Below are positions 1 through 64,000 of a DNA stretch of 64,000 nucleotides, piece after piece. Positions within the stretch are counted from its first letter, which is position 1; each line of letters begins with the position of its first letter. The stretch comes from Streptomyces fagopyri. Its GTDB lineage: Bacteria; Actinomycetota; Actinomycetes; Streptomycetales; Streptomycetaceae. The position numbers and the translations under genes are program-made. The DNA is taken from positions 7,316,001-7,380,000 of the forward strand of contig NZ_CP045643.1 of the NCBI RefSeq assembly GCF_009498275.1, in the 5' to 3' direction. Under the pieces are notes generated by a model that saw nothing but the letters and a program-made list of their open reading frames with translations, was not told where the DNA came from and made no database searches.

Positions 1-1354
1 GGCAGGTGGTCTCGGCGACCATCGGGCGCACCACGGGGGCGTCCAGGAAGTCGGCGAGGGTCTGCATCAGCAGGTTGTTGGAGGTCATGCCGCCGTCGAC
101 CTTGAGGGCCGTGAGCTCGACGCCGGAGTCCTTCGTCATGGCGTCGGTGATCTCGCGGGTCTGCCAGGCCGTGGCCTCCAGGACGGCGCGCGCGATGTGC
201 GCCTTGGTGACGTAGCGGGTCAGGCCGGCGATCACACCGCGGGCGTCGGAGCGCCAGTACGGGGCGAACAGGCCGGAGAAGGCCGGTACGAAGTAGGCGC
301 CGCCGTTGTCCTCCACCGACGACGCGAGCGTCTCGATCTCGGCGGCGGACTTGATCAGGCCCATCTGGTCGCGCATCCACTGCACCAGCGAGCCGGTGAC
401 GGCGATGGAGCCCTCGAGGGCGTACACCGGAGCCTGGTCGCCGATGCGGTAGCCGACGGTGGTCAGCAGGCCCGAGTACGAGTTGATGATCTTGTCGCCG
501 GTGTTCATCAGCATGAACGTGCCGGTGCCGTACGTGGACTTGGCCTCGCCCTCGGAGAAGCAGGTCTGGCCGAACAGGGCCGCCTGCTGGTCGCCGAGCG
601 CGGAGGCGACCGGGATGCCGCCGAGCAGCTCGCCGAGCGGGCCTCCGGTGACCTCGCCGTAGACCTCGGCGGAGGAGCGGATCTCGGGGAGCATCGCCAG
701 CGGGACGCCGATGGACTCGGCGATCTTCTCGTCCCACTCCAGGGTGTGCAGGTTCATCAGCATGGTGCGGGAGGCGTTGGTGACGTCGGTCACGTGGCGG
801 CCGCCGTCGACACCGCCCGTCAGGTTCCAGATGACCCAGGTGTCCATCGTGCCGAAGAGGATGTCCCCGGCCTCGGCGCGCTCGCGCAGGCCCTCGACGT
901 TGTCGAGCAGCCAGCGGGCCTTGGGGCCGGCGAAGTACGACGCGAGCGGCAGGCCGGTCTCGCGGCGGAAGCGGTCCTGGCCGACGTTGCGGCCGAGCTC
1001 GCGGCAGAGCGCGTCGGTGCGGGTGTCCTGCCAGACGATGGCGTTGTGGACGGGTTCGCCGGTGTTCTTGTCCCACAGCAGCGTGGTCTCACGCTGGTTG
1101 GTGATGCCGATCGCCTTGATGTCGTCGCGGGTGATGCCGGCCTTCTCGATGGCCCCGGCCACGACTTCCTGGACGTTGGTCCAGATCTCGGTGGCGTCGT
1201 GTTCGACCCAGCCCGGCTTCGGGAAGATCTGCTCGTGCTCCTTCTGGTCGACGGAGACGATGCGGCCGTCGCGGTCGAAGACGATGCAGCGGGACGAGGT
1301 GGTGCCCTGGTCGATCGCGGCGATGAAGGGGCCGGCGGTGTGTGCGTCGGTCAC
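1..1354 (-). CDS. glpK: Glycerol kinase GlpK, 3' end beyond the window edge
   Basis: ATP-dependent phosphorylation of cytoplasmic glycerol to glycerol-3-phosphate, the committed step of glycerol use. The N-terminus carries the FGGY-kinase phosphate-binding signature ([16 protein letters not shown]), followed by [15 protein letters not shown] and ITNQRETT, all typical of GlpK. About 451 codons are present, and the sequence leaves the window inside the late VAETT segment, so roughly 55-60 C-terminal residues are missing against a usual length near 505-512. The GTG start at 1354 is preceded by AGGAG at good distance. It lies 158 bp downstream of glpF on the same strand, so co-transcription as the gyl operon is likely, with a dehydrogenase gene (glpD) expected outside the window. 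Family assignment is secure. Confidence 0.96.
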
Positions 1355-1467
1355 GGTGTGCTCCTGAAGGTTCCGAATGAAAGGGCGGTGTCTACGTGTT
1401 TACGTCGCGCGGCGCTGGCGGTGCGGTAAGCGGTGCTTCGGGCGTGCCTCGAGGCGTTCGGCTCTTC

Positions 1468-1505
1468 GGCGGTGCTCCTGGGCGGTGTTCCCGAGCGGTG
1501 CTCCG
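1468..1505. repeat. 13-bp imperfect tandem repeat between glpF and glpK
   Basis: Three head-to-tail copies of about 13 bp with core GCGGTGYTCC sit in the glpF-glpK spacer. No coding potential is evident. It is one of many short GC-rich arrays in the gaps of this window. Confidence 0.6.
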
Positions 1506-1512
1506 GCGATGC

Positions 1513-2298
1513 CTAGGCGAAGGCGACGTTGTAGAGGCCTGCGGCGATCGCGCCGCCGATCAGCGGACCGACGACCGGGACCCAGGCGTAGCTCCAGTCG
1601 GAGCGACCCTTGTTCGGCAGGGGGAGCAGGGCGTGCACGATGCGCGGACCGAGGTCACGGGCGGGGTTGATCGCGTAGCCGGTGGGACCACCGAGGGAGA
1701 GACCGATGGAGACGACCACGAGCGCGGTGATCAGGGCGCCGAGGGGGCCGAGGCCGTTGCCCTTGTCGTTGAGACCCTGGGTGAGGACGGCGAGCACGAG
1801 CACGATGGTGCCGATGATCTCCGTGGCGAGGTTCTGCACCGCGTTGCGGATCTCGGGGCCGGTGGAGAAGATGCCGAGCACCGGGCCGGCGGCCGACTCC
1901 TCGGCCTCGACCGCCTTGGGGGCATTCTCGGCCGCGCCGACGATCTCGGGGTCGGTCAGATGCGCCCGGAACTGGCCGTAGTACACGACCCAGACCAGCG
2001 TGGCACCGATCATGGCGCCCAGCAACTGCCCGCCCCAGTACACCGGCAGGTTGGCCCAGCCGCCGTCCTTGATGGTGAGCGCCAGCGTCACGGCCGGGTT
2101 CAGGTGCGCGCCCGACAGCGGCGCGGAGGTGTAGACGGCCGTGAGGACCGCGAAACCCCAGCCGAAGGCGATGGCGAGCCAGCCGGCGTTACGGGCCTTC
2201 GAGGCCTTCAGCGTGACGGCGGCGCAGACGCCACCACCGAGCAGGATGAGTATGGCGGTACCTATGGTCTCGCCGATGAAGATGTCGGAGCTGGACAC
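1513..2298 (-). CDS. glpF: Glycerol uptake facilitator GlpF (aquaglyceroporin)
   Basis: Inner-membrane MIP channel for passive glycerol entry; GlpK then traps the glycerol as its phosphate. The 261-residue protein has both half-helix signatures, NPAV at about residue 67 and NPARD at about 211. The Asp after the second NPA is characteristic of glycerol facilitators rather than water-selective aquaporins. Hydrophobic segments fit six membrane spans; an acidic Ala/Glu-rich stretch near residues 115-140 is an extra-membrane loop. The GTG start at 2298 follows AAAGGAG at a 6-base spacing. It is the first gene of the operon, with gylR upstream on the same strand and a candidate GylR operator about 125 bp before the start. 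Confidence 0.96.
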
Positions 2299-2423
2299 CC
2301 GCGACTCCTTTGTCCTTCGTCCAGGAAGCCGAACCCCGGGTCCCTCCGGTGGTTCGCGCCCTCGGGGGTGAGGGCGATGACGGCCGCTGGCACTGCCACA
2401 CCCTAACGCTTTTGTCGTCAGGT

Positions 2424-2440
2424 GTTCGACAATGTCGACC
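2424..2440. promoter_or_regulatory. Candidate GylR operator upstream of glpF
   Basis: GTTCGACAATGTCGACC is a near-palindrome with a single central A. It matches 14 of 17 positions of the palindrome upstream of gylR (3728-3744), and the A-T versus G-C changes in the two arms compensate each other. Such co-variation is expected of two sites bound by one dimeric regulator. Binding by GylR is inferred. Confidence 0.6.
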
Positions 2441-2643
2441 GATGGACGGGAGTCTTGCTCCGGTGTTACCAGCTCGTCAAGGGTTCCGTTATCGAAAACA
2501 CGATCGTTATTGATTGCTGTGAGCTATCGAACGCGGGCCGGGAGCGCATCGCACGCGAACGGGCACGTCGCGTGTGTGAGGGACGCGTTCCGGGAGGGCA
2601 CGGAGCACGCCCCGCGGGGGTGTGAGGCGCGTTCCGGAAGAGA

Positions 2644-2764
2644 GCGCGGGTCACCGTTCCGGCGAGGGGCGCGGGCCCCCGCTCCGGTGGGGCCGCGAGT
2701 CACCGTTCCGGCGAGGGCGCGACCGCTGTTCCGGCGGGGCCACGAGGCGCCCTTCCCGCCGGGG
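2644..2764. repeat. ~24-bp imperfect tandem repeat upstream of glpF, five units
   Basis: Five consecutive units of 23-25 bp, each built around TTCCGGCGAGG or CTCCGGTGGGG preceded by GCGCG or CCGCG. The array occupies much of the 610-bp space between glpF and gylR. No gene is evident in that space; the glpF-proximal part is less GC-rich and is where the operator and presumably the promoter lie. Confidence 0.6.
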
Positions 2765-2908
2765 CGCGGGGCGGGTTTCGCGGGGGACACGCGAAAGGCC
2801 GGTACGTCGGCGACGTACCGGCCTCATGGCTCAGGGGATCGGGCGGGCGCCCGGGAACGCGCGGGTCCCACCGTCCGACGGCTGTCCGCGCACCGCCGCC
2901 GGCGGCCG

Positions 2909-3673
2909 TCAGAACCGCCCGGCCCCCAGGTCCCGCGACACCGCGCGGGCGCAGTCGCGCACCGCCGCGATCAGTTCGGGGCGCAGTTCCCCGTCCTTGC
3001 AGACCCGTTCCACGGCCCCGGTGATGCCCACCGCGCCGACCGGCATGCGCCGTCGGTTGTGGATCGGGGCCGCGACCGAGGCGACGCCCGTCCAGGTCTC
3101 CTCGACGTCGTCCGCGTACCCGCGTGCCCGGGTCAGGTCGAGCACCCCCTCGAACTGCTCCAGCGCGCTGACGGTCCGGGCCGTGAACGCCTTGCGCTCG
3201 GCCTCCAGGACCTCGCTGTGCGCCACCGGGTCGTACGCCGACAGGACCTTGCCGAGCGCCGTGGAGTGGAGCGGCTGCATGGCCCCGACCTCCAGCACCT
3301 GACGACTGTCGTCGGGCCGGAAGACGTGGTGCACGATCAGCACCCCCTGCTGGTGCAGGACCCCCAGGTAGACGCTCTCCCCACTGGAGCGGGCCAGGTC
3401 GTCGGTCCACACCAGCGCCCGTGCCCGCAGTTCGTGCACGTCCAGGTACGTGGTGCCGAGGCGCAGCAGTTCGGCACCGAGCTGGTAGCGCCCGGAGACG
3501 GTGTCCTGTTCGACGAAGCCCTCCTGCTGGAGGGTGCGCAGTATGCCGTGGGCCGTTCCCTTGGCCAGGCCCAGCGACGAGGCGATGTCGGACAGGCCGA
3601 GCTGTCGCTCGCCGCCCGCGAGCAAGCGCAGCATCGCCGCCGCCCGTTCGAGCGACTGGATGTTCCGTGCCAT
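2909..3673 (-). CDS. gylR: GylR, IclR-family regulator of the glycerol operon
   Basis: DNA-binding repressor of the gyl operon, in S. coelicolor induced by glycerol or its phosphate and involved in glucose repression. The 254-residue protein starts MARNIQSLERAAAMLRLL, with the IclR winged helix in about residues 5-65 (LSDIASSLGLAKGTAHGILRTLQQEGF) and an effector domain ending in APIHNRRRMPVGAVGITG and a C-terminal amphipathic stretch. The ATG at 3673 follows GGAGG; a longer reading frame from 3736 would add 21 low-complexity residues without a ribosome site. It is the same strand as glpF/glpK and divergent from metH. A palindrome 55 bp upstream suggests autoregulation. Confidence 0.95.
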   Translation of the reverse strand: MARNIQSLERAAAMLRLLAGGERQLGLSDIASSLGLAKGTAHGILRTLQQEGFVEQDTVSGRYQLGAELLRLGTTYLDVHELRARALVWTDDLARSSGESVYLGVLHQQGVLIVHHVFRPDDSRQVLEVGAMQPLHSTALGKVLSAYDPVAHSEVLEAERKAFTARTVSALEQFEGVLDLTRARGYADDVEETWTGVASVAAPIHNRRRMPVGAVGITGAVERVCKDGELRPELIAAVRDCARAVSRDLGAGRF

Positions 3674-3727
3674 CGCCGTGCTGCCTCCGTTCCCGTTCGG
3701 CCGTCGGCGGGCGCTTGCGCTGCCGCC

Positions 3728-3744
3728 GTTCGGCAATGCCGAAC
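3728..3744. promoter_or_regulatory. Perfect 17-bp palindrome upstream of gylR, candidate GylR operator
   Basis: GTTCGGCAATGCCGAAC is a perfect inverted repeat around a central A, located 55 bp before the gylR start in the gylR-metH divergent space. It shares its core with the site before glpF. Autoregulation by GylR is the simplest reading; an effect on metH cannot be excluded. Confidence 0.6.
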
Positions 3745-3944
3745 ACTACCGTTTGTTGACGAGCTCTCGCTAATACGTGGTCGCAAGGTGTCTCGTCTGT
3801 CTTAACACCCCGGTCGCCTTCGCCACGCGCGTCCGTCCCCTGGACGCCACTGACCCTCCGGTGGTGCTCCGGGCTACCCTGACGGCGTGCGCCTTCCATG
3901 GGAAGCGCAAAGCCGACAGCCGTCGCACTCCAGGGAGCACCTTC

Positions 3945-6900
3945 ATGGCTTCGTTGCCGAACCCGTCCCCTTCGTCCGAGCTCGCCGGGAACCGGACCCG
4001 TATCGACGCACTGCGTGAGGCCCTCGCCGACCGTGTCGTGGTGGCCGACGGCGCGATGGGCACGATGCTGCAGGCGCAGGACCCGACGCTCGAGGACTTC
4101 GAGAACCTCGAAGGCTGCAACGAGATCCTGAACATCACCCGGCCCGACATCGTCCGTTCGGTCCATGAGGCCTACTTCGATGTGGGCGTCGACTGTGTCG
4201 AGACGAACACCTTCGGGGCGAACCACTCGGCCATGGCCGAGTACGACATCGCCGACCGTGTCCACGAACTGTCCGAGGCGGGAGCCCGGATCGCCCGCGG
4301 GGTCGCGGACGACTTCGCCTCCCGCGACGGCCGCCGGCGCTGGGTCCTCGGCTCCATCGGTCCCGGCACGAAGCTGCCGACCCTCGGCCACGTCGCCTAC
4401 GGCACACTGCGCGACGGCTTCCAGGCCAACGCCGAGGGGCTGATCGCGGGCGGCGCCGACGCCCTGATCGTCGAGACCACCCAGGACCTGCTGCAGACCA
4501 AGGCCTCGCTGCTGGGCGCCCGCCGCGCCATGGAGGCGCTCGGACTCGACCTGCCGCTGCTGTGCTCGATGGCGTTCGAGACGACCGGCACCATGCTGCT
4601 CGGCTCCGAGATCGGCGCCGCGCTCACCGCGCTGGAGCCGCTCGGCATCGACATGATCGGCCTGAACTGCTCGACCGGCCCCGCCGAGATGAGCGAACAC
4701 CTGCGCTACCTCACCCGGCACTCCCGTATCCCGCTGCTCTGTATGCCGAACGCCGGTCTGCCGGTCCTGACCAAGGACGGCGCGCACTTCCCGCTCGACC
4801 CCGAGGGCCTGGCCGACGCGCAGGAGAACTTCGTCCGCGACTACGGACTGTCCCTGGTCGGCGGCTGCTGCGGTACGACGCCCGAACACCTGCGGCAGCT
4901 CGTCGAGCGGGTCCGGGGTGTCGAGCCCACCGAACGCCACCCGCAGCCCGAACCCGGCGCCGCGTCGCTCTACCAGACCGTGCCGTTCCGCCAGGACACC
5001 GCGTACATGGCGATCGGTGAGCGCACCAACGCCAACGGGTCGAAGAAGTTCCGTGAGGCGATGCTGGCCGCCCGCTGGGACGACTGCGTGGAGATGGCCC
5101 GCGACCAGATCCGCGAGGGCGCCCACATGCTCGACCTCTGCGTCGACTACGTCGGCCGGGACGGCGTCGCCGACATGGAGGAGCTCGCCGGACGTTTCGC
5201 CACCGCCTCCACGCTGCCCATCGTCCTGGACTCCACCGAGGTCGAGGTCATCCGCGCGGGCCTGGAGAAGCTCGGCGGCCGGGCCGTCATCAACTCCGTC
5301 AACTACGAGGACGGCGACGGTCCCGAGTCGCGCTTCGCGAAGGTGACCGGGCTCGCCCGCGAGCACGGCGCCGCGCTGATCGCGCTGACCATCGACGAGG
5401 AGGGCCAGGCCCGCACCGTCGAGACCAAGGTCGCCATCGCCGAACGGCTGATCGAGGACCTGACGGCGAACTGGGGCATCCACGAGTCGGACATCCTCAT
5501 CGACACCCTGACCTTCACCATCTGCACCGGTCAGGAGGAGTCCCGGAAGGACGGCATCGCGACGATCGAGGCGATCCGCGAGCTGAAGCGGCGCCGCCCC
5601 GACGTCCAGACCACGCTGGGTCTGTCGAACATCTCCTTCGGCCTCAACCCGGCCGCCCGCGTCCTGCTCAACTCGGTCTTCCTCGACGAGTGCGTCAAGG
5701 CGGGCCTCGACTCCGCCATCGTGCACGCGAGCAAGATCCTGCCCATCGCGCGCTTCGACGAGGAGCAGGTCACCACCGCCCTCGACCTCATCCACGACCG
5801 GCGCGCCGAGGGGTACGACCCGCTGCAGAAGCTGATGGCGCTGTTCGAGGGCGCCACCACCAAGTCGCTGAAGGCGGGCAGGGCCGAGGAACTCGCCGCG
5901 CTGCCCCTGGACGAACGGCTCAAGCGGCGCATCATCGACGGCGAGAAGAACGGCCTGGAGGACGACCTCGCCGAGGCCCTCCAGGACCGCCCCGCCCTCG
6001 ACATCGTCAACGAGACGCTGCTCGACGGCATGAAGGTGGTCGGCGAGCTGTTCGGCTCCGGCCAGATGCAACTGCCCTTCGTGCTCCAGTCCGCCGAGGT
6101 CATGAAGTCCGCCGTGGCCTTCCTCGAACCGCACATGGAGAAGTCGGACGCCGAGGGCAAGGGCACCATCGTGCTGGCCACCGTGCGCGGTGACGTCCAC
6201 GACATCGGCAAGAACCTCGTCGACATCATCCTGTCCAACAACGGCTACAACGTCGTCAACCTCGGCATCAAACAGCCGGTCTCCGCGATCCTGGACGCCG
6301 CCGAGGAGCACCGGGCCGACGTCATCGGCATGTCCGGTCTGCTGGTCAAGTCCACGGTGATCATGAAGGAGAACCTGGAGGAGCTCAACCAGCGCGGGCT
6401 GTCCGCCGACTACCCGGTCATCCTCGGAGGCGCGGCCCTGACCAGGGCGTACGTCGAACAGGACCTGTACGAGATCTACGAGGGCGAAGTCCGCTACGCC
6501 CGCGACGCGTTCGAGGGCCTGCGTCTGATGGACGCGCTGATCGGGGTCAAGCGGGGCGTGCCCGGGGCCGTGCTGCCGGAACTGAAGCAGCGCCGGGTGC
6601 GGGCCGCAGCCGCGCCGGCGGTGGTCGAGGAGCGCCCGGAGGAGGGGCACATCCGCTCCGACGTCGCCGTCGACAACCCCGTGCCCGCTCCGCCGTTCTG
6701 GGGCACCCGTGTCATCAAGGGCATCCAGCTCAAGGAGTACGCGTCCTGGCTGGACGAGGGCGCGCTGTTCAAGGGCCAGTGGGGTCTGAAGCAGGCCCGT
6801 ACGGGCGAGGGGCCGACCTACGAGGAGCTCGTCGAGACCGAGGGCCGGCCGCGGCTGCGCGGGCTGCTGGACAAGCTCCAGACCGACAACCTGCTCGAAG

Positions 6901-7475
6901 CGGCCGTCGTCTACGGCTACTTCCCGTGCGTGTCCAAGGACGACGACCTGATCCTGCTGGACGAACAGGGCAACGAGCGCACCCGCTTCACCTTCCCGCG
7001 CCAGCGCCGTGGACGGCGGCTGTGCCTGGCCGACTTCTTCCGTCCCGAGGAGTCCGGCGAGACGGATGTCGTCGGCCTCCAGGTCGTCACCGTCGGCTCC
7101 CGGATCGGCGAGGAGACGGCCAAGCTCTTCGAGTCCAACTCCTACCGCGACTACCTCGAACTACACGGCCTGTCGGTGCAGTTGGCGGAAGCGCTGGCGG
7201 AGTACTGGCACGCCCGCGTCCGTTCGGAGCTCGGTTTCGCGGGGGAGGACCCCGCGGTCGTCGAGGACATGTTCGCCCTCAAGTACCGCGGCGCCCGCTT
7301 CTCCCTCGGCTACGGCGCCTGCCCCGACCTGGAGGACCGCGCGAAGATCGCCGAGCTCCTGGAGCCCGAGCGCATCGGTGTCCACCTCTCCGAGGAGTTC
7401 CAGCTGCACCCCGAGCAGTCCACGGACGCCATCGTGATCCACCATCCGGAGGCGAAGTACTTCAACGCGCGCTAG
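3945..7475 (+). CDS. metH: Cobalamin-dependent methionine synthase MetH
   Basis: Transfers the methyl group of 5-methyltetrahydrofolate through methylcobalamin to homocysteine, giving methionine in the cytoplasm. The 1,176 residues hold all four modules: homocysteine-binding barrel with the zinc-binding GGCC near residue 306, pteridine-binding barrel from the QDTAYMAIGERTN region, cobalamin-binding cap and Rossmann domain with DVHDIGKN near 750 (the lower axial His lies here), and the C-terminal AdoMet reactivation domain (RYSLGY-type segment ARFSLGYGACPD). The ATG at 3945 follows GGGAG; an in-frame extension upstream lacks a ribosome site. Divergent from gylR. No complete cobalamin riboswitch is visible in the leader. 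Confidence 0.97.
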   Translation: MASLPNPSPSSELAGNRTRIDALREALADRVVVADGAMGTMLQAQDPTLEDFENLEGCNEILNITRPDIVRSVHEAYFDVGVDCVETNTFGANHSAMAEYDIADRVHELSEAGARIARGVADDFASRDGRRRWVLGSIGPGTKLPTLGHVAYGTLRDGFQANAEGLIAGGADALIVETTQDLLQTKASLLGARRAMEALGLDLPLLCSMAFETTGTMLLGSEIGAALTALEPLGIDMIGLNCSTGPAEMSEHLRYLTRHSRIPLLCMPNAGLPVLTKDGAHFPLDPEGLADAQENFVRDYGLSLVGGCCGTTPEHLRQLVERVRGVEPTERHPQPEPGAASLYQTVPFRQDTAYMAIGERTNANGSKKFREAMLAARWDDCVEMARDQIREGAHMLDLCVDYVGRDGVADMEELAGRFATASTLPIVLDSTEVEVIRAGLEKLGGRAVINSVNYEDGDGPESRFAKVTGLAREHGAALIALTIDEEGQARTVETKVAIAERLIEDLTANWGIHESDILIDTLTFTICTGQEESRKDGIATIEAIRELKRRRPDVQTTLGLSNISFGLNPAARVLLNSVFLDECVKAGLDSAIVHASKILPIARFDEEQVTTALDLIHDRRAEGYDPLQKLMALFEGATTKSLKAGRAEELAALPLDERLKRRIIDGEKNGLEDDLAEALQDRPALDIVNETLLDGMKVVGELFGSGQMQLPFVLQSAEVMKSAVAFLEPHMEKSDAEGKGTIVLATVRGDVHDIGKNLVDIILSNNGYNVVNLGIKQPVSAILDAAEEHRADVIGMSGLLVKSTVIMKENLEELNQRGLSADYPVILGGAALTRAYVEQDLYEIYEGEVRYARDAFEGLRLMDALIGVKRGVPGAVLPELKQRRVRAAAAPAVVEERPEEGHIRSDVAVDNPVPAPPFWGTRVIKGIQLKEYASWLDEGALFKGQWGLKQARTGEGPTYEELVETEGRPRLRGLLDKLQTDNLLEAAVVYGYFPCVSKDDDLILLDEQGNERTRFTFPRQRRGRRLCLADFFRPEESGETDVVGLQVVTVGSRIGEETAKLFESNSYRDYLELHGLSVQLAEALAEYWHARVRSELGFAGEDPAVVEDMFALKYRGARFSLGYGACPDLEDRAKIAELLEPERIGVHLSEEFQLHPEQSTDAIVIHHPEAKYFNAR

Positions 7476-7496
7476 CGCCGTCACGGACGGTGTCCG

Positions 7497-7558
7497 CCCG
7501 CTCGGGCGGAACCACGCCCCCGCTCGGGCTGAGCCATGCCCCGCTCGGCCCCTGCGCG
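7497..7558. repeat. 22-bp tandem repeat downstream of metH
   Basis: Two near-identical 22-bp units beginning CCCGCTCGGGC and a third partial unit, starting 21 bp after the metH stop. The self-complementary CCCGCTCGGG inside each unit could also form small hairpins, so a role at the transcript end is possible. Confidence 0.55.
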
Positions 7559-7731
7559 CCGTCTGTCCGGAGGGAACCGCCGGCCGGACCCCGGCCGCGC
7601 CACGCGCCGCGGGGGTGTCGAGAGGCACTCTGGCCACGGGAGACGTACACTGGTCGGTCCACCGCAGGCCGGTCGCCCCTTGCTCCTCGAAGGGTGACCG
7701 GCCTGATCGTCCCCCAAGGAGGTGCGCCAGG

Positions 7732-8433
7732 ATGACCAGCACGGTCCCCGCGCTCGGCACCCGTACGGCCGAAGGTTCCGCACTGCAAGCCGTACTCCTC
7801 GACATGGACGGCACCCTGGTGGACACCGAGGGCTTCTGGTGGGACGTCGAGGTCGAGATCTTCAGGACCCTCGGGCACACCCTCGACGACTCCTGGCGCC
7901 AGGTGGTCGTCGGCGGCCCGATGAGCCGCAGCGCCAACTTCCTGATCGAGGCCACCGGGGCCGACATCACCTTCGACGAGCTCTCGGTGCTGCTGAACGA
8001 CGGCTTCGAGCGCCGTATCGGCGTGGCCCTGCCGCTGATGCCCGGCGCGTCCCGGCTCCTCGCGGAGCTCGCGGCGCACAAGATCCCCACCGCCCTCGTC
8101 TCCGCCTCGCACCGGCGCATCATCGACCGGATCCTGGCCTCGCTTGGACCCCAGTACTTCGCGCTGACCGTCGCGGGCGACGAGGTGGAGCGGACGAAGC
8201 CGTTCCCCGACCCGTATCTGCTGGCGGCCGCCGGCCTCGGCGCGGATCCGGCCCGATGCGCGGTCATCGAGGACACCGCCACCGGCGTCGCGGCCGCGGA
8301 GGCGGCGGGCTGCCAGGTGGTGGCCGTGCCCTCGGTCGCGCCCATCGCCGCCGCGGCCCGGCGCACGGTCGTGACCTCGCTGGAAGAGGTCGACCTGGCC
8401 TTTCTGCGCGGCCTGATGACGGAAATGCGCTAG
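7732..8433 (+). CDS. HAD-superfamily phosphatase, beta-phosphoglucomutase-like
   Basis: A 233-residue cytoplasmic haloacid-dehalogenase hydrolase acting on a small phosphorylated substrate that cannot be named from sequence. Motif I is LLDMDGTLVDTE with the nucleophile at about D24 and the acid/base two residues later; motif II is the Ser in ALVSASHRR; motif III is the Lys in RTKPFPDPY; motif IV is VIEDTATG. The helical cap between motifs I and II is of the small alpha-helical (C1) type. The ATG at 7732 follows a strong AAGGAGGT. It lies 256 bp downstream of metH and probably has its own promoter. Confidence 0.88.
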   Translation: MTSTVPALGTRTAEGSALQAVLLDMDGTLVDTEGFWWDVEVEIFRTLGHTLDDSWRQVVVGGPMSRSANFLIEATGADITFDELSVLLNDGFERRIGVALPLMPGASRLLAELAAHKIPTALVSASHRRIIDRILASLGPQYFALTVAGDEVERTKPFPDPYLLAAAGLGADPARCAVIEDTATGVAAAEAAGCQVVAVPSVAPIAAAARRTVVTSLEEVDLAFLRGLMTEMR

Positions 8434-8879
8434 GCGTTCACCCAGCGTGCGTATCCGAATGCTCGGATTGCCGTGGGGTGTCCGCGGGTAGGCGGAACGA
8501 AGCCGCCGCGGGTATTTCGATCTGCGGGCGGATGGCCGAATTCCGGTACGCGCGGGCGAAGTTGACCATGTGATGTTCGTCACATGACAGAGGGTCGACA
8601 GGGAACGCGCCGTGTGCCGTTGTCCCCTTTTCGGACGTGATCGGGACGTCCTTGTGTCCCGATTGGTGGAACGCTGCACGAATCCTTCCGCTGTCGGGTT
8701 ATCGGTGTGTCCACGCCCGGTTTCGCAGCGTGATGGGAACTCAACTCCGGCCCCTGCGGGGTGTCCTGGCAGTGCGGACTAATGTCATCGCGAGAACCTC
8801 GCCATAACCCCCGTGACTCGCCGGCACCACCCCTTGTATGGCGTGTACACGGACACGACAGCTCTGGAGAAACTCGAGC
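8434..8879. other. Intergenic region upstream of the tandem binding proteins
   Basis: 446 bp without a convincing gene. Its first half contains a Crp-like palindrome (8567-8586). The second half leads to the ribosome site GGAGA before 8880 and contains the small palindrome GTGTACAC. I could not pick one promoter with confidence. Confidence 0.5.
8567..8586. promoter_or_regulatory. Crp-like palindromic site
   Basis: CATGTGA-N6-TCACATG is a perfect inverted repeat that contains the full TGTGA-N6-TCACA pattern of cAMP-receptor proteins and also fits the pattern GTG-N6-GNCAC reported for Streptomyces Crp. It lies 134 bp after the HAD hydrolase stop and 294 bp before the first binding-protein gene. 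Binding is inferred. Confidence 0.55.
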
Positions 8880-10487
8880 ATGAACCGCAAGACTTTGGTG
8901 CTGCCGGCCGTTGTGGGTCTGCTCGCCCCGGTGCTCGCCGCGTGTGGCGGTTCCGACAGCGGGGGAAACAGCGGCGATGCGATCGTCGTCGGCACCACGG
9001 ACCGGTTCACCGCATCGAAGGATGCCCCGGCTCCTCTCGACCCGGCGTACGCGTACGACGTCGGTACCTGGAACATCCTGCGCCAGACGGTGCAGACGCT
9101 GATGGTCCAGCCCCGCGGTGACGGCGATCCCCAGCCCGAGGCCGCGGAGAGCTGCGGTTTCACCGACTCCGGCAACGAGCGCTACGCCTGCAAGCTGCGC
9201 GAGGGCCTGAAGTTCGCGAGCGGTGACCCGATCACCGCCAAGGACGTGAAGTTCTCGATCGACCGCGCGATGGCGATCAAGGCCGACAGCGGTGTGTTCG
9301 CGCTGCTGTCCACCGTCGACACCGTCGAGGCGCAGGGCGACCGCGAGGTGATCTTCCACCTCAAGAGCGCGGACGCGACCTTCCCGTTCAAGCTGTCGAC
9401 CCCGGTCGCCGGCATCGTGAACCCCAGGGACTACGACAAGGGCAAGCTGCGCGACGGGTTCCAGGTCGACGGCTCCGGTCCGTACACCCTTGAGGCCGAT
9501 GTCAAGGACGACGCGGCGGTCAAGGTCGTCTTCACCAAGAACCCGAACTACAAGGGTCTGTTGAAGCCGAAGAACAACAAGGTCGAGATGCGGTCCTTCG
9601 ACAGCGCCGACGCCATGGGCGCCGCGCTCAACAAGGGCGACATCGACCTGATGACCCGTTCGATGACGCCGAAGCAGATCCAGAAGCTCGGCAACCTCGG
9701 CACGGACAGCAACATCGACCTCGTCGAGATGCCCGGACTCGAGATCCGCTACCTCGGCTTCAACACCAACGACCCGTCGGTGAAGGACAAGGCCGTCCGC
9801 CAGGCGATGGCCGAGGTCATCAACCGGGGCAACCTCGTCTCCAAGGTGTACGGCTCCCAGGCCGAGCCGCTGTACTCGCTCGTCCCGGCCACCATCACCG
9901 GCCACTCGAACTCGTTCTTCAACAAGTACGGCGACCCGAGCGTGGCCAGGGCCACCACGACGCTGTCCAAGGCCGGCATCACCACGCCGGTCAAGCTCAC
10001 CATGAATTACACGACCGACCACTACGGCACGGTCACCAAGCAGGAGTTCGAGGTGCTGCAGCAGCAGCTCAACGCCACCGGCCTGTTCCAGGTCGAGATC
10101 AAGGGCACGCCCTGGGAGACGTTCCGCCCGAACGAGCAGAAGGGCAAGTACCAGGTCTACGGCATGGGTTGGTTCCCCGACTTCCCGGACGCCGACAACT
10201 ACCTGGCGCCGTTCCTCGACAAGGACAACACCCTCGGCTCCCCGTACGTGAGCACCAGGATCCGCAGCACGCTGATCCCGGACTCGCGTCGCGAGGCCGA
10301 CCGCCTCACCGCGTCGAAGAGCCTCACGGAAATCCAGGACATAGTGGCCGATGACGTTCCGATCCTGCCCTTGTGGCAGGGTAAGCAGTACATCGCCGCG
10401 CGGGACGACATCACGGGCGCCGAGTGGGCCCTGAACTCCTCCTCGACGCTTCAGCTGTGGGAGCTCGGTCGCGGCGTGGGCGGCTGA
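8880..10487 (+). CDS. Peptide-type ABC transporter solute-binding lipoprotein (family 5), copy 1
   Basis: Membrane-anchored extracytoplasmic binding protein of the OppA/DppA family, 535 residues. The N-terminus has a basic start, a hydrophobic stretch and the lipobox LAAC with the acylated Cys near residue 21. Family landmarks are FASGDPITAKDVKFSIDRA, GSGPYTL and the late YTTDHYG and WFPDFPDADNYLAPF stretches. The ATG at 8880 has GGAGA upstream. A paralogue follows 66 bp downstream, and no permease or ATPase gene is present in the window around them, so the pair would have to serve a transporter encoded elsewhere or act as sensors or scavengers. Oligopeptide is the default guess; the ligand is unknown. 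Confidence 0.9.
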   Translation: MNRKTLVLPAVVGLLAPVLAACGGSDSGGNSGDAIVVGTTDRFTASKDAPAPLDPAYAYDVGTWNILRQTVQTLMVQPRGDGDPQPEAAESCGFTDSGNERYACKLREGLKFASGDPITAKDVKFSIDRAMAIKADSGVFALLSTVDTVEAQGDREVIFHLKSADATFPFKLSTPVAGIVNPRDYDKGKLRDGFQVDGSGPYTLEADVKDDAAVKVVFTKNPNYKGLLKPKNNKVEMRSFDSADAMGAALNKGDIDLMTRSMTPKQIQKLGNLGTDSNIDLVEMPGLEIRYLGFNTNDPSVKDKAVRQAMAEVINRGNLVSKVYGSQAEPLYSLVPATITGHSNSFFNKYGDPSVARATTTLSKAGITTPVKLTMNYTTDHYGTVTKQEFEVLQQQLNATGLFQVEIKGTPWETFRPNEQKGKYQVYGMGWFPDFPDADNYLAPFLDKDNTLGSPYVSTRIRSTLIPDSRREADRLTASKSLTEIQDIVADDVPILPLWQGKQYIAARDDITGAEWALNSSSTLQLWELGRGVGG

Positions 10488-10516
10488 TCGGTCCTCCAGG
10501 AGCGCCGGCCGCCGCG

Positions 10517-10536
10517 GGTCCGGCTTCCGCCGGACC
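10517..10536 (+). terminator. Hairpin between the two binding-protein genes
   Basis: GGTCCGGC and GCCGGACC form an 8-bp stem with a TTCC loop, ending 17 bp before the next start. There is no T-run. It may reduce read-through or protect the upstream mRNA so that the two genes are expressed unequally. Confidence 0.45.
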
Positions 10537-10553
10537 GGCGCTCCAGAGAACCA

Positions 10554-12155
10554 ATGACAAGGCACCTCCTCGTGAACATGCGCAACCAATGGCCGGTCCT
10601 GTCCGTCGCGACGGGGCTGGCCATCGGCCTGCTCGCCGGCTGTGGCTCGGAAACGGGCGGCACCGGGGGCACCGGCTCCTCCCTCGTGATCGGGATGTCC
10701 GACGACGTCCTGGCCACCGACCCGGCGTCCGGCTACGACCCCGGGTCCTGGCTGTTGTTCGACAACGTTTTCCAGACCCTGCTGAGCTTCTCCGACGGCG
10801 CCACCGAACCGACGCCCGAAGCCGCCAAGGAGTGCTCCTTCTCGGGCACCGGCACCACGGTCTACACCTGCACCCTCAGGGACGACCTGAAGTTCAGCAA
10901 CGGTGATCCGCTCACCTCGAAGGACGTCAAGTTCTCCTTCGACCGCATGCTGAACATCGCCGACCCGGGCGGCCCCGCGGTCATGTTCCCCATGCTCGAC
11001 ACGGTGCGGGCCCCGGACGCCAGGACGGTCGTCTTCAAGCTCAAGTACGCCGACGCCACCTTCCCGAGCAAGATAGCCTCCGGCGCCGGCTCGATCGTGG
11101 ACCACCGGCAGTACGCCGGCAACGGGCTGCGCCGGGACCACCGGGCGGTCGGCTCGGGCCCGTACAAGCTGGACTCCTTCGGCAAGGACCAGGCCGTCTT
11201 CTCGGTCAACGACGGCTACCGGGGCACCGCCGAGGTGAAGAACTCCGGCGTCACGCTGAAGTTCTTCCACGACGACCAGGACGCCCTGAGGACGGCGGTG
11301 CTGGACCACCGGATCGACGTCGCCTACCGGGGTCTGGCCGCCGACGGCATCGCGGGCATCACCAACGACACCGCCACCGGCAAGGGCGTCGACGTCGTCG
11401 AGGGCTCCAGCGCCGAGGTGCAGCACCTGGTCTTCAACATGGACGACCCGGTCGCCGGCAAGCTCGGGGTACGCAAGGCCATCGCCTACCTGCTCGACCG
11501 CGAGGCCCTCGTCAACAAGGTCTACCAGGGCACGGCGACACCGCTCTACTCGATCATCCCGGCCGGGATCACCGGCCACGACGCGGCCTTCTCGGACACC
11601 TACGGTGCCCAGCCGTCCAAGGCGAAGGCCGCCGCGGCGCTCAAGGACGAGGGCATCACCGGCAAGGTGGCCCTGACGCTCTGGTCGACCCCCTCGCGCT
11701 ACGGCCCCGCCACCGACCAGGAGTTCAGGGCGATCGCCCAGCAGCTCAACGCCAGCGGACTGTTCCACGCGACCGTGAAGTCCGTCGCCTTCGGCCGCTA
11801 CGAGAAGGACATCGCCCACGGCAAGTACGGCGTCTACGTCAAGGGCTGGGTGCCCGACTACCCGGACCCGGACAACTTCACGGCCCCCTTCTTCGGCAAG
11901 GGCAACGTGCTGCAGAACAACTACACCAACAGCACCATCACCGGTCGTCTCCTCCCGAAGACGGCCGCGCAGGGCAACCGCTCCGCCACCGAGGCCGAGT
12001 ACGGCAAGGTCCAGGGCATCGTGGCCGAGCAGCTCCCGGTCATCCCGGTCTGGCAGGCCAAGCAGTACGCGGTCGCGCGGGACAACGTCTACGGCCTGGA
12101 GAAGTGCCTCGACTCCTCGACCGTGTTCCGGTTCTGGGAGATCAGCAAGGACTGA
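10554..12155 (+). CDS. Peptide-type ABC transporter solute-binding lipoprotein (family 5), copy 2
   Basis: A 533-residue paralogue of the preceding gene with the same layout: signal segment and lipobox LAGC, FSNGDPLTSKDVKFSFDRM, GSGPYKL, then WVPDYPDPDNFTAPFFGKGN. The parallel placement of these segments in both proteins argues for tandem duplication followed by divergence. The ATG at 10554 has only a weak AGAGAA upstream; an internal ATG at 10578 is a possible alternative that would still leave a signal peptide. The gene ends before a very strong bidirectional hairpin. The ligand is unknown; an orphan OppA-like role as in copy 1. Confidence 0.88.
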   Translation: MTRHLLVNMRNQWPVLSVATGLAIGLLAGCGSETGGTGGTGSSLVIGMSDDVLATDPASGYDPGSWLLFDNVFQTLLSFSDGATEPTPEAAKECSFSGTGTTVYTCTLRDDLKFSNGDPLTSKDVKFSFDRMLNIADPGGPAVMFPMLDTVRAPDARTVVFKLKYADATFPSKIASGAGSIVDHRQYAGNGLRRDHRAVGSGPYKLDSFGKDQAVFSVNDGYRGTAEVKNSGVTLKFFHDDQDALRTAVLDHRIDVAYRGLAADGIAGITNDTATGKGVDVVEGSSAEVQHLVFNMDDPVAGKLGVRKAIAYLLDREALVNKVYQGTATPLYSIIPAGITGHDAAFSDTYGAQPSKAKAAAALKDEGITGKVALTLWSTPSRYGPATDQEFRAIAQQLNASGLFHATVKSVAFGRYEKDIAHGKYGVYVKGWVPDYPDPDNFTAPFFGKGNVLQNNYTNSTITGRLLPKTAAQGNRSATEAEYGKVQGIVAEQLPVIPVWQAKQYAVARDNVYGLEKCLDSSTVFRFWEISKD

Positions 12156-12170
12156 GCACACCCCCGCGTA

Positions 12171-12222
12171 CGACCGTGGGCGCCTTCCTCCCGTACGAAC
12201 GGGAGGAAGGCGCCCACGGTCG
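12171..12222. terminator. Perfect 24-bp-stem bidirectional terminator
   Basis: Two exactly complementary 24-base arms (12171-12194 and 12199-12222) enclose a four-base ACGA loop, midway between two converging genes. There is no T-run, which is usual for Streptomyces terminators. It should stop transcription from both sides. Confidence 0.88.
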
Positions 12223-12236
12223 CACCGCCGGTGGGG

Positions 12237-12908
12237 TCACTGCGCGCCGGGGCGCACCAACCCGCTCTCGTACGCGTACACCGCGGCCTGCACCCGGTCG
12301 CGCAGACCCAGCTTGGTGAGGACATGGCCCACATGCGTCTTGACGGTGGTCTCGCTGACGAACAGGTCGGCGGCGATCTCCGCGTTCGACAGACCGCGCG
12401 CCACCAGCTTCAGCACCTCCACCTCGCGCTCGGTGAGGGTGTGCAGGGTGTCGGGCACGGGCTCGTCACCGGACGGCAGATGACCCGCGTACTTGTCCAG
12501 GAGCCGGCGCGTGATGCTCGGGGCGAGCATCGCCTCGCCCGCGGCTACCACCCGGATCGCCTGCACCAGCTCGTTGGCCGGAGCGTCCTTCAGGAGGAAA
12601 CCGCTGGCGCCCGCGCGCAGCGCCTCCACCACGTACTCGTCGAGATCGAAGGTCGTCAGGACGAGCACCTTGGCCGGGCCGTCGCGCCCCGGACCGGTGA
12701 TCTGCCGGGTCGCCTCCACGCCGTCCATGCGCGGCATGCGGATGTCCATCAGAACCACATCGGGCTGCAGGGCACGGACCTGATCCAGTGCCTGGAGACC
12801 GTCACCGGCCTCGCCGACGACCGCCAGATCCTGCTCGGCCTCCAGAATCATCCGGAAGCCGGTGCGCAGCAGCGGCTGGTCGTCGACCAGTAGGACGCGG
12901 ATGGCCAC
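12237..12908 (-). CDS. NarL/FixJ-type response regulator, no adjacent kinase
   Basis: Cytoplasmic two-component regulator of 223 residues. The receiver domain has the acidic pair D9-D10, the phospho-acceptor D55 (VVLMDIRMPRMDG), the Thr of VLVLTTFD and the Lys of FLLKDAPA; the output is a LuxR-type helix-turn-helix (LTEREVEVLKLVARGLSNAEIAADL). The GTG at 12908 has AAGGAG six bases upstream. No sensor kinase is adjacent, although most NarL-type Streptomyces regulators have a partner next door. It starts 14 bp after the stop of the RecB-like nuclease on the same strand, so it is probably transcribed from that gene's promoter as well. Confidence 0.92.
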   Translation of the reverse strand: MAIRVLLVDDQPLLRTGFRMILEAEQDLAVVGEAGDGLQALDQVRALQPDVVLMDIRMPRMDGVEATRQITGPGRDGPAKVLVLTTFDLDEYVVEALRAGASGFLLKDAPANELVQAIRVVAAGEAMLAPSITRRLLDKYAGHLPSGDEPVPDTLHTLTEREVEVLKLVARGLSNAEIAADLFVSETTVKTHVGHVLTKLGLRDRVQAAVYAYESGLVRPGAQ

Positions 12909-12922
12909 GTAAGTCTCCTTCG

Positions 12923-13828
12923 CTAGTCCGGCCCCATTCTGCCCTGCTCGGTACCGCCCGACTCGGGCGCCCTGACCGGGAGCGGATACGGCGGGGGAGT
13001 ACCACCGAATTCCGGACACACCGCCTGGTGGTCGCACCAGCCGCAGAGTTTGGTGGGACGCGGCCGCCAGTCGCCCGTCTCGGTGGCCTCCCGGATCGCC
13101 TCCCACAGCGCGAGCAGCTTGCGCTCGACCCGCTCCAGATCCGCGATGGCCGGGTCGTACGTCAGCACGTCGCCGCTGCCGAGATAGACGAGCTGGAGAC
13201 GGCGCGGGACGACCTGCTTCAGCCGCCACACCACCAGGGCGTAGAACTTCATCTGGAACAGCGCGCCCTCGGCGTACTCGGGCCGGGGGGCCTTGCCCGT
13301 CTTGTAGTCGACGATCCTGACCTCGCCCGTCGGCGCGACGTCGACGCGGTCGATGATGCCGCGCAGCTTCAGTCCGGAGTCGAGCCGGGCCTCGATGAAC
13401 AGCTCGCGCTCGGCGGGTTCGAGCCGGGTGGGGTCCTCCAGGCTGAACCAGCGCTCCACCAGCCGCTCCGCCTCACCGAGCCAGCGGGCCAACCGCTCGC
13501 CCTCCGGGTCGTCGGCGAACAGCTCCACGACCTCGGGCCGTGTCTCGCGCAGCCGGTCCCACTGGCCCGGGATGAGCGACTTGGCACGCGGGGCCGTCCG
13601 CTCCGCCGCCGGGGCGTCGAAGAGCCGCTCCAGCACCGCGTGCACCAGCGTGCCGCGGGTGGCCGCCTCGCTCGGCTTCTCGGGAAGCTTGTCGATCACC
13701 CGGAACCGGTAGAGCAGCGGGCACTGCATGAAGTCGCCGGCGCGCGAGGGCGACAGCGACGCCGGCGGCACGGCCGTGACAGCCGCGGTCGGCTCGGGCG
13801 GGACGCCGCCCGCGGTGCTGGTCTCCAT
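12923..13828 (-). CDS. RecB-family PD-(D/E)XK nuclease with iron-sulfur-type cysteines
   Basis: A 301-residue stand-alone nuclease of the Cas4/RecB-like group, expected to process DNA ends in repair. The N-terminal SLSPSRAGDFMQCPLLYRFRVIDKLP contains the first Cys of the iron-sulfur cage; the catalytic core is seen in GIIDRVDVAP and EVRIVDYKTGKAP (the Asp and the acidic/Lys pair), and the C-terminal cysteines are in LCGWCDHQAVCPEF. The four cysteines could hold a 4Fe-4S cluster as in AddB and Cas4. The ATG at 13828 lacks a clear ribosome site, in keeping with a promoter whose -10 lies only 8 bases upstream. A similar gene lies near trmI in M. tuberculosis (Rv2119, from memory). Confidence 0.88.
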   Translation of the reverse strand: METSTAGGVPPEPTAAVTAVPPASLSPSRAGDFMQCPLLYRFRVIDKLPEKPSEAATRGTLVHAVLERLFDAPAAERTAPRAKSLIPGQWDRLRETRPEVVELFADDPEGERLARWLGEAERLVERWFSLEDPTRLEPAERELFIEARLDSGLKLRGIIDRVDVAPTGEVRIVDYKTGKAPRPEYAEGALFQMKFYALVVWRLKQVVPRRLQLVYLGSGDVLTYDPAIADLERVERKLLALWEAIREATETGDWRPRPTKLCGWCDHQAVCPEFGGTPPPYPLPVRAPESGGTEQGRMGPD

Positions 13829-13836
13829 GTCCCAAG

Positions 13837-13859
13837 ACCTTACGGCCCGCCACTGACAG
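13837..13859 (-). promoter_or_regulatory. Candidate PafBC (RecA-independent DNA-damage) promoter of the RecB-like nuclease
   Basis: On the minus strand CTGTCAGTGGC (13849-13859), then six bases, then TAAGGT (13837-13842) reproduces the mycobacterial consensus TTGTCAGTGGCTG-N4-TANGNT with few mismatches. The start codon is 8 bases past the -10, implying a leaderless or nearly leaderless mRNA. The same element at identical spacing precedes two other genes in the window. Confidence 0.7.
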
Positions 13860-14003
13860 TGAGTGCACGGAAGGGGCCGGTGCGACGGCACGGAAAACAG
13901 AGGGGGTGCCGGGGCGGAACGTGTCGCGACCGACGCATACCATCGACCACAGACCCTGCTTCGCGTGATCGGGAGCGGGAGACGCTTCGAACGAGGGGAC
14001 ATC

Positions 14004-15725
14004 GTGGACGAGAGCGGCGGGAGCGGGCAGCCGCGATCCGGCACCGACGAAGCGACCGGGCGCCACGAGGGGTCCGAGACCCCCGTGAGCCCGGCCGCGG
14101 ACGCCACGCGACCCGGACCGGACCGGCACGAGCGCCCCACGGGGCAGCCGGCCGCCGACCCGAACGCCCCCGCTCCCGACCCGACCCGCGCGCACCCGGA
14201 GTCCACCGTCGGACCCGAGCCGCACGGCACCGCCGACCACGGGCCCGGTACGAACGACACCCCCACGAGCCGGCCCGAGCCGCACGGCGCCGCCGCGAAC
14301 GGGTCCGGCACGAGCGGTGACGCCTCGCGTGGTGACACCTCGGACAGGACCACACCGCCCACCGGTCCGGCATCCGGCCCCGGAACACACGAGGGCGCCT
14401 CGGGCGAGACCGTCTCCGGAGCCGTGCCCCCGCCCCCGGCGACCCACGAACCCGAAGGACCCACCGGCACGGACACCGCCGCCCACCACCGCACCCTCGC
14501 CCACTCCGGTACCCATGCCGGTACGGACGGCGGTGCCGGAGGCGACGGGCCGAAGCCCCCGCGGCGACGCCGGGATCCCGGTGGCGGCCTGCTGATGGGG
14601 CGTCCGTTCGGCGTACCGGTGTACGTGGCGCCCAGCTGGTTCCTCGTGGCCGCGCTGATCACCTGGGTCTTCGGCGGCCAGCTCGACCGCGTGCTGCCCG
14701 AACTCGGCGCCCTGCGCTACCTCGTCTCCCTCTTCTTCGCGGTCGCCTTCTACGCCTCCGTCCTCGTCCACGAACTCGCCCACACGGTCGCCGCCCTGCG
14801 CTTCAAGCTGCCGGTCCGCCGGATCCAGCTGCAGTTCTTCGGCGGAGTGTCCGAGATCGAGAAGGAGGCCGAGACCCCCGGCCGCGAGTTCGTGCTGGCC
14901 TTCGTCGGACCGCTGCTCTCACTCGTCCTGTCCGGACTCTTCTACCTCGCCATGCTCGCCGTAGAGCCCGGCACGGTCCCCGGTGTCCTGCTGGCCGGCC
15001 TGATGATCTCCAACCTGATCGTCGCCGTGTTCAACCTGCTGCCCGGTCTGCCCCTGGACGGCGGCCGGATGCTCCGCGCCGTCGTCTGGAAGATCACCGG
15101 CCGGCCGATGAGCGGCACCGTCGCGGCGGCCTGGGTCGGCCGCGCCCTCGCCGTCTCCGTCCTGATCGGGCTGCCCCTGCTCACCCAGTCCGGAGCGCTC
15201 GGCGAGACCCAGGACAACATCGGCGGCATGGACACGGTCACCGACGCCCTGCTGGCCGCGATCCTCGCCGCCATCATCTGGACCGGCGCCGGCAACAGCC
15301 TGCGCATGGCCCGTCTGCGCGAGCACCTGCCCGAACTGCGGGCCCGCTCGCTCACCCGGCGCGCGGTCCCGGTCGAGACCAGCACACCCCTCTCCGAGGC
15401 GCTGCGCCGCGCCAACGACGCGGGCGCCCGCGCGCTGGTCGTCGTCGACGCCAACGGCGAACCCCTCTCCCTGGTGCGCGAGGCCGCCATCGTCGGCGTA
15501 CCGGAGCACCGCCGTCCCTGGGTCGCCGTCAGCGGCCTCGCCCAGGACATCACCGACGGCATGCGCGTCTCCGCCGAGCTCGCGGGCGAGCCCCTCCTCG
15601 ACGTCCTGCGCGCCACCCCCGCGACCGAGTACCTGGTGGTGGAGGACTCGGGCGAGATCTACGGAGTCCTCTCGGCCGCGGACGTCGAGCGCGCCTTCGT
15701 CAAGGCGATGGCCCGGCCCTCCTGA
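14004..15725 (+). CDS. Site-2-type zinc metalloprotease (M50) with C-terminal CBS pair
   Basis: Integral-membrane protease of 573 residues, likely cutting membrane-bound regulators. Residues 1 to about 190 are a Pro/Thr/Gly-rich low-complexity extension with short internal repeats (PEPHG twice). The membrane core follows, with the zinc motif HELAH near residue 256 and the third-ligand motif NLLPGLPLDGG near 345-354, then GRPMSG and further hydrophobic spans. The C-terminal 130 residues fit two CBS motifs (TPLSEALRRANDAGARALVVVDANG and EYLVVEDSGEIYGVLSAADV). The GTG at 14004 has GAGGGG at good spacing. It is divergent from the RecB-like nuclease and 134 bp before trmI. Confidence 0.9.
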   Translation: MDESGGSGQPRSGTDEATGRHEGSETPVSPAADATRPGPDRHERPTGQPAADPNAPAPDPTRAHPESTVGPEPHGTADHGPGTNDTPTSRPEPHGAAANGSGTSGDASRGDTSDRTTPPTGPASGPGTHEGASGETVSGAVPPPPATHEPEGPTGTDTAAHHRTLAHSGTHAGTDGGAGGDGPKPPRRRRDPGGGLLMGRPFGVPVYVAPSWFLVAALITWVFGGQLDRVLPELGALRYLVSLFFAVAFYASVLVHELAHTVAALRFKLPVRRIQLQFFGGVSEIEKEAETPGREFVLAFVGPLLSLVLSGLFYLAMLAVEPGTVPGVLLAGLMISNLIVAVFNLLPGLPLDGGRMLRAVVWKITGRPMSGTVAAAWVGRALAVSVLIGLPLLTQSGALGETQDNIGGMDTVTDALLAAILAAIIWTGAGNSLRMARLREHLPELRARSLTRRAVPVETSTPLSEALRRANDAGARALVVVDANGEPLSLVREAAIVGVPEHRRPWVAVSGLAQDITDGMRVSAELAGEPLLDVLRATPATEYLVVEDSGEIYGVLSAADVERAFVKAMARPS

Positions 15726-15859
15726 GGTCCCCGGTGGCGGCGCGGCCCCGTGACGTGCGCGGTTCCGCCGCAGGGCCGCGGCCGGCCGGGCGGCGTCCAC
15801 GGTGGCCGCCCGCGGCGCCCATGGTCGGCGCCCCGCGCGGGGACCGGTAGGCTGTTCAC

Positions 15860-16762
15860 ATGTCCGAACCGACCGGTGCCGCCCGCAGGCGCGGGCCCTT
15901 CAAGGTCGGGGACCAGGTTCAGCTGACCGACCCCAAGGGCCGCCACTACACGTTCACGCTCGAGGCCGGGAAGAACTTCCACACCCACAAGGGTTCCTTC
16001 CCCCACGACGAGCTGATCGGTGCTCCCGAGGGCAGCGTCGTCCGCACCACGGGGAACGTCGCCTATCTCGCGCTGCGCCCCCTGCTCCCCGACTACGTCC
16101 TGTCCATGCCCCGCGGTGCCGCCGTGGTCTACCCCAAGGACGCGGGGCAGATCCTGGCCTTCGCCGACATCTTCCCCGGCGCACGCGTCGTGGAGGCGGG
16201 CGTCGGCTCCGGCTCGCTCAGCAGCTTCCTGCTGCGCGCCATCGGCGATCAGGGCATGCTGCACTCCTACGAGCGCCGCGAGGACTTCGCCGAGATCGCC
16301 CAGCAGAACGTGGAGCGCTACTTCGGGGGTCCGCACCCCGCGTGGCAGCTCACCGTCGGCGACCTCCAGGACAATCTGAGCGACACCGAGGTCGACCGGG
16401 TCATCCTCGACATGCTCGCCCCCTGGGAGTGCCTGGAGGCCGTCTCCAAGGCGCTCGTCCCCGGCGGCATCCTGTGCTGCTACGTGGCGACGACCACCCA
16501 GCTCGCGCGGACCGTCGAGTCCATCCGCGAGATCGGCTCCTTCAACGAGCCGACCGCCTGGGAGTCGATGATCCGCAACTGGCACATCGAGGGCCTCGCC
16601 GTCCGCCCGGACCACCGGATGATCGGTCACACCGGCTTCCTGCTCACCGCCCGCCGCCTCGCGGACGGCGTCGAGCCGCCCATGCGCCGGCGCCGTCCCT
16701 CCAAGGGCGCCTACGGCGAGGACTACACCGGTCCCAACGCCGACGGCGGCACCGCCCGCTGA
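15860..16762 (+). CDS. trmI: tRNA (adenine-N1)-methyltransferase TrmI
   Basis: AdoMet-dependent methylation of adenosine 58 in the T-loop of tRNAs. The 300 residues show the short N-terminal beta domain (GPFKVGDQVQLTDPKGRHYTF), then the Rossmann core with AdoMet motif I EAGVGSGSLSSFL, the acidic end of strand 2 in YERRED, and ILDMLAPWE at the catalytic position. The length is close to that of TrmI from Mycobacterium and Thermus. Its position just upstream of the proteasome ATPase matches the Rv2118c arrangement in M. tuberculosis. Confidence 0.94.
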   Translation: MSEPTGAARRRGPFKVGDQVQLTDPKGRHYTFTLEAGKNFHTHKGSFPHDELIGAPEGSVVRTTGNVAYLALRPLLPDYVLSMPRGAAVVYPKDAGQILAFADIFPGARVVEAGVGSGSLSSFLLRAIGDQGMLHSYERREDFAEIAQQNVERYFGGPHPAWQLTVGDLQDNLSDTEVDRVILDMLAPWECLEAVSKALVPGGILCCYVATTTQLARTVESIREIGSFNEPTAWESMIRNWHIEGLAVRPDHRMIGHTGFLLTARRLADGVEPPMRRRRPSKGAYGEDYTGPNADGGTAR

Positions 16763-16992
16763 TCCGACCGGCGTCCCCGCCGCGCACGAACCCAACGTTC
16801 CACCCCTGTGGCCGAGTTCCCGGAGACACCCGGAAACCCGGCCACAGGCGTTTCCGCAACTGGAGCAGGGCGGGTTTCTGTTGACGTGCCGCCAGAAGTG
16901 CGGACCCCGCCGTTCCACCCGGCTGTGACGTGTGGCACCATGCTGGCCACCCCACCCCCACACCGGCACAGCCCTCCCAGGAGACGCTCCCA

Positions 16993-17568
16993 GTGCAGCA
17001 ATCCGTCGTCCCGGAACTGGCACACACGCACACCCGTCCCATCCACTGGCTGGCGACGGCCACCGCCCTGGCCGGAGTCGTCGCCCTCTCCTCGGTCGTC
17101 CAGCCCGGATCGGCCACGGCGGCCCAGCCCGGCCCCGGGGCGAAGGCCGCCCCGGCCGCGATCGCGCCCCCGGACCCCGCGGCCGTCACGTTCCCGGTCG
17201 ACTGCGGGCCCGCCGACGTCGTCGTGCAGAAGAAGGCGTCGGGGGACCTCGACGGCGACGGCAGCCCGGAGACGGTCGCCGTGGTCCGCTGCGACGCGGG
17301 CTCGGGCACCCCGCCCAACGGTGTCTACGTCCTGACCCAGGGCGGGGCGGCGAAGAAGCCCCGGATCGTGGCCACCCTGATCGACCCGAAGGACCGGCTG
17401 AGCGTCACGGGCTTCGCGGTACGTGACGGCGCCGTCACCGCGACCCTGCTCGGCTACTCGTCGGCCGACGTGCCGAGTTGCTGCCCGGACGTGAAGGACC
17501 GGGCCAAGTGGCAGTGGAAGAACGGAGCGTTCGTCCGCTCGACGCCGGCGGACGCCCAGAGCGTATGA
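16993..17568 (+). CDS. Secreted hypothetical protein with an FG-GAP-like DGDG motif
   Basis: Not recognised as a named family. The GTG at 16993, with GGAGA upstream, gives 191 residues; an ATG 63 bp earlier has no such site. An N-terminal basic segment is followed by a hydrophobic stretch (LATATALAGVVALSSVV) and a likely cleavage after SATA-A, so export is expected. The mature part has GDLDGDGSPETVAVVRC, a calcium-loop-like motif seen in VCBS/FG-GAP proteins, and four cysteines (one after FPVD, one after VAVVR and a CC pair near the C-terminus) that could form disulfides outside the cell. It stands alone between trmI and the ferredoxin. No function is proposed. Confidence 0.7.
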   Translation: MQQSVVPELAHTHTRPIHWLATATALAGVVALSSVVQPGSATAAQPGPGAKAAPAAIAPPDPAAVTFPVDCGPADVVVQKKASGDLDGDGSPETVAVVRCDAGSGTPPNGVYVLTQGGAAKKPRIVATLIDPKDRLSVTGFAVRDGAVTATLLGYSSADVPSCCPDVKDRAKWQWKNGAFVRSTPADAQSV

Positions 17569-17616
17569 GAAGCATGTGAGAAACCGGACAATCCGTCACG
17601 TGGAGTGCCCTCCGGG

Positions 17617-17916
17617 TCACTCCACGTCGGGTCCGTAGACCTCGACCCTGTCCGAAACCCGACGTACGTGGATGCAGTCGCCCGGGCACTCCTTGGCCGA
17701 GTCGGCCACGTCACGCAGAAGCGTCAGCGGTACGGGCGTTGTGGCGCCCGGGGCCTGGAGGAGCTCGTCGTCGGCGCTCTTCACGTACGCCAGGCCGTCG
17801 ATGTCCAGCTCGAAGACCTCCGGTGCGTACTGGGCGCAGATCCCGTCTCCGGTACAGAGATCCTGGTCGATCCAGACCTCCAGCGCCTCATCGCCTGCTG
17901 CGGCCTCCTGCTGCAC
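17617..17916 (-). CDS. Single-cluster ferredoxin with a CxxDxxC motif
   Basis: A small electron carrier of 99 residues. The cluster ligands are in DLCTGDGICAQYAPEVF and AKECPGDCIHV. The first group reads C-x2-D-x2-C, the arrangement seen in Pyrococcus-type ferredoxins where Asp replaces one Cys ligand and the cluster can be 3Fe-4S or 4Fe-4S. The P450-reducing ferredoxins of Streptomyces usually carry another residue at that Asp position. The GTG at 17916 has GGAG eight bases upstream; a GTG six bases earlier would sit too close to it. The gene is divergent from arc. A partner enzyme cannot be deduced. Confidence 0.88.
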   Translation of the reverse strand: MQQEAAAGDEALEVWIDQDLCTGDGICAQYAPEVFELDIDGLAYVKSADDELLQAPGATTPVPLTLLRDVADSAKECPGDCIHVRRVSDRVEVYGPDVE

Positions 17917-18109
17917 GGTCACATCTCCTGCCGTTTCCTGCGTCGAGCGATCCGAAGACTGGGGAATCGGGCCAGCTCTGACGGGTGTTGAACACTTTGA
18001 GCCTACCTCCGTCGGCTTCCCAATCATGTTGGGTGGGTATCCCCCTGGCGTGAGGGAGAGCGCAAGGGTGAAGATCGGACACACCTCGACAGTCTTTGTG
18101 ATCTAGGGG

Positions 18110-18137
18110 TTTCAATCGACACCCACCCAGGTAGGGT
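18110..18137 (+). promoter_or_regulatory. Possible promoter of arc
   Basis: TTTCAA, 16 bases, TAGGGT, ending 38 bp before the arc start. The -10 and the four bases around it (GTAGGGTCTG) recur 37 bp before pup, at 21813-21822. Weak as a promoter on its own; the recurrence is what makes it worth listing. Confidence 0.35.
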
Positions 18138-18175
18138 CTGGAAGCGTCCAGCTCCCCTTGGAGGAGGTGAGGACC

Positions 18176-19942
18176 GTGGCAGCCCACGACGACGACATGA
18201 ACCGCGGCATCCGCCCGGGACGAGGGTCCGATGACCCTGCCGGGCAGGTTGCCTACCTTGAGCAGGAGATCGCCGTCCTGCGACGCAAGCTCGCCGACTC
18301 TCCGCGGCACACGAGGATTCTCGAAGAGCGGATCGTCGAGCTGCAGACCAACCTGGCCGGCGTGTCCGCGCAGAACGAGCGGCTCGCCAACACGCTCCGT
18401 GAGGCCCGCGACCAGATCGTGGCCCTCAAGGAGGAGGTCGACCGGCTCGCGCAGCCGCCGGCGGGCTTCGGTGTCTTCCTCGTGGCGAACGAGGACGGCA
18501 CGGCGGACATCTTCACCGGGGGCCGCAAGCTCCGGGTGAACGTCAGCCCCAGCGTGGAGCTCGAAGAGCTCAGGCGCGGCCAGGAAGTGATGCTCAACGA
18601 AGCCCTCAACGTGGTCGAGGCCATGGAGTACGAGAGCGTCGGCGACATCGTCACCCTCAAGGAGATCCTGGAGGACGGCGAGCGCGCCCTCGTACAGGGG
18701 CACACCGACGAGGAACGGGTGGTCCGGCTCGCCGAACCGCTCCGGGACGTCAATATCCGTCCCGGAGACGCCCTCCTCCTCGAACCCCGTTCCGGCTATG
18801 TCTACGAGATCGTCCCGAAGAGCGAGGTCGAGGAACTCGTCCTCGAAGAGGTCCCGGACATCGGCTACGAGCAGATCGGCGGCCTGGGAAACCAGATCGA
18901 ACTGATCCGCGACGCGGTCGAGCTTCCGTACCTCTACCCCGACCTCTTCAAGGAGCACGAACTGCGGCCGCCCAAGGGCGTGCTGCTCTACGGGCCCCCC
19001 GGATGCGGCAAGACGCTCATCGCCAAGGCGGTCGCCAACTCGCTGGCCAAGAAGGTCGCCGAGGTCACCGGCCAGGCCACCGGCAAGAGCTTCTTCCTGA
19101 ACATCAAGGGCCCCGAGCTCCTGAACAAGTACGTCGGCGAGACCGAGCGACAGATCCGCCTCGTCTTCCAGCGTGCTCGTGAGAAGGCCAGCGAGGGCAC
19201 CCCCGTCATCGTCTTCTTCGACGAGATGGAGTCCCTCTTCCGCACCCGTGGATCGGGCGTCAGCTCGGACGTGGAGAACACCATCGTCCCCCAGCTGCTC
19301 GCCGAGATCGACGGCGTGGAGGGCCTGGAGAACGTGGTCGTGATCGGTGCCTCGAACCGTGAGGACATGATCGACCCCGCGATCCTGCGCCCCGGACGAC
19401 TCGATGTGAAGATCAAGATCGAGCGTCCGGACGCCGAGGCCGCCAAGGACATCTTCGCGAAGTACCTCACCCAGCGGCTTCCGCTGCACTCCGACGACCT
19501 CGGAGAGCACGGCGGGGACCGGGCGGCCACCGTCCACGGCATGATCCAGACCGCCGTGGAGCAGATGTACGCCGAATCCGAGGAGAACCGCTTCCTCGAG
19601 GTCACCTACGCCAATGGCGACAAGGAAGTCCTGTATTTCAAGGACTTCAATTCCGGCGCCATGATCGAGAACATCGTGGGCCGCGCAAAGAAGGCGGCCA
19701 TCAAGGCCTTCCTCGAACAGAACCAGAAGGGCCTCCGGGTCTCCCACCTCCTCCAGGCGTGCGTGGACGAGTTCAAGGAGAACGAGGACCTGCCGAACAC
19801 CACCAACCCGGACGACTGGGCCAGGATCTCCGGAAAGAAGGGCGAACGGATTGTTTACATCCGTACGCTCGTCACCGGAAAGCAGGGCGCGGACACCGGA
19901 CGCTCCATCGACACGGTGGCCAACACCGGTCAGTACCTGTAA
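18176..19942 (+). CDS. arc: Proteasome-associated AAA+ ATPase ARC/Mpa
   Basis: Hexameric unfoldase that captures pupylated proteins and feeds them to the 20S core. The 588 residues hold an N-terminal coiled coil (about 15-85) that binds Pup, the tandem OB region, and one AAA module with Walker A GPPGCGKT near 272, Walker B FFDEME near 347 and the Arg-finger region around [10 protein letters not shown]. The C-terminus ends in QYL, the tail that docks into the proteasome alpha ring and opens its gate. The GTG at 18176 follows GGAGGTGAGG; an ATG 18 bp earlier overlaps that site. It is the first gene of the Pup-proteasome block, with dop 234 bp downstream. Confidence 0.97.
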
Positions 19943-19951
19943 AAGCCAGGG

Positions 19952-19986
19952 CGGCTGCGGGTGCCCTCCACGGGTATCCGCAGCCG
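19952..19986 (+). terminator. Hairpin after arc
   Basis: CGGCTGCGG (19952-19960) pairs with CCGCAGCCG (19978-19986); the 17-base loop can form a small inner CCC/GGG stem. It begins 10 bp after the arc stop, so arc may be partly separated from dop transcriptionally. Confidence 0.6.
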
Positions 19987-20176
19987 ACTGCTTTCCGGGG
20001 CACGGCTGGAGCACAGCAATGACGCAAATGATCTCCCCACCAGCGCAGAGGCGTTCTAGGCTCTTTCGTACCGCCGAGTCGCGCGTTGCGGGGACGGGCA
20101 CCGCACACGCACCGGAGCACCAGCGGTACTTGAGCAGCGCCCCCGACCGAGGGCGCCGCCGGGCAAGGAGGGCCGC

Positions 20177-21688
20177 ATGACCGTACGGCGAGTAATGGGC
20201 ATCGAGACGGAGTACGGGATCTCCGTCGCCGGCCACCCCAACGCCAATGCCATGCTCACCTCGTCCCAGATCGTCAACGCGTACGCGGCGGCGATGCACC
20301 GGGCGCGCCGCGCCCGCTGGGACTTCGAGGAGGAGAACCCGCTGCGGGACGCGCGAGGCTTCGACCTCGCCCGCGAGGCCGCCGACTCCAGCCAGCTCAC
20401 CGACGAGGACATCGGCCTGGCCAATGTCATCCTCACCAATGGCGCACGGCTGTACGTGGACCACGCGCACCCGGAGTACAGCTCTCCCGAGGTCACCAAC
20501 CCGTGGGACGCGGTCCTGTGGGACAAGGCCGGCGAGCGCATCATGGCGGAGGCCGCGGAACGGGCGGCCCAGCTCCCCGGCGCCCAGCCGATCCACCTCT
20601 ACAAGAACAACACCGACAACAAGGGCGCCTCGTACGGCACGCACGAGAACTATCTGATGAAGCGGGAGACCCCCTTCTCGGACATCGTGCGCCACCTCAC
20701 GCCGTTCTTCGTGTCCCGCCAGGTCGTCACCGGAGCGGGCCGCGTCGGTATCGGCCAGGACGGCCACGAGCACGGCTTCCAGCTCAGTCAGCGGGCCGAC
20801 TACTTCGAGGTCGAGGTGGGCCTGGAGACCACGCTGAAGCGCCCCATCATCAACACCCGCGACGAGCCGCACGCGGACGCCGAGAAGTACCGCAGGCTGC
20901 ACGTGATCATCGGTGACGCGAACCTGTCGGAGATCTCGACCTATCTGAAGCTGGGCACGACCGCCCTGGTCCTGTCCATGATCGAGGACGGCTTCATCGC
21001 CGTCGACCTGGCGGTCGACCAGCCGGTGCGCACGCTGCACCAGGTCTCGCACGACCCCACCCTGAAGCGGCTCGTCACGCTGCGCAGCGGACGCACGCTG
21101 ACCGCGGTGCAGCTCCAGATGGAGTATTTCGAGCTGGCGCGCAAGTACGTGGAGGAGCGGCTCGGGGCGGACGCCGACGACCAGACCAAGGACGTACTGG
21201 TCCGCTGGGAGGACACCCTCAACCGTCTGGAGAACGACCCGATGAGCCTCGCCGGCGAGCTCGACTGGGTCGCCAAGCGGGAGCTCATGGAGGGCTACCG
21301 GCGCCGTGACGACCTCGACTGGGATGCCGCCCGGCTGCACCTGGTCGACCTCCAGTACGCCGACGTCCGCGCCGAGAAGGGCCTGTACAACCGTCTGGCC
21401 GCCCGCGGCAAGATGAAGCGCCTGCTGGACGAGTCGGACGTCGAGCGGGCGCGGACGAAGCCGCCCGAGGACACGCGCGCGTACTTCCGCGGCCGGTGTC
21501 TCGAACAGTACGCGGACGACGTGGCGGCGGCCTCCTGGGACTCGGTGATCTTCGATCTGCCCGGCAGGGACTCGCTCCAGCGCGTTCCAACCCTGGAGCC
21601 GCTTCGCGGAACGCGTAATCACGTCAAGGAGCTCCTCGATCGCTGCCGCACGGCGGAAGACCTGGTCAAGGTCCTCTCGGGCGGCTGA
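20177..21688 (+). CDS. dop: Pup deamidase/depupylase Dop
   Basis: Deamidates the C-terminal Gln of Pup so it can be ligated, and removes Pup from modified proteins. The 503-residue protein starts with the glutamine-synthetase-like ATP motif [11 protein letters not shown], and the catalytic Asp lies in [15 protein letters not shown]. Between them is an insert of about 40 residues ([16 protein letters not shown] region), the Dop-loop that the related ligase PafA lacks. [23 protein letters not shown] is shared with PafA. The ATG at 20177 follows AAGGAGG. Encoding a deamidase fits the Pup gene here, which ends in Gln. Confidence 0.97.
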
Positions 21689-21855
21689 GCGGGGCCGTAC
21701 GGGGCCCTGGGGCCCCGTCGGCGCATCGGGGTGGAAAAAGGCGACGTCCGGGAATCATCGAGGTGACCCCCGGACGTTGTAGCAACTGCGGGGCCGATGT
21801 CGGACCCTGCTTGTAGGGTCTGATCAAGAACGTCGAACCGAGCGGGGTGAGGGTT

Positions 21856-22074
21856 ATGGCGACCAAGGACACCGGCGGCGGACAGCAGAAGGCGACGCGT
21901 TCCACCGAGGAGGTCGAGGAGCAGGCGCAGGACGCGCAGGCCACGGACGACCTCAAGGAACGCCAGGAGAAGCTGAGCGACGACGTCGACTCGGTTCTGG
22001 ACGAGATCGACGACGTCCTCGAGGAGAACGCCGAGGACTTCGTGAGGTCCTTCGTCCAGAAGGGTGGCCAGTAA
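21856..22074 (+). CDS. pup: Prokaryotic ubiquitin-like protein Pup
   Basis: A 72-residue intrinsically disordered tag joined through its C-terminal residue to lysines of target proteins. The N-terminal half is polar and charged, the middle (LKERQEKLSDDVDSVLDEID) is the helix-forming segment bound by ARC, and the end is VQKGGQ. The terminal Gln must be converted to Glu by Dop before PafA can use it. The ATG at 21856 follows GGTGAGG; a GTG nine bases earlier lies within that site. GTAGGGTCTG, also found before arc, sits 34 bp upstream and may be part of its promoter. Confidence 0.97.
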   Translation: MATKDTGGGQQKATRSTEEVEEQAQDAQATDDLKERQEKLSDDVDSVLDEIDDVLEENAEDFVRSFVQKGGQ

Positions 22075-22522
22075 GCCGCCTTTCCTTCGAATCGAAGGTT
22101 CGGCATCAAGGCGACCCAGGGTCGCCAGGGCTGAGTGTGAAGTGTCGCTCGCGGTGCGGCTGTGGCCGGGCCGCGAGCGGTCTTCGCGGACCGGGGCGTC
22201 GCCTACGTGTGACGCCACCGCTGAGCGCGTCCGTGTACGCGTCCTCCGAGGAGCGTGTCCAAAAGCCGGGTTCTTCGGAACCCGACATGAGGATCGCCCG
22301 TTTCCGGGGCTCCGCGTGATCTGTTCGAAAGCTGCCTCCGTTCATGTGGATCAATGCCACCGGACGGGTAGGGTCCGTGGCGTACTGTGCTTCAACTGCA
22401 ATTCGGCCATCGGCAAGTTGGGAGTTGATCCCGACGCTGTTCGTCGGGCTGCCGCCTACTTGGAAGGATCCCCGTGGAAGCCAACACTCGTAGCACCGGG
22501 CGTCTACCGGCTGCCTTCCTGA
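22064..22522 (+). pseudogene. Degenerate endonuclease VII-like gene between pup and prcB
   Basis: The last 60 or so residues of this 152-codon frame (VHVDQCHRTGRVRGVLCFNC, then NSAIGKLG and AAAYLEG) match the zinc/His endonuclease VII fold that is common at this position in Streptomyces. Two landmark residues look lost: the expected HVDHCH reads HVDQCH, and the first Cys of the upstream zinc pair is Arg (LRVICSK). The upstream 90 codons resemble no part of the family, and codon third positions are less GC-rich than in the neighbours. The frame overlaps the last 11 bp of pup and the first 49 bp of prcB. Decay of the N-terminal half is inferred; a divergent but working protein is possible. Confidence 0.5.
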
Positions 22523-23319
22523 CGCCCGGGTCGTCGTCCTTCATGGACTTCCTGTCCGAGCACCAGCCGGAGATGCTCCCGGGCAGGCGGCAGCTGCCGC
22601 CCGTGCAGGGCGTGATCGAGGCGCCGCACGGCACGACCATCGTCGCCGTCACCTTCCCCGGCGGAGTCGTCCTCGCCGGCGACCGCCGGGCCACGATGGG
22701 CAACATGATCGCCCAGCGCGACATCGAGAAGGTCTTCCCGGCCGACGAGTACTCGGCGGTGGGCATCGCCGGTACGGCGGGTCTGGCCGTCGAGATGGTC
22801 AAGCTGTTCCAGTTGGAGCTGGAGCACTTCGAGAAGGTCGAGGGCGCCACGCTCTCCCTGGAGGGCAAGGCCAACCGCCTCTCCACCATGATCCGTTCCA
22901 ACCTCGGCATGGCCATGCAGGGCCTCGCCGTGGTGCCCCTCTTCGCGGGCTACGACGTGGACCGCGAGAAGGGCCGCATCTTCTCCTACGACGTCACCGG
23001 CGGCCGCTCCGAGGAGCACGGGTACGCCGCCACCGGCTCCGGCTCGATCTTCGCGCGCGGTGCCATGAAGAAGCTGTACAGCAGCGACCTGACCGAGGAG
23101 CAGGCCACCACCCTGGTCATCCAGGCGCTGTACGACGCGGCCGACGACGACTCGGCAACGGGCGGTCCCGATGTCGCCCGCCGGATCTACCCGATCGTCA
23201 CCGTGATCACCGAAGAGGGATTCCGCCGTCTCACCGAGGAGGAGTCCGCGGAGATCGCCCGCGCGATCCTGGAGCGGCGCCTGACGCAGCCGGACGGCCC
23301 GCGGGCCGCGCTGCTCTGA
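22474..23319 (+). CDS. prcB: 20S proteasome beta subunit PrcB
   Basis: Catalytic subunit of the 20S core. The 281-residue precursor has a propeptide of about 53 residues; autocleavage in [12 protein letters not shown] exposes the N-terminal threonine nucleophile at position 54. The active-site Asp and Lys are visible in [11 protein letters not shown] and EKVFPAD, and GSGSIFARG carries the conserved Ser region. The GTG at 22474 follows AAGGA and lies inside the tail of the endonuclease VII-like frame, so the prcB ribosome site overlaps that older coding sequence. prcA follows 57 bp downstream. Confidence 0.97.
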
Positions 23320-23376
23320 GCCCGGTCTCTTTGCCCAGGTGACCCTGTGACTTCGACAGAAAGGGACGGATAACCG

Positions 23377-24123
23377 GTGTCGACGCCGTTCTATGTCTCA
23401 CCCCAGCAGGCCATGGCCGACCGTGCGGAGTACGCCCGCAAGGGCATCGCCCGCGGTCGCAGCCTCGTCGTGCTGCAGTACGCCGACGGCATCGTGTTCG
23501 TCGGCGAGAACCCGTCCCGCGCGCTGCACAAGTTCAGCGAGATCTACGACCGGATCGGCTTCGCGGCCGCCGGCAAGTACAACGAGTACGAGAACCTGCG
23601 GATCGGCGGTGTGCGCTACGCCGATCTGCGCGGTTACACCTACGACCGCGACGACGTGACCGCGCGCGGCCTGGCCAACGTGTACGCCCAGACGCTGGGC
23701 ACGATCTTCTCCAGCGCGGCCGAGAAGCCGTACGAGGTGGAACTCGTGGTCGCCGAGGTGGGGGAGACCCCTGACGGTGACCAGATCTACCGGCTGCCGC
23801 ACGACGGATCGATCGTGGACGAGCACGGGTCGGTCGCGGTCGGCGGCAACGCCGAGCAGATCAGCAGCTATCTGGACCAGCGCCATCAGGACGGCATGTC
23901 GCTGGCCGAGGCGCTGAAGCTGGCCGTGCAGTCGCTGTCGCGCGAGCCGAACGGCGGTGAGCGGGAGATCCCCGCCGAGCGCCTTGAGGTGGCGATCCTG
24001 GACCGTACGCGCCCGCAGCAGCGCAAGTTCAAGCGCATCGTCGGGCGCCAGCTGGCCCGTCTGCTGGAAGAGGGCGGCGCGTCCACCGCCACCGAGGCCG
24101 AGGACCCCGAAGACGACGAGTGA
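23377..24123 (+). CDS. prcA: 20S proteasome alpha subunit PrcA
   Basis: Structural outer-ring subunit that assembles with PrcB as four stacked heptamers and docks the ARC tail. The 248 residues start [29 protein letters not shown], the actinobacterial alpha-type N-terminal gate helix, and contain the alpha-subunit core up to [11 protein letters not shown]. The tail is acidic (EAEDPEDDE). The GTG at 23377 has only a moderate AAAGGGACGG upstream, so coupling to prcB translation is plausible. Together with prcB this is a complete core particle. Confidence 0.97.
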
Positions 24124-24290
24124 CCCCGCTCGCGCCCCGCGCACCGGTCGTCCGGTGGGCGGGGCGCAGTCATGTCCGGGCGGCCTCGGACACCGAGGGC
24201 ACTCCGCGACGCCCGTCCGGCAGGCGGGCCGGGCCGAGTCGGCCCCCTCCCTCCGGACACGGCGGCCGGCCGCGAGGACTTCCGCCCCTC

Positions 24291-24401
24291 ACGCCGGGAG
24301 CACACGCCGGACGCCGCTCTCCGGTCCCGGGGAACGCCGGGAGCACACGCCGGACGCCGCACCCCGGCTGCGGGGAACGGCGGGAGCACGCGCCCTGCGC
24401 C
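24291..24401. repeat. 43-bp tandem repeat downstream of prcA
   Basis: Two full 43-bp units (24291-24333, 24334-24376) whose first 27 bases are identical, plus a diverged third unit to about 24401. The gap between prcA and the LacI gene (about 344 bp) contains this array, the 20-bp duplication that follows, and no gene. Confidence 0.7.
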
Positions 24402-24410
24402 GGTCCTCGA

Positions 24411-24450
24411 CGGACGGAGGGGCGGGCGGACGGACGGAGGGGCGGGCGGA
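24411..24450. repeat. Exact 20-bp tandem duplication
   Basis: CGGACGGAGGGGCGGGCGGA occurs twice head to tail with no mismatch, just after the LacI-type gene's stop on the opposite strand. Exact identity suggests a recent slippage event. Confidence 0.75.
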
Positions 24451-24467
24451 CGTCGCCCACCGTGGCG

Positions 24468-25478
24468 CTAGCGAGGCGGCGCCGTGGAGCCCCGTACGAC
24501 CAGTTCGACCGGGATGTCGCCCTCGGGCGGTGTGCGGCCGTCCAGGACGGCGAGGAGGGCCTCCATGCCCCGTTCGCCGAACAGCTCGGCGTCCAGGCGG
24601 ACCGTGGTCAGCTCGGGGTCGAGCGCGCGGGCGAGCGCCAGGTCGTCGAGCCCCGTGATCGAGAGGTCGTCGGGCACCCGCAGGCCCAGTCGGCGGGCCG
24701 CCTTGTAGGCGCCGGCCGCGAGGTTGTCGTCGTCGCACACCAGGGCCGTGGGCCGGGGCCCTGGCGCGGACAGGGCCGTCTCCGCGGCGGCACGGGAGTG
24801 TTCGATGGAGATCGGGGCGCGGGCGGTGCGCAGCCGTGTGCCCGGGACGGCCTCCAGCCGGGCGGCCAGTTCACGGGCGCGCACCTCGAAGGTCCAGGAC
24901 GCGATGTCCGCCCCCAGGTGCAGGAAGCGGCGGTGCCCGAGAGCCAGCAGATGGTCCGCCACCTGGCGTACGCCGTCCCTGATGTCGAGGTTGACGGTGG
25001 CCGCGCCCAGGCTGCCCGCCGGGTCGCTGTCCAGCATCACGAGGGGCAGCTGGTCGCCCCGGATCGCCGTGAGCGCGTCCGCGGCCATGGAGGAGGCGAT
25101 GACACCGTCCAGAGCCGCCCGCGCGGAACCGAACGGGTCCCGGGCGGGCCCGATGCCCGCGGGTGACGGATAGAGGACCACGCCGAAGCCGTGCGCGGAG
25201 GCCACCCGCGCGGCGCCGGTGTAGACCCCCGCGAAGAACTCCGTAGTGAGCGCCGGGACCACCAGGAGGACCGTGCGGGTGCGGCCGAGACGGAGGTTGC
25301 GGGCGGCCAGGTTCGGACGGTAGCCGAGGTCCCGGGCGGCCTCCCGGACCCGGTCCGCCGTCGCCTCGGAGACCCGGCCGCGCCACTTCTCGCCCAGCAC
25401 GAGGGAGACCGCGGCCTGGGAGACCCCCGCGGCCTGGGCGACGTCCCGGCTCGTGGGGCGCGTGCTGGCTCGTGCCAC
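24468..25478 (-). CDS. LacI-family transcriptional regulator
   Basis: A repressor of 336 residues. The N-terminal helix-turn-helix is SRDVAQAAGVSQAAVSLVLG with the hinge NLAARNLRLGRTRTV, followed by a periplasmic-binding-like effector domain (sugar-type ligands are usual). The GTG at 25478 has GGAG ten bases upstream. It is divergent from the MFS gene with 121 bp between the starts, and a doubled TACGTA element lies in that gap, so it probably represses the transporter and itself. The effector is unknown. The pair interrupts the proteasome block between prcA and pafA; I recall the same arrangement in S. coelicolor, so it is probably an old insertion. Confidence 0.92.
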   Translation of the reverse strand: MARASTRPTSRDVAQAAGVSQAAVSLVLGEKWRGRVSEATADRVREAARDLGYRPNLAARNLRLGRTRTVLLVVPALTTEFFAGVYTGAARVASAHGFGVVLYPSPAGIGPARDPFGSARAALDGVIASSMAADALTAIRGDQLPLVMLDSDPAGSLGAATVNLDIRDGVRQVADHLLALGHRRFLHLGADIASWTFEVRARELAARLEAVPGTRLRTARAPISIEHSRAAAETALSAPGPRPTALVCDDDNLAAGAYKAARRLGLRVPDDLSITGLDDLALARALDPELTTVRLDAELFGERGMEALLAVLDGRTPPEGDIPVELVVRGSTAPPR

Positions 25479-25522
25479 CGGCGACCTGCTCCTTCGTCTG
25501 GACTCGCGGACTGGGCACATGG

Positions 25523-25551
25523 TACGTATGGCGGAGGACGTTATACGTAAC
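25523..25551. promoter_or_regulatory. Paired TACGTA elements, candidate LacI-family operator
   Basis: TACGTA occurs at 25523 and again at 25544, 21 bp apart (two helical turns). The second copy sits inside GTTATACGTAAC, whose outer bases are also complementary. The location between the divergent LacI and MFS genes is where a shared operator is expected. Confidence 0.45.
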
Positions 25552-25599
25552 ACTGGCAGCTCCGGGTCGCCTCGGGCGCTCGGCGGAGAAGGCGGGAAC

Positions 25600-26859
25600 A
25601 TGGCCGCGGGATACCTGGAGATCCTCAGGGCGAGGCATGCCGCCCGGCTGCTCGCCGGCACGCTCACCGGGCGGCTGCCGAACGCGACCGCCGCCATCGC
25701 GGTCGTGCTCTTCATCCGGGCCGAGGGCGGCACGTACGGCCTGGCCGGGGCCCTCGCCGCCGTGTACGGGGTGGCCAACGCCGTGGGTCAGCCGCTGCTC
25801 GGGCGCCTCGTGGACGTCCACGGGCAGCCGCGCGTCCAGTTGCCCGCCGCCCTGGTCTCGGCCCTCGGCATGGCCGTGTTCGCCCTCTCGGGCACCGACC
25901 CGCTGCCGGTCGCCTACGCCTCCATGGTGGTCGCCGGACTCTTCACGCCGCCGCTGGAGGGCGGGCTGCGTGCCCTGTGGCCCTCCGTACTGCGCCGCGA
26001 GGACCAGGTGCACACCGCCTACGCGATGGACGCCGTGGCCCAGGAGGTCATGTTCACCGTCGGGCCCCTGCTGGTGACACTCTTCGTGGCGCTCTGGTCC
26101 GCGCAGGCCGCGCTGCTGATCCTGAACGGCATCGGGGTACTGGGCGCCCTCTGGGTGGTCGTCTCGCCGCCTTCGCGCGCGTGGCGATCGGCGCCGCGCG
26201 AGGCGCACTGGCTCGGCGCGCTGCGCTCACCGGGGCTGCTGGCCCTGCTCGGCGCGTTCCTGTTCGTGGGGACGGCGCTCGGTTCGATCACGGTCGCCGC
26301 CGTGTCGTACGCCGACGACCACGGCGGGGACGCGGTGTACGGCTGGCTGATGGCGGCCCTGGGCCTCGGCGCGCTCGTCGGTGGCACGGTGTACGGGGCG
26401 CGGCGGTGGACCGGTGCGCCCGAGCGGCGACTGCGGGTGCTGGTGGCCTTCCTGGCGGTGTGTTACCTGCCGCTCCTGCTGATGCCGGGCGCGGTCGCCA
26501 TGACGGCCCTCACGGCCCTCGCCGGCGTGTTCCTGGCGCCCTGCATCGCCTGCGCGTTCATCATCGTCGACCGGCACGCCCCGAAGGGCACCGTCACCGA
26601 GGCGTTCTCCTGGCTTGTGACCACGTTCACCGTGGGCGCGTCGGTCGGAACGGGCCTCGCGGGCCCGGTCGTGGAGTGGGGCGGGGCCGTCTGGGGCTTC
26701 GCCGTCCCGGGTGCCGCGGGAGCCGCCGCGCTGGTGGTTCTGCTGGCCACGGGGCGGGTCCTCGCAGCTACCGGCGACGGTGCGGTAGTTGCGGTCTCAT
26801 CGGAAAATGATCCAAACCGTGCCGTCGAACCCCGTTTCAGCTCGGGGGATCGGGCGTAA
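25600..26859 (+). CDS. Major facilitator superfamily transporter
   Basis: Integral-membrane transporter of 419 residues with about twelve hydrophobic spans. The cytoplasmic loop after the second span reads GRLVDVHGQPR, a variant of the MFS signature. I cannot name the substrate; drug or sugar efflux types both fit. The ATG at 25600 follows GGAGAAGG; a longer frame would overlap the LacI gene start. It ends 9 bp before pafA, so the two are probably on one transcript and pafA translation may depend on ribosomes finishing this gene. Confidence 0.85.
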   Translation: MAAGYLEILRARHAARLLAGTLTGRLPNATAAIAVVLFIRAEGGTYGLAGALAAVYGVANAVGQPLLGRLVDVHGQPRVQLPAALVSALGMAVFALSGTDPLPVAYASMVVAGLFTPPLEGGLRALWPSVLRREDQVHTAYAMDAVAQEVMFTVGPLLVTLFVALWSAQAALLILNGIGVLGALWVVVSPPSRAWRSAPREAHWLGALRSPGLLALLGAFLFVGTALGSITVAAVSYADDHGGDAVYGWLMAALGLGALVGGTVYGARRWTGAPERRLRVLVAFLAVCYLPLLLMPGAVAMTALTALAGVFLAPCIACAFIIVDRHAPKGTVTEAFSWLVTTFTVGASVGTGLAGPVVEWGGAVWGFAVPGAAGAAALVVLLATGRVLAATGDGAVVAVSSENDPNRAVEPRFSSGDRA

Positions 26860-26868
26860 TGTTCAGTC

Positions 26869-28230
26869 ATGGACCGCCGCATTTTCGGGCTGGAGAACGA
26901 GTACGGCGTCACGTGTACGTTCAGGGGACAGCGGCGCCTGTCTCCCGACGAGGTGGCGCGGTACCTCTTCCGCCGTGTCGTGTCATGGGGCCGCAGCAGC
27001 AATGTCTTTCTGCGGAACGGTGCCCGCCTCTATCTCGACGTGGGATCACATCCGGAATACGCGACACCCGAATGTGACAACGTGACGGAACTCGTCACCC
27101 ACGACAAAGCCGGCGAGCGCATTCTCGAAGGACTCCTGGTGGACGCAGAACGACGCCTGCACGAGGAAGGAATCGCGGGCGACGTCTACCTGTTCAAGAA
27201 CAACACCGACTCGGCAGGCAACTCCTACGGCTGCCACGAGAACTACCTGGTGGCCCGCCACGGGGAGTTCTCCCGACTCGCGGACATCCTCATCCCGTTC
27301 CTGGTCACGCGGCAGCTTCTGTGCGGCGCCGGCAAGGTGCTGCAGACCCCGCGCGGCGCCGTGTACTGCGTCAGCCAGCGTGCCGAGCACATCTGGGAGG
27401 GCGTCAGCTCCGCGACGACCCGCTCCCGGCCCATCATCAACACCCGCGACGAACCGCACGCCGACGCCGAGCGCTACCGCCGGCTGCACGTCATCGTCGG
27501 CGACTCGAACATGTCCGAGACGACCATGCTGCTCAAGGTCGGTGCCACCGACCTCGTGCTGCGCATGATCGAGGCGGGCACCGTCATGCGCGACCTCACC
27601 CTGGAGAACCCCATTCGGGCGATCCGCGAGGTCAGCCACGACATCACGGGCCGCCGCAAGGTGCGCCTGGCCAGCGGCCGCGAGGCCTCCGCGCTCGAGG
27701 TGCAGCGCGAGTACTACGAGAAGGCCGTCGACTTCGTCGAGCGCCGCGGCATCCGCACCGGGACCGTGGACCAGGTGCTGGAGCTGTGGGGCCGGGTGCT
27801 CGACTCGATCGAGGCCGAGGACCTCGACCGGATCGGCACCGAGATCGACTGGGTCATGAAGTACAAGCTCATCGAGCGGTACCGGGCCAAGCACAACATG
27901 ACCATGTCGCACCCGAGGGTCGCTCAGATAGACCTCGCCTACCACGACATCCACCGTCGTCGTGGCCTGTACTACCTGCTGGAAAGGAAGGGACAAGCCG
28001 CTCGGATCTGCAATGACTTGAAGATCTTCGAGGGCAAGTCCGTGCCGCCGCAGACCACTAGGGCGCGGCTGCGCGGTGACTTCATCCGGCGCGCTCAGGA
28101 GCAGCGCCGCGATTTCACCGTCGACTGGGTCCACCTCAAGCTCAACGACCAGGCACAGCGCACCGTGTTGTGCAAGGACCCGTTCCGTTCGGTCGACGAC
28201 CGGGTGGAGAAGCTGATCGCCGGAATGTGA
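26869..28230 (+). CDS. pafA: Pup ligase PafA
   Basis: ATP-dependent ligase joining the gamma-carboxylate of Pup-Glu to substrate lysines. It has 453 residues with the nucleotide motif [18 protein letters not shown], the catalytic Asp in [16 protein letters not shown] and [23 protein letters not shown] as in Dop. The loop insert that marks Dop is absent, which decides between the two. The ATG at 26869 has no obvious ribosome site and lies 9 bp after the MFS stop, pointing to coupling or a poorly initiated mRNA. A hairpin follows the gene, ending this block before the FKBP genes. Confidence 0.97.
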
Positions 28231-28266
28231 GCCGGGTGTTCCGCGAGTGACGCGGAACGCAACGCG

Positions 28267-28295
28267 GGGCGCCGTACGTTTTCCGTACGGCGCCC
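28267..28295 (+). terminator. Terminator hairpin after pafA
   Basis: GGGCGCCGTACG and CGTACGGCGCCC form a perfect 12-bp stem with a TTTTC loop, 36 bp after the pafA stop. Confidence 0.85.
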
Positions 28296-28358
28296 TTCTC
28301 ACGTCGTAGAGTTGCGCGCACGCCATCAACCAAGATCGATCGATACGAGGCCCCCACC

Positions 28359-29360
28359 GTGCGCCGACGCTCACTCCTCCTTGCCGTACCCGCAGGACTG
28401 GTCACTCTCGCCGGATGCGGTGACGACAACAAGTCGGACCAGGCCAAGTCCAGCAGCAGTCCGTCGCCTTCGGCCTCCGCCTCGTCGGCACCGCCGCCCA
28501 AGATCGTCGACGGTCCGCTGCCCGCCATCACGGCCGGGACGAAGTTCGGGGAGAAGCCGACCGTCGCCAAGGGTTCCGGTGACCCGTCGAAGGATCTCGC
28601 GGTCAAGACGGTCATCGCGGGCGGGGGTCAGTCGGTCGCGGAGAACGACTTCGTCGTGGCCCACTACCTGGGTCAGGTCTGGGCCACGGCGAAGGTCTTC
28701 GACAACTCCTACGACCGCAAGACGCCGCTGTTCATCCAGCTCGCGCAGGGCAGCATCATCGACGGCTGGCGCTACGGACTCGTGGGCAAGAAGGTCGGCA
28801 GCCGCGTCGAGATGGCCGTCCCGCCGACCTGGGGCTACGGCAAGCAGGGCAACACGCAGGCGGGTATCAAGGGCACCGACACCCTGGTGTTCGTCATCGA
28901 CATCGAGAACACCTTCAACGCGAAGAGCTCCGCCAAGGGCAAGAACGTCCCGCAGAACGACGCGAACCTCCCCAAGGTCGGCACGAACACCGACGGCAAG
29001 GCCCCCTCCATCGACGTGCCGAAGACGAAGGCCCCGACGAAGCTCGTGGCGGACTACGTCATCGAGGGCGACGGCGACGAGGTCAAGGCGGACAGCACCG
29101 TCCTCGTGCAGTACAAGGGCGTCGTCTGGGACGGCGGCAAGGAGTTCGACTCCACGTACAGCCGAGGTCAGCTGACGTCGTTCTCGCTCCAGCAGGTCGT
29201 CAAGGGCTGGGGGCAGGGGCTGACGGGCAAGAAGGTCGGCAGCCGCGTCCTCATCGTCATCCCGCCGGCCCTGGGCTACGGCGACAACCCCCCGAGCGGC
29301 AGCGGCATCCAGAAGGACTCCACGCTGGTCTTCACGGTCGACATCCTGGCGAAGATGTGA
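28359..29360 (+). CDS. Lipoprotein with two FKBP-type peptidyl-prolyl isomerase domains
   Basis: Extracytoplasmic membrane-anchored folding factor of 333 residues. A signal segment RRRSLLLAVPAGLVTLAGC ends in a lipobox; a Ser/Pro linker follows, then two FKBP domains, about residues 85-190 (VVAHYLGQVW to DTLVFVIDIE) and 225-333 (VLVQYKGVVWDGGKEFDSTY to STLVFTVDILAKM). In the second domain the isomerase-pocket residues (Y, F-D, the I/V-x-G-W region as VVKGWGQGL, and GYGD) are kept; the first is more diverged (IIDGWRYGL, GYGKQGN). The GTG at 28359 follows ACGAGG. A small cytoplasmic FKBP follows. Confidence 0.92.
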   Translation: MRRRSLLLAVPAGLVTLAGCGDDNKSDQAKSSSSPSPSASASSAPPPKIVDGPLPAITAGTKFGEKPTVAKGSGDPSKDLAVKTVIAGGGQSVAENDFVVAHYLGQVWATAKVFDNSYDRKTPLFIQLAQGSIIDGWRYGLVGKKVGSRVEMAVPPTWGYGKQGNTQAGIKGTDTLVFVIDIENTFNAKSSAKGKNVPQNDANLPKVGTNTDGKAPSIDVPKTKAPTKLVADYVIEGDGDEVKADSTVLVQYKGVVWDGGKEFDSTYSRGQLTSFSLQQVVKGWGQGLTGKKVGSRVLIVIPPALGYGDNPPSGSGIQKDSTLVFTVDILAKM

Positions 29361-29439
29361 ACCCGTCAGGGATGCGAGACTGTCGGCGGTGCCTCAAGGG
29401 CACCACGCGAACCAACGTGAACCAGCAGGAGCGAAAGAC

Positions 29440-29811
29440 GTGAGCATCGAGAAGCCCGAGATCGACTTCCCGGGCGGCGAGCCCCCGGCGGACCTCGAGA
29501 TCAAGGAAATCTGGGAGGGCGACGGCGCGGTCGCCAAGGCCGGGGACTTCGTCAAGGTCCACTACGTGGGCGTGGCCTTCTCCACCGGCGAGGAGTTCGA
29601 CGCCTCCTGGAACCGCGGCAACCCGCTGGAGTTCCAGCTCGGCGTCGGCCAGGTCATCAGCGGCTGGGACCAGGGCGTGCAGGGCATGAAGGTCGGCGGC
29701 CGCCGCCAGCTGACCATCCCGGCGCACCTCGCCTACGGGGACCGTGGCGCGGGCGGCCGGATCGCCCCCGGCGAGACGCTGATCTTCGTCTGCGACCTGG
29801 TCGCGGTCTGA
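29440..29811 (+). CDS. Cytoplasmic FKBP-type peptidyl-prolyl isomerase
   Basis: Single-domain FKBP of 123 residues, without a signal peptide. The pocket is complete: VHYVGVAFSTGEEFDASW, VISGWDQGVQGMKVGGRR, IPAHLAYGDRGAGGRIAPGETLIF. It catalyses cis-trans isomerisation of X-Pro bonds during folding and would bind FK506-like macrolides. The GTG at 29440 has AGGAG eight bases upstream. It is 79 bp downstream of the two-domain lipoprotein, so the two are probably co-transcribed and serve the two sides of the membrane. Confidence 0.94.
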   Translation: MSIEKPEIDFPGGEPPADLEIKEIWEGDGAVAKAGDFVKVHYVGVAFSTGEEFDASWNRGNPLEFQLGVGQVISGWDQGVQGMKVGGRRQLTIPAHLAYGDRGAGGRIAPGETLIFVCDLVAV

Positions 29812-29849
29812 CATCGGCACGGGGAGCCATGGCTCCGCGTCACCCGGGA

Positions 29850-29911
29850 CCGGACACCGGGTCCCGAAGGTGTGCTCCCTGGCCGGACACCGGGCCCCGA
29901 AGCTGCGCTCC
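29850..29911. repeat. 33-bp tandem repeat downstream of the FKBP gene
   Basis: Two units at 33-bp spacing; 29-base blocks beginning CCGGACACCGGG differ at three positions. The 336-bp gap before pafB contains this array and a terminator hairpin and no recognisable gene. Confidence 0.65.
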
Positions 29912-30051
29912 GGGCCCGGACGGTCGCGGAACGCTGTCCCAGCTCCGGCGACCGAGGAGTCCGCGACTGCGGTCCGATCATCGTGACGCTCGCACCCTGG
30001 TCCGATCTTCGTACACCGCGTGATCGGGATACGACCGGATTTGATCACCTG

Positions 30052-30079
30052 GGGCCCATGCCTGTCCGGGCATGGGCCC
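30052..30079 (+). terminator. Terminator hairpin upstream of pafB
   Basis: GGGCCCATGCC and GGCATGGGCCC form an 11-bp perfect stem with a six-base loop, followed after a few bases by CTTTTG. It separates the FKBP transcript from pafBC. Confidence 0.85.
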
Positions 30080-30147
30080 TCGGCTTTTGCCACGACACTT
30101 CGGAGCGGTACGGTCATCGGTCGGAAGCACCATAGGGAAGGGCGTCG

Positions 30148-31125
30148 ATGGCCATTGCCAAGGCCGAGCGGCTGATGAACCTGGCGCTGTGTCTGCTCGG
30201 GACACGGCGGCCGCTCAGCAAGCGCGAACTGCGCGATTCCATCGAGGCCTATGTGGAGGCGTTCAGGCCGGGCAGGGGAGCGGCCTCGTCCGACGATTCC
30301 TTCAACCGGATGTTCGAGCGCGACAAGGACGACCTGCGCGAGCTCGGCCTGGTCATCGAGACCGTGGAGAACCTGGACGGCGAGGTCGGCTACGTCGCCC
30401 GCCGCGACAGCAACCGGCTGCCGCCCATCACCCTCGACGCCGAGGAGGCCGCCGCCCTCGGCCTCGCCGCCAAGGTCTGGCAGCAGGCGCGGCTGGCCGG
30501 CGCGGCGAGCGGCGCGCTGCAGAAGCTGCGCGCCGCGGGCCTGCCCGAGGACGTGGACCCCTACGAGGCCCATGGCGCCCTGGAGCCGCACATCCCCGTG
30601 CACGAGGCGGCCTTCGAACCGCTGATGCTGGCGTGCCGCGACCGTCGCCCGGTCGTCTTCGACTACCGCAAGGCCACCGCCGCGCGCCCCGAGACCCGGC
30701 AGGTCGAGCCCTGGGCCCTGGAGTGCTGGCGCGGCCACTGGTACCTGGCGGGCTGGGACCGTGACCGCGGGGCCGAGCGCGTCTTCCGGCTCTCGCGGAT
30801 CACCGGCAAGGTCCGCGCCCGGGCCGGCCGGTACACGGCCGAGGTGCCCGACGTCGTCACCGTGCGGGAGACGGTCGCCGGGTGGGCGGGCGAGATCGCA
30901 GACCGCTCCGCGCGGATCCGGCTGCGCACCGGCTCCGGATACCCGCTGCGGGCGAAGGCCGTCTCGGTCCGGGAACGGGGAGACGGCTGGGACGAGCTGG
31001 AGATCCCGTACGGGCACGGTCTGGACGCGTGGCTCGTCGAGTTCGGGCCCGACGTCGTCGTCCTGGAACCCGCCGAACTGCGGGCCGACGTGGTGGACCG
31101 GCTGCGCGCCGTGGCCAAGGGCTGA
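30148..31125 (+). CDS. pafB: PafB, WYL-domain transcription factor subunit
   Basis: With PafC it forms the activator of the LexA/RecA-independent DNA-damage response in mycobacteria; despite the name it is not needed for pupylation. The 325 residues contain an N-terminal winged helix (MAIAKAERLMNLALCLLGTR to LRELGLVIETV), the WYL domain around RHWYLAGWD-like RGHWYLAGWDRDRGAERVFRLSRITG and a C-terminal extension. The ATG at 30148 follows AGGGAAGG. pafC starts 16 bp after its stop. Candidate target promoters of PafBC are present upstream of three genes in this window. Confidence 0.95.
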   Translation: MAIAKAERLMNLALCLLGTRRPLSKRELRDSIEAYVEAFRPGRGAASSDDSFNRMFERDKDDLRELGLVIETVENLDGEVGYVARRDSNRLPPITLDAEEAAALGLAAKVWQQARLAGAASGALQKLRAAGLPEDVDPYEAHGALEPHIPVHEAAFEPLMLACRDRRPVVFDYRKATAARPETRQVEPWALECWRGHWYLAGWDRDRGAERVFRLSRITGKVRARAGRYTAEVPDVVTVRETVAGWAGEIADRSARIRLRTGSGYPLRAKAVSVRERGDGWDELEIPYGHGLDAWLVEFGPDVVVLEPAELRADVVDRLRAVAKG

Positions 31126-31141
31126 GGGGGAACGTAGGAAA

Positions 31142-32176
31142 GTGGCAGGAAAACCGGCCAGGCCCACGAACGCGATCGACCAGACCCGGCGGATGCTCTC
31201 CCTGGTGACCTATCTGCGCGAGCGCCCCGGCGCGCGCGTCGGTGACGTCGCCCGGGCGTTCGGGATCACCGAGGACGAGCTGATCTCCGACCTCGACGTG
31301 CTGCCGCTGTGCGGGACGAGCTTCCGCGGCGGCGACCTGCTCGACATCGACACCGACGGCGACCGTATCTGGTGGCACAACCCGGCCGCCCTGGCGGCAG
31401 AGGCGGCCGCGCCGCTCCGTATCGCCGCCGACGAGGCGACCGCGCTGCTGGTGGCCGCCCGCGCGGTCTCCACGCTGCCCGGACTGCGCGAGGGTGACCG
31501 GCAGGCGCTGCTGCGCGCCACCGCCAAGGTGGAGGCCGCCTCGGGAGAGGCGGCGGGCGCCAGCTCCCGGCTCTCGGTGACCTTCGAGTCCGAGGGCGGG
31601 GTCTTCGCGGACGTCGACCGGGCGATCTCCGAGCGGCGCCGGCTGTGGATCCGCTACTACTCGCCCTCGCGCGACGAGCTCACCGAACGCGAGATCGACC
31701 CGATCCGGCTGGTCAGCGTCGGCCACACCTATGTGGAGGCCTGGTGCCGCCGCTCCGAGGCGCGCCGCACCTTCCGGCTCGACCGGGTCGCCGAGATCCG
31801 CATCCTCGACGAGCCGTCCGCGCCCCCGGAGGTCGAGCTGCGGGACCTGTCCGAGGGGCTGGTGCAGCCCGCCGCCGAGGATCCCGAGGTGGTGGTCGAG
31901 GTCGGACCGGGCGGGCGCTGGGTCGCGGAGTACTACCCCCACGACAGCGCGGATGAACTGCCGGACGGCGGGCTGCGTATCACTCTGCGGACCCCCGACC
32001 CCGCGTCGCTGCGGCGGCTGGCTCTGCGCCTCGGCCGTGACGGCCGGATCGTGTCGCCGCCGGAGCTGGCCGACAGCGCGCGACAGGCGGCCCGTGAGGC
32101 CCTGGCGGCCTACGACGGGCTCGACGGCGAGGGAGTCCAGGACCGACCGTACGACAGGCAGGAGCAGGGGCTTTGA
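31142..32176 (+). CDS. pafC: PafC, WYL-domain transcription factor subunit
   Basis: Partner of PafB, with the same winged-helix (MLSLVTYLRERPGARVGDVARAFGITEDEL) plus WYL (IRLVSVGHTYVEAWCRRSEARRTFRLDRVAEI) plus C-terminal layout; here the WYL triplet is diverged, as is common in PafC. It has 344 residues. The GTG at 31142 follows AGGAAA. The stop overlaps the TTG start of the next small gene by 4 bp, so all three are an operon. Confidence 0.94.
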   Translation: MAGKPARPTNAIDQTRRMLSLVTYLRERPGARVGDVARAFGITEDELISDLDVLPLCGTSFRGGDLLDIDTDGDRIWWHNPAALAAEAAAPLRIAADEATALLVAARAVSTLPGLREGDRQALLRATAKVEAASGEAAGASSRLSVTFESEGGVFADVDRAISERRRLWIRYYSPSRDELTEREIDPIRLVSVGHTYVEAWCRRSEARRTFRLDRVAEIRILDEPSAPPEVELRDLSEGLVQPAAEDPEVVVEVGPGGRWVAEYYPHDSADELPDGGLRITLRTPDPASLRRLALRLGRDGRIVSPPELADSARQAAREALAAYDGLDGEGVQDRPYDRQEQGL

Positions 32177-32550
32177 CCACGTCGGCGATGTCTGGTGGGT
32201 CGGAGAGGGCCGGTGTCACCGAGCGGGCCGGGAGGCCGGAGAGAGCCGGGGGAGCGGCGAGGGCCGGCGCGTCGCCCAGCGCCGCCGAGATGACGGTGGT
32301 CAGCGCCTTCGCCGGGATGCGCAGGGTGGCCGACGTGCTGTTCAGGGCCGGCTGCCCCGACTGCCGGGCCCGGCTGGAGCTGCGGGCGAACGCCCTGATG
32401 CTCGCGATCGGCGGATCCAGCCGGACCACCTTCTACTCCTTCACCTGCACCGAGTGCGGCGCCGCCGTCCGCAAGCCCGCGGGCGAGCGGATCGTCGAGC
32501 TCCTCACCGGAGGCGGGGTGCGGACGCTGCGCCTGCACTCGACGCTCTAG
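32173..32550 (+). CDS. Small zinc-ribbon-like protein translationally coupled to pafC
   Basis: Not a named family. It has 125 residues, starting with a TTG that overlaps the pafC stop as TTGA, with GGAG at eight bases. The first 40 residues are low complexity (Gly/Ala/Arg/Ser). The rest has two CxxC knuckles, GCPDCRARL and FTCTECGAAV, about 30 residues apart, as in small zinc ribbons. A nucleic-acid or protein-contact role is only inferred. Conserved coupling to pafC would suggest a link with the DNA-damage response. Confidence 0.65.
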   Translation: MTTSAMSGGSERAGVTERAGRPERAGGAARAGASPSAAEMTVVSAFAGMRRVADVLFRAGCPDCRARLELRANALMLAIGGSSRTTFYSFTCTECGAAVRKPAGERIVELLTGGGVRTLRLHSTL

Positions 32551-32559
32551 GCTCGCCCC

Positions 32560-32754
32560 ATGTTCTGGCCGATGTGTGCGATCGCTGCGGGTTTCCTGGG
32601 AATGACCGTTCTCGGTGTGCTCGCCGTCCGTGTGTTCCTGGAGGCGGAACGCCTGGGACGGCAGGTGACGGACTCCGCACGCCGTATCAACAGGGCGGCC
32701 GACGATCTGGAGCGGGCGACGGTCGGGGCCGCGCGCTCCGTGGACGGCCTGTGA
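32560..32754 (+). CDS. Small single-span membrane protein
   Basis: A 64-residue hypothetical. The N-terminal half is one hydrophobic span (MCAIAAGFLGMTVLGVLAVRVF) and the rest is a charged amphipathic helix, so the tail likely lies along the cytoplasmic face. It begins 9 bp after the zinc-ribbon gene and before tatA. No function can be given; the layout superficially resembles TatA/B-type proteins but the hinge and Gly motifs are missing. Confidence 0.5.
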   Translation: MFWPMCAIAAGFLGMTVLGVLAVRVFLEAERLGRQVTDSARRINRAADDLERATVGAARSVDGL

Positions 32755-33010
32755 CCTCGCGGGGCTCCCGGTAAGAGTTCGGTCCAGGGTTGCGCAATGC
32801 GTCATTCGAGCCTGTCGACTTGCCAGTGCGGACAGGTACGCTTCTGATCGCGGCCCGAAGAACGAGGCGCGGGCCGCGATCGGGAGTACGCACAGGGATT
32901 GCCTCGCGTTCATCCCTGAGCGTTACGATCGCTGTCACGACGACCGGACACTTGTCCGACCGATCGGGCAGTACCCCGCCCCTGCAGCCTCGGTGAGAAG
33001 GTAAAGACTT

Positions 33011-33295
33011 ATGTTCGGAAGGCTCGGAGCTCCCGAGATCATTCTCATCCTCGTCGTCATCATCCTGCTGTTCGGCGCGAAGAAGCTTCCGGACATGGCG
33101 CGCTCCCTCGGCAAGTCCGCACGCATTCTCAAGAGCGAGGCCAAGGCCATGAAGGACGAGGGCAGCAACCCCGCCCCGGCCGGCCCGCCCAGCACCGAAG
33201 AGCAGACCCCGGCCCAGCGCACCATCCAGGCCGCGCCCGGCGACGTGACCAGCGCCCGCCCGGTCAGTGAGCCCACGGACACGACCAAGCGCTGA
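33011..33295 (+). CDS. tatA: Sec-independent translocase subunit TatA
   Basis: Pore-forming component of the twin-arginine translocase, which exports folded proteins. The 94 residues have the short N-terminal span (APEIILILVVIILLFGAKKLPD), the FG-A-K-K-LP hinge and the amphipathic helix (MARSLGKSARILKSEAKAM), then a Pro/Thr-rich tail. The ATG at 33011 follows GAAGG. tatC follows 47 bp downstream. TatB is not encoded here. Confidence 0.96.
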   Translation: MFGRLGAPEIILILVVIILLFGAKKLPDMARSLGKSARILKSEAKAMKDEGSNPAPAGPPSTEEQTPAQRTIQAAPGDVTSARPVSEPTDTTKR

Positions 33296-33342
33296 CGCAG
33301 GGCCGGTGACCTCCGGCCCGCCGCACGAGATGGGAACGTGGG

Positions 33343-34293
33343 TTGCTGAAGCCTGCCCGCAACAAGGAGAAGGATCCCGAGGGGCGGATGCCTCTCGCGG
33401 AGCACCTTCGCGAGCTCCGTAACCGGCTCGCGAAGGCGGTGCTGGCGATCGTCGTGGTCACGGTCGTCGCGGCCTTCTTCTACAACGACATCGTGAACTT
33501 CGTCACCAAGCCGGTGCTGGACTCGGTCGGCTGCGGCAAGACCTTCGAGGAACTGACGAAGTCCTCGGACAAGACCCAGCAGTGCGCCGCGATCACGATC
33601 AACGGCCTGCTGACCCCCTTCACGCTCGCGCTGAAGGTGTCGCTCATGGCAGGCGTCGTACTGGCCTCGCCGGTCTGGCTCTACCAGCTGTGGGGCTTCG
33701 TCGCCCCCGGCCTGCACAAGCACGAGAAGAAGTACGCGCTGTCGTTCGTCGGCACGGGCGTCCCGCTCTTCCTCGGCGGTGCCTTCTTCGCCTACAAGGT
33801 GCTGCCCACCACCGCGAAGGTCCTGATCGGCTTCACGCCGCACGGTGTCAACAACCTGTTGCCGCTGGACGACCTGCTCGACCTGGTCACCCGCATGGTG
33901 CTGGTCTTCGGTCTCTCCTTCGAGCTGCCGCTGCTGCTGGTCATGCTCAACCTCACCGGCATCATCACGGGCCGGCGCATGCTCGGCTGGTGGCGGGCCA
34001 TGATCATGGGCATCACGGTCTTCGCGGCCATCGCCACGCCCAGCACCGACCCGCTGACCATGCTGGCGCTCGCCGTACCGATCTGGGTCCTGTACTTCGG
34101 CGCGGTCGTCTTCTCACTGATGAACGACCGGCGCAAGCGCCGCCGTGAGGCCGAGGGCCCCGACGACGACGAAGCCTCCGAGCTGGACCTCACGCCCGAG
34201 GACATCGGAGAGGTCGAAACGGTGGCGGCCAGCAGGGCGCTGCCCGGTCAGTCGGCCCCGGACCGCGTCAACGGTTATGACGACGTGACCTGA
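33343..34293 (+). CDS. tatC: Sec-independent translocase subunit TatC
   Basis: Receptor for twin-arginine signal peptides, 316 residues. The N-terminal cytoplasmic motif MPLAEHLRELRNRL is the signal-binding site; six hydrophobic spans follow, with SPVWLYQLWGFVAPGL and the late IATPSTDP typical of TatC. A tail of about 60 charged residues is longer than in E. coli TatC, as usual in Streptomyces. The start is TTG at 33343 with GGGAACG upstream. It is co-transcribed with tatA. Confidence 0.96.
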   Translation: MLKPARNKEKDPEGRMPLAEHLRELRNRLAKAVLAIVVVTVVAAFFYNDIVNFVTKPVLDSVGCGKTFEELTKSSDKTQQCAAITINGLLTPFTLALKVSLMAGVVLASPVWLYQLWGFVAPGLHKHEKKYALSFVGTGVPLFLGGAFFAYKVLPTTAKVLIGFTPHGVNNLLPLDDLLDLVTRMVLVFGLSFELPLLLVMLNLTGIITGRRMLGWWRAMIMGITVFAAIATPSTDPLTMLALAVPIWVLYFGAVVFSLMNDRRKRRREAEGPDDDEASELDLTPEDIGEVETVAASRALPGQSAPDRVNGYDDVT

Positions 34294-34324
34294 CAAGGAG
34301 CGAAGATCTCGTAGGGTCAGGGCC

Positions 34325-35215
34325 GTGACCAGCGAGATCACCCTCTTCGTCAACCCCACCGCAGGACGCGGCCGGGGCGCCCGCGCGGCGCAGCCGGCCG
34401 CTTCCGCCCTGCGGGCGGCGGGATTCTCCGTGCGGACGGTTCTCGGCGAGAACGCCGCCGACGCCCTGACCCGCGCGCGCGACGCGGTCGAGGGCGGAAC
34501 GGGAGCCCTGATAGCCGTCGGCGGCGACGGCATGGCGAACCTCGCCCTGCAGGCCGTCGCCGGGACCCGCACCCCGCTCGGCCTGGTCGCCGTCGGCACC
34601 GGCAACGACTTCGCCCGCGCCCTGGGCCTGCCCATACGCGATCCGGCGGCCGCGGGACGGCAGATCGCCGAATCCCTCAAGGGCTCCCGGCTCCGGGACG
34701 TCGACCTGGGCCAGGTGAACGGCACCTGGTTCGGCACCGTCCTCGCCTCCGGCTTCGACTCCCGGGTCAACGACCGCGGCAACCGCATGCGCCGGCCCTC
34801 CGGACGCGTCAAGTACGACCTGGCGATGCTCGCCGAACTGGCGGCCTTCCGGCCGGTCCGCTACCGGATGACCCTGGACGACGGCGAGACCCGCGAGATC
34901 GAGGCGACCCTCGTCGCGGTCGGCAACGGCTCGTCGTACGGCGGCGGCATGAAGATCTGCGCGGGCGCGGACCTCGGCGACGGACTGTTCGACATCACCG
35001 TCGTCGGGCCCTGCACCCGCAGGACGCTGCTCAGGGTCTTCCCGAAGGTGTACCGGGGCACCCACCTCTCCCATCCCGTGGTGAGCGTGCATCGGGCGGC
35101 CCGCGTCGAGCTCGTCGCCGACGGTCTGACCGGGTACGCGGACGGGGAGCCGCTGGGGCCGCTGCCGCTCACCGCGCGCTGCGTGCCGGGTGCGGTACGG
35201 GTGGCCATTCCCTGA
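34325..35215 (+). CDS. Diacylglycerol/sphingosine-kinase-like lipid kinase
   Basis: A 296-residue soluble kinase of the DgkB/YegS family that phosphorylates diacylglycerol-type lipids. N-terminal NPTAGRGRGA binds phosphate, GGDGMANLALQAV is the GGDG nucleotide loop, and GTGNDFARALGLP completes the site; the C-terminal beta-sandwich lid holds VGNGSSYGGGMKICAGADLGDGLFD, with the Asp/Gly pattern of the second motif. The GTG at 34325 lies 31 bp after tatC, so it likely belongs to the tat operon transcript. The next gene carries its own promoter. Confidence 0.9.
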   Translation: MTSEITLFVNPTAGRGRGARAAQPAASALRAAGFSVRTVLGENAADALTRARDAVEGGTGALIAVGGDGMANLALQAVAGTRTPLGLVAVGTGNDFARALGLPIRDPAAAGRQIAESLKGSRLRDVDLGQVNGTWFGTVLASGFDSRVNDRGNRMRRPSGRVKYDLAMLAELAAFRPVRYRMTLDDGETREIEATLVAVGNGSSYGGGMKICAGADLGDGLFDITVVGPCTRRTLLRVFPKVYRGTHLSHPVVSVHRAARVELVADGLTGYADGEPLGPLPLTARCVPGAVRVAIP

Positions 35216-35268
35216 GCTGCGGGGATCCGGGGTTTCACCGGCAACGGATCCGGATATTGATCGTCCTG

Positions 35269-35291
35269 TTGTCAGTGGCTGCCGGTAGTCT
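35269..35291 (+). promoter_or_regulatory. Candidate PafBC (RecA-independent DNA-damage) promoter of the Ski2-like helicase
   Basis: TTGTCAGTGGCTG, four bases, TAGTCT. The first 13 bases equal the mycobacterial RecA-NDp consensus exactly, and the -10 fits TANGNT at all but one defined position. The start codon is 10 bases further on, so the leader would be only a few nucleotides. This is the best of the three sites in the window. Confidence 0.8.
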
Positions 35292-35301
35292 CGAAGGCAC
35301 G

Positions 35302-38118
35302 ATGACAGAGGACCTCTCACCGGCCGAGCGGTACGCGGCAGCACGGAAGCGCGCTGTCGAGCAGGCCACCGCGCTCGCCTCCTTCCGCGAGATGTACGAC
35401 TTCGGCCTCGACCCCTTCCAGATCGAGGCCTGCAAGGCGCTCGAGGCGGGCAAGGGTGTGCTCGTGGCCGCGCCCACCGGCTCGGGCAAGACGATCGTCG
35501 GCGAGTTCGCCGTCCACCTGGCCCTCCAGCAGGGCAAGAAGTGCTTCTACACGACGCCGATCAAGGCGCTGTCGAACCAGAAGTACGCCGACCTCTCCCG
35601 CCGTTACGGCGCGGACAAGGTCGGCCTCCTCACCGGGGACAACAGCGTCAACTCCGACGCCCCGGTGGTCGTCATGACCACCGAGGTGCTGCGCAACATG
35701 CTGTACGCGGGTTCGCAGACCCTTCTCGGCCTCGGCCATGTGGTCATGGACGAGGTGCACTACCTCTCCGACCGCTTCCGCGGCGCCGTGTGGGAGGAAG
35801 TGATCATCCACCTTCCCGCCTCGGTCACCCTCGTGTCGCTCTCGGCGACCGTCTCGAACGCCGAGGAGTTCGGGGACTGGCTGGACACCGTGCGCGGCGA
35901 CACCGAGGTGATCGTCTCCGAGCACCGTCCGGTGCCGCTGTTCCAGCACGTGCTCGCCGGACGCCGGATGTACGACCTCTTCGAGGAGGGCGAGGGCCAG
36001 AAGAAGGCGGTCAACCCCGACCTCACGCGCCTGGCCCGCATGGAGGCGAGCCGTCCGTCGTACCAGGACCGCAAGCGCGGGCGAGCCATGCGCGAGGCCG
36101 ACCGGGAGCGCGAGCGCCGGCAGCGCTCGCGGATCTGGACGCCGGGCCGCCCCGAGGTCATCGAACGGCTCGACGCCGAAGGCCTGTTGCCCGCCATCAC
36201 CTTCATCTTCAGCCGCGCCGCCTGCGAGGCCGCCGTCCAGCAGTGCCTGTACGCGGGCCTGCGGCTCAACGACGAAGAGGCGCGGGTGAAGGTGCGCGAG
36301 ATCGTCGAGAGGCGCACGGACTCCATCCCGCCGGAGGACCTGCACGTCCTCGGGTACTACGAGTGGCTGGAGGGCCTGGAGCGGGGCATCGCGGCCCACC
36401 ACGCCGGCATGCTGCCCACGTTCAAGGAGGTCGTCGAGGAGCTTTTCGTACGCGGCCTGGTGAAGGCCGTGTTCGCCACCGAGACCCTCGCGCTCGGTAT
36501 CAACATGCCCGCCCGCTCGGTGGTGCTGGAGAAGCTAGTCAAGTGGAACGGCGAACAGCACGCCGACATCACCCCCGGTGAGTACACCCAGCTGACCGGC
36601 CGGGCGGGGCGCCGCGGCATCGACGTCGAGGGCCACGCCGTCGTGCTGTGGCAGCGCGGCTTCAGCCCCGACCACCTGGCGGGACTCGCGGGCACCCGCA
36701 CCTACCCGCTGCGCTCCAGCTTCAAGCCGTCGTACAACATGGCGGTGAACCTGGTCGAGCAGTTCGGACGGCACCGTTCGCGCGAACTCCTGGAGACCTC
36801 CTTCGCGCAGTTCCAGGCCGACAAGTCGGTCGTCGGGATCTCCCGGCAGGTGCAGCGCAACGAGGAGGGACTCGAGGGTTACAAGGAGTCCATGACCTGC
36901 CACCTCGGGGACTTCGAGGAGTACGCGGGGCTGCGCCGGGAGCTCAAGGACCGCGAGACCGAGCTCGCCAAACAGGGCGTGGCGCAGCGTCGCGTCGAGG
37001 CGGCGGTCGCGCTGGAGAAGCTCAAGCCGGGTGACATCATCCATGTCCCGACCGGCAAGTTCGCCGGTCTGGCGCTGGTGCTGGACCCCGGTCTGCCCGC
37101 GGGCCGGTCCAACGGCCACCGAGGCTTCGAGCAGCACGACGGTCCGCGCCCGCTGGTGCTCACCGCCGAGCGTCAGGTCAAGCGGCTGGCCTCGATGGAC
37201 TTCCCGGTGCCGGTGGAGGCGCTGGAGCGGATGCGTATCCCGAAGTCCTTCAACCCGCGTTCCCCGCAGTCCCGTCGCGACCTCGCGTCCGCCCTGCGCA
37301 CCAAGGCCGGGCACATCGTCCCCGACCGGCTGCGCAAGAGGCGCGCCGAGGCGGCCGACGACCGCGAGATCGCCCGGCTGCGCACGGCGATCCGAGCCCA
37401 CCCCTGCCACGGGTGCAACGACCGTGAGGACCACGCCCGTTGGGCCGAGCGCTACCACCGGCTGCTGCGTGACACCTCGCAGCTGGAGCGTCGCATCGAG
37501 GGCCGGACGAACACCATCGCCCGCACCTTCGACCGTATCGTCGCCCTGCTCACCGAGCTGGACTACCTGCGCGGCGACGAGGCCACCGAACACGGCAGAC
37601 GCCTGGCCCGGCTGTACGGCGAACTCGACCTGCTGGCCAGCGAATGCCTGCGGGCCGGTGTCTGGGAGGGCCTCGATCCGGCGGAACTCGCCGCCTGCGT
37701 CTCGGCGTTGGTCTACGAGTCGAGGGTCGGCGACGACGCGATGGCGCCGAAGCTGCCCTCCGGCAAGGCCAAGGCCGCGCTGGGCGAGATGGTCCGCATC
37801 TGGGGGCGTCTGGACGCTCTGGAGGAGGACTTCCGGATCACCCAGTCCGAGGGCGTGGGCCAGCGCGAGCCGGATCTCGGTTTCGCCTGGGCGGCGCACG
37901 AGTGGGCTTCCGGCAAGGGTCTCGACGAGGTGCTGCGCGAGGCGGAGATGCCGGCCGGCGACTTCGTCCGGTGGTGCAAGCAGGTCATCGACGTACTGGG
38001 CCAGATCTCGGCCGCCGCGCCGGTCTCCGGTGGAGAGAGCTCGACGGTGGCGAAGAACGCCCGCAAGGCGGTCGACGGGCTGCTGCGCGGGGTGGTCGCC
38101 TACTCGTCGGTGGGCTGA
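35302..38118 (+). CDS. helY: Ski2/Mtr4-like DEVH-box helicase (HelY type)
   Basis: Superfamily 2 ATP-dependent helicase of 938 residues, expected to unwind RNA or RNA/DNA. Motifs in order: Walker A AAPTGSGKT near residue 60, TTPIKALSNQK, MDEVHYLSDR, SLSATVSN, then TFIFSRAAC, ATETLALGINMPARSVV and QLTGRAGRRGIDVEGH (motif VI), followed by the long C-terminal DSH/Ski2-type domain with a CHGCNDREDH cysteine-His insertion. The ATG at 35302 has only a weak AAGG; a short leader explains this. An in-frame ATT-preceded extension to 35257 would swallow the promoter motif. HelY is also downstream of tatC in M. tuberculosis. Confidence 0.94.
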   Translation: MTEDLSPAERYAAARKRAVEQATALASFREMYDFGLDPFQIEACKALEAGKGVLVAAPTGSGKTIVGEFAVHLALQQGKKCFYTTPIKALSNQKYADLSRRYGADKVGLLTGDNSVNSDAPVVVMTTEVLRNMLYAGSQTLLGLGHVVMDEVHYLSDRFRGAVWEEVIIHLPASVTLVSLSATVSNAEEFGDWLDTVRGDTEVIVSEHRPVPLFQHVLAGRRMYDLFEEGEGQKKAVNPDLTRLARMEASRPSYQDRKRGRAMREADRERERRQRSRIWTPGRPEVIERLDAEGLLPAITFIFSRAACEAAVQQCLYAGLRLNDEEARVKVREIVERRTDSIPPEDLHVLGYYEWLEGLERGIAAHHAGMLPTFKEVVEELFVRGLVKAVFATETLALGINMPARSVVLEKLVKWNGEQHADITPGEYTQLTGRAGRRGIDVEGHAVVLWQRGFSPDHLAGLAGTRTYPLRSSFKPSYNMAVNLVEQFGRHRSRELLETSFAQFQADKSVVGISRQVQRNEEGLEGYKESMTCHLGDFEEYAGLRRELKDRETELAKQGVAQRRVEAAVALEKLKPGDIIHVPTGKFAGLALVLDPGLPAGRSNGHRGFEQHDGPRPLVLTAERQVKRLASMDFPVPVEALERMRIPKSFNPRSPQSRRDLASALRTKAGHIVPDRLRKRRAEAADDREIARLRTAIRAHPCHGCNDREDHARWAERYHRLLRDTSQLERRIEGRTNTIARTFDRIVALLTELDYLRGDEATEHGRRLARLYGELDLLASECLRAGVWEGLDPAELAACVSALVYESRVGDDAMAPKLPSGKAKAALGEMVRIWGRLDALEEDFRITQSEGVGQREPDLGFAWAAHEWASGKGLDEVLREAEMPAGDFVRWCKQVIDVLGQISAAAPVSGGESSTVAKNARKAVDGLLRGVVAYSSVG

Positions 38119-38139
38119 GCCGGGCCCGGTCGCCCGTGG

Positions 38140-38166
38140 TGCGCCGCCCCGACCTGGGGCGGCGCA
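38140..38166 (+). terminator. Terminator hairpin after the helicase
   Basis: TGCGCCGCCCC and GGGGCGGCGCA form an 11-bp perfect stem with a five-base loop, 21 bp after the stop, between converging genes. Confidence 0.85.
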
Positions 38167-38305
38167 GTCCCGTACGTCGGCACGGCGGCATGGAGACACG
38201 GCCGTGTGGCCGTACGTGAGGACGTCGCCCCACCCGCCGTGGTGTGCGTGTGCCGCCGCGTGGGGCCTTCGCCGGTTCGGTCACCAGGACCGCGACGCCG
38301 GCGGA

Positions 38306-39961
38306 TCAGCCGCGGTGCCGCAGGTAGCCGCGCCAGCCGCCGTACGCCGTGATGTCCTCGGCACCGTCGAGCGCACAGGGCTCGCACAGGAAGCCGGGCA
38401 CATGGGTGCCGTCGGCCAGTTCGACCCGGCCGAGCGCCATCGGGCGGGGCAGCCCGGCGAGCAGGCGTCCGAGGCCCTCGGCGGGCAGCCGCCACACCTC
38501 CGCCTCGATGGCGGCCCCGCCGGTGCCGGCGCGGACCAGACCCGGCTTCGGAGGTGTGGTGGCCAGGGCGTACAGGCGGTAGGCGGCCGCCGTCGCCGTC
38601 GTCCGCTCCCACTCGGCACCCAGCGCGAGGAGCTGTGGGTTCAGGGGCTGGCCCGAGAGATGGGCGCCGACCACGGCGACGCGCGTCCCCGGCCGCAGCA
38701 GGGCGGCCATCCGGGCCAGGCGTTCGTCGGTGAAGGCGGGGCCGATCAGCATGACGCCGAAGGGCAGCCCGTCCACGGTGCCCGCCGGGACGGCGACCGC
38801 GGCGAGGTCGAAGAGGTTCGTGGAGTTGGTGAAACGCCCCAGACGGGCGTTGGCGCCCAGCGGGTCGGCGGCGACCTCCGCGAGCGTCGGGTGGCCCGGG
38901 GCGGTCGGCAGCAGCAGGGCGTCCGCGTCGCCGAGCGCGGCGAGGGCCCGCGGACGCAGGGCGGCCAGCCGGTCCTGGTCGGCGAAGAGCCGGTGGGCCG
39001 GGATGTCCCGGGCGCGGGTGATGATCCCCGTCACGGTCGGATCGAGACCCGTACCTCCCTCGGTGAGCAACTTGTCGACAAAGCTCCCCACCGCGGTGTA
39101 GCGCTCGGCGACGAACGCGCCCTCGTAGAGCATCGCCGCCGCCTCGGTGAACGGCGTGAGATCGAGCGTGCGCACCTCGGCGCCCGCCGCGACGAGCTGT
39201 GCCACGGCGGCTTCGTACGCCTCCGCCCAGCCCGCGTCCAGCTCACCGAGCTGTGCCGTCGGGGGGACGGCGACGCGCCATGGGCCGGGGGCCCGCTGGG
39301 GGAGAGCGGGCAGCGCGCGTCCGGACGGGCGGGCCAGGTGTCCGAGGGCCTCTTCGGCCTCCGGGAGCGTACGGGCGAAGACGGTCACGCAGTCCAGTGA
39401 GGCGCAGGCGGGGACGACGCCGGTGGCCGGGACCAGGCCGCGGGTCGGCTTCAGACCGACGATGCCGTTGAAGGCGGCGGGAACACGGCCGGAACCGGCC
39501 GTGTCGGTGCCGAGGGCGAGATCGACCAGGCCCAGCGCCACCGCCACGGCAGATCCGGAGCTCGAACCACCACTGACGCGGGTCGGATCGAGTGCGTTCC
39601 GCACGGCACCGTACGGGGAGCGGGTGCCGACCAGACCGGTCGCGAACTGGTCCAGGTTCGTGGTGCCCAGGACGAGTGCGCCGGCCGCTCGCAGGCGGGC
39701 CACCGCCGGGGCGTCCTCGCCCGGGGTGTACGCGTACGCGGGGCAGCCGGCCGTGGTCGGCAGGCCCGCCGCGTCGATGTTGCCCTTCACCGCGAGGAGC
39801 CGGCCGGCGAGGGGGAGGTGTTCGCCGGCGGCGAGGCGGGCGTCGAGGGCCTCGGCCTCCTTCTCCACCTCGGCCCGGCGGCGCAGGCCGATCCAGATCT
39901 CGGGGCGGTCGACCGCCTCGACGCGGGCGTAGGCCGACTGCACTCGGGCGAGGGCGGACAT
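38306..39961 (-). CDS. atzF: Allophanate hydrolase AtzF
   Basis: Hydrolyses allophanate to two ammonia and two carbon dioxide. The 551 residues hold an amidase-signature domain with the Ser-Ser-Lys triad (Lys in LAVKGNID, Ser in SGGSSSGSAV, nucleophile Ser in GTDTAGSGRVP) and, from about residue 440, the AtzF C-terminal domain (PLNPQLLALGAEWERTT onward) that acts on the N-carboxy intermediate and helps oligomerise. The ATG at 39961 has GGAG at seven bases. It is downstream of the carboxylase gene but 192 bp away with tandem decamers between, so it may have separate control. It completes the pathway. Confidence 0.95.
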   Translation of the reverse strand: MSALARVQSAYARVEAVDRPEIWIGLRRRAEVEKEAEALDARLAAGEHLPLAGRLLAVKGNIDAAGLPTTAGCPAYAYTPGEDAPAVARLRAAGALVLGTTNLDQFATGLVGTRSPYGAVRNALDPTRVSGGSSSGSAVAVALGLVDLALGTDTAGSGRVPAAFNGIVGLKPTRGLVPATGVVPACASLDCVTVFARTLPEAEEALGHLARPSGRALPALPQRAPGPWRVAVPPTAQLGELDAGWAEAYEAAVAQLVAAGAEVRTLDLTPFTEAAAMLYEGAFVAERYTAVGSFVDKLLTEGGTGLDPTVTGIITRARDIPAHRLFADQDRLAALRPRALAALGDADALLLPTAPGHPTLAEVAADPLGANARLGRFTNSTNLFDLAAVAVPAGTVDGLPFGVMLIGPAFTDERLARMAALLRPGTRVAVVGAHLSGQPLNPQLLALGAEWERTTATAAAYRLYALATTPPKPGLVRAGTGGAAIEAEVWRLPAEGLGRLLAGLPRPMALGRVELADGTHVPGFLCEPCALDGAEDITAYGGWRGYLRHRG

Positions 39962-39974
39962 GGTGTGCTCCGTG

Positions 39975-40024
39975 TTCGTCAGGGTCCGTCAGGTTCCGTC
40001 AGGTTTCGGCAGGCTTCGTCAGAG
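39975..40024. repeat. Five tandem decamers just upstream of atzF
   Basis: Five contiguous 10-bp units, consensus TYCGTCAGGT on the plus strand, end 13 bp before the atzF start. The 10-bp period puts every copy on the same face of the helix. They could be a multi-subunit protein-binding array or a slippage product. Confidence 0.6.
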
Positions 40025-40153
40025 CCGGTAAGGATTTATTGGGTTTCGTCGATTTCCATTGTGGTACGGCGGGTTCCACCAGACGCGATCCGGTGGATGG
40101 TGGGTGCCCATCGCCCACCGCCCACCTCGCGGTCACGGACCATGCGTGTGCCG

Positions 40154-43100
40154 TCAGGTGGCGGGTGCCAGGACCACCAGTGCCGTGCCCGCCTCCACCT
40201 GGGCGCCCGGTCTGGTGAGGACCTGGCGCACGACTCCGTCCATCGGGGCGGACACCCTGGACTCCATTTTCATCGCCTCCAGCGCCAGCAGCGGCTGGCC
40301 GGCGGTGACGCGGTCGCCGGGCTCGACGTTCAGCTGCCACACGGACGCCGCGAACTCGGCCTCCACGAGCCGGCCGCCCGCCGGGACGGTCACCTCGGCG
40401 GCCGCCGCCACGGGCGCGGTGGCGGCGTCCGCGCGGGCGAACTCGCCCGCCGCCTCCCAGGCGTCCCGCTCCGCGCCGAACGCGGCGCCCTGCCGGGCCC
40501 GGAACGTCGCGATCGACTCGGCGTGGGTGGCGAGGAAGTCCTCGTAGCGCGCCAGCGAGAACTCGCCCTCCTCGATCCGGGGCACGAACCGCCCCGAGAC
40601 GATGTCGGCGCGCAGAGCGAGGAGTTCGCCGGGTTCCACGGCGTACCACTTGATGCGGTCGAAGAAGCGCAGCAGCCAGGGCGAGCCCGGCTCGAAGGCG
40701 CCTCGCTGCTGCCACGCCGACCACACCTGGGTGGTCCGGCCCACGAACTGGTAGCCGCCCGGCCCCTCCATGCCGTAGACGCAGAGGTAGGCGCCGCCGA
40801 TACCGACGGAGTTCTCGGCGGTCCAGGTACGGGCCGGGTTGTACTTGGTGGTGACCAGGCGGTGCCGCGGGTCCAGCGGAGTCGCGACCGGCGCCCCCAG
40901 ATACACGTCGCCCAGGCCCAGGACGAGGTACTCCGCGTCGAACACGGTGCGGTACACGTCGTCCACCGAGTCCAGGCCGTTCACCCGCCGGATGAACTCG
41001 ATGTTCCACGGGCACCAGGGCGCGTCGTCGCGGACCCCGGCCATGTAGCGCTCGACGGCCTCGCGGGTCGCCGGGTCGTCCCAGGACAGCGGGAGGTGCA
41101 CGGTACGGGAGGGGACCACGAGCTGGTCGGTGGGCGGGAGCGTGCGAACCGTCTCCCGCACGGCGGCGAGCAGGGCGCGCTGCGGAAGTCTGCGCGGATC
41201 CGCCTGGATCTGCAGGGAGCGGATGCCGGGGGTCAGGTCGGTGACGCCGTCGACGTCCGCCGCGGACACCGCCTCCATCAGGGCGTGGACCCGCATGCGC
41301 AGCGCCAGGTCCAGTTGCATGGGCCCGAACTCGACCAGCAGGTTGTCGTCGCCGCTGCGGCGGAACGTCACGTCGCCGTCCCGCGCCAGCACCCCGCCGT
41401 CCACGACCGCGGCCCGCGCCGAGCCGTCGTCGGCGAGCGGCGCGAAGCGCACGGTGTCACCGGGGCGGAGCTGGCCGAGCTTCCACCGCTCCGTGCTGAC
41501 GACCGTCGCGGGGCAGACGAAGCCGCCGAGCGAGGGACCGTCCGGGCCGAGCAGCACCGGCATGTCGCCCGTGTAGTCGACGGCGCCGACCGAGTACGGA
41601 GTGTCGTGGATGTTGGACGGGTGCAGCCCCGCCTCGCCACCGTCCGTGCGCGCCCAGCGGGGTTTGGGGCCGATCAGTCGTACGCCGGTGCGCGCCGAGT
41701 TGAAGTGGACCTTCCAGTCGGCCGCGTAGAAGTCGTGGATGTCGTCCTCGGTGAAGAACTCCGGTGCGGCGTGCGGACCTTCGAGCGCACCGATCTCCCA
41801 CCCGGACGTGAGGACGGGCCGGTCGGCGGGCGGTACGGGCGCCGTCGCGGCGGTGACCGATCCGCCGTGCAGCACGTCCCCCGTCCGCAGTGCCCGGCCG
41901 CCGTGGCCGCCGAACCGGCCCAGGGTGAAGGTGGCGGCGCTGCCGAGGAACGCCGGGACGTCCAGGCCCCCGCCCGCGAAGAGGACATAGGTGCGCAGGC
42001 CGTGTCCGGTGGGCGCGCCGACCTCCAGCACCGCTCCCGCGGGCACCGTCACCGGCTCCCACCGGGCGACCGCCGTGCCGTCCACGGTGACCGGCGCCGG
42101 GGCACCGGTGACGCACACCGTGACGGCGTGCGTGAAGCGCAGGGCGGGCCCCCGCAGGGTGCACTCCAGACCGGGTGCGCCCTCGTCGTTGCCGAGGGCG
42201 CGGTTGCCCAGCCGGAAGGACAGGTCGTCCATCGGCCCGCACGGCGGCACGCCCACCTGCCAGTAGCCGGTGCGGCCCGGCCAGTCCTGGACCGTGGTGA
42301 GCGTGCCGCCGGAGACCACCTCGACGCGCGGCGTCGGATCGGTGACGCGGGCCAGCGTCGCCGTCGAGTGCGCGGCCCGCCGGAAGGACGGGTCGGCGAG
42401 CGCGGCCCGCACCAGCCCCAGGTTGGTCTCGACGCCGTCGACCCGGGTCCTGGCCAGCGCCTCGTCCAGCCGCTCCAGGGCGTGCGCGCGGTCCGTGCCG
42501 TACGCGACGACCTTCGCGAGCATCGGATCGTAGGCGGTGGTCACCTCGGTGCCCGTCTCCACCCAGCCGTCCACCCGGACGCCTGCGGGGAACTCGACCC
42601 GGGTCAGCAGTCCCGCGCTCGGCCGGTGCTCGCGCGAGGGGTCCTCGGCGTACAGCCGGGCCTCCACCGCGTGGCCGCGCGGGGCCCCCGGGTCCCGTAC
42701 GACCTCCGACTCCCCCCGTGCGAGCCGCAGCATCCAGGCGACGAGGTCGACCCCGTAGATCTCCTCGGTGACCGGATGCTCCACCTGGAGGCGGGTGTTG
42801 ACCTCCAGGAAGTACGCCTCCTCGCGTGCGGCGTCGTACACGAACTCGACCGTGCCGGCCGAGCGGTAGCGGACACTCGCGCACAGGTCATGCGCGCGGG
42901 CGGCGAGACGGTCCCGCACATGAGCCGGGAGCCCGGGAGCCGGCGCCTCCTCCACGACCTTCTGGTTGCGCCGCTGGAGCGAGCAGTCGCGGTCGCCGAA
43001 GGTGACGACACGGCCCCGGCCGTCGCCGAAGACCTGCACCTCGACATGGCGGGCGTGCTCGACCAGTCGCTCCAGGAAGACTCCGGCGGAGGTGAAGGAC

Positions 43101-43669
43101 GCGGCGGCGACGCGCTGCACGCGTTCCCAGGCCCGGGTCAGTTCACCGGCGGAGCGGCAGGCGGCCATGCCGATGCCGCCCCCGCCGCCGGTGGCCTTGA
43201 GCATCACGGGATAGCCGATGCGCCCGGCCGAGTCCAAGGCTTCCTGAAGTCCGCCCAGCAGTCCCGTTCCCGGGGCCGGCGGCACACCCGCCGCCTCCGC
43301 GGCGGCCCGCGCCGTGTGCTTCGCCCCGAACAGCTCCAGCTGCCCCGGCGTCGGTCCCACGAAGACGATCCCGGCGTCCTCGCAGCGCCGTGCGAAGGCC
43401 GCGTCCTCGGACAGGAAGCCGTAGCCGGGATGGATCGCCCCGGCGCCGGTGTCCTTGGCCGCCTTCAGGACCAGGTCGGCGTCGAGGTACGACTCCTTCG
43501 CGGGGGCCGGGCCCAGCCGGACGGCCTCGTCGGCGAGCCGGACGTGCGGCGCCGAGCGGTCGGGGTCGGAGTACACCGCGACCGTACGGAGGCCGAGTTC
43601 GCGCGCGGTGCGGATGATCCGGACGGCGATCTCGCCCCGGTTGGCGACCAGCAGGGTGTCGAAGCTCAT
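40154..43669 (-). CDS. uca: Biotin-dependent urea/guanidine carboxylase
   Basis: ATP- and bicarbonate-dependent carboxylase of 1,171 residues. The biotin carboxylase part covers about 1-450 (GGGGGIGM ATP loop, VEVQVFGDG, EVNTRLQVEHPVTEE); then allophanate-hydrolase-subunit-2-like (about 470-760) and subunit-1-like (about 780-1000) carboxyltransferase regions; the biotinyl domain ends the protein with EAMKMES. Proteins accompanied by the two DUF1989 partners present here have been shown in other bacteria to carboxylate guanidine, giving carboxyguanidine, rather than urea. From sequence alone I cannot fix the substrate. The ATG overlaps the upstream stop as ATGA. Confidence 0.93.
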   Translation of the reverse strand: MSFDTLLVANRGEIAVRIIRTARELGLRTVAVYSDPDRSAPHVRLADEAVRLGPAPAKESYLDADLVLKAAKDTGAGAIHPGYGFLSEDAAFARRCEDAGIVFVGPTPGQLELFGAKHTARAAAEAAGVPPAPGTGLLGGLQEALDSAGRIGYPVMLKATGGGGGIGMAACRSAGELTRAWERVQRVAAASFTSAGVFLERLVEHARHVEVQVFGDGRGRVVTFGDRDCSLQRRNQKVVEEAPAPGLPAHVRDRLAARAHDLCASVRYRSAGTVEFVYDAAREEAYFLEVNTRLQVEHPVTEEIYGVDLVAWMLRLARGESEVVRDPGAPRGHAVEARLYAEDPSREHRPSAGLLTRVEFPAGVRVDGWVETGTEVTTAYDPMLAKVVAYGTDRAHALERLDEALARTRVDGVETNLGLVRAALADPSFRRAAHSTATLARVTDPTPRVEVVSGGTLTTVQDWPGRTGYWQVGVPPCGPMDDLSFRLGNRALGNDEGAPGLECTLRGPALRFTHAVTVCVTGAPAPVTVDGTAVARWEPVTVPAGAVLEVGAPTGHGLRTYVLFAGGGLDVPAFLGSAATFTLGRFGGHGGRALRTGDVLHGGSVTAATAPVPPADRPVLTSGWEIGALEGPHAAPEFFTEDDIHDFYAADWKVHFNSARTGVRLIGPKPRWARTDGGEAGLHPSNIHDTPYSVGAVDYTGDMPVLLGPDGPSLGGFVCPATVVSTERWKLGQLRPGDTVRFAPLADDGSARAAVVDGGVLARDGDVTFRRSGDDNLLVEFGPMQLDLALRMRVHALMEAVSAADVDGVTDLTPGIRSLQIQADPRRLPQRALLAAVRETVRTLPPTDQLVVPSRTVHLPLSWDDPATREAVERYMAGVRDDAPWCPWNIEFIRRVNGLDSVDDVYRTVFDAEYLVLGLGDVYLGAPVATPLDPRHRLVTTKYNPARTWTAENSVGIGGAYLCVYGMEGPGGYQFVGRTTQVWSAWQQRGAFEPGSPWLLRFFDRIKWYAVEPGELLALRADIVSGRFVPRIEEGEFSLARYEDFLATHAESIATFRARQGAAFGAERDAWEAAGEFARADAATAPVAAAAEVTVPAGGRLVEAEFAASVWQLNVEPGDRVTAGQPLLALEAMKMESRVSAPMDGVVRQVLTRPGAQVEAGTALVVLAPAT

Positions 43670-44370
43670 GCGGCCGTCCCGACGCTCATCCGCACGGCGG
43701 TCGGTTCGAAGCCGTTGCAGGGGTTGTTGATCTGGGGGCAGTTGGAGACCAGGACGAGCACGTCGCGTTCGGCGCGCAGGGTCAGTGCGAGGCCCGGGGC
43801 CGAGAGACCGTCGACGATGCCGAGGGTGCCGTCGCTCTCCACCGGCACGTTCATGTACCAGTTGATGTTGGAGACGAGGTCGCGCTTGCCGAGGCCGTGC
43901 CGGGCGCCCCGCGCGAGGAAGTTGTCCACGCAGGCGTGCTGCGACCAGGTGTGGTGGCCGTAGCGCAGGGTGTTCGACTCCTTGGAGCAGGCGCCGCCGA
44001 CCGTGTCGTGCCGGCCGACGTCGTCGGACACCACGGTCATCAGGGGCGTGTGCTCGTCGGACATCAGCACGCTGCCGGCCGTCAGGAAGATGTTCCCCTG
44101 CGCCTGGATGGTGTCGGGCGCGCTGTAGCGGACGGACGGATCGTGGGCGTCGTACACGAGGAAGTCGACGGCCTGGTTGCCGTGCAGGTCGGTGATGGTG
44201 AGTGTCTCGCCCGCGCGGATGACGGACGACCAGGCGGCACGTGCGGGAACGACGGTCGTGCCACCCGTGCCGCCCGTCGTGTCGGGGCCGCTCGGCGGGG
44301 TGGACCCGCTCGTCGTGGGGGTGCCGGCGGTGGTGGTGGCGGTGGCGCTCGTGCTCGTGCCCGTGCTCAT
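43666..44370 (-). CDS. Urea-carboxylase-associated DUF1989 protein (UAAP2-like), probable carboxyguanidine deiminase subunit
   Basis: 234 residues; after a 40-residue Thr/Ser/Gly-rich leader the DUF1989 core contains ITDLHGNQAVDFLVYDA, NIFLTAGSVLMSDEHTPLM, then HDTVGGACS and NINWYMNVP. Together with the next gene it forms the pair described elsewhere as a heteromeric carboxyguanidine deiminase (CgdAB) that turns carboxyguanidine into allophanate. The ATG at 44370 follows GAGGGGG and overlaps the upstream stop as ATGA; its own stop overlaps the carboxylase start the same way, so stoichiometric coupling is likely. The function is by family and context. Confidence 0.88.
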   Translation of the reverse strand: MSTGTSTSATATTTAGTPTTSGSTPPSGPDTTGGTGGTTVVPARAAWSSVIRAGETLTITDLHGNQAVDFLVYDAHDPSVRYSAPDTIQAQGNIFLTAGSVLMSDEHTPLMTVVSDDVGRHDTVGGACSKESNTLRYGHHTWSQHACVDNFLARGARHGLGKRDLVSNINWYMNVPVESDGTLGIVDGLSAPGLALTLRAERDVLVLVSNCPQINNPCNGFEPTAVRMSVGTAA

Positions 44371-45191
44371 GCGAGCCCCCTCGCGGCGAGGAACTCGACG
44401 GTGTTCAGGAAGGCGCGGCGCCCCTCGGGCGTCGCCTCCCACAGCGGGTCGCCCGGCTTCGTCGCCGCCGACCGCCAGGCGAGCACCTCCAGGGCGGTGC
44501 TGGTGTAGGCGGGGCGTGGGTCGACCGGGTGCGGCACGTTCGCGATGAGCACGGTGACGTCCTGCTCGGCGCGCAACGTCACACTGCCGCCCGGACCCGC
44601 CGAACCGGTGAAGTCCAGGGAGCCGTCGTCGCGTATCGACACGCCCTGGAAGAAGGAGAGCGAAGGCGGCAGATCACGTGGTCCGAGGCCGTTCTTGGCG
44701 GCGGCCAGCTTGAACAGTTCGCGTCCCGCGGGGGAGGCGGACTGCGGCGCGCCGTCCCCGTAGCGCCGGGTGTTGCGTACGAGCGTGGAGGTGCCGCACA
44801 GCGCGTCGTGCCGTCCGGAGGTGTCGGCGGTGAGCGAGGCGAGCACGCGACCCTGGTCGGAGAGGAGCAACTGCCCCTCGCCCAGGTACGCGTTCCACTG
44901 GACCTTGACCGTGTCCGCCACGTTCAGGCGCTCCCAGGGGCGGTCGGCGGCGTACAGGAGGAGGTGCGCACAGGCGTCGCCGCTCAGGTCGGTCAGCCTG
45001 AGTTCCGTGCCGCGGGCCAGCACCCGGTGTGTGTAGCCGCCGCCGGCCACCGTCTCCGCCCACACCAGGTGGCCGGCCTCGCAGGGGGGCGCGGGCCAGG
45101 TGCTCGCCGGGACGACGGGCATGGCCTCGGCACGGGTGCCCTCCTGGGCGCGGGCGTGATCGCGTGCTCCGTACGTGGTCGCTGTCGCCAT
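44367..45191 (-). CDS. Urea-carboxylase-associated DUF1989 protein (UAAP1-like), probable carboxyguanidine deiminase subunit
   Basis: 274 residues, paralogous to the following gene and first in the operon. Core features are VLARGTELRLTDLSGDACAHLLLY, GEGQLLLSDQGRVLASL, RHDALCGTSTL and LSFFQGVSI. Expected partner of the UAAP2-like protein in deiminating carboxyguanidine. The ATG at 45191 has GGAGG before it; a 22-bp palindrome begins 25 bp upstream, so repression by steric block near the transcription start is plausible. A divergent TetR gene lies 357 bp away. Confidence 0.88.
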   Translation of the reverse strand: MATATTYGARDHARAQEGTRAEAMPVVPASTWPAPPCEAGHLVWAETVAGGGYTHRVLARGTELRLTDLSGDACAHLLLYAADRPWERLNVADTVKVQWNAYLGEGQLLLSDQGRVLASLTADTSGRHDALCGTSTLVRNTRRYGDGAPQSASPAGRELFKLAAAKNGLGPRDLPPSLSFFQGVSIRDDGSLDFTGSAGPGGSVTLRAEQDVTVLIANVPHPVDPRPAYTSTALEVLAWRSAATKPGDPLWEATPEGRRAFLNTVEFLAARGLA

Positions 45192-45215
45192 CGCGGGTCC
45201 TCCGGCTCCGGGGTG

Positions 45216-45237
45216 ATTTCTGTCGCCCGACAGAAAT
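45216..45237. promoter_or_regulatory. Palindromic operator of the carboxylase operon
   Basis: ATTTCTGTCG, CC, CGACAGAAAT: perfect 10-bp arms. The same element with two arm changes stands 24 bp before the APC permease at 53689. The divergent TetR-type regulator at 45549 is the natural candidate for binding it. Confidence 0.75.
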
Positions 45238-45310
45238 TAGGAGCGGCGGAGTTCGCCGCCGTGTCCCGCGCGTTGCCGTCCGGTTACCGATCCCTCACCC
45301 TCGATCCCTC

Positions 45311-45428
45311 ACCGCCACCGTCACCGCCGCCGTCACCGCCGCCGTCACCGCCGCCGCCGCCGTCGCCGTCGCCGTCGCCGTCGTCCTCGATCCGCCGCGT
45401 GCCGCGTGCCGCGTGCCGCGTGCGGCGT
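45311..45428. repeat. Compound microsatellite: dodecamers, GCC-GTC hexamers, heptamers
   Basis: Dodecamer ACCGCCGCCGTC (three or more copies from 45311) passes into GCCGTC hexamers, then GCCGCGT heptamers (45394-45428, five copies with drift). It lies between the operator and the TetR gene. All frames are open through it, but only because of the period, so I do not regard it as coding. Confidence 0.7.
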
Positions 45429-45548
45429 GCGGCCCGCCGCGCGGTGGCGGCCGGAGTGGCCGCCAGGGCGGACGTGGCCGGTCACGTGGCTGCGCGGTCC
45501 GCTCGCCGGGGCGATCGGCTACCGGCGCCATGTGCGAGGATCGAACGC

Positions 45549-46175
45549 ATGGGAGCCGGTGACGGACGACGGGTCGGCCGGCCGCGTGCGACGCAGCGGC
45601 CGGACAGCGGTCTGTCGCCGCGCGACGAACTGCTCGGCGCGGCGGCCGAGTTGTTCACGACACACGGGTACGCGGCGACGACCACCCGGGCCGTCGCCGA
45701 GCGGGCGGGCATGCGCCAGGCGTCCATGTACCACTACGTCTCCGGCAAGGAGGAGCTGCTCGCCGAGCTCCTGGAGTCCACGGTCACGCCCTCGCTGGCC
45801 TACGCCCGGGAGCTCCTGGCGGACGACGCGGCCGCGCCCGAGGGCCGGTTGTGGGAACTGTGCCGCACCGACGTCGAACTGCTCTGCGGCGGCCCGCACA
45901 ACCTGGGCGGGCTGTACCTGCTGCCCGAGGTGCGCGCCGAGCGTTTTGCCGGATTTCACGCCGTACGGGCCGAACTCAAGGACGCCTACCGACAGTTGCT
46001 GGCCGCGACAGCCGCGGGCGGCGCTCTCGCCAAGAGTGAACTCGATCTGCGGACGGATCTGCTGTTCGGCCTCATCGAAGGGGTGATTCTCGTGCACCGC
46101 TCCGACCCGGACCGGCCCGTGTCCGCGTTCGCCGAGGCCACCGCCGACGCGGCGCTGCGGATCGCCGGAATCTGA
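45549..46175 (+). CDS. TetR-family regulator, probable controller of the carboxylase operon
   Basis: 208 residues. The N-terminal helix-turn-helix is typical (ELLGAAAELFTTHGYAATTTRAVAERAGMRQASMYHYVSGKEELL); the C-terminal ligand domain is helical and contains LLCGGPHNLGGLYLLPEVR. The ATG at 45549 follows GAGG. Divergent orientation relative to the carboxylase operon and the palindrome in the shared gap support local control. The inducer might be guanidine, urea or a downstream product; this is inference. Confidence 0.9.
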   Translation: MGAGDGRRVGRPRATQRPDSGLSPRDELLGAAAELFTTHGYAATTTRAVAERAGMRQASMYHYVSGKEELLAELLESTVTPSLAYARELLADDAAAPEGRLWELCRTDVELLCGGPHNLGGLYLLPEVRAERFAGFHAVRAELKDAYRQLLAATAAGGALAKSELDLRTDLLFGLIEGVILVHRSDPDRPVSAFAEATADAALRIAGI

Positions 46176-46469
46176 GATACCGCCCGGTGGGCGAGGGATT
46201 TTCGGCTACCCGTACGGCGTTACTCAGGGTGTGCGAGTGAAGCCTGAGCGTGCAAATGGGCCGAGGGTACTCCCGTCGCGCGGGCGATTTCAGGCGCTTG
46301 CTGAATATGACACGGCGATGATCCGGTCGGACTAAGCTCGCCCGCAGCGCACCGAGTTGAGATGTAATCGTGCGCTTGTTCCCAAAAGTTCCGAAGATTC
46401 AGTTTGACCACGCAGTTTTCCCCACGAACTCCCCCCGACCCCCCCGCCGATCTGTCTCAGAGGGCATAC

Positions 46470-48059
46470 ATGGTGAGTGTTCAATCGCCTCCCGGTGGCC
46501 GCGAACTTCCCTACGCGCGCGTCCTGTTGCTGCCGGCCATACTGATGGCCGCGGTGACCGGGGCCGCCGTCGCCGTGGTGACGAGCCCGGCCAGGTCCGC
46601 CGTCGGCTGGTGCGGCGCCATCGCGACGCTGCTGGTCGTCACCGTCGCCGCGGAAGCCGTACGCCGCGGCCGCGACGCCCGTGACCTGCGCGCCGAACTC
46701 GCCCGCAGCACCGCGTACTTCGAACAGCGCATCGCCGCCCACGACCAGGAGTTCGCGCGCCTGCGCACCGACGTCCTGCCGGTCGCGCTCCGCCGCATGC
46801 GGGGCGGCGTCAATCCCGAGGTCGTGGCCCGCACCTTCGGTCACGGCAAGGGCGACCCCCACGAACTCTCCGCCGTACAGCGGGATCTGCTCGGCGCCGT
46901 GCTGAAGGTCGTGGACGACGAGGACCTGCTGCGCGACTCCTCCCAGCGTTCCTTCGTCAACATCGCCCGGCGCGTCCAGGCGATCGTCCACCAGCAGAAC
47001 AAGGAACTCCGCGAGATGGAGGAGGACCACGGGCGCAACCCCGAGGTCTTCGACGACCTGCTGCGCATCGACCACGGCACCGCGCTGATCGGCCGCCTCG
47101 CCGACTCCATCGCCGTGCTCGGCGGCGGCCGCCCGGGACGCAACTGGCCCGAACCCGTACCGCTGTTCAGCGTGATGCGCGGCGCCATGTCCCGGATCCT
47201 GGAGTACCGGCGCATCGAGCTGCACTCGATCGCCGATGTCGCCGTCAACGGCATCCACGTCGAACCGGTCATCCACGCCGTCGCCGAACTGCTCGACAAC
47301 GCGACCCGCTACTCGCCGCCGACCACCAAGGTGCACCTCACCGCCCTCGTCGTGCAGACCGGTGTCGCCATCGAGATCGAGGACTCGGGCGTCAGCTTCA
47401 GCGACGAGGCCCGCGGAAAGATCGAGGAACTGCTCCGGCAGGCCGCGGCCGGCGTCGACCTCAACATCCTCGGCGAGGCCCCCCGGCTCGGCATGGCCGT
47501 CGTCGGACGGCTCTCGAAGATGTACGACATGAAGATCTCGCTCCGCCAGTCCGCGTACGGCGGTGTCCGCGCCGTCATCGTGGTGCCGAGCAACATGCTC
47601 ACCAAGGACCCCGCCCCCGGCCTCGCGCACGGCGTCGGCGTGAACGCGGTGCCGACGATGGACACCGACGGGGTCGAGGGGCCCAAGCGCAAGCCCAAGA
47701 AGCGCCGTCCGACCACCGGACCCCGTATCCCGTCGCCGCACGACGGCTCCCAGGACGACGACGCCCCGCTGGTCACCGAGTGGACGGCGGGCGGCCTGCC
47801 GCAGCGGCGCAGCAGGGTCAAGGTCCCGCTCAGCCAGCGGATCGCCGAGGCGCGCGCCGCCGAGCTGGCCGCCGAGACCTCGGGGGCCCCGGACCCCTGG
47901 GCCGCCGCGCCCGCCCCGAAGAAGGAGGAGGAGCCCCCGCCGGGGCTGTGGGTCGAGGCGTTCATGGAGGGACTCAAGGGCGACCCCGACCCGACCGCAT
48001 TCACCCAGAGCCATCAGCCGGCCCCTGCTGAGGCCGACGAGGAGGGGGACCTCAAGTGA
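46470..48059 (+). CDS. cvnA: Conservon CvnA: membrane histidine-kinase-like ATPase (RarA-like)
   Basis: First protein of a conservon, the Streptomyces-type five-gene signalling cassette. It has 529 residues: two N-terminal spans with almost no external loop (VLLLPAILMAAVTGAAVAVV and WCGAIATLLVVTVAAE), a coiled region, and an HATPase module with N-box HAVAELLDNATRYSPP and G-box IEIEDSGVSFSD; there is no convincing phospho-acceptor H-box, as noted for CvnA proteins. A Lys/Pro-rich tail follows. The ATG at 46470 has AGAGGG at six bases; a TTG 66 bp upstream lacks a site. The neighbourhood matches conservon 9 (rarABCDE) of S. coelicolor, from memory. 294 bp of non-coding DNA precede it. Confidence 0.92.
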   Translation: MVSVQSPPGGRELPYARVLLLPAILMAAVTGAAVAVVTSPARSAVGWCGAIATLLVVTVAAEAVRRGRDARDLRAELARSTAYFEQRIAAHDQEFARLRTDVLPVALRRMRGGVNPEVVARTFGHGKGDPHELSAVQRDLLGAVLKVVDDEDLLRDSSQRSFVNIARRVQAIVHQQNKELREMEEDHGRNPEVFDDLLRIDHGTALIGRLADSIAVLGGGRPGRNWPEPVPLFSVMRGAMSRILEYRRIELHSIADVAVNGIHVEPVIHAVAELLDNATRYSPPTTKVHLTALVVQTGVAIEIEDSGVSFSDEARGKIEELLRQAAAGVDLNILGEAPRLGMAVVGRLSKMYDMKISLRQSAYGGVRAVIVVPSNMLTKDPAPGLAHGVGVNAVPTMDTDGVEGPKRKPKKRRPTTGPRIPSPHDGSQDDDAPLVTEWTAGGLPQRRSRVKVPLSQRIAEARAAELAAETSGAPDPWAAAPAPKKEEEPPPGLWVEAFMEGLKGDPDPTAFTQSHQPAPAEADEEGDLK

Positions 48060-48463
48060 TCCAGCAGCGAGGCAACTTCGACTGGATGCTCAAAGATCTC
48101 GCCGACGGCGTTCCGGGCATCCAGCAGATCGTGGTGCTCTCCGCCGACGGACTGCGTATCGCCCGCTACGGCGGCGACCCCGACGCCGCCGACCGCGTCG
48201 CCGCCGCCTGCGCGGGCCTCCAGAGCCTGGCCGGAGCCGTCGCGGGCGAGATCCCCCGCAGCGACGGCACCATGCGGATGGTCATCATCGAGATCAACGG
48301 CGGCTACTTCTACCTCATGTCCGCCGGGGCCAACGCCTATCTGGCGGTCCTCGCCAACCAGACCGCGGAACCCGGCCTGATGAGCAACCGCATGCGTGAC
48401 CTCGTCGCACGGATCGGCGCGCATCTCACCAGCCCGCCGCGCCGCAACGGGCAGACCGTATGA
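48056..48463 (+). CDS. cvnB: Conservon CvnB: roadblock/LC7-domain protein
   Basis: 135 residues forming one roadblock/LC7 fold (NFDWMLKDLADGVPGIQQIVVLSADGLRIA to LAVLANQTAEPGLM), the type that regulates small GTPases of the MglA kind and is thought to act on CvnD. The start overlaps the cvnA stop as GTGA and its own stop overlaps cvnC by 4 bp. Confidence 0.94.
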   Translation: MIQQRGNFDWMLKDLADGVPGIQQIVVLSADGLRIARYGGDPDAADRVAAACAGLQSLAGAVAGEIPRSDGTMRMVIIEINGGYFYLMSAGANAYLAVLANQTAEPGLMSNRMRDLVARIGAHLTSPPRRNGQTV

Positions 48464-48915
48464 CTCCTCCGCAACGCCGCCGGCGCCATCCCACCGAAGA
48501 GCCCCGCGAAGTCCCCCAGGGAAGCCCCCCGCACGGGGGAGCCGCCCCGGCGGAAGCCCCCCAGGAGGGCCAGGAGCAGGACCCCAAGATCCCCGGGCGC
48601 CTGTACGTGCTCACCGGCGGGAGCGAGGGCGGCGACCGGGCCGACCTCGACCTGGTCACCTTGATCGTGGCGCGCGCCGACCCTCCGGCGCCCACCACTC
48701 AACCCGAGCAGTCGGTGCTGCTGCGGCTCTGCAGGGCCCCGCTGTCCGTGGCCGAGCTCTCGGCCTATCTCAATCTGCCGTTCAGCGTGGTGACCGTCCT
48801 GCTCACCGAGCTGCTGACGGCCGAACTGGTACAGGCGCGCGCCCCGATCGTCCGCTCGGCGCTCCCCGACCGTTCCCTCCTCGAAGCGGTGATGCATGGA
48901 CTTCAAAAGCTCTGA
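48460..48915 (+). CDS. cvnC: Conservon CvnC: DUF742 protein
   Basis: 151 residues. After a Pro/Glu-rich leader of about 40 residues comes the DUF742 winged-helix-like core (RLYVLTGGSEGG, LLRLCRAPLSVAELSAYLNLPFSVVTVLLTELL). DNA binding has not been established for the family. It overlaps cvnB by 4 bp and cvnD by 20 bp. Confidence 0.93.
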   Translation: MTPPQRRRRHPTEEPREVPQGSPPHGGAAPAEAPQEGQEQDPKIPGRLYVLTGGSEGGDRADLDLVTLIVARADPPAPTTQPEQSVLLRLCRAPLSVAELSAYLNLPFSVVTVLLTELLTAELVQARAPIVRSALPDRSLLEAVMHGLQKL

Positions 48916-49516
48916 CACGATCACCGGCCCGCGCGCCGAGGACCACCTGCCGCACACGGCGACCGCCGCGGTGAAGATCGTGATCGTGGGCGGTTTCGGG
49001 GTCGGCAAGACGACCATGGTGGGTGCCGTCAGCGAGATCAAGCCGCTGACCACCGAGGAGACCATGACGCAGGCCGGCATCGGCATCGACGACAACTACG
49101 GATCCGAGACCAAGACGGCCACCACCGTGGCCATGGACTTCGGACGTATCAGCATCACGGAACAACTGGTGCTGTACCTCTTCGGCACCCCCGGCCAGGA
49201 GCGCTTCTGGTTCCTGTGGAACGGCCTCTTCGAGGGCGCGCTGGGCGCGGTCGTGCTGATCGACACCCGCCGCCTCGAAGTCAGCTTCGACGTGATCGGC
49301 CGTCTGGAGGAACGCGGCGTGCCGTTCGTCATCGCCATAAACGACTTCCCGGACGCGCCCAGCTATCCGATCGAGGACCTGCGCACCGCGCTCGACCTCT
49401 CGGAGGAGATCCCGATCGTCAGGTGCGACGCGCGCCGCCGGGCCTCCAGCCGCGACGTCCTGATGACGCTGATGCGTTTCCTGCACTCGCTGGCGATGTC
49501 CCCCTCGCGGGCCTGA
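48896..49516 (+). CDS. cvnD: Conservon CvnD: small GTP-binding protein
   Basis: A 206-residue Ras-like GTPase. P-loop GGFGVGKTTMV near residue 32, switch-II FGTPGQERF, and NDF in the base-recognition position (NKxD is replaced by NDFPD, as in other CvnD proteins). The Gln after TPG that normally supports hydrolysis is kept. It is expected to report on CvnA/CvnB at the membrane. The gene overlaps cvnC by 20 bp; an 87-bp gap separates it from the P450. Confidence 0.93.
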   Translation: MDFKSSDTITGPRAEDHLPHTATAAVKIVIVGGFGVGKTTMVGAVSEIKPLTTEETMTQAGIGIDDNYGSETKTATTVAMDFGRISITEQLVLYLFGTPGQERFWFLWNGLFEGALGAVVLIDTRRLEVSFDVIGRLEERGVPFVIAINDFPDAPSYPIEDLRTALDLSEEIPIVRCDARRRASSRDVLMTLMRFLHSLAMSPSRA

Positions 49517-49603
49517 CGGCCGCCGGCGACCGCGAGCCCCCCACCCCCACCCCACTCCCACCCCCCAAGACACCGGACCCCATTCAGCTTCGGAGCGATC
49601 ACC

Positions 49604-51094
49604 GTGACGCCTGAACCCCACTCACCGGCCGGTACGGACGGCCTCGCGCTCGACCCGCCACCGGGCTGTCCCGCCCACGGCCGAGGTCCCGGCGGACTCC
49701 ACCGGCTCTACGGCCCCGAGGCGGATGACCTGGGAGCCCTGTACGAGGAACTCCGTGATGAGCACGGTGCGGTCGCCCCCGTACTGCTCCACAACGACGT
49801 GCCGATCTGGGTGGTGCTCGGCCACGCGGAGAACCTGCACATGGTGAGCACACCCACCCACTTCTCCCGGGACAGCCGTCTGTGGACCGCCGTCAAGGAC
49901 GGCACGGCCGGCCCCGAACACCCGCTCGCGCCGCACATCGCCTGGCAGCCCATCTGCTCCCACGCCGAGGGCGACGAGCATCTGCGGCTGCGCGGCGCGG
50001 TCATGGGCGCCATGTCGACCATCAATCACCGCACCATCCGGCGGCACATCAACCGGGCGACCCAGATCCTGGTCAACCGCTTCTGCGAGAAGGGCCGGGC
50101 GGAGCTGGTCAGCCAGTTCGCCGAGCACCTTCCGATGGCCGTGCTGTGCCAGATCATCGGCATGCCCGACCAGTACGACGACCGTCTGGTGCAGGCCACC
50201 CGCGACCTGCTCAAGGGCACCGAGACCGCGATCGCCAGCAACGAGTACGTCATGAACATCCTGATCCGGCACACCGCCCGCCGCCGGGACCAGATCGCGG
50301 ACGACTTCACGGGCCATCTCATCAACCACCCGGCAGGGCTCACCGACGACGAGGTCGCCCAGCATCTGCGCCTGGTGCTGCTGGCCGCTTACGAGGCCAC
50401 GGCCAACCTGCTCGCCAACGTGCTGCGTGTGGTGCTCATCGACCCGCGCTTCCGCGCCCGGTTGAACGGCGGGCAGATGACGGTCCCCGAGGCGGTCGAG
50501 CAGTCGCTGTGGGACGAACCCCCGTTCAGCGCCGTCCTCGGCTACTTCGCCAAGCAGGACACCGAGTTGGGCGGCCGGACCATCCGGCGGGGCGACGGCC
50601 TGATCCTCGGCATCGCGCCGGGCAACATCGACCCCCGGGTACGCCCCGACCTCAAGGCCGACATGATGGGCAACCGGTCCCACCTCGCCTTCGGCGGCGG
50701 ACCCCACGAGTGCCCGGGACAGGACATCGGCCGCGCCATCGCCGACGTCGGCGTCGAGGCGCTGCTGATGCGGCTGCCCGACGTCGAACTCGAAGGCGAC
50801 GAGGACGAGTTGCGCTGGCGTTCGTCGATGTCGTCGCGGCACCTGGTGGACCTTCCGGTCTACTTCGAGCCGCGGCCGCCCGAGGAGGTGCGGGACGTGA
50901 TGTCCGCCCCGGCGATCCCGCCGCAGCGGCCGCCCTGGCAGGTCGGCACCGACCAGCCCGCGGTGTCCGCGCAGCGGCCCGAGCCACCGCTGCCGACATC
51001 GACGCCCGCGCCGCTGACGACGGCACCGGCGCCCGTACCCGTCCGCCCCGCGGGGGCCTGGCAGCGCTTCCTGGCGTGGTGGCGCGGCTACTGA
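49604..51094 (+). CDS. cvnE: Conservon CvnE: cytochrome P450 of the CYP157 type lacking the EXXR motif
   Basis: A 496-residue P450. The heme loop FGGGPHECPGQDIGR near residue 365 keeps the Cys ligand. The K-helix motif, normally E-x-x-R, reads EQSLW (VEQSLWDEPPF), so both the Glu and Arg are missing; this is the hallmark described for the CYP157 family of Streptomyces. The I-helix reads LLAAYEATANL, with Ala where the oxygen-activating Thr normally follows the acid. A 70-residue Pro-rich tail ends in TrpArgGlyTyr. A redox or sensory role within the conservon is as likely as a normal oxygenase. GTG start at 49604. Confidence 0.92.
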   Translation: MTPEPHSPAGTDGLALDPPPGCPAHGRGPGGLHRLYGPEADDLGALYEELRDEHGAVAPVLLHNDVPIWVVLGHAENLHMVSTPTHFSRDSRLWTAVKDGTAGPEHPLAPHIAWQPICSHAEGDEHLRLRGAVMGAMSTINHRTIRRHINRATQILVNRFCEKGRAELVSQFAEHLPMAVLCQIIGMPDQYDDRLVQATRDLLKGTETAIASNEYVMNILIRHTARRRDQIADDFTGHLINHPAGLTDDEVAQHLRLVLLAAYEATANLLANVLRVVLIDPRFRARLNGGQMTVPEAVEQSLWDEPPFSAVLGYFAKQDTELGGRTIRRGDGLILGIAPGNIDPRVRPDLKADMMGNRSHLAFGGGPHECPGQDIGRAIADVGVEALLMRLPDVELEGDEDELRWRSSMSSRHLVDLPVYFEPRPPEEVRDVMSAPAIPPQRPPWQVGTDQPAVSAQRPEPPLPTSTPAPLTTAPAPVPVRPAGAWQRFLAWWRGY

Positions 51095-51115
51095 GCGGGC
51101 GGCCGGGGCTCCCGG

Positions 51116-52057
51116 CTACCGCGCCCAGTCGTCGTGCGCGGACCAGGCCCGGAGCACCCGCGCACTGACGAACCGGTGCGCCAGCCCCGTGACCGGATCG
51201 GTGAACTCCAGCTTCCGCGCGAGCAGTTGGAGCGGGCGCCGGAAGTCGCCGGCCGGCACGGGGCCGGTCACCACCGGGTAGAGCGGATCGCCGAGGATGG
51301 GCACGCCCAGCGCGGTCATGTGCACCCGGAGCTGATGGGTCTGTCCGGTGCGCGGCACCAGCCGGTAGCGTCCCAACCCGTCGCGGTGCTCGCGGAGTTC
51401 GACCCGGCTCACGGCGTTCGGCTCGCCCGCCACCTCCCGCGCGGCCAGCACCCCGCGCTCCTTCACGATCCGGCTGCGGACCGTCCGCGGCAGGGCGAGC
51501 CCCTCGTCGTACGGGGCCACCGCCTCGTACTCCTTGGCGACGAGCCGGTCGCGGAACAGCGACTGGTAGGCGCCGCGCTCCTCGGGCCGCACGGTGAACA
51601 GCACCAGCCCGGCGGTGAGCCGGTCGAGGCGGTGCGCGGCGCCCAGCGCCGGGATGTCCAGCTCCCGCCGCAGCCGGGCGAGCGCGGTCTCGGCGACATG
51701 GCTGCCCCGCGGTGTGGTGGCGAGGAAGTGGGGTTTGTCGGCCACCACGACATGCGCGTCGCGGTACACGACGTCGACGGCGAACGGCACCCGCTCCTCG
51801 TCGGGCAGCTCCCGGTGGAACCACACGAACATCCCCGGCTCGTACACCGTGCCGGACTCCACCGGCCGCCCGTCCGCCCGCACGATCAGCCCGTCCGCGA
51901 GCATCGTGTCGATCACCCCGGCACCGGCCGCGAGCCGCTCCACCAGATGCTCCCGCACGGTGGCCCACCCCCCGGCCTGCGGCAGCCTGACGCGCACGGG
52001 GTCGACGCCGTCGCGCTGCGGCAGGGGGGAGGGCGGGATCCTGGGCTTACGTCTCAC
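51116..52057 (-). CDS. RluA-family RNA pseudouridine synthase
   Basis: 313 residues. An S4-like N-terminal part precedes the catalytic domain with HRLDRLTAGLVLFT, where the second Asp is the catalytic residue (RLD), then RTGQTHQLRVHM and LGDPLYP, all typical of RluA/RluC/RluD. The RNA site cannot be deduced. The GTG start is at 52057. It converges on the conservon, with only 21 bp between stops and no visible strong hairpin. Confidence 0.92.
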   Translation of the reverse strand: MRRKPRIPPSPLPQRDGVDPVRVRLPQAGGWATVREHLVERLAAGAGVIDTMLADGLIVRADGRPVESGTVYEPGMFVWFHRELPDEERVPFAVDVVYRDAHVVVADKPHFLATTPRGSHVAETALARLRRELDIPALGAAHRLDRLTAGLVLFTVRPEERGAYQSLFRDRLVAKEYEAVAPYDEGLALPRTVRSRIVKERGVLAAREVAGEPNAVSRVELREHRDGLGRYRLVPRTGQTHQLRVHMTALGVPILGDPLYPVVTGPVPAGDFRRPLQLLARKLEFTDPVTGLAHRFVSARVLRAWSAHDDWAR

Positions 52058-52138
52058 CCGCTCAAGCCTACGGGCGGCGGCGGTGCGGGGCGCTCCCCGC
52101 CCGGCGGTGCGAGGCGGGGGCGGGGGCGGGCGTCGGAG

Positions 52139-53689
52139 TCAGGCGTACGAGGCCGGGGCCGCCTCGGGAGCCTGGGCCGCCGTCGTCCGCGCCCGGTACG
52201 CCCGGTAGGCCGCACCGGCGAGCAGGGTCGACCCCAGGAACAGCACCGTGAACCACTGGAAGTACCAGTGACCGCCCGCCGGGTCGTACACCGCGGCGCG
52301 CGGCCAGGCGAGGTCGACGCTCATGAGGAGACCGTAGACGAGGGCGATCGCGTTGACCGGGACGCCCCAGCGGCCCAGCGAGAAGAGCGGAGCGCCCGTC
52401 TCGTCGGTCCCGCCTGCGGTGAACTCGCCACGCAGCCGGCGCACCAGCATGGGCCCGGTCACCATCGCGTACGCCAGGTACAGCATCACGATGCAGGTGG
52501 TGCCGATCGCCAGAAAGGCCTCGGGGGAGGCGAAGTTCAGCAGCAGCAGGGCGGCCGCGAGGACACCGACCGTGAGCGCGGGGACGCTCGGCATGCCGGT
52601 GCGCGGGTTGACCCTCGCGAGCCGGTGGGAGAAGGGGAGCCGGCCGTCCCGGGCCATCGAGAAGAGCATGCGGCAGGCGGCCGTCTGGATCGCGAGCGTC
52701 GCCACCGCGACGGCCACCACCACGTCGGCGAGCAGTGCCCGGCCCACCCCGTCCCCGAGGCTGCTGGTCAGCACGTAGCTCAGGCCGTCCACGCCCAGGT
52801 GCCCGTCGGTGAGGCTGGGCGCGGCCAGCAGTCCGCCGAGCACGATCAGTCCGCCGAGCAGACCCGCCGCGCCGAGTGCGGTGAGGATCGTCCGGGGAGC
52901 GGTGCGCCGGGGGTTGTGCGTCTCCTCGCTCATCTCGCCGGCGCTGTCGAAGCCGATCATCACGTAGGCCGCCGTGAAGGAGCCCACCATCAGCGCCCCG
53001 AGCAGGCCCGGTCCACCCGCACCGGTGTGGAAGGTGATGCCGGGTGAGCGCTCGGAGTGGGTGAACAGCAGGACGATGATCAGAACGGCGCCGATGATCT
53101 CGGCGGTGACGCCGATACGGTTGATCATCGACATCACGCGGTTGTCGACGACGTTCACCAGCGTGGTCAGGACGAGCAGCACGACGCCGAGGACCGCCGC
53201 GTTCGCCGCGCCGTCGGGGCTGGTGGGTGCCGGATCGTCGCCCACCAGCTGGAAGCCGGACCAGATCGCGGGCAGCACCATCTGCAGCGCGAGGGCCGCC
53301 GCGGCGACCACCACGATCTGTCCGATCACCATGATCCAGCCGGCGAACCAGCCGAAGGAGAGGTTCGACAGACGCGAGGACCACTGGTAGATCGCGCCCG
53401 AGAGCGGATAGCGCGCGGCCAGTTCGGCGAAACAGGCGGCGACCGTCAGCTGGCCCACCAGGACGGCCGGCCAGGTCCAGAAGAAGACCGGGCCGCCGAA
53501 CGCGTACCCGAAGGCGAAGAACTGGAAGACGGTCGTCAGGACCGAGATGAAGGAGAAACCGGCGGCGAACGAGGCGTACCGGCCGAGGCTGCGGCGCAGT
53601 TCCTGGCGGTAGCCGAACGGGGTGAGTGAGCCGTCGTCGGGGGAGTGGGGCGGATCGGGGCGGACGTCGGAGGGGGCGGTGGTGGTCAC
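52139..53689 (-). CDS. APC-superfamily amino acid/amine permease
   Basis: 516 residues with about twelve membrane spans, starting from LGRYASFAAGFSFISVLTTVFQ; GFDSAGEMSEETHNPRRTAPRTI is the signature of the family that includes amine and choline-type permeases. The GTG at 53689 has GCAGG upstream; a longer frame to 53755 would place the operator inside the coding sequence. The operator shared with the carboxylase operon suggests this is the uptake system for its substrate (guanidine, urea or a related compound); that is inference from the shared site. Confidence 0.9.
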   Translation of the reverse strand: MTTTAPSDVRPDPPHSPDDGSLTPFGYRQELRRSLGRYASFAAGFSFISVLTTVFQFFAFGYAFGGPVFFWTWPAVLVGQLTVAACFAELAARYPLSGAIYQWSSRLSNLSFGWFAGWIMVIGQIVVVAAAALALQMVLPAIWSGFQLVGDDPAPTSPDGAANAAVLGVVLLVLTTLVNVVDNRVMSMINRIGVTAEIIGAVLIIVLLFTHSERSPGITFHTGAGGPGLLGALMVGSFTAAYVMIGFDSAGEMSEETHNPRRTAPRTILTALGAAGLLGGLIVLGGLLAAPSLTDGHLGVDGLSYVLTSSLGDGVGRALLADVVVAVAVATLAIQTAACRMLFSMARDGRLPFSHRLARVNPRTGMPSVPALTVGVLAAALLLLNFASPEAFLAIGTTCIVMLYLAYAMVTGPMLVRRLRGEFTAGGTDETGAPLFSLGRWGVPVNAIALVYGLLMSVDLAWPRAAVYDPAGGHWYFQWFTVLFLGSTLLAGAAYRAYRARTTAAQAPEAAPASYA

Positions 53690-53712
53690 GGTGGCACCTG
53701 CCTTCGGCGCGG

Positions 53713-53734
53713 ATTCCTGTCGGGTGACAGAAAT
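53713..53734. promoter_or_regulatory. Second copy of the carboxylase-operon palindrome, before the APC permease
   Basis: ATTCCTGTCG, GG, TGACAGAAAT. It differs from 45216-45237 by one change in each arm and in the central two bases, and the flank ATTAGG is also shared. It ends 24 bp before the permease start, almost the same distance as in the other operon. Confidence 0.75.
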
Positions 53735-54722
53735 TAGGGAGACCCTGTTTCGCACGCGTGACGCGACCGTGTCCGCGCCGCGCCGAAGTGCTCACGCCCC
53801 TCCCTCGAGCCCGGGGGGCGCACCGAAGAAGCGGGGCGAGACGGCCCGCGGGGCTGGTGACGGGGGTCTGGCCACCCCGTTCATCCGGCACCGTCCGCAG
53901 GAGGCCGGCCGGCTCGTCGGGCGGGCCGCGATCGCCGGTCGGGGCCCGTGCCGTGCCGTCGGTGCGGGGATTCCGGGAGCCCGCGAGGGCGGATCAAGGG
54001 TGAACTCCTGTGCCGGGCCGTGATCCTGACGCCGTGGGAGCCGTGCGACGAGGCCGGCCGTACGCTGCGGCGCGGCGCTCTCACCGGGTTGTCGGGGCGT
54101 TCGTGAACCGTGAGCCGTGCGTCCTGCGTCCTGCGTCGTTGTTCCGTGGGCCGTCGTCACCATGGAGGTCGGGGCCGGGAGGTGAGGCGGGGACGGCCCC
54201 GCTGTCTCCGGTGGTGCGCGATGGGCGGGGACGGTCCGTCGGCCGGGTGTGTGACGCGGCGTCAACTCGTTGTGCCCGCACGGCAGTCCGCGTCTTCGCC
54301 GATCACCATGATCCGGCCGATGGCCAGGCTGTTCGCGCTCGGCGGCTCAGCGGCTCGGCGGCTCAATACGAAGGCGGCGCTGTCCCGCAGGCCCTGCTGG
54401 ACGCCGCGCGTCGCCGGTTTCGCCCCGTCCGACCGTGCGAGCGCGGCGGGGCGTCCCGCGATGTCCGGGCACCCCGACCGGGGTGCCCCATCCAGCCGTC
54501 CGGGCCAGCCGTCCGGGCCAGCCGTCCGGGCCAGCCGTCCGGGCCAGCCGTCCGGGCCAGCCGTCCGGGCCCGGCCGTCCGGGCCCGGCCGTCCGGGCGG
54601 TCCGGCCGCGCGGGCCCCGGCCGGCCGCGCGGGTCCCGGCGGCGGTGCGGCCCGTGGTGAGGTGGCGGGACATCCGTACGGTCAGGCCGTGCCGGTCGCG
54701 GTGGGAGCCCGTCCGGGGAGGG
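53735..54722. other. Long gap without a recognisable gene
   Basis: About 1 kb between the permease and the siderophore-interacting protein. Several frames are open on both strands, but none has a good ribosome site together with a plausible protein; compositions are Arg/Pro/Gly-rich as expected of chance frames. The second half contains the 13-bp tandem array. Confidence 0.6.
54492..54597. repeat. 13-bp tandem repeat, eight units
   Basis: Six perfect copies of CCAGCCGTCCGGG (54492-54569), then two 14-bp variants CCCGGCCGTCCGGG (54570-54597). The perfect identity of six copies points to recent expansion. The unit contains CCG-TCCGG, so a folded strand could form multiple small hairpins. Confidence 0.9.
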
Positions 54723-55571
54723 TCAGGAGGCCGTCGCCGAGGTCGCCTCCTGCTCGGCCTCCACCTGCGCGTTCCACTCCCGCTTGGCTGCCTGCCAGCC
54801 GTCCTCGTTGTGCCCCAGGCGCCAGTAGCCGGAGATCGACAGGTCCTCGCGAGGGATCTCCCGCTCCACCCGCAGCAGTCGGCGCAACTCCTTCACGAAG
54901 GCCGCCTCGCCGTGCACGAACGCGTGCACCCGGCCCTCCGGGAAGTCGAGCGCGCGCACGGCCGCCACCAGGGCCTCGCCGACCGGCCGGTCGCCGCGGT
55001 GCAGCCACACCACGTCCACGTCGGAGTCGATCTTCTGCTCCTCCTCGGGGTCCGAGACCTCCAGGAAGGCATGGGCCACGGCGCCGTCCGGCAGCGCCTC
55101 CAGGGCGGCGGCGATCGCGGGCAGCGCGCTCTCGTCACCGGCGAACAGATGCCAGTCGGCGCCCGCGTCGGGCGCGTACGCGCCGCCGGGTCCCATGAAC
55201 CGGACCGTTTCGCCCGGTTGGACCCGGGCCGCCCAGGGACCGGCCAGGCCCTCGTCACCGTGGACCACGAAGTCGAGCGTCAGCTCCCGCAGTTCGGGGT
55301 CCCAGGCGCGCACGGTGTACGTCCGGGTCACGGGCCACTGCTCGCGCGGGAACTCCTCGCGGATCCGCTCCATGTCGAACGGCTCGGGGTAGCTGACACC
55401 CTCCGCGGCGAAGAGCAGCTTCACGTAGTGGTCGGTACAGGTGCCCGCGGTGAACTCGGCGAGGCCCTCGCCCCCGAGGACGACACGCTGCATGTGGGGA
55501 GTGAGCCGCTCGGTCCGCACGACGAGCGCGGAGTGGGGCTTCCTGGGCCTGCGTGCCGGACGCTCTGCCAT
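54723..55571 (-). CDS. Siderophore-interacting protein (FAD-dependent ferric-siderophore reductase)
   Basis: 282 residues of the SIP/ViuB family, which release iron from imported siderophores. TRTYTVRAWD is the FAD-binding RxYxxR-type motif, RVQPGETVRFMGPGG holds the flavin phosphate region and the C-terminal part FAGDESALPAIAAALE and FVHGEAAFVKELRR is the NAD(P)H side. The ATG at 55571 follows GAGGAGG. An iron box lies 22 bp upstream. No siderophore transporter or synthetase is adjacent, so it probably serves several xenosiderophores or a system elsewhere. Confidence 0.93.
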   Translation of the reverse strand: MAERPARRPRKPHSALVVRTERLTPHMQRVVLGGEGLAEFTAGTCTDHYVKLLFAAEGVSYPEPFDMERIREEFPREQWPVTRTYTVRAWDPELRELTLDFVVHGDEGLAGPWAARVQPGETVRFMGPGGAYAPDAGADWHLFAGDESALPAIAAALEALPDGAVAHAFLEVSDPEEEQKIDSDVDVVWLHRGDRPVGEALVAAVRALDFPEGRVHAFVHGEAAFVKELRRLLRVEREIPREDLSISGYWRLGHNEDGWQAAKREWNAQVEAEQEATSATAS

Positions 55572-55592
55572 GACGGCCTCCTCGTTCAAAGA

Positions 55593-55608
55593 CTTAGGCT
55601 CACCTAAG
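55593..55608. promoter_or_regulatory. Iron box (DmdR/IdeR-type operator)
   Basis: CTTAGGCTCACCTAAG, extended on the right by TTAG, fits the core TTAGGNNNNCCTAA of actinobacterial iron boxes. Placed directly before the siderophore-interacting protein, so repression in iron-replete cells is expected. Confidence 0.85.
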
Positions 55609-55767
55609 TTAGCATCTCTGTCCCGGTTGGCACCCTTCGCAGGGAGGGCCTGAGCGCTCTTCGTACCGGGACTCGACTCCCCCCGGGGTGAGGATCGAGC
55701 CGTCCTCCAGACAGCGACGACGCCCTCACCCGGGAAACCCGTCCTCGCCTGCGGGAACGGGCACTTC

Positions 55768-56688
55768 TCAGCTGCCGAGTGTCGTGAGCAGACGCTGCAG
55801 GGAGCCGCCCAGGCCCCAGCGCGCCGCGAGTGCGTCCAGCGCGGCCGGGTCGCGCGGAGAGTGCGGCAGCGCCGGGTCGACGTCGGGCAGCGGGACGTCA
55901 CCGGCCACCCGTACGACCTCGGGCGCCAGGGCGACGTAGGGTCGGGACTCGTCGAGCCGTCTGCGCTGAGAGGGCGTCAGCCCGGACTTCGGGTCGTCCA
56001 CGGCGGACATGATCCCCGCCAGGTCGCCGAAGGCGTCGAGCAGCTTGGCCGCCGTCTTCTCGCCGATCCCGGGCACCCCCGGAAGGCCGTCGCTCGGATC
56101 GCCGCGCAGCAGCGCCAGGTCCGCGTATCCGGAGCCGTCGACCCCGTACTTCTCGCGCAGCCATGTCTCGTCGGTGAGCTGGAGGGTGCCGACGCCCTTG
56201 AGCGGGTACAGGACGCGCACCCCCCGCTCGTCGTCGACGAGCTGGTAGAGGTCGCGGTCGCCGGTGACGATGTCGACCGGGCCGGTGGCGCGTCCGGCGA
56301 AGGTGCCGATCACGTCGTCCGCCTCGTACCCCTCGACGCCCACGCGCGCGATGCCCAGCGCGTCCAGGACGTCCTCGATGACGGGCACCTGCGGGGAGAG
56401 CGTGTCCGGCACCTCCTCCTGGTCCGGACCGGTCTCGGTCTCCACGGCCACCCGGTGGGCCTTGTACGAGGGGATCAGGTCGACCCGCCACTGCGGGCGC
56501 CAGTCCGCGTCCATGCAGGCCACCAGGTCGTCCGGACGGTGGTCCTTGACCAGGCGGTCGATGAAGTCGAGCAGCCCGCGCACGGCGTTCACGGGCGTGC
56601 CGTCCGGGGCCTTCACGGAGTCGGGGACTCCGAAGTAGGCCCGGAAGTACAGGGAGGCGGTGTCGAGCAGCATCAGGCGTCTGGTCAC
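55768..56688 (-). CDS. 5'-3' exonuclease of the DNA polymerase I N-terminal type
   Basis: Stand-alone flap nuclease of 306 residues. Metal-binding acidic residues are in LMLLDTASLYFRAYFG, ACMDADWRPQWR, GYEADDVIGTFA, VTGDRDLYQLV and LRGDPSDGLPGVPGIGEKTA, the last also giving the helix-three-turn-helix. I place the start at GTG 56688 (VTRRLMLLDT) because the candidate promoter's -10 overlaps the two upstream ATGs at 56697 and 56700, which also lack a ribosome site; ATG 56697 would add three residues. A similar exonuclease is near helY in M. tuberculosis (Rv2090). Likely role: removal of flaps and damaged ends. Confidence 0.92.
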   Translation of the reverse strand: MTRRLMLLDTASLYFRAYFGVPDSVKAPDGTPVNAVRGLLDFIDRLVKDHRPDDLVACMDADWRPQWRVDLIPSYKAHRVAVETETGPDQEEVPDTLSPQVPVIEDVLDALGIARVGVEGYEADDVIGTFAGRATGPVDIVTGDRDLYQLVDDERGVRVLYPLKGVGTLQLTDETWLREKYGVDGSGYADLALLRGDPSDGLPGVPGIGEKTAAKLLDAFGDLAGIMSAVDDPKSGLTPSQRRRLDESRPYVALAPEVVRVAGDVPLPDVDPALPHSPRDPAALDALAARWGLGGSLQRLLTTLGS

Positions 56689-56695
56689 GCCCCGC

Positions 56696-56718
56696 ATCAT
56701 GCCGTACGCCACTGACAG
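56696..56718 (-). promoter_or_regulatory. Candidate PafBC (RecA-independent DNA-damage) promoter of the 5'-3' exonuclease
   Basis: Minus strand: CTGTCAGTGGC (56708-56718), six bases, CATGAT (56696-56701). The first element is identical to that before the RecB-like nuclease and the spacing is identical in all three sites. The -10 departs from TANGNT at its first base. Transcription would start at or next to GTG 56688. Confidence 0.65.
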
Positions 56719-56891
56719 TGACCTGGACCACTCTCGTGTTTGCTCCGTGTAAGCGAGGGCAGGCGCGGCATCGGGAAGCGCCCGGTTGCTTTTTCGACCG
56801 ATCACCTCGATCACCGCGGTCAACACCGACCGCACCGATCAGACCCGTCGCACCGATCAGACCGATCGAAGCGTCCGAACGAGAGGCACAC

Positions 56892-57971
56892 GTGTCATCC
56901 AGGCTTGAGGCCGAGCATCTGTACAAGGTGTTCGGGAGACGACCGGAAGAGGCGGTGGAGCGGCTCCGCCAGGGAACCGACCGAGAGGAACTGCGCGCCG
57001 ACGGCACCACCGCCGCCGTGATCGACGCGTCCTTCACTGTCGACCCGGGCCAGATCTTCGTCGTCATGGGCCTGTCCGGATCCGGCAAGTCCACGCTGCT
57101 GCGCATGCTCAACGGACTTCTGGAACCGACCGCGGGACAGGTGCGCTTCGACGGTCAGGACCTCACCGGGCTCAGCGCCCGCGACCTGCGCGAGGTCCGC
57201 TCGAAGAAGATCAGCATGGTGTTCCAGCACTTCGCGCTCTTCCCGCACCGCAGCGTCCTGGAGAACGCGGCGTACGGCCTGGAGGTCCAGGGCGTACCGG
57301 CCGCCGAGCGCAGGAAGCGCGCCACCGAAGCACTGGAGCTGGCCGGGCTCGCGGGCTGGGAGAAGTCCTGGCCCGACGAGCTGTCCGGCGGGATGCAGCA
57401 GCGCGTCGGCCTCGCCCGCGCGCTCGCCACCGACGCCGATCTGCTGCTGATGGACGAGTCGTTCAGCGCGCTCGACCCGCTGATCCGCCGTGACATGCAG
57501 GACCAGCTCATCGAGCTCCAGAAGAAGCTCAAGAAGACCATCGTGTTCATCACCCACGACCTCAACGAGGCCATGCGGCTCGGCGACCGGATCGCCGTGA
57601 TGCGCGACGGCCGCATCGTCCAGATCGGCAGCGCCGAGGACATCCTCGTGCGCCCCGCCGACGACTACGTCGCCTCCTTCACCCAGGACGTCGACCGCTC
57701 CCGGGTGCTGACGGCCGGCGCCGTCATGGACACCGACGTACGCGGCGACGAGGCCGACTGCGCCTGCGAGACCGCGCTGCCCGACACCTCGTTCGTGGAC
57801 CTGTGCGCGATCAGCACCCGCCTCACGCACCCGGTCGCGGTCCTCGACCCCCGGGGTGAACTGGTCGGTGTCGTGCCGCGGCGCAGGCTCGTCGCCTTCC
57901 TCGGCGACGAACAGGACGAACCCGAGCGCTGTGAGCAGCCGCGGGACGAGGCGGTGACGGCCGATGCCTAG
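56892..57971 (+). CDS. proV: Glycine betaine/proline-type ABC transporter ATPase (ProV/OpuAA)
   Basis: 359 residues. Walker A GLSGSGKST, the LSGGMQQRVGLARAL signature, Walker B LLLMDESFSALD and the H-loop THDLNEA are complete. The segment SSRLEAEHLYKVFG at the N-terminus is typical of ProV. The C-terminal 80 residues contain one CBS-like motif (HPVAVLDPRGELVGVVPRRRLVAFL), where OpuAA usually has two that sense ionic strength. The GTG at 56892 follows GAGAGG. Upstream, GCACCGATCAGACC occurs twice 18 bp apart (56832, 56850) and may be regulatory. It overlaps the next gene by 8 bp. Confidence 0.94.
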   Translation: MSSRLEAEHLYKVFGRRPEEAVERLRQGTDREELRADGTTAAVIDASFTVDPGQIFVVMGLSGSGKSTLLRMLNGLLEPTAGQVRFDGQDLTGLSARDLREVRSKKISMVFQHFALFPHRSVLENAAYGLEVQGVPAAERRKRATEALELAGLAGWEKSWPDELSGGMQQRVGLARALATDADLLLMDESFSALDPLIRRDMQDQLIELQKKLKKTIVFITHDLNEAMRLGDRIAVMRDGRIVQIGSAEDILVRPADDYVASFTQDVDRSRVLTAGAVMDTDVRGDEADCACETALPDTSFVDLCAISTRLTHPVAVLDPRGELVGVVPRRRLVAFLGDEQDEPERCEQPRDEAVTADA

Positions 57972-60579
57972 GATTCCCTTCGGTGACTGGGTCAACGACG
58001 TCGTCGACTGGCTCCTGAACCACATGGCGTGGCTCTTCGACCTCCTCAAGACCGTCTTCTCCGGCACCTACGACGGCATCGACGCCGTCCTCCAGGCACC
58101 CCAGCCGCTCCTCCTCGCCGGCATCTTCGCCGTCATCGCGTTCTGGCTGCGCGGCACCTCCGCCGGTGTCCTCACCTTCGTGGGCTTCGCGTTCATCGAC
58201 TCCCTCGAACTGTGGGAGGACGCGATGGTGACCCTCTCGCTCGTCCTCGTGGCGACGCTGATCGCGCTCGTCGTCTCCGTCCCCGTGGGCATCTGGGCGG
58301 CGCGCTCCGACCGGGTCAGCGGAATCGTCCGCCCGGTGCTCGACTTCATGCAGACCCTGCCCGCGATGATCTACCTCATCCCGGCGATCCTGTTCTTCGG
58401 CACCGGCGCCCCCGCCGGCATCGTGGCCACCCTGATCTTCGCGCTGGCACCCGGTGTCCGCATGACCGAGCTGGGCATCCGCCAGGTCGACCAGGATCTG
58501 GTCGAGGCCGCCGACGCGTTCGGCACCACCCCGCGCGACACCCTGCTGCGCATCCAGCTGCCGCTGGCCCTGCCCACCGTCATGGCGGGCGTCAACCAGG
58601 TCATCATGCTGGGCCTGTCCATGGCCGCCATCGCGGGCATGGTCGGCACCGGCGGCCTCGGCGGCGACGTGAACGAGGCCATCGGCCAGCTGAACGTCGG
58701 ACTGGGCTCCGAGGCGGGCGTCGCCATCGTCATCCTGGCGATCTACCTCGACCGGATGACCGGCGCCCTCGGCACCCAGGTCTCCCCGCTCGGCCGCCGC
58801 GCCGCCGCCAAGCTGCGCGCCGCGCAGGGTCTGCGGATCTGGTCCTACCGTCCCCGCCCCGCCGTCGCGGTGGTGGGCGTCGTCGTCCTCGCGCTGGTCG
58901 CGGGCGGCATGGGTGTCTTCGGCGGCGCGGGCTCGACGTCCACCGCGGCCGACGGCGAGAACGTCGGCCAGGGCAAGAAGATCAGCATGGGCTACATCCC
59001 GTGGGACGAGGGGGTCGCCTCCACCTTCCTGTGGCAGGAGATCCTGGAGGAGCGCGGCTACAAGGTCGACGTCAAGCAGTTCGACGCCGGCCCGCTCTAC
59101 ACCTCGCTCGCCCAGGGCGACGTCGACTTCGAGACCGACTCCTGGCTGCCGACCACGCACGCGGAGTACTGGAAGAAGTACGGTAAGCAGCTCGACGACC
59201 TGGGCTCCTGGTACGGCCCGACATCCCTGGAGCTGTCGGTGCCCGCCTACATGAAGGGCATCGACTCCCTGGAGGACCTCAAGGGCAAGGCCGGTACCTT
59301 CGGCGGCAAGATCACCGGCATCGAGTCCAGCGCCGGAATGATGGGCCTGCTCAAGAGCAAGGTGCTCAAGGCGTACGGGCTCGACAAGGAGTACAAGGTC
59401 GTCGACAGCTCCACGCCGGCGATGCTGGCCGAGCTGAAGCGCGCGTACGCGGCGAAGAAGCCGATCGTCGCCACGCTCTGGTCGCCGCACTGGGCCTACA
59501 GCGACTACAAGCTGAAGAAGCTCAAGGACCCGAAGGGCGCCTGGGGCAAGGGCGACGGCGTGCACACGCTCTCCCGCAAGGGCTTCGCGCGGGACAACCC
59601 GGTCGTCGGCAAGTGGCTGAAGAACTTCAGGATGACCGAGAAGCAACTGACCGATCTCGAGGCCGAGATCAACAAGGTCGGCAAGGGCAAGCAGCAGGAC
59701 GCCGTGCGCGCCTGGCTGAAGAAGAACCCCGGTGTCGTCGACAAGCTGGCCCCGGTCAAGGGCGCCTCCGCCGCGGCCCCGGCCGAGGCCGGGCGCGCGG
59801 TGGACGTCGCATGGTTCCCCTGGGACGAGGACGTCGCCGTCACCTACCTCTGGAAGAACGTCCTGGCCCGTCGCGGCTACACGCTCAACCTCAAGCAGAT
59901 GGACGTCGGCCCGGTCTACACCGGCCTGGCCTCCGGCGACCTCGACCTCAACTTCGACGCCTGGCTGCCCTACGCCCAGTCGAACTACTGGGACCAGCAC
60001 AAGAACGACCTGAGAGACCTGGGCACCTGGTACGCCCCGACCTCGCTGGAGATCGCCGTGCCCTCCTACGTGAAGGGCGTCAAGTCCCTCGCGGACCTGA
60101 AGGGCAAGGCCGGCACCTTCGACGGGAAGATCATCGGCATCGAGCCCGGCACCGGTGAGATGAACCTGCTCAAGAAGAAGGTGCTCCCGGGCTACGGCCT
60201 GGACAAGGAGTACAAGGTCGTCGACGGCTCCACACCCGCCATGCTGGCCGAGCTGAAGCGCGCGTACGCCAAGAAGCAGCCCGTCGCCGTCGTCCTGTGG
60301 TCCCCGCACTGGGCCTACAGCGAGTACAAGCTCACCAAGCTGTCGGACGACAAGAAGCTCTTCGGTGAGGGCAACACGATCCGGACCATCTCCAGTGAGA
60401 AGTTCCCGGAGCAGTACCCGCAACTCACCCGGTGGATCAAGAACTTCAAGATGAGCGAGAACGAACTCGGCACCCTGGAGAGCGAGATCAAGCAGCGCGG
60501 CCAGGGCCACGAGGAGGACGCCGTCGCGTCCTGGCTGAAGGAACACCCGGACGTGGTGGACCGGATGGCGCCGCGGTAG
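57964..60579 (+). CDS. Glycine betaine-type ABC permease fused to two tandem substrate-binding domains
   Basis: 871 residues. Residues 1 to about 275 are a ProW-type permease with the EAA loop (EAADAFGTTPRDTLLRIQLPLALPTVMAG); after a transmembrane anchor (AVAVVGVVVLALVAGGMGVF, about 300-320) come two OpuAC-type binding domains, about 335-595 and 605-871, outside the membrane. Each repeats the same landmarks: PWDEGVASTFLW and PWDEDVAVTYLW, TDSWLPTTHAEYW and FDAWLPYAQSNYW, SPHWAYSDYKL and SPHWAYSEYKL. The conserved Trp residues suit an aromatic cage for a quaternary amine. The permease dimer would therefore carry four binding domains. Overlap with the ATPase gene assures coupling. Likely role: osmoprotectant import. 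Confidence 0.93.
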   Translation: MPRIPFGDWVNDVVDWLLNHMAWLFDLLKTVFSGTYDGIDAVLQAPQPLLLAGIFAVIAFWLRGTSAGVLTFVGFAFIDSLELWEDAMVTLSLVLVATLIALVVSVPVGIWAARSDRVSGIVRPVLDFMQTLPAMIYLIPAILFFGTGAPAGIVATLIFALAPGVRMTELGIRQVDQDLVEAADAFGTTPRDTLLRIQLPLALPTVMAGVNQVIMLGLSMAAIAGMVGTGGLGGDVNEAIGQLNVGLGSEAGVAIVILAIYLDRMTGALGTQVSPLGRRAAAKLRAAQGLRIWSYRPRPAVAVVGVVVLALVAGGMGVFGGAGSTSTAADGENVGQGKKISMGYIPWDEGVASTFLWQEILEERGYKVDVKQFDAGPLYTSLAQGDVDFETDSWLPTTHAEYWKKYGKQLDDLGSWYGPTSLELSVPAYMKGIDSLEDLKGKAGTFGGKITGIESSAGMMGLLKSKVLKAYGLDKEYKVVDSSTPAMLAELKRAYAAKKPIVATLWSPHWAYSDYKLKKLKDPKGAWGKGDGVHTLSRKGFARDNPVVGKWLKNFRMTEKQLTDLEAEINKVGKGKQQDAVRAWLKKNPGVVDKLAPVKGASAAAPAEAGRAVDVAWFPWDEDVAVTYLWKNVLARRGYTLNLKQMDVGPVYTGLASGDLDLNFDAWLPYAQSNYWDQHKNDLRDLGTWYAPTSLEIAVPSYVKGVKSLADLKGKAGTFDGKIIGIEPGTGEMNLLKKKVLPGYGLDKEYKVVDGSTPAMLAELKRAYAKKQPVAVVLWSPHWAYSEYKLTKLSDDKKLFGEGNTIRTISSEKFPEQYPQLTRWIKNFKMSENELGTLESEIKQRGQGHEEDAVASWLKEHPDVVDRMAPR

Positions 60580-60599
60580 TCCGACCGTACGCGGCCGGC

Positions 60600-60660
60600 C
60601 GAGGGGTGGGACCCGCCGCCGGACATCTCAAGGGTGTCCGGCGGCGAATCCCACCCCTCG
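60600..60660 (+). terminator. Long hairpin terminator after the betaine transporter
   Basis: Outer arms CGAGGGGTGGGA/TCCCACCCCTCG and inner arms CGCCGCCGGACA/TGTCCGGCGGCG pair perfectly, separated by two-base bulges, around a nine-base loop. It begins 21 bp after the stop. Confidence 0.9.
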
Positions 60661-61447
60661 CTGTGTCCGCCGTCCCTCACCCGGCCTTCGTCGACGGTCG
60701 GCTCTCCGCGCGGCAGGCACTCCGTGGGTCCGCGCGTCCGGTCCCGCCGTCCCGCCGTCCTGCCGTCCTGCCATTCCGCCGTCCCACCGTCTCGTCGCCG
60801 GTGGTCGTCGGTGGACGACCGGGACGCGTATGTCGACGCGCACGCACCGGATCCGGACAACCACACGCGGTACACGGCCGTCCCGGCCCCGGCCCCCCGG
60901 CCGGGACGGAGGCGGCGCGCGCCCGCGAGGTGCCCCGCACCCCCGCACGCCGTACCCTGCGCCGCCGCACGCCGCACCGGGGGCCCGCCGCACGGCACCG
61001 TCCCGGGCGACGGCACGGCCGAGCTGACCGGCCACGACCGCGTGCGGTGCGGCACCGATCGCCAACTCCGCCCGGAACATGGCGACTTCACCTATCGGTT
61101 TGGTTCACCGCTAGCGGCGGGCCGTGTCCGGGAGTCCTGGGGGGACCCGTGGTGCCGGAGACGACCGGAGTCGTCCTCGGAGCACCGCCGCGGACCGACG
61201 GTCCTGACACGGGGTCGGTAGCGGCCCGGTGGCACTCGGTGAGGGCGCCCGGCCCTCCTGGCCAGCCCATTCGTCCGGAGCGGCGGCCATGATGCCGGGG
61301 GAGGCGGGGCGACTCGGCTGTTGGCGCGAATTGTGACCCTCGCCCTCCCACGATGTGACAGCGATATGACGGCCGCATGAAACGGTTTGCCGAACATGCG
61401 TAGGGTGCAAACAACTCTTCAGGGGCAAGGGCCCGAGGCGTGGACCG
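60661..61447. other. Gap without a recognisable gene
   Basis: 787 bp between the betaine transporter's terminator and the XRE-cupin gene. Open frames on either strand lack both ribosome sites and protein-like composition. It holds an octamer array (60742-60797). The last 150 bp are less GC-rich and presumably contain the promoter of the downstream regulator. Confidence 0.6.
60742..60797. repeat. 8-bp tandem repeat, seven units
   Basis: Seven contiguous octamers with consensus TCCCGCCG and one or two changes in the later ones. Confidence 0.65.
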
Positions 61448-62068
61448 ATGCAGTGGACCGACGACGCGTGGGAGGGAGCCGGAGCGATGGGCGACCAGAA
61501 AGAACAGCCCCTTCGGGTGGGCGCGGCCGTCCGGCGGCGACGCCGGGCACTGGAACTCACCCTCGCCGTCGTGGCCGAGCGCAGCGGCCTGTCGGTCCCG
61601 TTCCTCAGCCAGGTGGAGAACGAGCGGGCGAGGCCGAGCCGTAGTTCCCTGGAGCGGGTGGCCGACGCGCTCGGCACCACGGCCGTGGAGCTGCTCGCCG
61701 CGGCCGACCCGGCGTGCAGTGTCGATGTCGTACGCGCCGACGAAGGCGCCGACTGCGCCACCGACGCGCGCACGCGCCCCCTGGTACGCGGTCACCACCA
61801 GCTGCACGCAACGGAGTTCGTCGGAGACCACGAGGCGGGCCGCGAACTCCAGCACCGCAACGACAAGTTGATGTACGTCGCCGACGGCGCCGTCGAGGTC
61901 GAGGCCGAGGGACGTGCCCACCGCCTCGGGCGCGGGGACACGCTGTACCTCACGGGCGGAGTGCGCCATCGGTGGCGGGCCACCGTGCCGGACACCCGGG
62001 TGGTCGTGGTCGAGGTCGCCGACCACATCGAGGCGGTGGAGGAGCGCCACGGCTTCGGCAGGCGCTGA
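61448..62068 (+). CDS. XRE-family regulator with C-terminal cupin domain
   Basis: 206 residues. The helix-turn-helix is LRVGAAVRRRRRALELTLAVVAERSGLSVPFLSQVENERARPS (about 22-70); the cupin follows (HEAGRELQHRNDKLMYVADGAVEVEAEGRAHRLGRGDTLYL to GVRHRWRA). Regulators with this layout usually govern nearby amine or sugar catabolism in response to a small ligand. The ATG at 61448 has GAGG at nine bases; ATG 61487 with GGAGCG is an alternative. The betaine transporter upstream and the BtuF-like gene downstream are possible targets. Confidence 0.88.
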   Translation: MQWTDDAWEGAGAMGDQKEQPLRVGAAVRRRRRALELTLAVVAERSGLSVPFLSQVENERARPSRSSLERVADALGTTAVELLAAADPACSVDVVRADEGADCATDARTRPLVRGHHQLHATEFVGDHEAGRELQHRNDKLMYVADGAVEVEAEGRAHRLGRGDTLYLTGGVRHRWRATVPDTRVVVVEVADHIEAVEERHGFGRR

Positions 62069-62137
62069 CCTCGGATACGGACGTCATCGGAAGGCCGGGG
62101 CGAAGAGGGCGGATCGGGGACCTCAGGTGTGACCCCG

Positions 62138-62217
62138 GCCGCCGGCCCGACGAGTTGAACCGGGGCCGCCGGGCCAGCGAGCCGAACCGGGCCGCCGGCC
62201 CGACGAGCTGCACCGGG
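62138..62217. repeat. 26-27-bp tandem repeat, three units
   Basis: Three units beginning GCCGCCGG and ending near CACCGGG or AACCGGG between the XRE-cupin and BtuF-like genes (a 319-bp gap). No gene is evident in the gap. Confidence 0.65.
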
Positions 62218-62387
62218 GCGTCGGCCTCGGGCGCTGTCCGAAGGAGCTGACCCCGGGTGCCGGCCTTCCGCGCGATCGGCGCCGGGCGCCGCTGCGATAC
62301 TGGCGCCATGTCCGGGACTTCCTGTCACGCCTTCGCCGACGCCGATGTCACCCGCCGCCGCTCGGTCACGGCACAGGGTACGCGCCG

Positions 62388-63179
62388 GTGACCGGGACGA
62401 CGGGCGCCGGCGTCCCCCGGGTCGTGTCGCTCGTGCCCTCCCTCACCGAGGCCGTCGCGGTGACCGTCCCCGGCGCCCTGGTCGGCGCGACCGACTGGTG
62501 CAGCCATCCGCCGGACCTCGACGTCGTCAGGATCGGCGGCACCAAGAACCCTCGGGTCGACCGGATCGTGGGGATCCGCCCCGACCTGGTGGTGGCCAAC
62601 GAGGAGGAGAACCGCGGCCCCGATCTCGACGCGCTGCGCGCGGCCGGGGTCGAGGTGCTGGTCACAGAGGTCCGGGACGTACCCGGAGCCCTCGGGGAAC
62701 TGGACCGGGTGCTGACCGCGTGCGGGGCGCGGACCCGGCCCCGCTGGCTCGACGAGGCGGAGGCGGCGTGGGCCGGAGTGCCCGGTCCGGGGCGCCGGAC
62801 GTCCGCGATCGTGCCGGTCTGGCGGCGCCCCTGGATGGTCCTCGGCCGTGACACCTTCGCCGGGGACGTCCTCATGCGTCTGGGTGTCGACAACGTGTAC
62901 GCGCGCCACGAGGAGCGCTATCCCCGTGTCCCCCTCGCCGAGCTCCGCGCGGCGGCCCCGGAGCTCGTGGTGCTGCCCGACGAGCCGTACCGCTTCACCG
63001 CCGACGACGGTCCCGAGGCCTTCGACGACGTGCCCTGCGCCCTCGTCGACGGACGGCACCTGACCTGGTACGGACCGTCACTGGCGCGAGCGCCGCGGGT
63101 GCTCGGCGAGGCACTGCGGGCAGCAGAGAGGAATGCGGGTCGCGTGGGCACGGCGACTGTCGACCCACCCGCGGACTGA
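62388..63179 (+). CDS. BtuF-like metal/cobalamin-type binding protein without a signal peptide
   Basis: 263 residues of the class III (helical backbone) binding-protein fold: PRVVSLVPSLTEAV at the N-terminus, GATDWCSHPPDL, VVRIGGTKNPRVDRIVGIRPDLVVANEEENR, and MRLGVDNVYARHEERYPRVPLAEL. Binding proteins of this kind are normally exported, but there is no signal sequence or lipobox here and no upstream in-frame start that would give one. No permease is adjacent. The GTG at 62388 has AGGG upstream. A cytoplasmic ligand-handling or sensing role is possible; the ligand is unknown (cobalamin or a siderophore are family options). Confidence 0.85.
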   Translation: MTGTTGAGVPRVVSLVPSLTEAVAVTVPGALVGATDWCSHPPDLDVVRIGGTKNPRVDRIVGIRPDLVVANEEENRGPDLDALRAAGVEVLVTEVRDVPGALGELDRVLTACGARTRPRWLDEAEAAWAGVPGPGRRTSAIVPVWRRPWMVLGRDTFAGDVLMRLGVDNVYARHEERYPRVPLAELRAAAPELVVLPDEPYRFTADDGPEAFDDVPCALVDGRHLTWYGPSLARAPRVLGEALRAAERNAGRVGTATVDPPAD

Positions 63180-63327
63180 AGCCCGACCGGGACCGCCGAT
63201 GTGCGATCGCCATGCGGAAAGGTACCGGCCGTGCAACTGTTCGGGACCGGCGGGGGTCTAGCGCTCGGAGGAGTGTTCTCCCGGAGGCCACCGTCCGTTT
63301 CCCCGCGTTCCCACAGAGGTTCTCCCC

Positions 63328-63468
63328 ATGCCGATGCCCCCGCACGACCGTCGCGTCCTCCGTGGCGCTGTTGCCGCCCTCCACGCCGCCTCGATCGGCG
63401 GCGCCTCAGGCGGTCCCCGGATCCGGGCCGACGTGTCGGAAGGCGCGCGTGAACTCCGTCGCGGGTGA
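63328..63468 (+). CDS. Possible 46-residue ORF
   Basis: ATG at 63328 with AGAGG seven bases upstream opens 46 codons (MPMPPHDRRVLRGAVAALHA to ARELRRG). No family is recognised. It may be a chance frame or the remnant of a longer gene; the rest of the 343-bp gap (63180-63522) shows nothing else. Confidence 0.25.
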   Translation: MPMPPHDRRVLRGAVAALHAASIGGASGGPRIRADVSEGARELRRG

Positions 63469-63522
63469 CGGACCGGAGCCCGCCGGACCGGTGACGGCCG
63501 CCGGGAACAAGGAGGACCCGCT

Positions 63523-64000
63523 GTGCATGGAGATCGCGGTCACCGCGAGACCCTCGCCGCCATCGCGCGAAATCCCGCGGCGCCGGCCGACGTCCTGACC
63601 AGACTGCTGTACGAGGAGGCCGCCGCGGCGTGGAACACACTGGCCTGGCGCGCTCTGCCGGACGAGGTGGTCGACGCCATCGTCGCGCATCCCGACCGCG
63701 GACTGCGGAGTGTGCTGACGGAGAACGCCTCGGTGCCGGCGCGACAACGGGCGAGGCTCGTGGACGATCCCGATCCACAGGTCCGCCTAGGGCTCGCCCT
63801 CGGACCCGACCGGTTCCGCACCCCCACGCCTTCACTGCCCCTGTCCACTCAGCGGCGGCTGCTCGCCGATCCGGAACCGAAGGTCCGCCGTGGCGCGGCC
63901 TTCTGCCGCGACACGGCCCCGAGCCTGGTCGCCGGGCTTGCCGGCCACCAGGACGCGGACTTTCGAAAGGCGGCCTGCCGCCAGTGGACGCTGCTGTCCG
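63523..64000 (+). CDS. Start of a HEAT/leucine-rich-variant-type repeat protein, cut by the window edge
   Basis: From GTG 63523, with AAGGAGG eight bases upstream, 159 codons stay open to the window end. The protein is built of short helical units: [20 protein letters not shown], then [40 protein letters not shown] and [20 protein letters not shown]. The recurring NP/HP..LP..V...L and D(P)-D/E-P-x-V-R pattern is that of LRV/HEAT-type solenoids common in Streptomyces and used for protein contacts. Length and function are unknown because the 3' end lies outside. Confidence 0.75.

Follow-up and report, generated by a model that had tools for sequence, protein, structure and literature searches.

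A conserved PafBC-class promoter site before helY in Streptomyces fagopyri and a predicted WblC-type box on the same -10 element

The helY gene of Streptomyces fagopyri encodes a Ski2-like helicase, and the sequence directly before it resembles the RecA-independent DNA-damage promoters (RecA-NDp) of mycobacteria. This raises the question of whether the site is a genuine promoter of that class, which regulator would use it, and how much of the regulation of helY it would explain. The site was analysed within a window of 64,000 nucleotides (positions 7,316,001 to 7,380,000 of contig NZ_CP045643.1, forward strand) and compared with the genomes of relatives. The central features are as follows.

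35269..35277, + strand: PafBC-type -26 box TTGTCAGTG, a consensus match, with TGTC conserved at 0.98 or more in 60 genomes
35286..35291, + strand: -10 element TAGTCT, a sequence match, common to both predicted promoter modes
35302..38118, + strand: helY, Ski2-like helicase of 938 aa, with domain matches to DEAD, Helicase_C and DSHCT

The sequence TTGTCAGTGGCTGCCGGTAGTCT lies at 35269-35291 on the + strand, just where a preliminary description had placed it, and the ATG of helY at 35302 follows 10 bases past the end of the -10 element. The site can be written as TTGTCAGTGGCTG-CCGG-TAGTCT or, alternatively, as TTGTCAGTG-N8-TAGTCT. All fixed positions of the printed RecA-NDp/PafBC consensus, tTGTCRgtg-8nt-TannnT (PMC5656591), are present, from the box through the 8 nt to TANNNT. 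The earlier claim of a near-perfect match is thus fully justified for the printed consensus, whereas the 13-base form and the TANGNT element in which it had been phrased were found in no source. The extra match at CTG adds little, because the positions past TTGTCRGTGG carry little information across the 23 exact sites of this genome. The helY site is the sole zero-mismatch match of TTGTCRGTG-N8-TANNNT in the window; with up to two mismatches the pattern occurs 8 times (1.57 expected), and 100 shuffles all gave fewer than 8. LexA SOS boxes have the form TCGAAC-N4-GTTCGA. The best match to this form in a scan of 35101-35330 reached 8 of 12 fixed positions, so no convincing SOS box was found near helY and a LexA SOS promoter was ruled out there.

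The preliminary description had proposed a genome-wide motif search and a comparison within the genus, and both turned out in its favour. The 8.88-Mb genome contains 23 exact sites, many of them before repair genes, against 0 for a reversed-pattern control; when one mismatch to TTGTCAGTGG-N7-TANNNT is allowed, the numbers become 56 and 1. Exact sites are present in all 61 sampled genomes of the genus (1498, compared with 6 for the control). Enrichment was also seen for YTGTCRGAGG-N7-TANNNT, a variant of the box that occurs commonly in the genus (115 against 2); some of the 115 are helY sites. Across the phylum an exact site was found in only 61 of 246 genomes, and the enrichment is therefore limited to some families. 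The motif was found in 148 of 196 genomes of the class, and a PafC match at 1e-20 was absent from 21 of the 196. For 20 of these 21, as listed, there are 14 sites together, with 0-3 in each. Little weight is given to this co-occurrence because many PafC-positive genomes of the class have few or no exact sites. Two genomes of one family (f77), G432 and G414, have 119 and 63 exact matches; in G414 many identical copies of TTGTCGGTGCCCGCCCGTAGGGT stand among the matches listed and look like a repeated element. A subclass of the one-mismatch sites was also observed, in which TTGTCAGTGG is followed by CANNNT, often CANNAT, in place of the TANNNT -10 element. One such site (L026) precedes ligA, with ATG at +8.

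In its own genome the motif marks a repair regulon, since many of the 23 sites stand before replication and repair genes. NCBIfam and Pfam matches identify recA, uvrB, pcrA/uvrD, a YoaA/DinG-like helicase, dnaX and ruvC, and further a RarA-like ATPase, an Ogt-type methyltransferase, a TIGR02960 sigma factor, ribosomal protein S6 (rpsF) and HelY. Each locus extends 1.5 kb from the site, which truncates long genes, and several matches are below the curated cut-off. We assume that ssb is the operon partner of the S6 gene. Other members encode a SWIM protein, DUF2797 and DUF4253 proteins, an HHH_RecD2 protein and an MFS transporter, and the proteins behind L002 and L003 are without family match. 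An unexpected member is the SUKH-4 immunity-type protein encoded behind the exact site of L015. No clear gene lies downstream of the exact sites of L001, L006 and L016. At L007 the exact, conserved motif (1501-1523) belongs to the 3' end of a coding sequence (LSVADANVLDV), the GTG at +8 is part of the enclosing protein, and constraint on the protein is the likely reason for the conservation of the motif. Exact sites are therefore not all promoters: at least one of the 23 (L007) is intragenic, and four (L001, L006, L007 and L016) are without a convincing gene.

The promoter occupies the same place in 60 genomes of the genus, with the -10 element ending 10 bases, or in a few cases 8-9, before the ATG of helY. 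The alignment of these genomes was anchored on GG-TAxxCT, which is present in 60/60. Column conservation is at least 0.98 for TGTC, 0.88 for the following two G and 0.43 for the upstream flank. The exact box is found at helY in 18 of the 60, including S. fagopyri. S. violaceoruber NRRL S-981, a close relative of the laboratory strains S. coelicolor A3(2) and S. lividans, also has it. A core that has been linked to induction by PafBC in M. tuberculosis, TGTC(GG/AG/AC)-N10-TANNNT (PMC8151990), is present at helY in 52/60 genomes of the genus, 13/40 of the rest of the family and 0/30 of other families, against 0 matches in 394,098 background positions. Even the core is absent at helY in 8/60 genomes of the genus, and some of its members have a -26 box that has drifted, for example to TGTCAT and TGTCCG forms. 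A matrix derived from the remaining 55 sites of the own genome gave matches at a corrected p<0.01 in 57/60, 14/40 and 0/30 genomes, respectively; genomes of the genus and family are related, and these conservation counts are not independent. In six genomes of other families (L114, L115, L116, L119, L121 and L122) the protein match began at residues 21-24, and the core and matrix windows therefore extended no more than about 40-50 nt upstream of the actual start. In a 400-nt scan the best match was at most 8/12 in 29 of the 30 genomes of other families; the remaining one (G250) has a near match of 10/12, GCGTCGGTG..., with ATG at +8. This was missed by the narrower core and matrix windows because the protein match of that genome began at residue 78. 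Universal control of helY by PafBC in actinomycetes was ruled out, as the core is found in 0/30 other-family genomes within the window scanned. From this distribution it appears likeliest that the helY box originated, or reached its perfect form, within the family.

Judged by sequence, the stretch 35269-35291 is a real, conserved PafBC-class promoter site that adds helY to a known class as a new member; the class assignment made earlier is backed by the genome-wide enrichment, the repair-gene targets and the conservation at helY. The genes of the putative regulator are close by, and the start of the transcript can be predicted.

30148..31125, + strand: pafB (WYL and WCX domains), best PDB match 7p5x chain AY, E 3.1e-54
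31142..32176, + strand: pafC (HTH_PafC, WYL and WCX domains), best PDB match 7p5x chain AX, E 8.8e-52
35298..35299, + strand: predicted transcript start, 7-8 bp past the -10 element, with the A at 35299 kept in 58/60 genomes

As had been noted before, pafB and pafC are on the same strand, 3.1-5.2 kb before the site. The best solved relatives of both proteins are chains of the PafBC-RNA polymerase complex of M. smegmatis, and the sequence RMFERDK in PafB recurs unchanged in the structure chain aligned to it. The mycobacterial PafBC is switched on by single-stranded DNA; its PafB subunit recognises the -26 motif, and its PafC subunit makes contact with domain 4 of the sigma factor (PMC11804915). 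By analogy, PafBC would likely recruit the housekeeping RNA polymerase at 35269-35291 after DNA damage: it would be activated by single-stranded DNA, PafB would read the -26 box, and PafC would contact sigma domain 4, kept off the -35 DNA. Transcription would begin at 35298-35299. Since the start codon is at +11 from the -10 element and the start is expected 7-8 bp past it, the helY leader would be 3-4 nt long, and this geometry backs the prediction of a nearly leaderless helY mRNA made in the preliminary description.

A further element was found upstream of the -26 box.

35253..35258, + strand: WblC/WhiB7-like A/T-rich box GATATT, 5/6 against GAAAWY by consensus comparison, with an 18-bp spacer
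35262..35267, + strand: -35 position for the WblC mode, CGTCCT, by consensus comparison a poor match to TKGMNN

Promoters of WblC in S. coelicolor consist of GAAAWY, 3 bp, TKGMNN, 16-19 bp and TANNNT, with a less conserved -35 and the transcript start mostly 7-8 bp past the -10 element (PMC7157823). The layout in the window is GATATT-GAT-CGTCCT-N18-TAGTCT, the spacer of 18 bp being within this range, and CGTCCT agrees by eye with 2/4 fixed positions of TKGMNN. Among the 23 exact sites only helY reaches at least 5 of 6 positions of GAAAWY (background 0.0167). A conserved A-tract lies about 13 bases above the -26 box, with A at -30 in 57/60 and at -29 in 52/60 genomes, counted from the -10 element. 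The tract, by a pattern written after seeing the sequences, is present in 51/60 genomes of the genus and in 19/22 anchored relatives from other genera (background 0.003); at least 7 of 12 A+T at its position were found in 53/60 and 16/22, respectively (background 0.026). The best match to the WblC box stands at a spacer other than 18 in 30/60 genomes of the genus. An AT-hook is a feature of WblC/WhiB7. One of the 9 WhiB proteins in the genome is WblC-like and carries such a hook (RPRGRPRK), and its gene, as well as pafB and pafC, is intact. From the gene name and the gene order, the helY of the window is presumably the orthologue of SCO1631. This S. coelicolor helY encodes a ribosome-associated helicase and is activated by WblC, 5.1-fold in RNA-seq (PMC7157823).

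The site resembles the WblC/WhiB7 promoters of S. coelicolor, of which helY is a member there, in its candidate A/T-rich box, its 18-bp spacer and TANNNT, and it differs from them in its weak -35 and in the conserved TGTC within the spacer, which the published consensus lacks. We consider it probable, on comparison with the two consensus sequences, that the helY promoter is a composite in which a PafBC box and a WblC box are set on one -10 element. Under ribosome-targeting antibiotics WblC would occupy the A/T-rich box at 35253-35258 and, with HrdB as in S. coelicolor, act on this -10 element too. Because both adaptors act through sigma domain 4, PafBC and WblC are expected to alternate at helY and would not act together. 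The interpretation in the preliminary description therefore holds for the promoter class, the presence of PafB and PafC and the short-leader geometry, and it overlooked the A/T-rich box of WblC/WhiB7 type. To call helY a DNA-damage gene would describe at most half of its regulation, because SCO1631 is published as activated by WblC.

The published activation of SCO1631 would also fit another explanation, in which the promoter is served by WblC/WhiB7 only, TTGTC is a side effect of the -35 and spacer region, and PafBC has no role. The A-tract in 51/60 genomes of the genus and 19/22 anchored relatives from other genera speaks for this, as does the drift of the -26 box to TGTCAT and TGTCCG in part of the genus. 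However, between -35 and -10 the published WblC consensus specifies nothing conserved, and TGTC has a conservation of 0.98-1.00 there; moreover, the PafBC consensus is perfect in 18/60 genomes, S. fagopyri included, and the same box stands before recA, uvrB and other repair genes. We regard control by WblC without PafBC as unlikely.

It is less likely still that the RecA-NDp box is constitutive or is served by a regulator other than PafBC. ClgR was once proposed in mycobacteria, on the P1 motif of recA in M. smegmatis (cited in PMC5656591), but the motif has since been attributed to PafBC through ChIP, mutants and cryo-EM in mycobacteria (PMC8223512, PMC6789036, PMC11804915), and both PafB and PafC are intact here, with RMFERDK of PafB identical in the structure chain. 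A chance match with no function could draw on the eight loose two-mismatch occurrences in the window. Such an accident is very improbable in view of the 23 sites against 0 in the genome, the position relative to the helY ATG conserved in 60 genomes, and a core with 0 matches in 394,098 background positions. The composite of a PafBC box and a WblC box thus remains the reading that we prefer.

The distance between -10 element and start codon was also informative at other sites. RTG is found exactly at +8 from the -10 element in 10/23 sites of the own genome, compared to a background of 0.032 (P 1e-9), and opens a long reading frame in 8 of these 10, the exceptions being L007 and L019. In the genus it is found at +8 in 491/1498 sites, counted in any frame and with orthologous sites counted repeatedly. 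With a start 7-8 bp past the -10 element, an RTG at +8 would therefore give leaderless messages at such sites, and the fact that one site in three has its start codon at +8 suggests that predicted repair messages are often leaderless. At the recA site (L005) an in-frame GTG is located exactly at +8, 12 codons before a usual-looking ATG at +44, and its GACGTG is kept in many genomes among the matches listed. A RecA with an extended N terminus may thus be made from a leaderless message.

Other candidate sites were found in the window.

13837..13859, - strand: second PafBC-type site, CTGTCAGTG-N8-TAAGGT, with ATG at +9 and one mismatch (motif scan)
12923..13828, - strand: gene of a RecB-like PD-(D/E)XK nuclease behind the 13837 site (domain match)
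56696..56718, - strand: third, weaker candidate site, CTGTCAGTG-N8-CATGAT, with GTG exactly at +8, two mismatches and a CANNNT -10 element
55768..56688, - strand: gene of a 5'-3' exonuclease behind the 56696 site (domain match)

The site at 56696-56718, of the same CANNNT type as that before ligA, fails the core TGTC(GG/AG/AC)-N10-TANNNT. In a recA mutant of M. tuberculosis treated with mitomycin C, the RecB-like exonuclease gene rv2119 and ssb were among the overexpressed genes (PMC8151990). A one-mismatch site, TTGCCAGTG-N8-TACGCT, is located at 32820-32842, about 170 bases before tatA, and is probably non-functional because the changed base falls in the conserved TGTC. A core match, TGTCGG-N10-TAGGGT, was also observed at 21798-21819 on the + strand.

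The RecA-NDp promoter of S. rimosus recA was reportedly described by Ahel in 2002. In S. coelicolor, SCO6735 has a RecA-NDp promoter and shows a 5-fold rise after UV (PMC5087735). RecA-NDp promoters in Streptomyces (recA, SCO6735) are thus already known, and what is new is helY as a member. The site is of the same class and in the same genus as those two; the passages available from the reports on them name recA and SCO6735 and do not mention helY. Compared to the RecA-NDp/PafBC promoters of Mycobacterium, it shares the tTGTCRgtg-8nt-TannnT geometry, the repair-gene targets and the presence of pafBC, and it differs in a box at helY that is found in the genus and in 0/30 sampled genomes of other families (one near match in the wider scan), in the extra A/T-rich box upstream, and in that the use of PafBC is predicted here. 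In the passage of PMC12702967 that bears on it, helY of M. smegmatis is given in a biofilm expression table and not as a PafBC target. Literature searches found neither helY as a RecA-NDp member nor a PafBC/WblC composite, and 'RecA-NDp' and 'helY' were not found together in any paper of the library searched. WhiB7 and PafBC occur together in three papers. Going by titles and the first lines of abstracts, no test of PafBC in Streptomyces was found, and a search with the literal motif gave unrelated papers among the matches listed.

According to the sections available of a 2022 study, an initial search indicated that the M. smegmatis PafBC motif is apparently not conserved in S. venezuelae, and a response independent of RecA and LexA was still to be shown there (PMC9380542). 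The genus counts reported here (61/61 genomes; 1498 sites against 6) conflict with that search and agree with PMC5087735. We argue from these motif matches that the PafBC motif is widely kept in the genus, with candidate targets named. The literature leaves a damage response independent of RecA and LexA in Streptomyces undecided, and the genus counts bear on this question. Whether helY serves as a hub of both responses, its one -10 element read by two competing adaptors of sigma domain 4 (PafBC upon DNA damage, WblC under ribosome-targeting antibiotics), and belongs to a PafBC regulon that spans the genus and would have promoters of leaderless type in up to a third of cases, is a wider proposal to which we give about even chances. 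The gene offers a clean test case, as one -10 element apparently serves both PafBC and WblC, whose action depends on a common region of the sigma factor. It may be speculated that leaderless repair messages could still be translated when ribosomes are disturbed.
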